Source: a virus
Strand: one strand, 5' to 3'
IMG/VR virus record: IMGVR_UViG_3300022841_000042
Coordinates: 1-32,242 of that record
DNA: 32,242 nt
Each line of letters opens with the position of its first letter. Positions within the stretch are counted from its first letter, which is position 1. This document shows positions 1-32,242 of the stretch, piece by piece. The translations under genes were made by a program, and so were the position numbers. The notes under the pieces are model-generated. The model was not told the DNA's origin. It made no database searches and saw only the letters and a list, made by a program, of their open reading frames with translations.

Positions 1-840
1 AGGTGCAGTGCTTGCTGTATATGTACGGTTACTAGCATTGGCCACAGCAGACACGCTGCTGATCTGAGTACTTAGCGCAGAGTCAGCCGTACTTCGTGCG
101 GTCTGCTCTGTTTGGATTGCAGCAGTGTTGTTACCAACGTTAGCAAACAAGGTGCTGACGTTTGCAGCTAAAGCACTGTCTGCGGTGGCTCGCACTGTTT
201 GCTCTTGCAAAATAGCTGCAGTGTTGCTACTAGCACTAACTGCAATAGCATTTACTGCAGTTACCAAAGCGCTATCGCCATCCTGACGCTGCGTGATTTC
301 TTCTGAAATAACTGTGGCAAACTCGCCAACTTCAGTTTGAACTTGAGCTAACACATCTGCCAAAGCTTGATTGCCTGCAAGTCTATTTTGAATCTCATTG
401 GCAATGTCAATGTCTAGCAGCGTAATACGAGCAATCTCAGACTTTAAAGCTTCTGCCAAAACACCGTTGTCAATCTTGCCTGTGAGCTGCTCAATGACTT
501 GCTCAATGATAAGTTTGGCTACAGCAGAAGCTGGGCCAATAATTTCATTAGTTGTTCCATTAATTGAGATTATTTGAATCCAGTAGTAATACCGAGCATT
601 GGCATCTATCTTGTCAAAGTAATTACTGCCTGCAGCTGCAGCTATTCGGATGGCTCCATTGAAGTCATCTGATAATCCACGGTAAACCCATACAAAAGCC
701 ACAGCATGTGAGTTAGCTGAAGGTAATGACCAAGCTACATCAATACCACCAAAAGCAGGAGTAGCACTCAATACTGAAGTATTGTCAGGATCTCCTGGCA
801 AAGGGCCACCCCAGCTTCCTGTACCGCAAACATTACTCAT
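1..840 (-). CDS. Tail fibre / host-specificity-like protein, N-terminal part (cut by window start)
   Basis: The frame is open from an ATG at 840 to the left window edge (280 codons seen, no stop), with an AGAGGAC ribosome-binding site just upstream. Residues about 27-105 look like a fibronectin-III-type beta domain (an aromatic-rich YYYWIQIISI strand near its end). The rest is low-aromatic, Ala/Ser/Thr-rich and helical, with three 32-residue repeats containing TADSAL/DGDSAL and NTAAI. This composition resembles the stalk regions of phage central fibres and lambda gpJ-like proteins (DUF1983-type), which contact the host receptor. It is divergent from thyX. The assignment to fibre rather than another virion appendage is inference from composition; the C-terminal receptor-binding part is outside the window. 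Confidence 0.6.
   Translation of the reverse strand, partial: MSNVCGTGSWGGPLPGDPDNTSVLSATPAFGGIDVAWSLPSANSHAVAFVWVYRGLSDDFNGAIRIAAAAGSNYFDKIDANARYYYWIQIISINGTTNEIIGPASAVAKLIIEQVIEQLTGKIDNGVLAEALKSEIARITLLDIDIANEIQNRLAGNQALADVLAQVQTEVGEFATVISEEITQRQDGDSALVTAVNAIAVSASSNTAAILQEQTVRATADSALAANVSTLFANVGNNTAAIQTEQTARSTADSALSTQISSVSAVANASNRTYTASTAP
25..310 (-). repeat. Three 96-base in-frame repeats in fibre stalk
   Basis: The codons for the Asp of the DSAL motif lie at 274-276, 178-180 and 82-84, exactly 96 bases (32 residues) apart. Each unit reads roughly E-x-T-x-R-x-x-x-DSAL followed by about 12 residues and NTAAI, with the last copy more diverged. Regular heptad-like spacing of Ala/Val suggests a trimeric coiled-coil stalk. 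Limits are approximate. Confidence 0.7.
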
Positions 841-856
841 TGATTTGTCCTCTGCA

Positions 857-871
857 TGAGGCTCCGCCTCA
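857..871 (+). promoter_or_regulatory. N4 vRNAP-type hairpin promoter candidate upstream of thyX
   Basis: A perfect 6-bp stem (TGAGGC/GCCTCA) encloses a 3-base loop, TCC on the plus strand and GGA on the minus strand. N4 virion RNA polymerase recognises 5-7 bp hairpins with a 3-nt purine-containing loop (GGA or GAA) on the template strand, centred at -11. With the minus strand as template, transcription would run rightward into thyX, starting near 875-878 where the coding strand has ATGG. There is no T tract, so a terminator is unlikely. The GG of the likely start is about two bases farther from the 5-bp core than in N4 P2, which lowers certainty. Confidence 0.45.
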
Positions 872-923
872 ATGATGGTCTGTTAAAGATTTCCTAAACT
901 CAAGTTAACCCAAGAAAGAAACC

Positions 924-1661
924 ATGAAAGCAACTTATATTGCACATTATCTCACTGACAAAGATGTAGCCAACTTTGCTAGGCAATCTTTTGCCTCAGT
1001 AGCCGACCAATTTAGTGAAACTCAAAACAATAACCTCATTCGCTTTTTAGCTAGAGGCATGGCTTCAGGTGACTGGGAAAAGCTGCTATTGCAGTTTACT
1101 GACTGCCAATCTATAGAGAAAGCTAAAGAACTTGCTGTTTACTGCAGGTCTATTCCAGAGCATTGGGTTCCATTTGGTCATCCTCATATCTCTATTCGTA
1201 TGCAAGCGCCTGTGCCTATTGCACGACAAGCTTTTAAACATAAGATTGGTTTTGTAGAGTCAGAAGAATCTAGGAGATATATCTCAGGTCGCCCTGAGTT
1301 GTATATTCCACCTGCTTTCCGAGCAGTTGCTGCTTCTGTAAAGCAAGGCTCGTCTGGGCCTCACAAAGATACTGATTATTGGGTCACTGAGTACAGTGTT
1401 CAATGCACTTCAGCTATAACTCTCTACGAAAACATGGTTAATGATGGCATTTGTCCAGAACAAGCAAGGTTTGTTTTGCCTCAAGGATGCGAAGTTAACT
1501 GGGTATGGACAGGCTCACTCTATTCATTTGCTAACTTCTATAACTTACGCACAGACTCTCATGCTCAGTTAGAAATTCAAGATTTAGCTAATGATATTGG
1601 AAAAATAATTGCCCCCTTATACCCTATTTCTTGGTCGGCATTAACTAATGGTGCTTATTGA
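924..1661 (+). CDS. thyX: Flavin-dependent thymidylate synthase ThyX
   Basis: ThyX makes dTMP from dUMP using methylenetetrahydrofolate and FAD/NADPH, supplying thymidine for phage DNA synthesis. The 245-residue length fits the family. Residues 101-119 (RQAFKHKIGFVESEESRRY) are a phage-type version of the ThyX signature RHRxxSxNExSxRY: the flanking R, the S and the terminal SxRY are kept, while the N of NE is replaced (ESEES), as in other divergent phage forms. The sequence starts MKATYIAHYLTD at an ATG at 924 and is the first gene of the rightward block, about 80 bases from the divergent fibre gene. A hairpin/T-rich element follows it, so it may be transcribed separately from nrdBA. Together with nrdB/nrdA it forms a nucleotide-supply cassette, as seen in N4-like phages of aquatic bacteria. 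Confidence 0.9.
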   Translation: MKATYIAHYLTDKDVANFARQSFASVADQFSETQNNNLIRFLARGMASGDWEKLLLQFTDCQSIEKAKELAVYCRSIPEHWVPFGHPHISIRMQAPVPIARQAFKHKIGFVESEESRRYISGRPELYIPPAFRAVAASVKQGSSGPHKDTDYWVTEYSVQCTSAITLYENMVNDGICPEQARFVLPQGCEVNWVWTGSLYSFANFYNLRTDSHAQLEIQDLANDIGKIIAPLYPISWSALTNGAY

Positions 1662-1701
1662 ATGCCTGTAAACTAATCCTCCCATTAATTAATTAAGAGT
1701 T

Positions 1702-1723
1702 CAAGGGCTTTCCTTGCCCTTTT
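1702..1723 (+). terminator. Terminator-like hairpin after thyX
   Basis: AAGGGC (1703-1708) pairs with GCCCTT (1716-1721) around a 7-base loop and runs into TTTT. The stem is short and the T run is brief, so termination would be partial. It lies in the 134-base spacer between thyX and nrdB, which otherwise shows only AT-rich sequence and no confident promoter. Confidence 0.55.
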
Positions 1724-1795
1724 GCAAAATTAATCAATTTTCTAATCAATGCAGTACCAGTATTGATTCTTTGTTTATGAAACTAAAAGAAACAC

Positions 1796-2818
1796 ATGCA
1801 CACACCTAATTCATTAAGCCAAATTGAAACAACAACTGACTCTTATGTAGCTCGCTACCCTTGGGCAACTGAAATGGCTATTGAACAACAAGCCATCTTC
1901 TGGCCTGCTGAAGAGTTAGGCGTAGAAGAAGATGAACAGGATTTTCGTGTTGGTCTTAATGACGCTGAACGTCATGGCCTGCTTACAGCTCAATCAGTAT
2001 TAACTCAGTATGAATTAATGATTGGTGGCGAAGAGTTATGGGGCGGCAAAATTGGTCGCCTATTTCCACGCCCTGAGATTCAACGCATGGCAGCTTGCTT
2101 TGCCAATGTAGAGCTAGGCTCTCATGCTCCGTTCTATGACTTAGGTAACAAAGTCATGGGCAACTCAACTGACGAGTTCTACAGCCGTTGGAAATCTGAT
2201 CCTATCTTGGCTGAGCGCATTGCTTTTATCAACGCTTGCACAGCGTCGGAAGACGCCTTAGAAGTTACAGCTGCACTGGCTTTTCTTGAAGGTGCCGTGC
2301 TGTTTACTGCATTTGGCTTCTTCAAAGGATTCAATAGCCGTGGCTTTAACTTGATCCCTCACTTTGTGAGCGGCATTGATGGCTCAGCTAAAGACGAGAA
2401 CTACCACTCTATTGCTTCTGCACGTTTGTTCCGTGAATGCAAAGCAGAGCGCGTTAAAGCAGGCAACCATTCACCAGAACAAGACGCCGTCTTAAAGCAA
2501 AAGATTGTGGACATTGCTCAAAAAGTAGCTGACCACGAACGCCGCATCAACGATCTTTTGTTTGCCATTCCTGGCAACCGAGTCGTTACGCAAGAAGAAC
2601 TCAACCGCTTCCTTGAAGACCGTGTTGATGTTGTTCTAAATCGACTGGAGATGCCTCCAATGTTTGGCCAAACCAAAGGCGTGATTAGCAACTGGTTCTA
2701 CCAACAACTTTCTACCGTCAAAGTCCCTGATTTCTTTGCAGCTACCCAGCTGCAATACACCCGCAACTGGGCCAAGCACAAGCTGGCTTTTAACAAGGAA
2801 CTCGCTGATGTACTCTAA
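1796..2818 (+). CDS. nrdB: Class I ribonucleotide reductase small (radical) subunit NrdB
   Basis: This subunit generates the radical used by NrdA to reduce ribonucleoside diphosphates. Its 340 residues match the R2 ferritin-like fold. Visible candidates for the metal site and radical are E39/E40 (FWPAEEL), E106 and H110 (ELGSH), Y114 (HAPFY), E165 (FLEGAVLF), and E201/H204 (DENYH). The H110-to-Y114 spacing equals that of E. coli H118-Y122. E106 sits four residues before H110, whereas the E. coli motif is ExxH; this may be a subfamily trait. The gene starts at the ATG at 1796 with a weak purine-rich leader, and its end overlaps nrdA by 11 bases, consistent with translational coupling and equal subunit supply. 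Confidence 0.92.
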   Translation: MHTPNSLSQIETTTDSYVARYPWATEMAIEQQAIFWPAEELGVEEDEQDFRVGLNDAERHGLLTAQSVLTQYELMIGGEELWGGKIGRLFPRPEIQRMAACFANVELGSHAPFYDLGNKVMGNSTDEFYSRWKSDPILAERIAFINACTASEDALEVTAALAFLEGAVLFTAFGFFKGFNSRGFNLIPHFVSGIDGSAKDENYHSIASARLFRECKAERVKAGNHSPEQDAVLKQKIVDIAQKVADHERRINDLLFAIPGNRVVTQEELNRFLEDRVDVVLNRLEMPPMFGQTKGVISNWFYQQLSTVKVPDFFAATQLQYTRNWAKHKLAFNKELADVL

Positions 2819-4556
2819 TCCAATCGATACCGTTGAACAAACCTCTCCCACTGGAGGAGAGAACTTACAAAAGTATGAGCGTTTGAGCTTAGAGCGCAAA
2901 GATCTCCAAACCAAAGGTCATTTGCCCCAGTGGTACACAACCCCAGGCTGGCAGATGTTTAAAGAAAAATACGCTTATCCAGGTGAGGAAGCAGTTAAAG
3001 GCAGGCATCGCAAGATTGCTAAAACTTTAGCTCGTCACATGTTAGGTGCTGAAGCTGAGTGGGAAGACAAGTTCTTTCAAGAGCTATGGGACGGCATCTT
3101 GTCTCCAGCATCGCCTGCACTATCTAACACAGGAACAGATCGCGGGATGATGGTGTCTTGCTCTGGTCAGATGGTTGGTGACTCCGTGGAATCTTTCTAC
3201 GGTAACTTGCGTGAGACAGCTTTGCTGTCTAAGCAAGGCTTTGGCACCAGTGCTGACTTCAGCTCTATCCGGCCACGCGGCACACCTATCTCCAAAGGCG
3301 GTAAGGCCAGTGGTCCTGTAGAGGTTATCAATGACTTCTTTACGACTGCAGGCAAGATTAGCCAAGGTGGTAATCGTCGTGGCTCAGTAGGCGCTTATCT
3401 CAACATCGAACATGGTGACTGGGACGAAGCTTGTGACCAATTAGCAGCAGACCCCAATGGTAAAAACTACGGCTGGATCATTAAAGACTCTTTTGTAGCT
3501 CGCCTGCTTGAAGGTGACGAAGACGCATCACGTCGTTGGATTAAAGCGCTGTACACCAAGCTAACAACCGGCAAAGGGTACATCTTCTGTGTAGACAAAG
3601 CCAATCGTCATCGCCCACAGATGTACAAAGACCATGGCTTACACATCGTAGCTTCTAACTTGTGCAGTGAAATCATGCTGCACTCCAGCAACGACTACAC
3701 CTACTCTTGCATTTTGTCTTCATTGAACCTGGTTCATTGGGACCGGATCAAGACCAGTGACTCGGCATTCATTGCTACAGTCTTTTTAGACTGCTTGTGT
3801 TCTGAGTTTATTGAGGCCAGTGAATCTATTGCCGGTATGGAAAAAGTGCGAGCTTTCACCATTAAAGGCAGAGCCATTGGTTTAGGTGTGATGGGATTTC
3901 ACACTTATCTTCAAAGCAAAAACATTCCATACATCGGGTTGGAAGCACAGTTTTTGTCTGGCGAGATTGCTAAACATTTGCATGACGAGTCACTCAGAGC
4001 CAGCCAATGGTTGGCAGAACAGTACGGTGAACCTGGATGGTGTAAAGGCTACAAAGTGCGTAACACGCACCGTACAGCGTATGCACCTACAAAAACAACC
4101 GCACTTTTGATGGGTGGCGTTTCTGAGTCTTGGTTCCCAGACCCAGGCGCAGTCTTTGACGCAGGTACAGCAGTCGGTGAATTGCGCCGAATCACTCCAG
4201 TGATTTATGAGCTGATGAAAGAGAAGGGCGTTTACAACGACGCAACAATCCACAACATCATTGAAAACTTAGGCAGCGTGCAACACGTTGACTGGCTCAA
4301 TGTTGAAGAGAAGCTAGTCTTTCTCAATGCCTTTGAGATGGACCAACGCATCTTGCTTCGTCATGCAACTCAACGACAAAAGTACACCTGTCAGGGTCAG
4401 TCTTTGAACTTTTATGTTCCAGAAGACGGTTCTGAAAACCTAGTGGCGGATTTAATGACCGCCGTGCTTTTGCATCCTGATTGCTTGAGTCAGTACTACA
4501 TCTATAGCCGTAGCGGAGTAGTCATTAAGGACGAGTGCATTTCCTGCTCTGCATAA
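2808..4556 (+). CDS. nrdA: Class I ribonucleotide reductase large (catalytic) subunit NrdA, compact phage form
   Basis: This is the catalytic subunit that reduces ribonucleotides with NrdB. I choose the ATG at 2808 because it sits 8-12 bases after AAGGA inside the end of nrdB and gives MYSNPIDTVEQ; earlier in-frame codons only read nrdB out of frame. At 582 residues it is shorter than E. coli NrdA (761) and lacks room for the N-terminal ATP-cone, so dATP activity inhibition is probably absent. Active-site cysteines are visible: C118 (VSCSGQ), C286 within NLCSE with the paired Asn and Glu, C301 (YTYSCIL), a YY radical-transfer pair near the end, and the C-terminal shuttle pair C577xxC580. The enzyme therefore looks intact. 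A strong terminator follows directly. Confidence 0.93.
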   Translation: MYSNPIDTVEQTSPTGGENLQKYERLSLERKDLQTKGHLPQWYTTPGWQMFKEKYAYPGEEAVKGRHRKIAKTLARHMLGAEAEWEDKFFQELWDGILSPASPALSNTGTDRGMMVSCSGQMVGDSVESFYGNLRETALLSKQGFGTSADFSSIRPRGTPISKGGKASGPVEVINDFFTTAGKISQGGNRRGSVGAYLNIEHGDWDEACDQLAADPNGKNYGWIIKDSFVARLLEGDEDASRRWIKALYTKLTTGKGYIFCVDKANRHRPQMYKDHGLHIVASNLCSEIMLHSSNDYTYSCILSSLNLVHWDRIKTSDSAFIATVFLDCLCSEFIEASESIAGMEKVRAFTIKGRAIGLGVMGFHTYLQSKNIPYIGLEAQFLSGEIAKHLHDESLRASQWLAEQYGEPGWCKGYKVRNTHRTAYAPTKTTALLMGGVSESWFPDPGAVFDAGTAVGELRRITPVIYELMKEKGVYNDATIHNIIENLGSVQHVDWLNVEEKLVFLNAFEMDQRILLRHATQRQKYTCQGQSLNFYVPEDGSENLVADLMTAVLLHPDCLSQYYIYSRSGVVIKDECISCSA

Positions 4557-4564
4557 AAACCCAT

Positions 4565-4594
4565 AGAGCCCGCTTTAACTAGTGGGCTCTTTTA
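4565..4594 (+). terminator. Rho-independent terminator after nrdA
   Basis: AGAGCCC (4565-4571) and GGGCTCT (4584-4590) form a perfect 7-bp stem followed by a T-rich run (TCTTTTAATTT). It closes the nucleotide-metabolism unit and separates it from the replication genes that begin at 4613. Confidence 0.85.
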
Positions 4595-4612
4595 ATTTAT
4601 TAAGGAGCTTAA

Positions 4613-4999
4613 ATGTCAATTATCTGTAGATCTATTGGTTGTACCTCACGTATTCATTCGGGATCGGATTTTTGCATTGATTGTGAATCCGGTGTTCAAA
4701 AACAAGAAGATGAAGCAAAGCAACCTCAAAGCCACTTTGACTTTGAGCAAACTGAAAGTTTGTCTGAAGTCTCTCACTTTCAACTCAAACCTCTCAACGG
4801 CGTTACTCAAATTGATGTCTTCGCAGTGCATCAACTGTTTGCTATTCAAGACCCGTCTGGCTGTATTCAAGAAGCCAGCAAAACGCTCTTACTTTCCAGC
4901 ACACGAGGCAACAAAAAACCTCTTGGCCAAGACATACGAAAAGCCAAAGACATGCTGACTCGTTGGCTACAAATCAACGAAGGGGCATCAAAAATTTAA
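4613..4999 (+). CDS. Small protein: Cys-rich N-terminus plus DUF3310-like tail
   Basis: The 128-residue product has a good ribosome-binding site (AAGGAGC) before ATG 4613. Its first 24 residues hold C5, C10, H15, C21 and C24, a spacing that could bind zinc. The linker is Glu/Gln/Ser-rich. The C-terminal ~55 residues (IDVFAVHQLF...IQEASKTLLLSS...DIRKAKDMLTRWLQI) have the helix pattern of DUF3310-type small phage proteins (helix, substrate-like loop, K-rich helix) but not the exact GNAIKYL core. That relationship is inference. It opens the replication block directly after a terminator, so a promoter should lie in or near 4591-4612; I cannot point to one. Function unknown. Confidence 0.75.
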   Translation: MSIICRSIGCTSRIHSGSDFCIDCESGVQKQEDEAKQPQSHFDFEQTESLSEVSHFQLKPLNGVTQIDVFAVHQLFAIQDPSGCIQEASKTLLLSSTRGNKKPLGQDIRKAKDMLTRWLQINEGASKI

Positions 5000-5018
5000 G
5001 CGCCGTCCTGACGCTTTT

Positions 5019-6026
5019 ATGAATCAACAAAACAAGGTTTTCATGCAACGCTTTATCAATGTGTCGGATGTTCCACTAGCTCTGGCTGTCTTTTTAGCCA
5101 GTGACAATTACGACTACAACAACGACGACCTCACTATCAGCGCTACCACGCTTTTAAAACCCATTCGCCAAATCATTTTGCCTTCGCGCATTCCTTTGGA
5201 AGATGGTATGGCATCTTTGCCAGACATGATGAGCAACCGCCTTGGTTCAGCAGTGCATGACGGCATTGAAAGAGCTTGGCTAAACAACCACAAAGCAGCT
5301 ATGTCTGCGCTAGGTTATCCACCAAAAGTCATTGAGCGTGTGCTGGTAAACCCAAAACCAAAAGACTTGACTGAAGGCTGCATTCCAATTTACTTGGAGC
5401 AACGCCTGTCTAAAAAAGTAGGTAAGTGGACCGTCACTGGAAAGTTTGACTTTGTTGGCGATGGCCGAGTTCAAGACTTCAAGACCGCATCGGTCTGGTC
5501 GTACATGAACCAAGTCAACGCTACCAAACAAACCTATCAAGGCAGCATCTATCGCTGGCTTGACCCCAAGCTAATCACTCAAGATGAGATGGACATCCAC
5601 CACATCTTTATGGATTGGAAAGCTGGGATGGTCAAGACCGATCCAAACTACCCCAACCAGCGCTTTAAAAAGCAGACCTTTCCTTTGTTGTCATTGGCAG
5701 AAACAAGCAGCTTTATCCAGCGCAAGTTGAACCAAATAGAGCAGTACTGGGATGCACCTGAAGATGAAATACCTGAGTGCAGCGCAGAAGACTTGTGGCG
5801 CAGCCAGCCAGTTTTCAAGTACTACAAAAATCCTGCTTCTACAAAGCGAAGCACCAAGAACTTTGACATCTTGCAAGACGCACGCCTTCGATACATTGAA
5901 GACGGCAGCGTTGGCCTGATTAAAGAAGTCCCTGGTCAAGCCACCGCCTGCAAGTATTGCCAGGCATTCCCCATCTGCAGCCAGAAAGACGCTCTTATAG
6001 CAAGCGGCGATCTGATCATGACTTAA
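5019..6026 (+). CDS. PD-(D/E)XK exonuclease, Cas4/RecB family
   Basis: This is a predicted DNA exonuclease for recombination or end processing. The 335 residues show H80 in GSAVHDGIERAW (the RecB/Cas4 motif), D144 in GKFDFVG, and D153-x-K155 in QDFKT, together forming the metal-binding and catalytic core. Near the C-terminus C311, C314 and C320 (CKYCQAFPIC) match the three C-terminal cysteines that bind a 4Fe-4S cluster in Cas4/AddB, but the usual N-terminal cysteine is absent; C121 is the only other nearby candidate. ATG 5019 has no clear ribosome-binding site; an alternative ATG at 5043 is preceded by AAGG and gives MQRFINVSD. It lies upstream of the primase and Sak4/SSB genes, the position of N4 gp42-class genes. 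Confidence 0.8.
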   Translation: MNQQNKVFMQRFINVSDVPLALAVFLASDNYDYNNDDLTISATTLLKPIRQIILPSRIPLEDGMASLPDMMSNRLGSAVHDGIERAWLNNHKAAMSALGYPPKVIERVLVNPKPKDLTEGCIPIYLEQRLSKKVGKWTVTGKFDFVGDGRVQDFKTASVWSYMNQVNATKQTYQGSIYRWLDPKLITQDEMDIHHIFMDWKAGMVKTDPNYPNQRFKKQTFPLLSLAETSSFIQRKLNQIEQYWDAPEDEIPECSAEDLWRSQPVFKYYKNPASTKRSTKNFDILQDARLRYIEDGSVGLIKEVPGQATACKYCQAFPICSQKDALIASGDLIMT

Positions 6027-6038
6027 CTTAAAACTCTT

Positions 6039-8180
6039 ATGAACTACGATCAAATGCCTTATCACTCCACCAGCGAAAAACTGGTGGACATTATGCGTAA
6101 CCGCACACAAGCAGAAGAGCCTTTGTTCTTTCGCGTCTTGGTAGGTTATTACTTTTCTCTAGCTGCATCCCAAATGCGCTGCTCTATCAGCAGCCCTGAT
6201 CGAGGCGAGATTCCAGTCAACATGTATGCCTGTAATCTAGCGCCATCAGGCTTTGGTAAAACTTTGTCTTGCAACTTGATGGAGGAAGAAGTTCTTCACT
6301 TGTTTCGCTCACGCTTTCTTGAGGAAACTTTTCCTTTGTTAGCTGATACAAACTTGCCTAAGCTAGCAGTCAAGAGAGCTAATCGCAAAGCTACTGATCC
6401 AGATGAAGAACTTCGCAGTCTGCAATCAGAGTTCAACAAAGGCGGCGCAATGGTGTTCTCGTTTGACTCTGGCACTTCGCCAGCAGTTAAGCAATTGCGC
6501 CACAAACTGCTGATGGCCAATGCTGGTTCTATGAACTTGATCATGGATGAGGTAGGTGCCAACATGACCGCTAACCGGGAAGTGTTTGACGCTTTTATTG
6601 AGCTCTTCGATAAGGGCTTGATTAAACAAAAGCTAATCAAAAATGGCCCAGACAATTTGCGCAATGAAGAAATCATTGGCAAGACCCCAACCAACCTTTT
6701 GATGTTTGGCGTACCAAACGCTTTGCTTGATGGTGCCAAAACTGAAGAAGAGTTTATGAAGCTCTTGGACATGGGCTATGCACGGCGCTGTTTCTTTGGC
6801 TATCTTCGCACGATCAGTCGTAAGAAAGGTCGCAATGCTGAGCAAATGTATGACGACCGCACAAACCACAGTAACAACCAGGCAATAGAAGAGCTAGCTC
6901 AGCGTTTTGAAAACTTGGCAGACATTATTAATGCCAACAAGCAACTGGTCATCAGTAAGGCAACGTGCATCAAGCTCAATGAATATCAAATCCATTGTGA
7001 GCAACGTGCTGAGCAACTAGGAGATCACCAAGAACTGCGCAAAAGTGAGCTGTCTAACCGCAACTTTAAAGTGCTCAAGCTGGCTGGTGCTTACGCTTTT
7101 ATTGATGACTCGCCAGAGATTACTGAAGCACACATCTTTAACGCCATTCGCTTGGCAGAAGACTCTGGTGAAGCATTCACTCGCTTGCTATCGCGGGATA
7201 AATCTTGGGTTAAGTTAGCTAAGTACATCGCAGCCGTAGGTCAAGATGTTACGCACGCTGACTTGTCAGAAGACTTGCCTTTCTACAAGGGAGGCTCCGG
7301 TAACAAGCAAGAGTTGTTGAGTAACGCCATTGGTTGGGGCTACAAAAACAACATCATCATCAAGAAATCTTTCGCAGATGGTATTGAGTTCTTGCGGGGT
7401 GAAACGCTCAAGCCAACTGACTTGAAAAAAATGGTCATCAGTTACTCCACTGACATGACCACTGACTACCGCAATGAACACGCTCCGTTTGACAAGCTTC
7501 ACAAGCTGACTCAAACAGCGGGTCTTCACTGGGTAGCTCACCACCTCAATGGCGGTTACCGCAATGAAGAGAACGCTATCGCTGGCTTTAACGTAGCAGT
7601 GATTGATGTTGATGGTGGCGTAAACATTAGTACTGCCAAGATGCTGCTCAAAAATTACAAGTTTTTGTTGTACACAACTAAGCGCCATACAGAAGAAGAG
7701 AACCGCTTTCGTATCTTGTTGCCTATCAACTATGAGTTGCGCCTGGATGCCAAGGACTACAAAGAGTTTATGGCCAACATTTACCAGTGGCTCCCTTTCG
7801 ATGTTGATCTTGCAACCAACCAGCGTGCTCGCAAATGGCTGTCTCATGACGGGCACTTTGAGTACAACGAAGGCGAAATGCTTGACGCCTTGCCCTTCAT
7901 TCCAAAGACCAGCAAGAACGAAGAGCGCAAGACTTTAGTGGACTCGCAGCAATCTATGGACAACTTGGAGCGTTGGGTCATCAACCACATTGGTGACGGT
8001 AATCGCAACAACATGCTGCTGCGCTACTCAATGATTCTGCTCGATGCAGGCTTTGACTTTGAGGGCATCCGCTCTCGTGTCATGGGCTTAAACGACAAGA
8101 TTGTAGACAAGTTAGAAGAGCAAGAAATTATGGGAACCGTAATGGTCACTGTAATGAAAGCATTGGCTAAGAAAGCGTAA
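6039..8180 (+). CDS. Replicative ATPase-primase fusion (P-loop ATPase, AEP primase, PriCT)
   Basis: This 713-residue protein likely primes phage DNA replication. The N-terminal half is a DUF3987-like P-loop ATPase: Walker A at 68-75 (APSGFGKT, K74) and Walker B at D170-E171 (LIMDEVG). The C-terminal half shows archaeo-eukaryotic primase motifs: D523-x-D525 (AVIDVDGG), H550 in YTTKRH followed by RFRILLP, and D588/D590 (FDVDLA). Residues about 649-690 (GDGNRNNMLLRYSMILLDAGF) resemble the PriCT helical domain that follows such primases. The ATPase-first order is the reverse of most PrimPol-helicase proteins. By position and size it corresponds to the primase (gp43 class) of N4-like phages. ATG 6039 has no clear ribosome-binding site. 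Domain names come from motif reading, not a profile search. Confidence 0.8.
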   Translation: MNYDQMPYHSTSEKLVDIMRNRTQAEEPLFFRVLVGYYFSLAASQMRCSISSPDRGEIPVNMYACNLAPSGFGKTLSCNLMEEEVLHLFRSRFLEETFPLLADTNLPKLAVKRANRKATDPDEELRSLQSEFNKGGAMVFSFDSGTSPAVKQLRHKLLMANAGSMNLIMDEVGANMTANREVFDAFIELFDKGLIKQKLIKNGPDNLRNEEIIGKTPTNLLMFGVPNALLDGAKTEEEFMKLLDMGYARRCFFGYLRTISRKKGRNAEQMYDDRTNHSNNQAIEELAQRFENLADIINANKQLVISKATCIKLNEYQIHCEQRAEQLGDHQELRKSELSNRNFKVLKLAGAYAFIDDSPEITEAHIFNAIRLAEDSGEAFTRLLSRDKSWVKLAKYIAAVGQDVTHADLSEDLPFYKGGSGNKQELLSNAIGWGYKNNIIIKKSFADGIEFLRGETLKPTDLKKMVISYSTDMTTDYRNEHAPFDKLHKLTQTAGLHWVAHHLNGGYRNEENAIAGFNVAVIDVDGGVNISTAKMLLKNYKFLLYTTKRHTEEENRFRILLPINYELRLDAKDYKEFMANIYQWLPFDVDLATNQRARKWLSHDGHFEYNEGEMLDALPFIPKTSKNEERKTLVDSQQSMDNLERWVINHIGDGNRNNMLLRYSMILLDAGFDFEGIRSRVMGLNDKIVDKLEEQEIMGTVMVTVMKALAKKA

Positions 8181-8182
8181 AC

Positions 8183-8431
8183 ATGATTAACAAGCACAGC
8201 AATACAGCTATGGACACCCAAGTGGGCGGTAGTCACTACAAAGAGATGAACATTCAGCCGCTGGAATTCATTCAAGCCAACGCCATTCCCTTTTGCGAAG
8301 GCAACGCCATCAAATATTTGTGTCGTTGGAAAAGCAAAGGGGGGGTTGAAGATTTGCGTAAAGCTATGCACTACATCCAGTTACTTATTGACTGGGAAAC
8401 CAAACCAGGTGCCGTCCCGACACTTACTTGA
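8183..8431 (+). CDS. DUF3310 small protein
   Basis: The 82-residue product matches the DUF3310 pattern well: GGSHYK near the start, QPLEFIQAN, FCEGNAIKYLCRW, K-x-KGGVEDLRKAMHYIQLL. DUF3310 proteins are widespread in phages beside replication and nucleotide-metabolism genes; their activity is not established, though some are annotated as nucleotide kinase-like. The gene begins two bases after the primase stop. ATG 8183 is used; an internal ATG at 8210 (MDTQVGG) would also keep the whole domain. A run of seven G occurs in the codons for KGGV but the frame is intact. Confidence 0.85.
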   Translation: MINKHSNTAMDTQVGGSHYKEMNIQPLEFIQANAIPFCEGNAIKYLCRWKSKGGVEDLRKAMHYIQLLIDWETKPGAVPTLT

Positions 8432-8450
8432 AAACTAAAAAGGAAACCAA

Positions 8451-9179
8451 TTGAACCAACAATACAACGACAACCTTGTCTTGCTTTGCGGTAAATCAGC
8501 CACTGGTAAGTCTGCTTCTCTTATGGGGCTAGAAAAACCAGAAGGCGTGATGTACCTCAACTGCGAGGCAGGCAAGAAGCTGCCCTTTAAATCTACGTTT
8601 AAACAGTACGTTATCACTGACCCGCTGCAAGTAATCGAAGCTTTTGATGCAGCCGAAAAACTTCCAGAAATACACACCATCGTAGTAGACAGCTTGACCT
8701 ATTTGCTGGATATGTACGAAAGCGTGTATGTCTTGAACTCTGCCAATGGCATGAAAGCCTGGGGCGACTTTGCCCAGTACTTCAAGTCATTGATGCAGCA
8801 AAACGTAGCGAAGTCCAGCAAGAACGTAATTTTTACGGCTCACACCATGGACACGCTCAACGAAGCGGAGATGTTGATGGAAACCAAGGTGCCTGTTAAA
8901 GGCTCCTTGAAGAACAACGGCATCGAAAGCTATTTCAGCGTCGTCATTACTTCTAAGAAAGTGGCGTTGAAAGCACTGAAGGATTACGGATCAGCTTTGC
9001 TGACTGTGACCCCAGAGGAAGAGGCACTTGGATTCAAGTACGTCTTCCAAACCAAGATCACAAAAGAGACGGTAAACGAGCGTCTGCGTGGTCCCCTTGG
9101 GTTGTTTGAGACGAAGGAAACCTTTATCGACAACAACATGCAACTTGTTATCAATCGTCTTCAAGAGTACTACGCATAA
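8451..9179 (+). CDS. Sak4-like RecA-fold ATPase (AAA_24 type)
   Basis: The 242-residue protein has Walker A GKSATGKS (residues 14-21, K20), Walker B with D80 (TIVVDSLTYLLD) and FTAH with H131, in the pattern of the small RecA-core Sak4 recombinases of phages. These act with SSB in single-strand annealing and recombination-coupled replication. It lacks the RecA N- and C-terminal domains, as expected for Sak4. The start is a TTG at 8451 preceded by AAAGGAAA, giving MNQQYNDNLVLL. The next gene is the SSB, the usual partner. In N4-like phages an ATPase of this size lies directly before SSB (gp44 class). Confidence 0.83.
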   Translation: MNQQYNDNLVLLCGKSATGKSASLMGLEKPEGVMYLNCEAGKKLPFKSTFKQYVITDPLQVIEAFDAAEKLPEIHTIVVDSLTYLLDMYESVYVLNSANGMKAWGDFAQYFKSLMQQNVAKSSKNVIFTAHTMDTLNEAEMLMETKVPVKGSLKNNGIESYFSVVITSKKVALKALKDYGSALLTVTPEEEALGFKYVFQTKITKETVNERLRGPLGLFETKETFIDNNMQLVINRLQEYYA

Positions 9180-9218
9180 GCGAAGTCAAACACTTAAATC
9201 AACCGGAAAAATTAAATC

Positions 9219-9944
9219 ATGTCTCTTCTTTCAAATCTCACATCTGATGACGCTATTGCCAACGAAAAGGACTCCGTAGGCGGAGGCGGCGTACTAGCTT
9301 CTGGCTTGTACCCAGCAACTGTATCGCTGGCTTACGCTACAAAATCCGCTGGCGGTGCAACCGGCTTGGTGGTTCATGCAAAGACCAGTGAAGGTCGCGA
9401 TATTCGTCAAACTCTTTGGATGACTTCTGGCACTGCCAAAGGTGCCAAGAACTACTACGAAAAAGATGGCGTCAAAAACTACCTGCCAGGTTATATTGCA
9501 GCCAATGCTTTGTCATTGCTAGCTACCGGCAAGGAAATATTTCAGCTAGAAACTGAAATTAAAGTTGTCAATGTCTACAGCTATGACGCCAAAGCAGAAG
9601 TCCCTACCAAAGTCGAAGTGCCTGTGGATCTGATGGGTAAGGAAATCGTCATTGGCTTGATCAAGCAGACTGTTGACAAGACAACTAAGAACGAAACCAC
9701 TGGTGCTTATGAGCCAACAGGTGAGACACGAGAAGAAAACGAGATAGACAAGTTTTTTCGTGCAGCTGACATGATGACTACTGCTGAGATTCGTGGTGCA
9801 GCCAATGAGCCAGTGTTTTACAACACCTGGTCTGAGAAGTGGACTGACAAAGTTCGCGACAAAGCCAACAAGACTGCTGGTACTGCAGGCTCACCGCGTG
9901 CGAGCAATGCCATGAAGAAGCCTGTAACCAGCTTGTTTGGTTAA
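9219..9944 (+). CDS. ssb: Single-stranded DNA-binding protein (N4 gp45-like by position)
   Basis: The 241 residues (MSLLSNLTSDDAIANEKD...) resemble SSB/replication proteins found next to Sak4 in N4-like phages. The assignment rests on size, position and beta-rich content with aromatic patches (GAKNYYEKDGVKNYLPGY, PVFYNTWSEKW). N4 SSB coats replicating DNA and also activates host RNA polymerase at late promoters through its C-terminal part, so this protein could link replication to late transcription. The C-terminus here is basic and ends KKPVTSLFG rather than in the acidic tip of bacterial SSBs. The same TSLF tip ends the 107-residue protein at 10898-11221. ATG 9219 follows a purine-rich GGAAAAATTAA leader. 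Confidence 0.7.
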   Translation: MSLLSNLTSDDAIANEKDSVGGGGVLASGLYPATVSLAYATKSAGGATGLVVHAKTSEGRDIRQTLWMTSGTAKGAKNYYEKDGVKNYLPGYIAANALSLLATGKEIFQLETEIKVVNVYSYDAKAEVPTKVEVPVDLMGKEIVIGLIKQTVDKTTKNETTGAYEPTGETREENEIDKFFRAADMMTTAEIRGAANEPVFYNTWSEKWTDKVRDKANKTAGTAGSPRASNAMKKPVTSLFG

Positions 9945-9952
9945 TCCTTTTA

Positions 9953-10028
9953 GGGGGAAAGCAGATGCTGGTAACTAGGGTTATCCCTAGTTAGCGCAGC
10001 CAGTGAAGCGAGTACCCCGTCTTTTCCA
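9953..10028. other. Structured intergenic element A between ssb and next gene
   Basis: This 102-base gap (9945-10046) can fold into one compact unit. AACTAGGG (9973-9980) pairs perfectly with CCCTAGTT (9985-9992) around TTAT. GCTG (9967-9970) pairs with CAGC (9997-10000), and an outer GGGG (9954-9957) can pair with CCCC (10015-10018). No T tract follows the hairpin, so simple termination is unlikely. It shares the string GCTGG(T/C)AAC...GGGTTA with element B at 11.47 kb. It could be a processing site or regulatory leader for the gene at 10047; the RNA class is not recognised. Confidence 0.5.
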
Positions 10029-10046
10029 CATTGATACAAGGATTTT

Positions 10047-10322
10047 ATGACTCAACTTGCTCTTCCTTTAACCCTTCCTGTTCAAGACTTAGATCAATTT
10101 GTTACCATTTTGACTAGTTGGCATAACAACCGAGTTGCCCAGCTTAAACACATACTGCTTATGCCTTCAGGCAGTGAGCTTCTTATTGACGATGAAGAGC
10201 CTTTAATGCTGACAGGAGAAGTCTTAAAAGCTTACCAAGTTGGTATTGAGCAAAGCTTAGCTTTACTTGGCCAGTTGCCGTTTGCTTTTGAGACTGAAGA
10301 CAGTGCTTCCATTGGGACATAA
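10047..10322 (+). CDS. Small hypothetical protein
   Basis: The 91-residue product starts MTQLALPLTLPV with AAGGA before ATG 10047. No motif is recognised; it is mostly helical with a hydrophobic N-terminal third and an acidic patch (LIDDEE). Its end overlaps the start of the RuvC-like gene, which suggests translational coupling and a role in the same DNA-processing unit. No function is proposed. Confidence 0.65.
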   Translation: MTQLALPLTLPVQDLDQFVTILTSWHNNRVAQLKHILLMPSGSELLIDDEEPLMLTGEVLKAYQVGIEQSLALLGQLPFAFETEDSASIGT

Positions 10323-10890
10323 GCTTAAATTCGTTGGATGCGATCCAAGTCTTAGGAATTGGGGTCTGGCAGTAGGCACCTTTGATACAGCAACGCAGCA
10401 GCTCACCATAGATCAGTTGAATCTGACTTGTCCTGACCTTTCCAAAGGAAAGCAAGTTAGGCAAAACAGCTTAGATCTAGAAGCGGCTTATCAACTTTAT
10501 CAAGGCGCAATTACTGCCGCTAAGGGCGCTCATGCAGTGTTTGTAGAAGTTCCAGTAGGCAGCCAGTCTGCACGCGCTATGGCTTCCTACGGCATCTGTG
10601 TGGGCGTCCTTGGGGCATTGCGAGCCAATGGCATTCCGTTCTTTGAGGTGACACCTACAGAAGTCAAATTAGCTGGGCCAGGCATCAAAACCGCAACCAA
10701 GCATCAAATGATTGGCTGGGCCATGGACAAGCATCCCGAAGCCAACTGGCCAACCTACAAACAAGGCGGTAAAGCGCTGGTTAGCGAAGCAAAAGCAGAG
10801 CATCAAGCGGATGCTGTTGCTGCTATTTACGCAGGCATGTCCTGCAATTCTTTTAAACAAATGTTGCCATTTATGGCACGCAACCCATAA
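10303..10890 (+). CDS. ruvC: RuvC-like Holliday-junction resolvase
   Basis: This is a predicted RNase H-fold endonuclease that resolves branched DNA made during replication and recombination before packaging. From the GTG at 10303 (195 residues) the catalytic residues are D14 (GCDPSLRNWG), E82 (VFVEVPVG), and H167/D170 (EHQADAVAA), matching the D-E-HxxD set of RuvC. The strand order and length fit the family. Start choice is uncertain: TTG 10267, GTG 10303 and TTG 10312 are all in frame, and all overlap or abut the preceding gene; none has a strong ribosome-binding site. I prefer 10303 because it leaves only a short leader before the first beta strand. Confidence 0.82.
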   Translation: MLPLGHKLKFVGCDPSLRNWGLAVGTFDTATQQLTIDQLNLTCPDLSKGKQVRQNSLDLEAAYQLYQGAITAAKGAHAVFVEVPVGSQSARAMASYGICVGVLGALRANGIPFFEVTPTEVKLAGPGIKTATKHQMIGWAMDKHPEANWPTYKQGGKALVSEAKAEHQADAVAAIYAGMSCNSFKQMLPFMARNP

Positions 10891-10897
10891 GGAAAAA

Positions 10898-11221
10898 ATG
10901 CAAATTCAACTAAAACAAACTGAAATCGTTGCTGCACTAAAGCAATTTATTGCTGCACAAGGCATTGATTTATCAGGCAAGAAAGTAGATGTGACCTTCA
11001 CCGCTGGCCGCAAAGAGACAGGACTGTCTGCAGAAATCTTTATTGATGAGTACGACATCCCTGACTTTGGCGCAGATGATGAAGACGAACAAGAGCAATC
11101 ACCGGCTGTCAAAGCAGCTGTGTTGCCTTTTATAAATGTCGTTCACAAAGACGAAGTAGCTGCAGACCCTGCAGTTGAGCCAGTAGTCGGAGACGTTAAG
11201 ACTACTAGTCTTTTCACCTAA
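10898..11221 (+). CDS. Small acidic protein with SSB-like C-terminal tip
   Basis: ATG 10898 follows AAGGAAAAA, giving a 107-residue product starting MQIQLKQTEIVAALKQF. Residues 1-55 look like a small alpha/beta domain (KKVDVTFTAGR...SAEIFIDEY); the middle is strongly acidic (GADDEDEQEQ). The last residues are TTSLFT, almost the same as the SSB terminus VTSLFG. The acidic stretch could mimic nucleic acid or bind a replication protein. No family recognised. It is separated from the resolvase gene by 7 bases and from the next gene by 5. Confidence 0.75.
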   Translation: MQIQLKQTEIVAALKQFIAAQGIDLSGKKVDVTFTAGRKETGLSAEIFIDEYDIPDFGADDEDEQEQSPAVKAAVLPFINVVHKDEVAADPAVEPVVGDVKTTSLFT

Positions 11222-11226
11222 GACGC

Positions 11227-11424
11227 ATGTTAAAGACGCTCAAGGCAATTGGCTATTTAATAGCTGCTGTCGCTGTACTTACAGTGCTCTTCAGCGGTGG
11301 AATTTTAATCATTGGACTTGGCCTATTGGTTGGCTTTTTGCTTTCTCTACTGGGAAGCGTATTGTTAACTGCATCAGGTATCAAGTCTTTGATGGAGTCC
11401 CCCGACAAAGACCCCATAGACTAA
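11227..11424 (+). CDS. Small two-segment membrane protein
   Basis: The 65 residues contain two hydrophobic segments (about 8-27 and 29-50) broken by Gly residues, with a basic start (MLKTLK) and an acidic tail (MESPDKDPID). It is the last gene of the rightward unit, five bases after the preceding stop, with no strong ribosome-binding site, so it is probably coupled. Size and topology would fit a holin-type or other inner-membrane phage protein, but its place in the replication unit gives no direct support for lysis; treat it as a membrane protein of unknown role. Confidence 0.65.
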   Translation: MLKTLKAIGYLIAAVAVLTVLFSGGILIIGLGLLVGFLLSLLGSVLLTASGIKSLMESPDKDPID

Positions 11425-11435
11425 AACTCTTGACA

Positions 11436-11558
11436 CCCCGGAAAGACGGGGACTATAAGAAATGAAGGCTGGCAACGGGTTAGCGCCGTTGCAGGACAAT
11501 TGAGAGCCTTCTAGTGTTGGTAATCCGCTGCTTCATGCGAGCAGCCTTCATTTCTTAT
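11436..11558. other. Structured convergent junction (element B): 16-bp inverted repeat with internal hairpins
   Basis: A perfect 16-base inverted repeat (11455-11470 and 11543-11558) encloses 72 bases. Inside lie a hairpin GCAACGG/CCGTTGC (11472-11478/11486-11492) and a hairpin GCTGCT/AGCAGC (11527-11532/11540-11545). A third hairpin, CCCCG/CGGGG (11436-11440/11447-11451), precedes it. GAAGGCT at 11464-11470 can pair with AGCCTTC at either 11505-11511 or 11543-11549, so two folds compete. The right arm contains the stop codon of the giant polymerase gene. No long T run is present on either strand. Likely a transcription barrier or structured RNA between converging units; not a tRNA. Confidence 0.65.
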
Positions 11559-14500
11559 GGTTTTATAAGCGACATTGTTGCATTGACTGTCGCCAAGTCA
11601 TCTAACACAGTGAAGTACTTAAAAGCTCCAGCCCCAAATGGGTTATTACCAAGGCGTCCCCATACAGAACCATCTAACACGGTGGAACCTAAGTCAATGT
11701 ACTGCTCCATAGCCAATACAGCTAGCACTCTACCTGGCTTTTCTCTCATCAGTGTTAGCAATACTTTTTGTATCCGCAAGAAGTACTTGGTAAACGGCAA
11801 AATGCCCATGTCATCCAGATACTGTAAGGCTTTGTGCATAGGAATGTCGTAGTTCACAAACGAATCACTAGCGTCTTGGATCGCTTTTTCCTTAGTCATA
11901 GGGTTGCGCTTAGTAGTGTTGTGTTGATACAAAGTGTATCGCGCTACAAAGTCAGACAACTGAGTAACACGGCTTAATCCTTGGTACATCTTGGTGTCTT
12001 TCGACATGTACAAGGTTTTAGCCAGACTCTTTACCTTTGGGTTTAGTTTGTCTGTGTATTTACTAACGCTTTGTGCAAACTGTGATGGATAAGAGTAGAG
12101 GTCTTCTTCTAAAGACACATCTTCCACAATAGTAGGCATCAATCCAGAATCAACCAGCTCTTTGATTGGGTTGCGGTCTATTGAATTTTCTAAACGAGCA
12201 ATTCTGCTTGCTATTTCTTTGTCGTTGCCTTGCGTGTAACCGCTGTTGCGTTGTAGCTTGAGTTGCCCCAACTCATCCATGTCACGTTGGTAAGCAGAAG
12301 CTGAACGCAGCGCTACCAAGTGATGGTAAAGAATTGAACGAAGTGGTACACCATTCATAGCCAATAGAGTCATGTTGGAATAAATGTTTCCTAGCATCAC
12401 AATGCCAGTCTTCACCACAATGATGTCTTTCGTTTCAGCTACCAACGCTTGCCAAACTTTTTCTCCTTTGTTTACTATGCTTGCTGCTCGCTTAGCGTAG
12501 TCTTCTGCTTCTTGTGCGCTCATGCCACGGATTCGGCCAGACTGTCGCAAAACAGTGTTCATTCCATAAACAAACATTTTTTCCAAAGATCTTTGCAGCT
12601 TTGGATCTTTTTCAAACATGTCGGCTAAAGACGCTTTGCGATAACCAAACATAATGTCCAGCGTATCGTTTCGTACCACCATGCCTTTGGAACCAAAAAT
12701 AGCTTCTGCGTCTTTTTTGGTTTTCTCTGGCAGCATGTTCCAGATTTCCTTCATGTCTTTATCAGTAGACTCTTGACCTACCAAAACGTAGGCTGTTGGG
12801 TTCTTAACCCAATCCAAATCAAACTGTTCTTTAATAGCTTTCATCGCTGTTTTGTTTTGCTCTTGTGACGTTTCTTTGTCAAAGACAGAACCAGCCATCA
12901 TGCCTAGTACACGCTCAAACCTATTGTCCCGGCTCAAGACACTGTCCTTAGTAGCTTCACTCATCAAGTAACGCCACTTCACTACGTTGCCTTGCTCGTT
13001 AAGCACAGGAGCCATGTGATTGGCTTTCACCTTAGACAAGTCACGCCTTGGTCCAGGCTTAAACATATCTGCAATCGCTTGTGTGCGTGACGCCATCATG
13101 TCTGCGTTAGCAGATGCGTTTTGCGCACCTATATACGTGTTGGTATCTAGGTAACCATTATGGTTTTCAGAGCCTTTGTTTGTCATGCCGGTGATGGACA
13201 CAATGCCTGACACCTTGGATTGCATACCACCACCTTTGCGGATGTAAAGATGTTTGACCTGGCGGTTAGGATCTCCTTTGTCTAAAGAGACACGAGCTCC
13301 TTTTGTATAACCGTGGTTGATTAAATTTTTACCATCAATTTCATTAGCTGATTTGATGTCTACGTTAGGGTCGTAGATCTCAGAGGTATAGCCGTGCATC
13401 ATCAGCTCTGGGCGACCTTTAAAAAGTCTAGCCAATGCTTCTTCTTCTAGATGCTTATGCAGCTTCAAAACAAACTCAACACCGTTTCCATCTGTACGCT
13501 GATTCTCTGTGGCCAGTAATTTAGCTGCTTCGTTGCGTTGAGCTACACCCATGTACTCAATGGAGTACAAGACTGTCAGTACCTCAATAATTTTTTGAGC
13601 TTCTTCCGTGCGTGCTTCTGTCAACTTGCCTTGGTAAGCCGTGCCGTACAGCTTGGCTATGTTGTGTGAGTTCATCATCGTAAACTCACCAGCTACTAGA
13701 CCTGTAGCCACCTGAATAGCCAATGCGTTGGCTTGTTCAATAAAGTAAAACTTAGCATTGTTAAAGCTGTTTAGTTTTGCTTCAAAGCTAGCAATTGATT
13801 TGCTCATCTCAGCTCGGTTGCTCAGCAACTGCTCAATCTCCGGCAGACTAAAGTCTTTCAGCAAAGCATGTGCTCCTGTGCGCATAAAGACCGCTGAGAC
13901 GCTTGATTTGGCCTCAGTAGACAAACGCTTGCCATTGTCTGCAAAAGCCCACAAAGCGCCTTTAGAGGCGTCTGAGATTAAGGTTTTACGCATCTTTTCA
14001 AGCGACTTAGTGCCACGCAACAAAGCTTGCAAGAAAGTAGCTGATCCTTTGAGCTCTCCTAATGCTGAGGCTACTACGCCCAGCTTGCCTTTGAAAGCCG
14101 AGTTGCGCATGGTGCGCAAGTTGTCAATAAAGAAATCAACGTTATCGTCAGCTACTGTTCTGACTAACGCACCAGCTGTGCGTACTCCCAGGTTTGAGTT
14201 CTCTCTGATAAAACTAGAGTTTGCCCAAGAAGAAACTTTATTTCGGGCAACATCAGATGCGGCTTTAACACCATCTTCAAAAGAGTCAGTAAACTTATTA
14301 CGCACTGGGCTGTTTAGCTTGTGCCGCTCTTTGGCTTCTATATCAATAAGTTGACCCACAAGCGCAGTTATTTTTGCATCAGCATTTTGGCCTTTGTAAG
14401 TGTTTGTTACCTTGCCATTAAAGAAAGCCAAGATGTTCTCAAACACAATCTGCAGCCTGTCTGCAAAGCTAACAGCAGAAGAGCGTTGACGGCCTGTCTC

Positions 14501-17500
14501 AGTAGCAGTCTTGAGCATCTGATTAAAGCCTTCATGAGCCAAGCCCATAGCAGCAAACCGAGACAAGTAGTCTGATCGAGAGCCGTTGCTTTGCTCTACC
14601 TTGAAGATAAAATCGTACAGATTTTGCGCATTCGCTTGCTCAGACGGTGTAGCTGTTGTCCAGTCACCTGTGTGAAAGTCTTCTACTTTGAGCTTTTTCT
14701 GGATCTCTGTGTACAGCGCATCTAACTCTTTGTAAGCCACTTTGCTGTGAGCTTCTTTGGCGTCCAGTGCAGCACGCACTGTAGCTTCAACTTGCTCAAT
14801 AACAAACGCACTTTGCTCTGTCATCTTAAAGCCTGAGCCCAAGATTGAAGAAGCAAAAGGAGCAACTCCTGTGTTTAGCGCTTTAAACCAAACATCCATA
14901 GGAGTCAGTGCTTGGTCTTTCATTAAGCTCTCTTTGAACGAGCCAAATGGACCATACAGCTTGCTGACCATGCTACCTAGCAAACCACGCAATTGAGCAT
15001 CAAATGCTGGCGAGATGGTTCCTGTGTCTAGCGCTTCATACAAGTCAATAGTGCTGTAGGTGTTCAATGTTGCTTGCGCAGCGGACACATTCATAGCCAA
15101 GTTTTTGGCACCTGTCTCTTGGCTGCTTTGCTCTTGCAGAGCAGCAGCCGTAGACAGGATGCCTGAAACGTTAGCGATCAAAACACCTAAGCCTTTAGCA
15201 GATGCCGTGTCTTTAAAGCCAAGCAAACCAGCCATGTTGCCAATGAAGGCTTGCAGCAGATCCGTTAGCTTACCCAGCGTGGTGGACTGCATTTGAGCTT
15301 TGGCCAGCACTTCTTGCTGAAACTCTTGATTGGTCATACCCCAAGAAACCAGCTCGTCTAAGTTGCTCAAAGCAGTAGCAAACTTGTCTGATAAGTTACT
15401 TGAATCAGCATATTTACGGGCAACAATCAAAAGCTCATTCAACTCTTTGATGTACGGTTGCAAAGCTTTTTCTTTGCTAGCTAACAAACGAGAAATAGCA
15501 GAGTGCAGCAATTCATGCACCAGCAGTTCAGGCGTTAAACCAGAGCTTTGAAACGCTGGGCTCATCACGTAAATTTCTGTTTTGCCTCCTGCAAATCCAG
15601 TCCAGCCACGAGCATTCTTTTGTACACCTGCAATGGGCAGTGTTGCTGCTGTGTCTGGGGTGATGTATTTCACCATCATCTCTGGATCAATAAACTTGAC
15701 CAGCGCCTTGAGCAGCTTGCTATTGAACCCTGCATTAGGCAAACCAGGCTCGTTCTTGTATTTGCGCAGCAAACCTTGAACCACTCGCTTGAAGTTCACC
15801 TCTTTATTCACTTCAAAGAAGTTAACCAAGTCCTGATCTGGGGCAACTTGAGGAGTGCCCAAAGGACCAAATGGTGTGTCACCTGTTAGCACTTTTGTTT
15901 TAACTGGCACCGGCTTGGTGTCTTGCATGATGTCTGCAGGCTCAGCTTGTGTTTCCGCTCCCAGCTCTTTTTGAAGCAAAGTAGTGATCTGCTGAACAGC
16001 TTTCAAAAGCGCAGGGTTTACCGCGTTATCCAGTTCACCCAACATCTTTGTAGCCATTGCACGGTCATCATCTGAGACAGGGTATTCACCCCCTTGCAAA
16101 GCGTACTGGTCAACAGCTCCCATGATGGCCAAGACCTGCAACTTAATGCTGTCAGCTTCAAAAGCCATAGCCTTCATGCCTTTCACCATGTCAGCCAGCA
16201 ATGTTTTTGGGTCCATTTTTTCTTTGACAGCCAGCGTGTTAATAGCTTTGGCAATGTTAGTAATGGCTGCGGGAGAAACTTCTCCTTTGTCCATCAAAGC
16301 TGCCAGACCCATCACAGTGCGAGACAACGCTGCCAACATTTCATTGGCTGGCGAGAAGTTCAACATCACGTTGAACAGTGATTTGTTCAGGCTCTGAGCT
16401 GCTTCTGTGAAGCCAGCCAAACCTACACCTGTAGCATCAAAGATGTTCAGTGTTTCGCGTTTACCTAAAGACAGCATCATGGCGGCGCTGTCAGCAGAGT
16501 GAATTGAAGACACCAGCATGGCTACACCAGGGTTTTCTTCTACTGTTTCAAAGCCATTGACTTCCATCGTAGTGCCATCTGCAAATTTGATGTCGCTTTT
16601 ATGCGTGTACTTTGTACTGAGCTTCTTGCCTGACTTAGAGATGCGCAAACCAGCATTCAACTGACCTGTTGGCTTGGACATGGGCGTGTGCAACAAAGGC
16701 GTCATTGCTCCCATACGTTTTGCCAGAACAGCTTCTTGTTCAGGGTTCAGGTCATGTACAGCTTTAGGTGCGCCTTTTTCTGTCATGGCAATCTTGCCAT
16801 CACGCGCCAATTCTTCTACATACTCTGTACGCAATGCTTCGTAAGTTGCGTTGTACAGCTCAAAGGCTAAACGTGCTGCTGTGTTGAACTGTGCACGCTT
16901 CTGAATAAAGTTCTCAAAGTCTGTTTCCATCGTGTTCTTAACAGCAAACCCCAGTGTGTTGGAGAAGGCCCGCTTTACAGCTTTTATTTGATCAACGTCA
17001 AACTCAAGCTCCATGAGCTCTTTAACAGTCAGGTTGTGATCAATCCACTCTGCTTTGCCTTGGCTCAAAAGCAAGTTGATATTCCCAATCAGATCCACAC
17101 GGTCTTGTTTAGTAGGGTTCTTCTTAGTTGCCAAGTCTTCAATGCCTGCATAGATAGAATCAACAAAGTTGTTGGCCATGCTTTCTACAGCAGCAAAAAC
17201 AGATGAGCCAAACACCATAGCTGTCAAAGGTGTCTTGATAATGTCTCGCCCAGCCTTCTCAACTTCACCTGTTTCTTTGTTCACCAGCTCGCCTGTGAAC
17301 GCATACACCGCTTGCATCACAACGCTTACTTGACCTGGAGTCATTGAGTAGTTCTTTGCCACAATGCCGCTGACCATCAAGTTTTGAATCTCAGTGTTCA
17401 TGTGCTGAGTTGTGGTTTCATACAAGTCAAAATTACCAACATCTCCACGCCACTGGTTGTAGTTGGTGTGCTTGTTGCCTATCTCAAAAAAGCCACCTCG

Positions 17501-20500
17501 GTTCAACAAGGCATACAAGCCTTCTACTGTGTTGGCTGCACCCAGGAACACGTGGCTCAGCATAGGTCCGTTAGTTACACCGTCTACTTCGCCCATGATT
17601 TTCACAGTGAAGTTTGTCTCGTTTGCTTGGCTGGCGTTTTCCATTTGAGCCAATGCCATTAGCGCCGCCAAAGAAGCTGTATTTTTACCGCCTGCTTTTA
17701 CGCCTGCCAGCAACACTGTTTGCTCTTCTGCACTTAAAACTTCTTCTGAATTTTTAAGGTGCTCTTGCAAGATAGCCACTGCTGCTTGAATAGTAGGGTC
17801 AGCAATCTTTTTCTTGAATATTTCAATGTTGACAACGTTGTCTTTTTTGTCTGTTTTGATGCCCAAGTTCTCAGCAACTCGCAAGTTAAAGTTTTCCATC
17901 TCTGCTGAGTTAGCAAAGTTGACTATGGTTTCCCATGACTTTTGAAACAGCATCTCTCTATGAAATTTGCTTGATTGTGGGTTGATAACGTTGCCATCAA
18001 TTGCCACTCGCTGCTGCTTGTAAGACACGTGCCTAAAAAACATAGGTGCTTTGCCGTCTTTCATTACACCAACAAAATCCATAAACCTAGAGATCTCTCT
18101 GCGCAGGCCATCGTTCTTAGATTGCAGTGGCAGCCGTGTAGAGACATGCGCTGTAGAAGCGTCTACTGACTCAGCACCTGCAATTTGCAGCTGAATGTCC
18201 TCGTCTAACCCACTAAACAAACCTAACATCTCTTGGTTAACGTAGTTGCCCACAGAGTCTTCGTGAGCAATGGCTTTCACAAGCGCTTCAGGCAAACCTT
18301 GCTTTGTATTTTTAGTTGTCTTTTGGTTAGACACAACTGGCGTCATGCTTGGCTCTCGCAAGCTAGACTCCACTGAAAACAGCTTGTTCAGCAAGCCTTG
18401 TGTTTTGCGTGACCCTTCAAATATTTCGGTTGCGTCTTTTGACAACTTAAAGTTTTCGTCTCGTGCAAGACTCAAGAAGTTAAATTTTGCATTTGTTTCT
18501 GTCAAAGAATTGCCCGTTAAAGCAGCCATTTCTTGACCAGAAATAATATTTCGTTTTAGTAAACCAGTGTCTACCATCATCTTCATAATGTGCGCACCAA
18601 GACCGCTTTCTAAGCGAGCCATCTCATTGCTGCCAGCCAATTGATTAACACTCAAGCCAAGAGCTTGAACAGCTCTTTGACCAAGCTGATTGATCACCGT
18701 GTTTTGGCGATTGCCTACAAGCCCCAGTGCTTTTTGTTCTTGAGGCGAGACTGGGTGTGATTCATCCCGATCCAGAAGGCGGTTGATGTCTTCTTTGCTG
18801 TTGACTGCTGATTGGCCAGCGTTCTCTGCAATCCAGCTGAATGCTGCATAGCTCATCGCCGTCTTCAGGTTGGAATCAAGAGTCTCTTTGCCATCAAGAT
18901 CGGTCTGGATTAAAAACTGAAACATGTCACGAAAGAAAAAATCTGACGTTTCAGCAAGGCGCTTGAACTTGTTAGCTTCAAAGACTTTGCTCCAAGTCTT
19001 GTCAGCTTTGCTGAACAAACTTACAACATCTTTTTGCTCTTTGCTCAGCTCAGTCAAATTAACGTAAGTCAACAAAAGACCTGCATCCTTGCGCAACGCA
19101 TCAATAAAGTCTTTGACCATGACCAGTGGTCGCAGTGTGGCGTCACCCTCTCGACCAGGCGATTGCTTGAAGAGATCAGCAATCAAGTTCAGTCTTTTCT
19201 TGTAAGGAGTCCCCTCCGGGGAAGTCTGTTGAAATGCTGATAAAACTCCAGACAACTCAGGAATTTCCTGTTTATCTGTGCTATTCTCCGCATTAGACTC
19301 TTTATTAACTGTAATCCCTTCAGTTGTTTCAGTCTTCTTAGTCTCTACAGTGTTCACAGAAGAGGCGGATGCCTCCTCATTAACTGTAGTTGTCTCAGTT
19401 AAAGTTTCTTTCAGTAGCGCGGCGGCTTTGGCGGCTTTTTGCCCGTTTTCATTTGATTCATTTGCGTCTCCTATTTGAGTGTTAATGGGTGTTGCTCTTG
19501 TGACTCTGGCTGCTCCATCGGCTGTTCCTGCTGGTGTCTCTCTTGCCACTCCAGCTGCTTGAGCATCTTTTGTTTCAACGGCTGCGAGCTGAACTTCTTT
19601 TCCAGCTCCTTGTTTTGGCGACTCTTGGACATTACTCACTCCAGTTGATTTGGTTGAGGTAGCTGTAAATTTGAGGTTGTAAGCGGCTTCCAGCTCACCC
19701 AAAGACTTGCTTAAAGCGTCTGCTTCTTGACGAATGTCGTTAACCAAATCTCTTGAGACAATCGCCAAGCCACCGTTGGTGCGCAATTGCGCTGTTGTCA
19801 TCTTGCCGTCACCGATCTGCCAACTACCGTTCTTATTGATGATCTGTGTGCCTAAGCCGTTTTCCAACGCAGCTTCAGCAACTTCAGCTTTGCTTGTGTG
19901 ATCTGCTTCAAACTTAGCCAGCCCCGTCAACTGCTTCTGCGCTTGACCTGCATTGCTGTCAGCAATAGCCCTGCTCATGCGAGATTTGTATTCTTTGATT
20001 CCTACGCTGCCTTCACTGCCCAGGTAGATTTGGCGAGATACCTCTCCCGCGTCTAGCAACAAGTTCTGAGCCACACGTGCTTCTGAGAACTTGCGCAGGT
20101 AATCTCGCTGGCTTTCTGACAAACCATTGCTTTTGTTTGCCACTAGCTCTCTGATCTTGGCTTGGTCCAACAGCTCAGGTGAAGCCATGGCCAGGTTAAA
20201 GATCTGATTGGCTGCGTCTTTAGACGCTGTAACAGCCACTGAATCAGCAGCATCTACAGTTTGATTGGCAGTAGCCAGCTTCTCAGCAATGTCGCTAGAC
20301 GAGCTAACCGCAGCACTCAGCTGGCTTTTAGCTACATTGGCTTGGTCGATCTGCGCACTCAAATCAGCAAGCTCTTTCTCGATCTTCCTGGTTTGCTTTG
20401 CGTCTTGCGTATTTTGTTTTAGCTCTACAAGCTGAGTCTTTAAATTGCTCAGGTAACTTTTTGTTTTCTCAATCCGCGAAGTGTTAGCAGGGTCTATCTT

Positions 20501-22126
20501 GTCCAAATCAGCTTGCGTCTTGGCAATGGTTTCTTTAACACCTTTAGCCGTGTCTGCTGCAAAGTCCGCCATCAGTGCTTCGCGCTTGGTTTCCAAGACA
20601 GCCACAATTTCATCTGCTTTGGCAATGTTTGCTTGCTTGCTCTCAGGCGTTGCAGTGTCTATTTTGGCGTTGCCTGCCAAAGCAGCAATAGCTTCAGTTG
20701 GGTTGTAACTAGGTGAAGTTGGGTCAGACAACTTAGACACATCGCCAGATGCAATAGCATCTGCTTTAATTTTGTTAGCGTCTTGATATATCTGCGCTTT
20801 TTGTTTAACGCCTTGAGCCAGGCCCATAGGAGCGCCCATAGCCGCACCTGTAACTGCGCCGATAGCAGCGGCATTACCTACGCCTTTATCCCACTGTTGA
20901 TCCAAAGCTACGTTACTAGCAATAGTTTCGCCTGTAGATTGCAGCGCTTCTTCTCCGCCTTCAAAAACAGCCGATCCACCTGTGCGTGTAATAACACCTC
21001 GGTTAGATATACCCAATGTACCTTTGGTAATAGCTTCATCAATGTCACCTAAACCAAGACGAGCAGCTGCTCCACCACTGAGTCTTGCTACGCCTGCACC
21101 CATCACACCTGTGCTAGCTGCCAGCAAAGATTGTTTTAGTGTTAACCGATTGTCTGCTGTTTGATTACGAATGTTTTCAGCACCAGAGCCAGCCATGACC
21201 AAGCCTTCTCCTGCCGCTGTAGCCATTCGGACACCAGCACCTAAAGCTACGATGCCACGGGCTGCTACGCCGCCTGCCAGCATAGGAAACAAAGACTCCA
21301 GCAACATGTGCGGCACAGTGCTTGGGTTGTTAGCAATTTCACTTAGCGTGTTCCAAAAACCTTCTGCACCGTTGACGCTCTGACTAGCAGCCTGCATTTC
21401 AGCCGACTTCAGCGAGTTGATAAACTCTTTGGCCTCTGCTGGTTTGAATCCAGCATCGGCCAAGTACTTGCCTGCTGCACCACCAGACACAAGACTCGCA
21501 ATACCTACAACTGCTTCAGGCACTGCAATAGCAGAGTTAACCAAGCTAAGTCCTGCATCCACACCCATTTGTGCCAAGCCAGTTGGTTTAATACCGTTTT
21601 CATCAGGCGCAACTGTTTTGGCAAGCTTTTCTCTGCGTTGTTCAATTGTTTGAGAAAATGCTGAAGCTCTGTCTGCTTCATTTAAGTAACTGGCGTTGGT
21701 CTTGTTTTGGATACCCAACATCCCTGGTGCTACTTGATTGAGTAAAGCTGTGTCTTCTTCATTAGCTCTACCGGCAATTACTCGCTGATGTGCATTCCTA
21801 GCTTCCAGGCTAATATTGTTTTTAAGAAATTTTGCGTATTGTTCAGTTACACCTGAGCCAACAGCGCCAATACCATCTGTAAGATCATTAACTGTGGCAA
21901 CACCACGATTAATAATCGCACCGCCAGTATCGTTGGGGTTTAATCCAATTCTTCCGACAATAGACTCAGCAACCGCTTTATCACGGGCTTGCTGAAATAG
22001 TCTGCGCTGCTCAAGCTCAGCGATTTTATCTGTACTAGCTTGCTGCAAGTCAGCAAACTTATCTTGAGCTGCAAGAGTATGTGCAGCTGGACCTGTAGTT
22101 ATGAAATCGTCATAATTTGTTGACAT
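11555..22126 (-). CDS. Giant virion RNA polymerase (N4 gp50-like vRNAP), 3,523 residues
   Basis: This is the packaged, injected single-subunit RNA polymerase expected to transcribe early genes from hairpin promoters. Length equals the N4 protein (about 3,500). Residues 1-~850 are Ala/Gly-rich with hydrophobic stretches. A Thr/Glu/Ser-rich linker (~870-955) leads into the polymerase domain (~957-2000). T7-family motifs: R1373 in YKQQRVAIDGNVINPQ (TxxGR-type), D1515 in motif A (GEVDGVTNGPM), R1627/K1631/F1639 in motif B (RDIIKTPLTAMVFG), D1879 in motif C (SIHSADS). Spacing between motifs follows N4 mini-vRNAP. Motif B has Phe instead of Tyr at the nucleotide-discrimination position. A zinc-peptidase motif H2204-E-L-L-H2208 with E2258 (DELVSWG) follows. 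The remainder is long and helical. ATG 22126 follows AAGGTG. The last gene of the late operon. Confidence 0.9.
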   Translation of the reverse strand: MSTNYDDFITTGPAAHTLAAQDKFADLQQASTDKIAELEQRRLFQQARDKAVAESIVGRIGLNPNDTGGAIINRGVATVNDLTDGIGAVGSGVTEQYAKFLKNNISLEARNAHQRVIAGRANEEDTALLNQVAPGMLGIQNKTNASYLNEADRASAFSQTIEQRREKLAKTVAPDENGIKPTGLAQMGVDAGLSLVNSAIAVPEAVVGIASLVSGGAAGKYLADAGFKPAEAKEFINSLKSAEMQAASQSVNGAEGFWNTLSEIANNPSTVPHMLLESLFPMLAGGVAARGIVALGAGVRMATAAGEGLVMAGSGAENIRNQTADNRLTLKQSLLAASTGVMGAGVARLSGGAAARLGLGDIDEAITKGTLGISNRGVITRTGGSAVFEGGEEALQSTGETIASNVALDQQWDKGVGNAAAIGAVTGAAMGAPMGLAQGVKQKAQIYQDANKIKADAIASGDVSKLSDPTSPSYNPTEAIAALAGNAKIDTATPESKQANIAKADEIVAVLETKREALMADFAADTAKGVKETIAKTQADLDKIDPANTSRIEKTKSYLSNLKTQLVELKQNTQDAKQTRKIEKELADLSAQIDQANVAKSQLSAAVSSSSDIAEKLATANQTVDAADSVAVTASKDAANQIFNLAMASPELLDQAKIRELVANKSNGLSESQRDYLRKFSEARVAQNLLLDAGEVSRQIYLGSEGSVGIKEYKSRMSRAIADSNAGQAQKQLTGLAKFEADHTSKAEVAEAALENGLGTQIINKNGSWQIGDGKMTTAQLRTNGGLAIVSRDLVNDIRQEADALSKSLGELEAAYNLKFTATSTKSTGVSNVQESPKQGAGKEVQLAAVETKDAQAAGVARETPAGTADGAARVTRATPINTQIGDANESNENGQKAAKAAALLKETLTETTTVNEEASASSVNTVETKKTETTEGITVNKESNAENSTDKQEIPELSGVLSAFQQTSPEGTPYKKRLNLIADLFKQSPGREGDATLRPLVMVKDFIDALRKDAGLLLTYVNLTELSKEQKDVVSLFSKADKTWSKVFEANKFKRLAETSDFFFRDMFQFLIQTDLDGKETLDSNLKTAMSYAAFSWIAENAGQSAVNSKEDINRLLDRDESHPVSPQEQKALGLVGNRQNTVINQLGQRAVQALGLSVNQLAGSNEMARLESGLGAHIMKMMVDTGLLKRNIISGQEMAALTGNSLTETNAKFNFLSLARDENFKLSKDATEIFEGSRKTQGLLNKLFSVESSLREPSMTPVVSNQKTTKNTKQGLPEALVKAIAHEDSVGNYVNQEMLGLFSGLDEDIQLQIAGAESVDASTAHVSTRLPLQSKNDGLRREISRFMDFVGVMKDGKAPMFFRHVSYKQQRVAIDGNVINPQSSKFHREMLFQKSWETIVNFANSAEMENFNLRVAENLGIKTDKKDNVVNIEIFKKKIADPTIQAAVAILQEHLKNSEEVLSAEEQTVLLAGVKAGGKNTASLAALMALAQMENASQANETNFTVKIMGEVDGVTNGPMLSHVFLGAANTVEGLYALLNRGGFFEIGNKHTNYNQWRGDVGNFDLYETTTQHMNTEIQNLMVSGIVAKNYSMTPGQVSVVMQAVYAFTGELVNKETGEVEKAGRDIIKTPLTAMVFGSSVFAAVESMANNFVDSIYAGIEDLATKKNPTKQDRVDLIGNINLLLSQGKAEWIDHNLTVKELMELEFDVDQIKAVKRAFSNTLGFAVKNTMETDFENFIQKRAQFNTAARLAFELYNATYEALRTEYVEELARDGKIAMTEKGAPKAVHDLNPEQEAVLAKRMGAMTPLLHTPMSKPTGQLNAGLRISKSGKKLSTKYTHKSDIKFADGTTMEVNGFETVEENPGVAMLVSSIHSADSAAMMLSLGKRETLNIFDATGVGLAGFTEAAQSLNKSLFNVMLNFSPANEMLAALSRTVMGLAALMDKGEVSPAAITNIAKAINTLAVKEKMDPKTLLADMVKGMKAMAFEADSIKLQVLAIMGAVDQYALQGGEYPVSDDDRAMATKMLGELDNAVNPALLKAVQQITTLLQKELGAETQAEPADIMQDTKPVPVKTKVLTGDTPFGPLGTPQVAPDQDLVNFFEVNKEVNFKRVVQGLLRKYKNEPGLPNAGFNSKLLKALVKFIDPEMMVKYITPDTAATLPIAGVQKNARGWTGFAGGKTEIYVMSPAFQSSGLTPELLVHELLHSAISRLLASKEKALQPYIKELNELLIVARKYADSSNLSDKFATALSNLDELVSWGMTNQEFQQEVLAKAQMQSTTLGKLTDLLQAFIGNMAGLLGFKDTASAKGLGVLIANVSGILSTAAALQEQSSQETGAKNLAMNVSAAQATLNTYSTIDLYEALDTGTISPAFDAQLRGLLGSMVSKLYGPFGSFKESLMKDQALTPMDVWFKALNTGVAPFASSILGSGFKMTEQSAFVIEQVEATVRAALDAKEAHSKVAYKELDALYTEIQKKLKVEDFHTGDWTTATPSEQANAQNLYDFIFKVEQSNGSRSDYLSRFAAMGLAHEGFNQMLKTATETGRQRSSAVSFADRLQIVFENILAFFNGKVTNTYKGQNADAKITALVGQLIDIEAKERHKLNSPVRNKFTDSFEDGVKAASDVARNKVSSWANSSFIRENSNLGVRTAGALVRTVADDNVDFFIDNLRTMRNSAFKGKLGVVASALGELKGSATFLQALLRGTKSLEKMRKTLISDASKGALWAFADNGKRLSTEAKSSVSAVFMRTGAHALLKDFSLPEIEQLLSNRAEMSKSIASFEAKLNSFNNAKFYFIEQANALAIQVATGLVAGEFTMMNSHNIAKLYGTAYQGKLTEARTEEAQKIIEVLTVLYSIEYMGVAQRNEAAKLLATENQRTDGNGVEFVLKLHKHLEEEALARLFKGRPELMMHGYTSEIYDPNVDIKSANEIDGKNLINHGYTKGARVSLDKGDPNRQVKHLYIRKGGGMQSKVSGIVSITGMTNKGSENHNGYLDTNTYIGAQNASANADMMASRTQAIADMFKPGPRRDLSKVKANHMAPVLNEQGNVVKWRYLMSEATKDSVLSRDNRFERVLGMMAGSVFDKETSQEQNKTAMKAIKEQFDLDWVKNPTAYVLVGQESTDKDMKEIWNMLPEKTKKDAEAIFGSKGMVVRNDTLDIMFGYRKASLADMFEKDPKLQRSLEKMFVYGMNTVLRQSGRIRGMSAQEAEDYAKRAASIVNKGEKVWQALVAETKDIIVVKTGIVMLGNIYSNMTLLAMNGVPLRSILYHHLVALRSASAYQRDMDELGQLKLQRNSGYTQGNDKEIASRIARLENSIDRNPIKELVDSGLMPTIVEDVSLEEDLYSYPSQFAQSVSKYTDKLNPKVKSLAKTLYMSKDTKMYQGLSRVTQLSDFVARYTLYQHNTTKRNPMTKEKAIQDASDSFVNYDIPMHKALQYLDDMGILPFTKYFLRIQKVLLTLMREKPGRVLAVLAMEQYIDLGSTVLDGSVWGRLGNNPFGAGAFKYFTVLDDLATVNATMSLIKP

Positions 22127-22152
22127 GCAGCACCTTAAAGTGTATTCCCCAA

Positions 22153-22192
22153 TAATAAAGAGAAAGCAGTATTATCTGCTTCCCTTTATTAT
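22153..22192 (-). terminator. Long imperfect hairpin before polymerase gene
   Basis: Two 17-base arms (22153-22169 and 22176-22192) pair with two mismatches and one GU around a 6-base AT loop, in the 85-base gap between the 528-residue gene and the polymerase gene. On the minus strand the distal arm is T-rich (CTTTCTCTTTATTAT) but no clean T run follows. It may be a weak terminator/attenuator or RNase processing site limiting polymerase output relative to capsid proteins. Confidence 0.55.
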
Positions 22193-22211
22193 CCGCAATT
22201 ATTTAAATTGC

Positions 22212-23798
22212 TTATTTACCTGCTGACGCAGGGGAAGCCATTAAATTACGAACTGCTGTTGTTCGAGCAACTTGCCTACTGGTTTCAGCTTGTTGCAACA
22301 ACTTTGTAACTCTGGAAGTGTTCATGTTTTTCTTTAAAAAAGTTTCAATATCGTCAGCTCGACTTTTATTAAAAACGTTGTTAGTTCCTATCTCTGAACG
22401 TATAGCGGCCAGCATGTCTTGTCTAGACGGAGTTAAAAAGTTTCCTTTTGACACTTCAATACCAGTGGTAGCGGCTTTGTACAAAAAGTTTTGAATATCT
22501 TGCAAATCTTCTTCCATGTCGGTGCCTTTAAACATAGCATCAACATCTTTTGCCAGACTGTCATAACTTTGCATAGCGTCTGGATTTCCTGGTGCATACC
22601 AGTTAGTTTTAGCTTGCTCGGCTTGATTAACTTGTTCTTTAGCTTGTTGCAATCGAATTTCGTAAGCATCATTACCAATTGCGTTATTACTGCCAGAAGT
22701 ATCAAACAAACTCAAAATTTTAGCTCTATTGCGTACAATATCTGCAGCATTAAAACGTGGGTCTTCACTAATTCTCTTAATAAATGCGTTGCCTTGCTGA
22801 GTGTTTCCTGTAATTAGTTGATCAAGTGAAGGCAAGCCTCTTTCTTTGGCTTTTGCATTTAAAGCAGCGCGATCAACTTTAGAAATATTTGCTATGTCTG
22901 GACCACCTGCAGCATTAACAGGTAAATTCATTTCAGCGGCAAGTTGCCCTACGCTAGAAGAGGAATCTGCTAGGCTGTTGTTTACAGCTGAAGCCGCCTC
23001 AGTGCCGAGCTGCATAAACAAAAGATCTGTAGCATTCTCTGTATTACTGCGTGCTGTATTGTTAAGCGCAACACCCGCATTTATTTGAGTTTGTTCTGCT
23101 TGCTTACGCGCTTCAGCAGCCAGGTCTGCTTTAGCTAGGGCATTTGCCAGATCTACAGGGTTATTAACTTTGGCTAAAGCAATATTCTGAGCAGCATCAG
23201 CAATCTTTCCTGGCTGTTCTGCATTAGCAACTTCATTTTTGCGATTATCAGCTGCAGTTTGATTCGCATCTTGTCTTCGTTTGAGGTCGCTATCATAAGC
23301 ATTTTCCATACTTATTGACCACACACGCACTTGTGGGTTACTTGCAACAAGTTCTGCTGCGCCTGCTGTATCGCCAGAAGCCACCAGCATAGCGTGCTGT
23401 TGTTTAATAGGCTCATCGCGGTTGTCTGCTTGTGCGTTGTTAAACGTGTTGCCTTCAGTGGTTTGCTTCTGCAAAGAGGTCACACGCGCATCTGCTGCAC
23501 CCCGCACAGCGGCTTGATTACGTGGGTCAAGTGCTGCCAAGCGTTGGTCCAACACACCTGACATTTGTGCAGCACGCAGGTCTTCAGGCGTTTTATAGCC
23601 ACTGACCATGTTCAAGTAGTCTTCTTGACTAGCTTGACGGCCTCGATCTGCTACCCCTTGATTTGCGTTTTCTCTGTTAGCAATAGCTGCAGAAAAACTA
23701 TCAAGGCCAGCGTTTAAACTTTTCTGTGAGCCTTCTAACAATCTAACAGCATCACTGTTAGATGGCGCATTAACATTTGACCAAGTAATTGCAGCCAT
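22212..23798 (-). CDS. Helical internal virion protein
   Basis: The 528 residues are Ala/Asn/Gln-rich and almost wholly helical, with few aromatic residues and no enzyme motif seen. Long runs with coiled-coil character lie around residues 160-240 and 370-400. Such proteins beside the N4 polymerase gene are virion components, probably ejected with it; that role is inference from position. ATG 23798 overlaps the previous stop by one base (TAATG) with GGAG upstream, so the two genes are translationally coupled. Confidence 0.7.
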   Translation of the reverse strand: MAAITWSNVNAPSNSDAVRLLEGSQKSLNAGLDSFSAAIANRENANQGVADRGRQASQEDYLNMVSGYKTPEDLRAAQMSGVLDQRLAALDPRNQAAVRGAADARVTSLQKQTTEGNTFNNAQADNRDEPIKQQHAMLVASGDTAGAAELVASNPQVRVWSISMENAYDSDLKRRQDANQTAADNRKNEVANAEQPGKIADAAQNIALAKVNNPVDLANALAKADLAAEARKQAEQTQINAGVALNNTARSNTENATDLLFMQLGTEAASAVNNSLADSSSSVGQLAAEMNLPVNAAGGPDIANISKVDRAALNAKAKERGLPSLDQLITGNTQQGNAFIKRISEDPRFNAADIVRNRAKILSLFDTSGSNNAIGNDAYEIRLQQAKEQVNQAEQAKTNWYAPGNPDAMQSYDSLAKDVDAMFKGTDMEEDLQDIQNFLYKAATTGIEVSKGNFLTPSRQDMLAAIRSEIGTNNVFNKSRADDIETFLKKNMNTSRVTKLLQQAETSRQVARTTAVRNLMASPASAGK

Positions 23799-24364
23799 TA
23801 AGCAACTCCATTCTTGTTCATGTAGTCGCCTACAGATTGGTATGCGCCTGAGTTTGAAGCTACCCTAGCAGCTTGGCGATCCTCCAATCGACTGTTAGTC
23901 AAAGTCCTTTGTGCACCAAAGTTTTGTGCTGTTTGCCTTTTGTTTTCAGCAAACATTTCTTTAGCCAAGCCGTATTGCTTCAAGCCAAGATAAGCGTTCA
24001 TTCCACCAGTAGCAGCATTTAAAGCCAAGCCGCCCCAGCCAGGTGCATCTTTAGTTCCTATCATGTTGTCCAACCACGAGCTTTGCGGATTCAAAGACAA
24101 TGCGTTTGTAGTAGGTAAAGCCGTTGCTTTGAAGCCCATACTGCCAGAAGACCCAAACTGGTTGTACATTTGTGGGGATTGTTGCGAATTGCCCCATTGA
24201 TTCATTTGATTTAGTTGATTCATTTGATTCAGCTGACTTGAATCGTATAGTGGAGCTTGCTGCATAAAAGAAGACGGAGTATATTGATTTGCTCCTGAAT
24301 TAGCAGGTAAGCGCAGACCGCCCATGTCTTGCTGTTGCGACAGATTGTAGTTACTCATTGCCAT
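23798..24364 (-). CDS. Q/N-rich virion-associated protein
   Basis: The 188-residue product has a low-complexity N-terminal half dominated by Gln, Asn, Ser and Met, including a tandem NQMNQLNQMNQ stretch (about residues 45-55), then a Gly-rich hydrophobic segment (GWGGLALNAATGGMNAYLGL) and a basic helical tail. Small proteins with a Gly/Ala patch and helix in this position in podoviruses are typically internal head or tail-channel proteins. The start overlaps the preceding gene: ATG 24364 or ATG 24358 (MSNYN) are both possible. Function not established. Confidence 0.65.
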   Translation of the reverse strand: MAMSNYNLSQQQDMGGLRLPANSGANQYTPSSFMQQAPLYDSSQLNQMNQLNQMNQWGNSQQSPQMYNQFGSSGSMGFKATALPTTNALSLNPQSSWLDNMIGTKDAPGWGGLALNAATGGMNAYLGLKQYGLAKEMFAENKRQTAQNFGAQRTLTNSRLEDRQAARVASNSGAYQSVGDYMNKNGVA

Positions 24365-26567
24365 AATTAATCTCTCCTAATGTGTCATTTAACTCTGGAA
24401 GTTTAAGAGCGATATCCACATAAGAGGAAATTGCGCTAATTGCCAGCAAACCGATGTTGCCAGTGTGTATGGATCTATTATAGAAGTCTTGTGGCGCTTC
24501 GCCCATAACTGCAAATGGGCTTAGAAAACTAGTAGTCTCTAACAGCTTGTTACCTGCTTCAAGCAGTTCTGTTTGTTTATCTGTTACTAGTTTAAAGTCT
24601 GTAACACTCTGTGCTAAGTCATTAAACTTGTCTTGCATAACTGCATTTTGCAGTCCAGTAGAAAAGCTCAGCAATTCACTTGCATAAGGAGCTCCTTTAA
24701 TACCAAACTGGGTTACTTGATACCCGCCATAAACAAACGCAGCAATAGCAATAAGAATTGCTAAATCTTGCCCAAGAACTTTTACGAAAAATTTAAATAT
24801 TACTGGTAGTAGGTACATCCCTACAATTTGTGAAATTAAAACAATTGCCACAATAGTTTGGAGTGCAGTTAACCCTAATATAGTGTAGCCTGCAGGAATG
24901 CCATTAACAATCATCACAATACTAATGACGGTCAATACTAATTTAAATAAGCCAGATTGATACCACTTTACTTTAGTAATCTGTAATGATGTAAATACAA
25001 AGTGCAACGATCTTGCGTACAGCTGCTCTCTATCTTTAGAAGAGTAATCATCTGTAATTGAATGATCTAATGGAATCAACAACAACTGAGCAGTATCTTC
25101 TCCAATTACGTTGTAACCCCCATAAACGTAATATGTCATTCTTAGACTGTCTACGCCTATTTCGTCGTACAAGCTTTCTGTAATCTGTTGCCGGTAAAAA
25201 TGGTACTTAATTACATTAACGCTTTCAATTGTTTCTCCAGACTCATCATCAACATATTCATAAGGTATTTCTCTTGTAGTAATACCACTAGTGTAAGTAC
25301 CTACTTTACCAATATTGCCTGCTACTCTGCGCTTAATTACGCCTGCATTGCCTAACACCATTTTAAAACGGCCGTCTTGAATAACGGTGGTATTGGCTGG
25401 AGTAGAGCTACTAAAAAACCTAGACACAGAAATAGCTAAAGCAGCACTCCCGTTGTAAAACTGATTGTCAAAATAATCAAACAAATAGCGACACTCAATT
25501 TCATTAGAGCTAACTGCAGGTACAGCCATCATCATGAAAGCTTGCTCAATGTCACTTGCGCTAGGGTTTTCTGCAATGCCATCAGCTAAAGCGTCGTAAT
25601 CTAAGCCCAGTCTTTTAATCAGCTTGGCAGATGACTTGTAAGCCTCACTGTTTTTGTCGGTATGCAGCTTGGCTTTGTTTTGCCTAAAGTGCGTCAAAGG
25701 AAAATATGTTCCAGACGCTGTAACAGGCGACTCATAAAAGCTGTCTAACGCTGAGTAAGTTCCGCTGCCTGCTAAGTACATCCAGTAAACACGGACTCCG
25801 TTGGCTGTGTAGGCTGCTTGATAGTAATCAGCTTCCTCATCAACACCCCCAATAGGAATGCTAAAGCTGGCCTCATGTGCAACTTTTTCAAATGTATTTA
25901 AGGCCGTTTCCCAGACATAGCTGACCCGCACATATGGCTCAACAGCTGTAGCTTCTACCACTACAGGCGAGTGCTTTAAAGCAGCACCCAACAGTGCAAC
26001 AGTAGCGGCGTCTTGAATAGGTCTTTGCGGCGTGTAACCTGCATTAGGTGGCAAACCCCACTGCGAATAGCGAGGAGAATCCAAGTTATCTGCTTCTGTA
26101 GCAGGAACCACAATCACCATATCTTTAAGGTAGACAGGCGTTCCAAGCTGTGTCGTCAGCAACCCAAGCTGGTTTGTGCTGCTGCTGTACCCATGGTCTT
26201 CTACCAAGGTGGTCCAAGCCATGTGCAACACGTTTGGTGCGCTTAGCTCAGAGTAAGCCATGTCTACTGTGGTGCTTGCCAGGAAGTTCAGCTGGGTTTG
26301 CACTGCACGACGCATGTCACCTTTATCTGTTTTTTGGCCAGAGGGCAAACCGTATACGTAGCCGGTTTTACCGTACTGAAACATTCTTTCAGCTTTGGCA
26401 CCAATACTAGAAACCAGCTCTTCCATAACGTAGTCTGCTGGATCACCATTTTCAAAGATGGCTGTCACTAGGCCTGTCTTTACAGCATCAGGCAGCTGCG
26501 CATCTTCAATAAGCCGCATAGCGGACGCTGACACAGAGACTCTTCTCTTGCTACTAAACAATCCCAT
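24351..26567 (-). CDS. Large virion protein with C-terminal membrane segments (N4 gp52-like by size and place)
   Basis: The 738-residue protein (about 80 kDa) starts MGLFSSKRRVSVSAS. Residues ~20-530 are soluble, mixed alpha/beta and aromatic-rich. Residues ~540-640 hold three or four strongly hydrophobic segments (for example LFKLVLTVISIVMIVNG, IVAIVLISQIVGMYLLPVIF, LAILIAIAAFVYGGY), followed by a helical tail. Its size and place between the gp54-like and polymerase genes match the 78-kDa N4 structural protein gp52. Membrane segments suggest insertion into the host envelope during DNA and polymerase delivery; this is inference. ATG 26567 follows AAAGGGTG and lies only 19 bases after a terminator T tract. 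Confidence 0.72.
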   Translation of the reverse strand: MGLFSSKRRVSVSASAMRLIEDAQLPDAVKTGLVTAIFENGDPADYVMEELVSSIGAKAERMFQYGKTGYVYGLPSGQKTDKGDMRRAVQTQLNFLASTTVDMAYSELSAPNVLHMAWTTLVEDHGYSSSTNQLGLLTTQLGTPVYLKDMVIVVPATEADNLDSPRYSQWGLPPNAGYTPQRPIQDAATVALLGAALKHSPVVVEATAVEPYVRVSYVWETALNTFEKVAHEASFSIPIGGVDEEADYYQAAYTANGVRVYWMYLAGSGTYSALDSFYESPVTASGTYFPLTHFRQNKAKLHTDKNSEAYKSSAKLIKRLGLDYDALADGIAENPSASDIEQAFMMMAVPAVSSNEIECRYLFDYFDNQFYNGSAALAISVSRFFSSSTPANTTVIQDGRFKMVLGNAGVIKRRVAGNIGKVGTYTSGITTREIPYEYVDDESGETIESVNVIKYHFYRQQITESLYDEIGVDSLRMTYYVYGGYNVIGEDTAQLLLIPLDHSITDDYSSKDREQLYARSLHFVFTSLQITKVKWYQSGLFKLVLTVISIVMIVNGIPAGYTILGLTALQTIVAIVLISQIVGMYLLPVIFKFFVKVLGQDLAILIAIAAFVYGGYQVTQFGIKGAPYASELLSFSTGLQNAVMQDKFNDLAQSVTDFKLVTDKQTELLEAGNKLLETTSFLSPFAVMGEAPQDFYNRSIHTGNIGLLAISAISSYVDIALKLPELNDTLGEINYGNE

Positions 26568-26585
26568 GTTTGCACCCTTTCAATC

Positions 26586-26610
26586 AAAAAAAGGGGAGCC
26601 AAAGCTCCCC
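26586..26610 (-). terminator. Intrinsic terminator inside the late operon
   Basis: On the minus strand GGGGAGC (26610-26604) and GCTCCCC (26599-26593) form a perfect 7-bp stem with a 4-base loop, followed at once by seven T (26592-26586). This is a textbook intrinsic terminator located between the gp54-like gene and the 738-residue gene. Only 19 bases remain to the next ATG, leaving no room for a promoter downstream, so it must act as a partial attenuator or be antiterminated. Confidence 0.9.
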
Positions 26611-26631
26611 CCTGTTATGTGTCTTATTTAA

Positions 26632-27381
26632 TTACGCCTGCACACCAGACAACAACTTCGACACCATTCGACCTACCGTAGCGTCGTCTAATTGATTGGT
26701 GCTGTTAGCTTGAGTGCCTTCATCTGTAGTGCGTCTTACGCTCCAAGTTTTAACTAAGATGTCAGCTGCTTTTTGCTCTGCATCTCGGTTAAACCCAGAG
26801 GTCTGTGCGCCATACAAAGCTTTTTGCTTGCCCACAACCGAGTTGTCATCTACACCCAACTCTTGGGTTTGTGCTTTTTCTGTAGCTACTTTTTGAGCCA
26901 GCAAATTAGTCTCTTGCTGCACTTTAAGGTTCGTGCTTTGCAACACATCAAACTCAGCTTGTAGCTTGCACTTGGTAGCTGTCAATACTTCGTTTTCAAC
27001 TTCTGCATTTAGCGTCTGTTGAAGCGTCAAAGCTGTTTGCTGCGTAATTTGCAGTGCTTGTTTTTCTAGCAGTGAGCCTTGCTTCAAAAGGTTTGCGCCT
27101 TCTGTCACTGCATTCAATCGTTGCTGTAAAACCAAAGCAGTTTGAGCGACAAGCATGTCCGCTTCAAAACTGGTTTTTTCTTTGGCCAGCAGAAAATTCA
27201 AAGCTGTCTGCATCACCTGTGTCAATGAGCCTAGATAGACCGTAGCGTACTCTGGCCCTTTGATGCGGCCTTGCTTAAACTCGCTATCCAAATGCTCTTT
27301 ATTGGCACGCATCAAAACATCAAAAATGCCTGTGCCTTCCAATGTAGCTTCAGTGAGTTGTGCAACAGTAATAGTAGTCAT
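26632..27381 (-). CDS. N4 gp54-like virion protein
   Basis: The 249 residues match the N4 gp54-type family as I know it: GIFDVLMRANKEHL, GRIKGPEYATVYLGSL near the N-terminus, a long Gln/Leu-rich helical middle (about residues 60-170) and a conserved end block VGKQKALYGAQTSGFNRDAE with WSVRRTTDEGT. The N4 protein is a ~32-kDa structural component. The helical middle should form coiled coils. It is followed by the strong intrinsic terminator and preceded closely by the gp55-like gene. Confidence 0.82.
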   Translation of the reverse strand: MTTITVAQLTEATLEGTGIFDVLMRANKEHLDSEFKQGRIKGPEYATVYLGSLTQVMQTALNFLLAKEKTSFEADMLVAQTALVLQQRLNAVTEGANLLKQGSLLEKQALQITQQTALTLQQTLNAEVENEVLTATKCKLQAEFDVLQSTNLKVQQETNLLAQKVATEKAQTQELGVDDNSVVGKQKALYGAQTSGFNRDAEQKAADILVKTWSVRRTTDEGTQANSTNQLDDATVGRMVSKLLSGVQA

Positions 27382-27407
27382 AGATCTATCCAGGCTGGTT
27401 CAGTTAC

Positions 27408-27983
27408 TTAATCAATGGCTTTAGCCATGGCTTGACGACGAGCCATCTCATCAAGTTCAACTTGCGTCAATGGTTCCATGACTTCAACGGCAAACTCTTT
27501 GATCAGCTTGCCTTTGCGAGTGGTGTTGCCGCGTGAGTCTTTGACTGCAGTAAACACTTGGCATTGCCGCTCTTTGATGTGCTGATAAATGATGCGAGGC
27601 ACATGCCAGCCTTCATCAGCAGCAAAAGGAATGTACTTTTTGTACGAGCCAACAACAGCGTTACCTACAGTAAAGATTTCGCCATCCCATTCTTTCTTGG
27701 CAGGATTCATGCACTGCACACGAATACGAACCAGCTCAGAAGCTTCACGCTTCTTGCGCACGCGAATCTGACCCTCTGTTTCAACAGCAGGCTTTACAGA
27801 TTTAGAAGTAGTTACTTTTTCTGGCTCATCAGGCTCATCTTCAACGCTTTGCGAATTAACTTTGTTGCGCAACTTGTCCAACCCAATAGAGGGGTGGTAG
27901 CTAATACCAAGCATGTCAGCTCGTGCTTTAAGTGCGGCCAACTCGTCTTGGACCAGGACTTCTTCGTTATCAAATTCAGACAT
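27408..27983 (-). CDS. N4 gp55-like protein
   Basis: I use ATG 27983 (MSEFDNEEVLVQ), preceded by AAGGAA; the longer frame starting at 28046 would read through the hairpin/T-tract spacer and has no ribosome-binding site. The 191-residue product has an acidic N-terminal third with a Lys/Arg patch, then a conserved-looking domain (about 90-185) with VRIRVQCMNPAKKEWDGEIF, VVGSYKKYIPF, EGWHVPRIIYQHIKE and QCQVFTAVKD, typical of the gene beside the N4 capsid gene. Its role in the particle is unknown. Confidence 0.8.
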   Translation of the reverse strand: MSEFDNEEVLVQDELAALKARADMLGISYHPSIGLDKLRNKVNSQSVEDEPDEPEKVTTSKSVKPAVETEGQIRVRKKREASELVRIRVQCMNPAKKEWDGEIFTVGNAVVGSYKKYIPFAADEGWHVPRIIYQHIKERQCQVFTAVKDSRGNTTRKGKLIKEFAVEVMEPLTQVELDEMARRQAMAKAID

Positions 27984-28001
27984 TGCGGGTTCCTTGGAAA
28001 T

Positions 28002-28038
28002 AAAAAAATAGGCAGGAAAGCGAGCCTTGTGAGCTCGC
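28002..28038 (-). terminator. Hairpin and T tract after the capsid gene
   Basis: GCGAGC (minus strand 28038-28033) pairs with GCTCGC (28025-28020) around 7 bases; seven T follow at 28008-28002, 11 bases after the stem. The gap weakens intrinsic termination, so this looks like a partial terminator or stabilising 3' hairpin that keeps capsid mRNA above downstream gene mRNA. Confidence 0.6.
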
Positions 28039-28056
28039 CCTCCCACCTAAGCTTGC

Positions 28057-29214
28057 TTACATGCGAGCAACAGTCTTGATCAAAGCAATACGCTCAGAAC
28101 GCAAGGTCATGAAGCCGTAGTACCACTTGATAGACATAAAGCCTGTCTCACCGTAAGGATCGTTACGGTCAGCAGTAGCTTCACCTGGTGCTTTGTGGTG
28201 GATCTTGAACTTCACGGTCTTACCATCAGTTTGGAAACCAATAGTCGTAAAGGACTCATCGCCAACTACCAGGATTGGGAACACATCGTAGTTACCGCCT
28301 GTCTCGTAGTTGATTGAGTCGGTAGTGGTAGCGCCAGCGCCAGCCCACTTAACCATCTCAGGAACCACTACCAAACGGAAGTTATCGACAGCACCAACTT
28401 CACCCGTGACAGTAGTACCGCCAGCAGCGTACTTCTCAACTGAGATGAATGCAGGATTACCGTGCAAGTCAACCATTGCTTTGAAAGTAGGCAACAGCTC
28501 AGAGCCCATGTAAGCCACGCGAGCAGCAGGCAGCACTTTGGTATCAACCATGCGTGAACCGTTGATCAGCTTGGTGTGCTTAGGCGTGCGGTTGTTGTCC
28601 AGATCAATAGACAGGCGCATCAAATCACCGTAACTTACCAAATCAGCAGAACCAACTTGACCGTTTACAGTTGCACTACCTGCATACTTAACCACACCAG
28701 CTGCGCTGATCAAGTCAATCTGCAATGCGTCTTCAGTGATCTCATTAGCGCCCATTACCATTTCGCGGTTGATGTGCATCATGAGGTCAGCGTCGGTGTC
28801 AAAGTCAATTGACTCTTGGGTATATTCATCAAAGAAGCCAAACTTCTCAAACGTACCTTCGATTTCTTTACGCTTAAAACCAACGCGGTTTACACGGCCA
28901 CCAGACTCTGACAACACAGGCAGCTTGCCAGTGATAGTGCCAATGTCTTTAGATGAGCCATACAGGTTGCCATCAACAAGAGTTGCGCCAGCAGCATCAA
29001 TACCTTGATCGTTGATGTTTTGGTCATCAAGCAAAGGCAAGTAGTGGTAACGCTTGATTTTTCGGCCCATGTTTTTAGGCATGGAAGTTACATCAGCTAG
29101 CTGGCTGAAGTACTGCTCTTTAGCGGCTTCAATAAGAGCGGTTTTTTGATAATACTGATCATTGAGTTGAGTACCAATATCAGATGGAGCACCATCACCA
29201 TATACACGAGACAT
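28057..29214 (-). CDS. Major capsid protein, N4 gp56 family
   Basis: The 385 residues belong to the N4-type HK97-fold capsid family: N-terminal arm with [39 protein letters not shown], the [15 protein letters not shown] strand, [20 protein letters not shown], and a C-terminal block with [16 protein letters not shown] and ERIALIKT. Length is close to N4 gp56 (~401). ATG 29214 follows AAGGAATAT. It lies between the acidic scaffold-like gene and the gp55-like gene, and a hairpin/T tract follows it. No evidence for an inserted Ig domain or proteolytic prohead site. Confidence 0.92.
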
Positions 29215-29234
29215 ATTAATATTCCTTGATTTAA

Positions 29235-30431
29235 TTAACGGAACCGGCTATCAGCAAGTTTGCTGAACTCTTCGTCTGACAAAGACAAGGGGTTAAATTC
29301 CTTGGCTTGTGCCGTCGGAGCAACCGGCTTAGTGGAGCTTGCAGCTCGCCTTTTCTCTTTTAGTAAATCGTCTTCAACTTTCTTCGGTCTAGCTGCTACA
29401 ACTACTGGCGCTTGGATTACTGGATTTTTAGGGGCAGCGCTGCCCACATGATTAAATCCACCACGCGCTTGAATTGCATCACCTACTTGCCGGTAAGCCT
29501 CAAGATCTGACAAACCATTTAAGCGACCAAACACGCGCTCACTGTCCACCTCTTTACTGATCAAGTCGTAAATGCCAGATTCCATATGGCCATTAATAAC
29601 TTTCAACAGTTGCGGTGTACGAGAGATAACTTGTTTGCTTGCACCGTCCCACTTCTGACTAACAACGTCAAGCATCCGGGCATACGTAGATGTGTCTTGA
29701 AGTTCATCAAGCACCGTATCCAGATCAATCTCTCGGTCATCAACAGCGTGAATTTTCGGTCTATATTCGCCTGCTTTTTCAGCGTCAAGATCCATTGGAT
29801 CAATGCCGCTATCCTTCACCAGCTTATTAATTGCGGCTGGATTCTTTTTATCCAGATCAATTAAATAGCTTAGCTTTTCTTCATTCATTAAACCATTGAT
29901 TTCCAATAGTTTCATGAGTTTAAGATTTGGCTTTAAAGCCGACATCTTTTTGTTGTAATTAGCCCCCATCTGCATAAGTGAAATAGCGTCTGCTGCAGAC
30001 TTAATTTCCACTTCATGACCATTAGCTTTAAATGGTGCAAAGACTTTTTTATATTCAGCTTCGTAGTCAATAACAACTGCGACTTCTACTTTATCTTTTA
30101 GCGCTTCATTTGAAGCTGGGTGATTTTCTGCTAACTTATCGGCTGCTTCTGTCGCCGTCGTACCGACGTCTTGGTCAGCAGCCTTATCTTCTATATCTTC
30201 GTTAACCGCATCTTTATCTTCATCCTCATCTTCTTTATCATCATCGTCTTCAGCTTCAACAACTACTTCTGGAGCTTTCTCTTCAATCGGAGTAGAAAGC
30301 GCCTCTTTAACGGAGCTTGCTGCACTAGGTGGACCGGCTGCCAACATTTCTGCATCAGACATGCTGAGATATGAAACTTGTTCATTCTCTGTGTTCTCAA
30401 CTTCAGGAGTATCTAGTACGGTATCAGACAT
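29235..30431 (-). CDS. Acidic scaffold-like / N4 gp57-like protein
   Basis: The 398-residue protein lies directly upstream of the capsid gene, the usual scaffold position. Residues ~50-105 are extremely acidic ([12 protein letters not shown]), followed by a helical middle (~130-320) and a basic region ([20 protein letters not shown]) before the short end [17 protein letters not shown]. An acidic disordered N-terminus with a basic C-terminal part that can bind capsid is typical of phage scaffolding proteins; the N4 equivalent by order is gp57. ATG 30431 overlaps the previous stop by one base (TAATG). Confidence 0.72.
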
Positions 30432-30772
30432 TATTGGAGTTCCTCAGCCAAGATTTCATCACGAGTTTCTTCATCTGCAGCAATAGCTTTATTAGCTTGG
30501 TTTGCTTTAAACAAAGTTGTTTGAAAAAACTGATGCAGTACGCCAATGGCGTCAATCTGCCCTAGTATTGACCGTTGAATATCAGGAGTTTGCATATTCT
30601 GGTCAGCTTTAAGGTGAACCAAACGAATAGCTTCTTTCTCAAAAAAACCTTCAAGAATTACTTTCTTGAAATCTTTGTTAAGCCTCAAACGCTCAAGCGA
30701 TTCACCTACTTCAACCAAGCTCTTAGCTTGTTTAATGTTTCGTTCAATCTCTTGGACAGTGTCATTACTCAT
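30431..30772 (-). CDS. Small helical protein between portal and scaffold (gp58 position)
   Basis: The 113 residues (MSNDTVQEIERNIKQAK...) are charged and helical with no recognised motif. It sits between the portal and scaffold-like genes, coupled to the latter by a TAATG overlap. Such proteins in N4-like phages are of unknown function; head assembly is a guess from position. Confidence 0.7.
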   Translation of the reverse strand: MSNDTVQEIERNIKQAKSLVEVGESLERLRLNKDFKKVILEGFFEKEAIRLVHLKADQNMQTPDIQRSILGQIDAIGVLHQFFQTTLFKANQANKAIAADEETRDEILAEELQ

Positions 30773-30803
30773 GTATCTACCAGTGCTTTACAAGTTAATA
30801 GAA

Positions 30804-30815
30804 TTGTTTAAACAA
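30804..30815. other. 12-base perfect palindrome in portal/113-aa spacer
   Basis: TTGTTTAAACAA lies in the 69-base AT-rich gap between the portal stop and ATG 30772. A palindrome of this size could be a protein-binding site or part of a late promoter for the head genes; chance occurrence in AT-rich DNA is possible. No confident -35/-10 pair is visible. Confidence 0.3.
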
Positions 30816-30841
30816 TATAGTTAAACAGACAGTACTATATC

Positions 30842-32242
30842 TTATCTTTTACGAAGGTATTCTTTAAGTAAGTCAGAATTGGTATCTTCTTGCTTAAATT
30901 GTCTATCCATTAATTTCATTTCAGTCTGACTACGAGACTGTTCGCCTTGTAATTCTTTAGCTCGTTCTTGATGTACACCAGACTCTTGTTCAACAAACTC
31001 TAAGTTCTTTAAGTCAGTGTCTGACTTCAGATAACTTTGCTTAGCTTGCTCAGTACCTGCTTTAACTACATCAAGTTGTGCTCCTGATTGGCGTTCTGCT
31101 GCTTGAGCTCGTTCATTCTCAATCTGCGCTTCAAGTAATTGGATCTCTAACTCAGCTTTCTTTTGCGCCATAGGGTCTGGTTGAGGTTGATATGACTCAA
31201 TCTTCTTAGCTAATGCAGGCATTTTGTGTAGTTTGGCAATATCACCAAGAATCATCTTGGAAACTTCTGGGTCCATGTTTGGTCCCATTGTTTGCAACAT
31301 AAAACCTAACTTATCTGCTTTGTTGTTGTCTTCTTCTGCAGTAGAGATAGACAATCGCAAATCAAACGCGCCTGTTAAGTCGTCTTTCCTAACAGTAACA
31401 AACTCTTCATTGGTAACACGCACAACTTCTTCATCAGAAAGAAACTCAGCATTCATACTGATCATCTTTCGCCCAATCTTTACGATTCCAGAGGACAAAC
31501 GACGAAGAATGCCTAGCTCTCGCTTGGATGAAGCATCTAATGCGCCTCGTACACCCACAGCTACATCACCTAAACCTTGGCCAGAGATACCTTGGCTAAA
31601 AGATTTCACTCCTGTTAGCGACTCAGCTTCCATGTTTTGCATACTCAACATGAATTGCGCAGATTGGGGGATTTCTGGGTAAGTGTGCATAAACACACCC
31701 TGGCGTGGGTCAACGTTAGCGTTGAACTCGTAATCCAAACCTTTGTCAAACTTCCTGCGGTTAGTGACATCCAGCATGTCTTTACGAACACCTGTCTGCC
31801 CATTGGCAGAACGTCCCATGATGTCGATCATTCCGCGAGTAACCGCACCAATGACTTTTTGGTTGTCCTCTAGCAGTGCGCCATCTGGCTCACCATAGTT
31901 GCTTTTACGCACTGGCAAATACTGCTCAATGACAAATGGGATCTGTTTGTCTGGAAACGGATTGTCTTCCATTCTTATTAGGGTATTCCCTACCCAGGCA
32001 GCAACAATCGGCTTAACGACACCAAAACCATCAATGTCCCAAAAACCCCAATACTCATAGACTACAAACTTTTTGCGGGGCTCATCACTAAAGTTAAAAG
32101 TCTTGTGATCACTTGATGAGGCATGGTCTGGCGTACCCAATATAGAGTTAACCCCTACGTTGATGCTATCTAAGTTCTTGTATTTTTTTCCGTCTGCTTT
32201 AAGTTCAGACAAAGAAGACTCAAAGCTATAAACCAAAAACTT
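30842..32242 (-). CDS. Portal protein, N4 gp59-like, C-terminal part (cut by window end)
   Basis: The frame is open through the right window edge; the visible 466 residues are the C-terminal part of what in N4 is a 763-residue portal through which DNA and polymerase pass. Seen here: the [12 protein letters not shown] clip/wing region, [40 protein letters not shown], and the helix [22 protein letters not shown], all in the pattern of the N4-like portal family. The last ~110 residues are a charged coiled coil rich in Glu, Gln and Lys (barrel-type tail). It heads the visible late operon. Confidence 0.82.

Follow-up and report, generated by a model that had tools for sequence, protein, structure and literature searches.

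Phenylalanine at the sugar-discrimination position of a Schitoviridae virion RNA polymerase and its histidine partner

The virion RNA polymerase gene and its catalytic domain

The window, i.e. the whole stretch of 32,242 nucleotides analysed (IMG/VR virus record IMGVR_UViG_3300022841_000042), carries on its minus strand the gene of a large polymerase with the following features.

11555..22126, minus strand: virion RNA polymerase (vRNAP), 3523 aa, without cysteine (phrog_2206 'virion RNA polymerase', E=0 over residues 180-3511; phmmer 1.9e-53 to N4 vRNAP chains)
15947..19189, minus strand: catalytic domain, residues 980-2060, equivalent of the N4 mini-vRNAP (AlphaFold2 pLDDT 90.8, pTM 0.88)
18008..18010, minus strand: R1373, invariant Arg, codon CGA, in the T/DxxGR region (putative N4 R424 / T7 R425 position, placed by the phmmer alignment to N4)
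17582..17584, minus strand: D1515, catalytic Asp of motif A (T7 D537)
16439..16441, minus strand: F1896, T7 H811 position, directly N-terminal to the catalytic Asp (column compared across lineages)
16436..16438, minus strand: D1897, catalytic Asp of motif C (T7 D812), in a strand-turn-strand of the AlphaFold2 model

Judged by sequence and structural model, the product of ORF 11555-22126(-) is a Schitoviridae (N4-like) vRNAP. Its 3523 residues match the size of the vRNAP family (~3,400-3,500 aa) and phrog_2206 spans nearly the full length. The best VIA-align match of the AlphaFold2 model of residues 980-2060 was the N4 mini-vRNAP 2po4 (Z 28.5, rmsd 4.2, 949 residues aligned); below the N4 entries ranked the RNAPs of T7 and of mitochondria (Z 13-19). 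The protein shares with coliphage N4 vRNAP (gp50) and its mini-vRNAP the fold, motifs A, B and C, the size and the gene position beside ejection proteins. R1373 is invariant in a 38-row alignment, and the catalytic Asp residues of motifs A and C (D1515, D1897) and the Arg and Lys of motif B (R1627, K1631) are all present. Members of the family close motif B with an aromatic residue, Tyr or Phe, which in ORF 11555-22126 is Phe. Since Phe is found in classified members, Schitoviridae vRNAPs are not defined by Tyr. Cysteine-free vRNAPs have been reported for phages LUZ7 and LIT1 and explained by passage via tail and periplasm (PMC3715699). A DNA-level search of phage genomes returned no near relative.

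Phe1639 in motif B

Two further features define the site under study.

17207..17248, minus strand: motif B, R1627-G1640 (RDIIKTPLTAMVFG), located by phmmer to N4 vRNAP and hhalign to T7
17210..17212, minus strand: F1639 (TTT), sugar-discrimination position (T7 Y639, N4 Y678), located by phmmer, hhalign and codon reading

Residues 1627-1642 read RDIIKTPLTAMVFGSS, with motif B as R1627-DII-K1631-TPLTAMV-F1639-G and the codons CGA for R1627 (17246-17248) and AAG for K1631 (17234-17236). The 14-residue motif stops at 17207, 2 bases past the start coordinate that an earlier note on this DNA had given for it. The same note had placed a natural Phe at the position of T7 Y639 and N4 Y678, and codon reading confirms the Phe, phmmer and hhalign the homology. 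In the gap-free phmmer alignment RDIIKTPLTAMVFGSS lies over RGIAKNPLTITIYGSG of N4 vRNAP (PDB 11gp, 9pnr), and hhalign of the vRNAP family against T7 (local mode) pairs F1639 with T7 Y639. Both alignments thus set Phe at the site, and no replacement Tyr occurs at 1637-1644 among the common residues of the lineages. In the AlphaFold2 model residue 1639 caps a helix, matching the expectation for Y639 at the tip of the O-helix.

A sequencing error is an unlikely source of F1639, because a 99% identical contig from a different metagenome (L002) also reads TTT and not TAT at 1639 despite differing in nearby residues (FGSSVFAAV vs FGSPVFSAV). Weak secondary motif-like matches in L035 and L044 fell beyond the domain, in a different downstream part of that protein, and were discarded.

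Distribution of Phe in the family

Catalytic-domain sequences were collected from 20 phage isolates and through five IMG/VR family scans, aligned to a profile and reduced to one sequence per 90%-identity cluster, which gave 185 lineages. Site 1639 is Tyr in 131 of these and Phe in 54, with nothing else, and the two residues are never mixed within any cluster of >90% identity. The scans were partly seeded from Phe lineages, so that 54/185 is not a natural frequency. The Phe carriers include the Pseudomonas phages LIT1, LUZ7, phCDa and Littlefix. On a maximum-likelihood tree calculated without site 1639, Tyr and Phe interchange 11 times, with at least five changes forced by well-supported branches; a second tree (mixture model; columns of motif B, the His-loop and motif C removed) has 10 changes. 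N4's half of the tree consists of 75 lineages, all with Tyr. The vRNAP of the window falls in a clade of 56 lineages, 46 of them with Phe, together with the four Pseudomonas phages named. Phe lineages outside this clade are L144/L163, L152/L181, L149/L172/L182 and L192.

Phe is hence not unique to the phage of this record and instead is the trait of a large clade. Its natural occurrence in Schitoviridae vRNAPs has been known since 2010, when motif B (Rx3Kx7YG) of LUZ7, LIT1 and PEV2 was described in a supplementary legend as conserved except for Y678F (Ceyssens et al. 2010, PMC3715699). Legend S2 of that work credits Y678F with aiding discrimination against dNTPs, a comment that runs opposite to the measurements on T7 Y639F (PMC9836923). 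The vRNAPs of these three phages (Migulavirinae, PMC3715699) belong to the same family as that of the window, are likewise cysteine-free and have Phe at the N4 Y678 position and His at the T7 H784 position, but the two are only ~34% identical over the catalytic domain. New here are the spread of Phe and its His partner, for which no prior description was found in the accessible literature.

The catalytic residues D1515 and D1897 are conserved in all 54 Phe and all 128 Tyr lineages. Motif C reads FDA in the vRNAP of the window, HDA in LUZ7, LIT1 and PEV2 and FDG in N4. F1896 is unusual, since 52 of the 54 Phe lineages carry His there; among these 54, Phe1639 and Phe1896 are combined only in the vRNAP of the window and in L192.

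A histidine partner of Phe1639

A scan for columns covarying with Phe covered all 360 columns with no preselected candidates. Its top column corresponds to the following residue.

16499..16501, minus strand: H1876 (CAC), aligned with T7 H784, partner of F1639 (hhalign to T7; correlated change)

H1876 lies within IHSADS, which hhalign sets on T7 V-H784-S-Q-D. The alignment is anchored by the Asp three residues past H1876, present in 54/54 Phe and 126/128 Tyr lineages. His occupies column 1876 in all 54 Phe lineages vs 20 of the 128 Tyr lineages, the latter otherwise having Gly (65), Gln (30), Ser (7) and a few others. Eight lineages found later included two with Phe, both with His, so that Phe without His at the T7 H784 position was found in none of 56 Phe lineages. 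The compensating residues that the earlier note had offered as an alternative thus have a counterpart in this His, which accompanies Phe in 56 of 56 lineages.

In the correlated-evolution test the H1876 column reached an LRT of 36.6 vs 27.0 for the next column (a fit from a single start gave 28.2, several starts 36.6). Within the mixed half of the tree the values were 28.3 vs 19.8, and on the second tree 29.4, with column 1765 close at 26.1. Since many columns score high in this test (median 8.5), rank and simulation outweigh the nominal p. When Phe and His were simulated independently, only 1 of 2074 data sets showed zero cases of Phe without His; for the mixed half the figure was 3 of 3310. 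An independent-pairs sign test yielded five pairs, 2.9 of them the same way and none opposite, which are too few for significance; the truly independent Tyr/Phe switches are few.

Phe outside the main clade always occurs with His, both in the lineages listed above and in L480. Tyr lineages nested among Phe relatives have Gln (L107, L084, L096, L110, L111, L108, L008) or His (L081, L083, L085). Some 30 Tyr lineages (e.g. L084, L096, L107, L110, L006, L016) carry Gln at the T7 H784 position, none of them with Phe1639. A Gln (Q849 in Pol I) also stands in the corresponding region of family A DNA polymerases.

The sugar pocket compared with that of T7 RNA polymerase

17567..17569, minus strand: G1520, equivalent of T7 G542, the glycine that permits a 2'-OH (Glu in DNA polymerases), placed by its motif A position (D537 +5)

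The G1520 column is invariant for Gly in the 182 lineages in which it is filled (54/54 Phe and 128/128 Tyr); the bulky Glu that marks DNA polymerases at this position is absent from all of them. The vRNAP is therefore not drifting toward a DNA polymerase. In T7 RNA polymerase, Y639 senses the 2'-OH through a metal (PMC9836923, PMC11617373), H784 hydrogen-bonds the 2'-OH and G542 gives room for it, with Glu in its place in DNA polymerases (PMC11617373). H784 has instead been described as reaching into the minor groove of the hybrid (PMC4551944). The Y639F mutation lowers the rATP/dATP discrimination of the T7 enzyme from ~120-140-fold to ~5-7-fold (PMC9836923). As this mutant retains H784 and yet loses ~20-fold discrimination, His alone is insufficient for full selectivity.

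With Phe at 639, His at 784 (hhalign) and Gly at 542 (motif A position), the pocket of the vRNAP equals that of T7 Y639F, although the vRNAP is natural, ancient and of a different family. N4 shows the reverse combination, Tyr678 with Gly at the T7 H784 position. A natural counterpart of the T7 Y639F/H784A double-type pocket, i.e. Phe without His, was not found among the 56 Phe lineages. Among T7-like RNAPs, Tyr and His are both retained in 74/74 frames readable at both sites; four of the 78 frames had no full reading.

Nucleotide genes and primase of the phage

Four genes on the opposite strand bear on the supply of dNTPs and primers.

924..1661, plus strand: ThyX (PF02511, 9.9e-36)
1796..2818, plus strand: ribonucleotide reductase (RNR) small subunit (PF00268, 2.7e-28)
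2736..4556, plus strand: RNR large subunit (PF02867, 3.6e-64)
6039..8180, plus strand: phage DNA primase (phrog_2135, E=0)

The RNR and ThyX genes mentioned in the earlier note are present, with ThyX and both RNR subunits at 924-4556. The tie it suggested between Phe and dNTP synthesis by the phage finds no support across 50 genomes, in which RNR scored over the cut-off in 8/19 Phe vs 8/31 Tyr genomes (p=0.35) and ThyX in 8/19 vs 17/31 (p=0.56). Both genes are missing from six Pseudomonas Phe phages; LUZ7, LIT1 and PEV2 are without RNR and ThyX, whereas the phage of the record has both. Given the lack of association and these six phages, the link is unsupported, and F1639 is no oddity connected with the phage's nucleotide genes. 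As listed, the two RNR open reading frames overlap, the large one running from a TTG start, and a single profile of 977 positions, phrog_30939, covers both subunits.

Proposed role of Phe1639 and alternative explanations

F1639 is probably a long-fixed, clade-wide natural counterpart of T7 Y639F in what is still an RNA polymerase, with weaker ribose selectivity, a floor set by the His and ordinary early mRNA as product. The 2'-OH of the substrate would have lost its contact to the Tyr hydroxyl and would retain that to H1876, next to the permissive G1520. On this view Schitoviridae vRNAPs retain at least one member of the sugar-contacting pair. The N4 type retains Tyr and has lost His (Gly in its place), the Phe type retains His and lacks the Tyr hydroxyl, and some retain both; a vRNAP with neither was not found among the lineages. 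A switch from Tyr to Phe would be possible only with His present. Since the vRNAP of the window has a pocket equal to that of T7 Y639F, a selectivity weaker than that of wild-type T7 is expected, probably above the floor given by His1876. The Phe-type vRNAP most likely produces ordinary early mRNA, and its weaker selectivity may be tolerated because cellular rNTPs exceed dNTPs.

Phe and His might instead be a historical marker, the inheritance of one old clade and nearly neutral in early transcription that tolerates either residue. Most Phe lineages (46) do lie within a single clade, Phe and Tyr are one base apart and independent contrasts are few, but we regard this reading as unlikely, given that Phe arising elsewhere (L144/L163, L152/L181, L149/L172/L182, L192, L480) always comes with His and that Tyr lineages inside the Phe clade often have Gln rather than His. 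Moreover, the strongest coupling among 360 columns falls on the known functional partner, and site 1639 is only ever Phe or Tyr. It seems most doubtful that other residues of the Phe clade (e.g. T1632, M1637, S1880, loop 1872-1880) fully restore selectivity and leave Phe without effect on the substrate. Other columns near the pocket do covary with Phe (LRT 23.7 for S1880, 22.9 for Ile at 1872 and, in the mixed half of the tree, 18.8 for Ala at 1636), and residue 1632 is mostly Thr or Lys in Phe lineages vs Asn in Tyr lineages; yet S1880 occurs in 49/54 Phe lineages, 1632 and 1637 vary among them, and only the His is found in 54/54.

The earlier note had also proposed that relaxed selectivity is exploited for mixed RNA/DNA transcripts or primers, aided by the RNR and ThyX of the phage. 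A pocket like that of T7 Y639F (Phe with His784), with only ~5-7-fold discrimination (PMC9836923), and the presence of both activities in the window speak for it. We nevertheless consider it very unlikely: Phe is not associated with RNR or ThyX, both being missing from the six Pseudomonas Phe phages, and the G542 position is invariantly Gly, unlike in DNA polymerases. The primer idea is weakened by the phage's own primase (6039-8180), and the vRNAP, to judge from N4 biology, would act on entry, ahead of possible RNR synthesis by the phage. Rather improbable, too, is a variant in which Phe-type vRNAPs are weakly ribose-selective in the cell and scatter deoxynucleotides through the early transcripts of a large group of phages, for instance making them resistant to RNase or altering the early-to-middle switch, with His1876 setting the tolerated amount. 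In the accessible literature we found neither biochemistry of a Phe-type vRNAP nor work joining vRNAP with T7 H784; a transcriptome of a Phe-type N4-like phage was likewise not found in the accessible literature.

Y639 and H784 are the two T7 side chains that engineers alter for the acceptance of sugar-modified nucleotides. One phage family here offers a natural experiment in which the Tyr hydroxyl was lost in some lineages and the His in others, with none found lacking both; a pairing known from the laboratory thereby becomes an evolutionary rule that can be tested. Natural Y639F-type polymerases (LIT1, LUZ7 and others) are available for direct measurement of selectivity, and Phe-type vRNAPs could serve as starting enzymes for the production of modified RNA. 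vRNAP genes also occur on two bacterial assembly contigs, L486 (Vreelandella venusta NZ_BJUL01000016.1, 75.9 kb) and L485 (Marinobacterium litorale NZ_AUAZ01000052.1), which are possibly phage genomes carried along in these assemblies; one of the two is N4-like in genome size and has Phe and His.

What the first reader, a model, noticed from the sequence alone, without database searches (positions are those of the whole stretch)
15353..15517. Zinc-metallopeptidase motif embedded in the virion RNA polymerase
LLVHELLHSAISR (H2204-E2205-xx-H2208) followed 50 residues later by DELVSWGMTNQEF (E2258) matches the HExxH...E gluzincin arrangement seen in large multi-domain phage ejection proteins. It lies just after the polymerase domain. 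The protein could cleave itself into a free polymerase after injection, or cut host envelope or defence proteins. I do not know such an activity being described for N4 vRNAP.
Basis: partly seen in the sequence, partly recalled or inferred. Interest (0 to 1): 0.72.

Follow-up and report, generated by a model that had tools for sequence, protein, structure and literature searches.

The report
Zinc-protease domain in ejected phage polymerase
The giant RNA polymerase that this N4-like phage ejects into bacteria carries an intact zinc-protease domain next to its polymerase; such a domain has been reported in phage N4 since 2017, but what it cuts is still unknown.

Summary
H2204-E-xx-H2208 and E2258 lie in a 3523-aa N4-type virion RNA polymerase (window 22126-11555, minus strand), in a confidently predicted, separately folded domain (pLDDT 91, pTM 0.88). 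Among 166 aligned sequences the two His and the catalytic Glu are invariant (166/166), as is E2258 (165/165 that reach it); 109 of 109 clusters at 70% identity keep all four. The fold resembles zincins (N4 vRNAP itself, lethal factor, Pro-Pro endopeptidases). It is not new: Iyer et al. 2017 described the zincin-like metallopeptidase in N4 vRNAP and proposed self-processing or host targets; Evseev 2021 and Bellis 2025 repeat it. The window is a new member. What I add: (1) the same domain sits in polymerase-free ejection proteins of Autographiviridae, so it is not polymerase-specific; (2) the linker between polymerase and protease is hypervariable, without a conserved cleavage site; (3) published full-length N4 gp50 was purified in EDTA, so its stability there does not test a zinc protease; (4) the catalytic Tyr recalled for lethal factor/PPEPs is absent in nearly all vRNAPs. 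Best reading: an entry protease acting after ejection, more likely on another protein than to free the polymerase. No activity or zinc has been shown.

The parts
11555..22126 (-). N4-type virion RNA polymerase gene (3523 aa)
   Evidence: phrog_2206 virion RNA polymerase, E=0, residues 180-3511; tblastn of residues 850-2860 matches 379 phage records
17084..18277 (-). stretch of the polymerase region recognised by Pfam (residues 1284-1681)
   Evidence: PF21867 vRNAP_dom_2 E=0.0012 and PF21894 N4_RNAP_helical E=0.00012, both below Pfam's gathering score
15890..15979 (-). poorly ordered, hypervariable linker between polymerase and protease domain (about residues 2050-2079)
   Evidence: block-mean pLDDT 49-68; 0.28 mean conservation at 2060-2079; very variable length
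15851..15880 (-). short conserved segment (residues 2083-2092, [FW]GxLGxP-like) at the N-terminal edge of the domain
   Evidence: block-mean pLDDT 95 for residues 2080-2089, strands at 2083-2084 and 2087-2089; alignment rows
15077..15880 (-). zincin-like metallopeptidase domain (about residues 2083-2350; C1 of N4 vRNAP)
   Evidence: AlphaFold2 model of residues 2090-2350 with pLDDT 91.4, pTM 0.88; VIA-align to 9pnr Z 8.0 and lethal factor 5d1t Z 8.0
15503..15517 (-). HELLH, residues 2204-2208 (predicted zinc ligands H2204 and H2208, general base E2205)
   Evidence: 166 of 166 sequences; in helix 110-126 of the model
15353..15355 (-). E2258, predicted third zinc ligand
   Evidence: 165 of 165 sequences that reach the column; L127 breaks off before it; in helix 167-176 of the model
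15527..15529 (-). E2200, near-invariant residue of the active-site helix
   Evidence: 161 of 166
15329..15331 (-). N2266, near-invariant, eight residues after E2258
   Evidence: 158 of 166
22212..24364 (-). two genes directly upstream (528 and 188 aa), at the position of N4 gp51 and gp52, the other ejection proteins
   Evidence: phrog_6467 E=4.5e-11 and phrog_2646 E=7.5e-21, both of unknown function; gene order in N4

Best explanation
Residues 2083-2350 form a zincin-type metallopeptidase domain carried inside the virion RNA polymerase, the last-ejected, innermost ejection protein. Predicted chemistry: H2204, H2208 and E2258 hold one zinc and E2205 activates water. The domain travels in the virion as part of the full-length protein and is ejected with it. 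I think it most likely acts during or just after entry on a protein other than the RNAP linker (an ejectosome partner, an envelope protein or a host cytoplasmic protein). Shown here: sequence, conservation, predicted fold, and presence of the same domain in polymerase-free ejection proteins. Inferred: zinc binding, proteolysis, timing and substrate. I put about 0.85 on an active metallopeptidase and about 0.5 on a target in trans.
For: Only the four catalytic positions are invariant in 19 diverse sequences and again in 75; 166/166 H-E-H and 165/165 E; 109/109 clusters at 70% identity. Invariance of E2205, not a metal ligand in zincins, points to catalysis rather than a structural zinc. Confident model with strands followed by the HExxH helix and a Glu helix, similar to N4 vRNAP, lethal factor and PPEPs. 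Same domain with all four residues in Autographiviridae ejection proteins: XAJ24 and FE11 and 7 of 7 further ones; the FE11 domain matches 340 phage records. PDB profile hits to ejection proteins 9sfn_G (6.2e-19), 23sg_S (1.2e-8) and 8vb2_A (1.5e-5). The RNAP linker is hypervariable.
Against: No zinc, activity or substrate is shown by any result here. Foldseek alone gave no PDB match at E<=0.001, and a VIA Z of 8 is within the range the tool calls common for models without a clear match. No Pfam or NCBIfam peptidase model matches the window's domain. The Tyr seven residues before the third-ligand Glu, which I recall as catalytic in lethal factor and PPEP-1, is present in 2 of 165 of the aligned set (Presley vRNAP and the FE11 core protein), so transition-state stabilisation in vRNAPs would need another residue. 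The domain sits in a region reported to be needed for encapsidation, so conservation could partly reflect packaging.
Confidence: 0.55

Rival explanations
1. Self-processing: the domain cuts vRNAP itself after ejection, separating the polymerase from the C-terminal domain that inhibits it.
For: Proposed as one option by Iyer et al. 2017. The domain lies directly beside the RNAP-CTD linker, and the CTD inhibits transcription in vitro in N4. Isolated-RNAP particles are a major cryo-EM population.
Against: N4 vRNAP is packaged unprocessed and recombinant gp50 shows no degradation. The EDTA in its buffers weakens that for the purified protein, but it evidently also stayed full length during expression in E. 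coli (inference). The linker is hypervariable with no conserved site and no Pro-Pro motif of the PPEP kind in the window or N4. Ejection proteins without the polymerase carry the domain.
Confidence: 0.2
2. A zinc site without peptidase activity: structural, or needed only for encapsidation or refolding after ejection.
For: The C-terminal region is reported to be required for encapsidation (the latter cites unpublished data). The LF/PPEP-type Tyr is missing in nearly all vRNAPs.
Against: The catalytic Glu E2205 is as invariant as the ligands, and the site is kept in proteins with very different remaining sequence.
Confidence: 0.15
3. A non-peptidase HExxH enzyme, for example an alpha-ketoglutarate HExxH oxygenase, as alluded to by Bellis et al.
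For: Bellis et al. mention radical SAM-associated HExxH enzymes beside zincins; ChlB HExxH 8s5f appears with VIA Z 3.2.
Against: Lethal factor (Z 8.0) and PPEPs (Z 5.6-6.6) rank well above it; the downstream Glu is invariant.
Confidence: 0.05
4. Chance HExxH with no function.
For: HExxH alone is a weak motif.
Against: 0.027 expected in this protein and 166/166 conserved.
Confidence: 0.005

Closest known systems
N4 gp50 (vRNAP) C1 domain, residues 2124-2375; zincin-like MPTase of polyvalent proteins (Iyer et al. 2017)
   Same: Same protein family, same place after the RNAP, HExxH (N4 H2228) and Glu (N4 E2310, 82 residues after H2228); profile and fold match.
   Different: Window member is a divergent sequence (20% identity to N4 over the domain) with 54 rather than 82 residues from first His to Glu.
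Internal core / ejection proteins of Autographiviridae (PhiM1 8vb2, FE11, KpV475, XAJ24)
   Same: All four catalytic residues in a related domain of an ejected virion protein.
   Different: No polymerase match; the seven KP34/PhiM1-type ones and FE11 keep a Tyr seven residues before the Glu, vRNAPs nearly never do; XAJ24 has a weak SLT transglycosylase match.
Anthrax lethal factor / Pro-Pro endopeptidases (PPEP-1, -2, -3)
   Same: Similar fold (VIA Z 8.0 for 5d1t, 6.6 for PPEP-2) and HExxH...E arrangement.
   Different: No catalytic Tyr at the corresponding spacing in the window (T2251); about 10% identity; no known substrate here.

Membership tests
N4-type virion RNA polymerase | full-length similarity to vRNAP | tested here: met
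   phrog_2206 E=0; tblastn to Schitoviridae vRNAPs covering up to 95% of the query stretch
Zincin (HExxH metallopeptidases) | HExxH on a helix after a beta sheet | tested here: met
Zincin (HExxH metallopeptidases) | third ligand Glu on a following helix (gluzincin type) | tested here: met
   E2258 conserved 165/165, in helix 167-176 of the model; distances to the His residues were not measured
Zincin (HExxH metallopeptidases) | zinc bound | not testable with these tools
   no metal data; coordinates of the models and maps were not available
Zincin (HExxH metallopeptidases) | peptide bond hydrolysis | not testable with these tools
   needs an assay
MPTase of polyvalent proteins (Iyer 2017) | zincin domain in a large multidomain protein delivered with the genome | tested here: met
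   domain order and homology to N4 vRNAP; delivery by homology only
MPTase of polyvalent proteins (Iyer 2017) | placement in one of their 12 clades | not tested
   their alignments were not held
Lethal factor / PPEP-like peptidases | similar fold | tested here: inconclusive
   VIA Z 5.0-8.0, but Foldseek found nothing at E<=0.001
Lethal factor / PPEP-like peptidases | catalytic Tyr 7 residues before the third-ligand Glu (recalled) | tested here: not met
   T2251 in the window; 2 of 165 in the aligned set
alpha-ketoglutarate HExxH oxygenase | HExxH oxygenase fold | tested here: inconclusive
   VIA Z 3.2 to 8s5f

The most novel reading that the evidence does not exclude
The domain is a shared entry protease of short-tailed phages: carried by the innermost ejection protein in both Schitoviridae (fused behind a polymerase) and Autographiviridae (no polymerase), it cuts an envelope, ejectosome or host protein in the first minutes of infection, so injected proteolysis would be a general step of podophage entry.
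Probability: 0.3. Interest if true: 0.75.

Novelty: new member of a known kind. Interest (0 to 1): 0.42.

Why it matters
Every one of the 109 distinct sequence clusters examined keeps a full set of catalytic residues, so the activity seems to be under strong selection, yet no substrate is known. That ejection proteins of another family, without a polymerase, keep the same site moves the question from polymerase release to phage entry, and N4 on E. coli K-12 is a simple system for a direct test.

Tried and rejected
A chance motif was rejected on conservation. A Pro-Pro cleavage site in the linker, suggested by the PPEP resemblance, was looked for within 300 residues of the HExxH: the window and N4 have none, and 4 of 19 proteins have one Pro-Pro each at unrelated places. 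The short conserved segment at the end of the linker was considered as a cleavage site; the second model places it as an ordered strand at the domain edge, so I read it as part of the fold, though without coordinates I cannot exclude that it lies in the active-site cleft. Pfam, NCBIfam: no peptidase family for the window's domain; weak single-member hits such as SprT-like and Peptidase_M91 were not used. Foldseek against PDB gave nothing significant; BFVD gave 12 matches at E<=0.001, among them the Vibrio phage phi 1 vRNAP, an internal core protein and 'Large polyvalent protein associated domain' proteins. Papers mentioning metallopeptidases elsewhere in N4-like genomes (PMC6950046, PMC9525291; passages seen) concern other genes. 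Text searches that listed no report of the domain in KP34-type core proteins; the PhiM1 ejectosome paper (PMC11440229), searched for terms only, has no 'protease', 'peptidase', 'metallo' or 'HExxH' and its 'zinc' hits concern nanoparticles. The DEV paper (PMC10925440, term search) has none of 'protease', 'zinc', 'HExxH'. The library lacks most subscription journals.

Counts and redundancy: the 147 IMG/VR loci include repeats (L022 and L034 are one contig, L085 and L098 one contig) and isolates also present among the 18 fetched proteins (L089 has N4's genome length and is 100% identical to N4 over the domain), which is why the 109-cluster count is given. The structure alignment A5 used 74 of those loci plus the window, A6 49 plus the window.

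Full report
Observation. The window's longest ORF (22126-11555, minus strand, 3523 aa) is an N4-type virion RNA polymerase (phrog_2206, E=0). HELLH begins at residue 2204 and E2258 lies in DELVSWGMTN; the finding's coordinates run exactly from the H2204 codon to the E2258 codon. It is the only HExxH in the protein, with 0.027 expected from composition.

Conservation. tblastn of residues 850-2860 matched 379 phage records, and of residues 2090-2350 matched 236 at E<=1. I fetched 18 full genes: 16 vRNAPs, including N4, and 2 internal virion proteins. All 18 have HExxH at the corresponding place. In their alignment with the window the only invariant columns are H2204, E2205, H2208 and E2258. Two IMG/VR scans gave 66 and 80 loci (the second kept the best 80 of 96), and an earlier one gave L022. 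HExxH was found in 147 of 147. In an alignment of 166 sequences (147 loci, 18 genes, window) H-E-H is 166/166 and E2258 165/165, one locus (L127) breaking off before that column. Because some scan patterns contained the motif, I separated loci by the pattern that picked them: HExxH is present in 80/80 and 15/15 loci picked without it, and E2258 in 41/41 picked without it; of two loci picked only by a third pattern, one has E2258 and the other is L127. Clustered at 70% identity, 109 of 109 keep all four. Next most conserved are E2200 (161/166), N2266 (158/166) and G2174 (152/166).

Structure. AlphaFold2 with 75 sequences gave pLDDT 91.4 and pTM 0.88: strands, then the HExxH helix (model residues 110-126) and a helix with E2258 (167-176). 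Foldseek found no PDB match at E<=0.001. VIA-align on Foldseek's candidates ranked N4 vRNAP 9pnr (Z 8.0, 5.7 A over 172) and lethal factor 5d1t (Z 8.0, 4.0 A over 162) first, then other lethal factor entries, PPEP-2 (6.6), certhrax (6.3), PPEP-3 (6.0) and PPEP-1 (5.9), with the HExxH oxygenase 8s5f at 3.2. The tool warns that Z under 8 may be only a common arrangement; the agreement of the top rows with the sequence-based assignment is what makes it persuasive. A second model with 50 sequences and an N-terminal extension showed a poorly predicted stretch at residues 2050-2079 and a confident edge strand at 2083-2089.

Where else it occurs. A profile of the 19 domains matches, besides N4 entries (trivial, since N4 is in the profile), the solved ejection proteins 9sfn_G (6.2e-19), 23sg_S (1.2e-8) and 8vb2_A, tetrameric ejection protein gp48 (1.5e-5); two Autographiviridae sequences are in that profile, which helps these hits. 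8vb2_A has the length (1263) of the PhiM1 core protein that I fetched. The domain of Vibrio phage FE11 matches 340 records at E<=0.01, the largest groups being Klebsiella (233) and Vibrio (44) phages. Seven fetched core proteins (PhiM1, KpB1, KpV475, KDA1, PS3, PM16, CX5-1) all have HExxH and a following Glu. Five of the nine such proteins were scanned with Pfam and none shows a polymerase match. In the seven, a Tyr sits seven residues before the Glu, as I recall for lethal factor and PPEP-1; in the 165-sequence set, which is mostly vRNAPs, 2 have it, Presley vRNAP and the FE11 core protein.

What is already known. Iyer et al. 2017 (PMC5512222; [quoted passage not shown] Evseev et al. 2021 as I recall the first author (PMC8472413; passages) extend it to Cbunavirus, with a Phyre2 match to PPEP-2. 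Bellis et al. 2025 (PMC12633501, preprint; sections 5, 6, 7, 11, 14, 15, 21, 26 read) solved N4 vRNAP, name C1 (2124-2375) with a conserved HExxH, an unresolved linker 2102-2123 and an inhibitory CTD, and leave the CTD's role open. So the window's feature is a new member of a described kind.

Mechanism. Invariance of E2205 together with the three predicted ligands argues for catalysis. Self-release of the polymerase is disfavoured: the linker is hypervariable in sequence and length (35 loci of the window's clade plus the window), there is no shared Pro-Pro site, the virion form is reported as unprocessed, recombinant gp50 is reported intact, and the domain exists without a polymerase. A caveat of my own: the published gp50 buffers hold 0.5-1 mM EDTA at every step given for the full-length protein, so its intactness, or a lack of metal in the map, would not test the enzyme; that it was obtained at full length after expression in E. 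coli still speaks against constitutive self-cleavage. I therefore favour a target in trans during entry. Nothing here shows zinc, activity or a substrate.

Noticed in passing
L020 (Dinoroseobacter phage DFL12phi1 vRNAP, residue 1085): A second HExxH (HEAAH) lies well before the conserved one at 2322 in this vRNAP; Iyer et al. mention N4-like RNAPs with more than one such domain.
   Followed up: no
L127 (IMGVR_UViG_2700988792_000001): The vRNAP frame breaks off about 25 residues after the HExxH, although tblastn covers the rest of the domain; either a sequencing error or a broken gene.
   Followed up: partly
PQ898399.1 237522-243380 (Enterobacter phage SonariX): A 248,734-base record carries a schitovirus-like vRNAP; the other records listed are mostly 69-79 kb, so this one may be a mixed assembly.
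   Followed up: no
PP852687.1 (Photobacterium phage TEMp-D1): Its domain has the same score and identity as those of several Pseudomonas aeruginosa phages, which sits oddly with the stated host.
   Followed up: no
L001: Contig IMGVR_UViG_3300022822_000140 is 99% identical to the window's vRNAP over residues 1-1686: probably the same virus or a very near one.
   Followed up: no
L017 (Vibrio phage JSF3) and others: vRNAP genes are annotated as ribonuclease E, DNA polymerase or coil-containing protein in several records.
   Followed up: no
window 15851-15880: A [FW]GxLGxP-like segment is conserved right after a hypervariable linker and predicted as an ordered strand; its role is unclear.
   Followed up: partly
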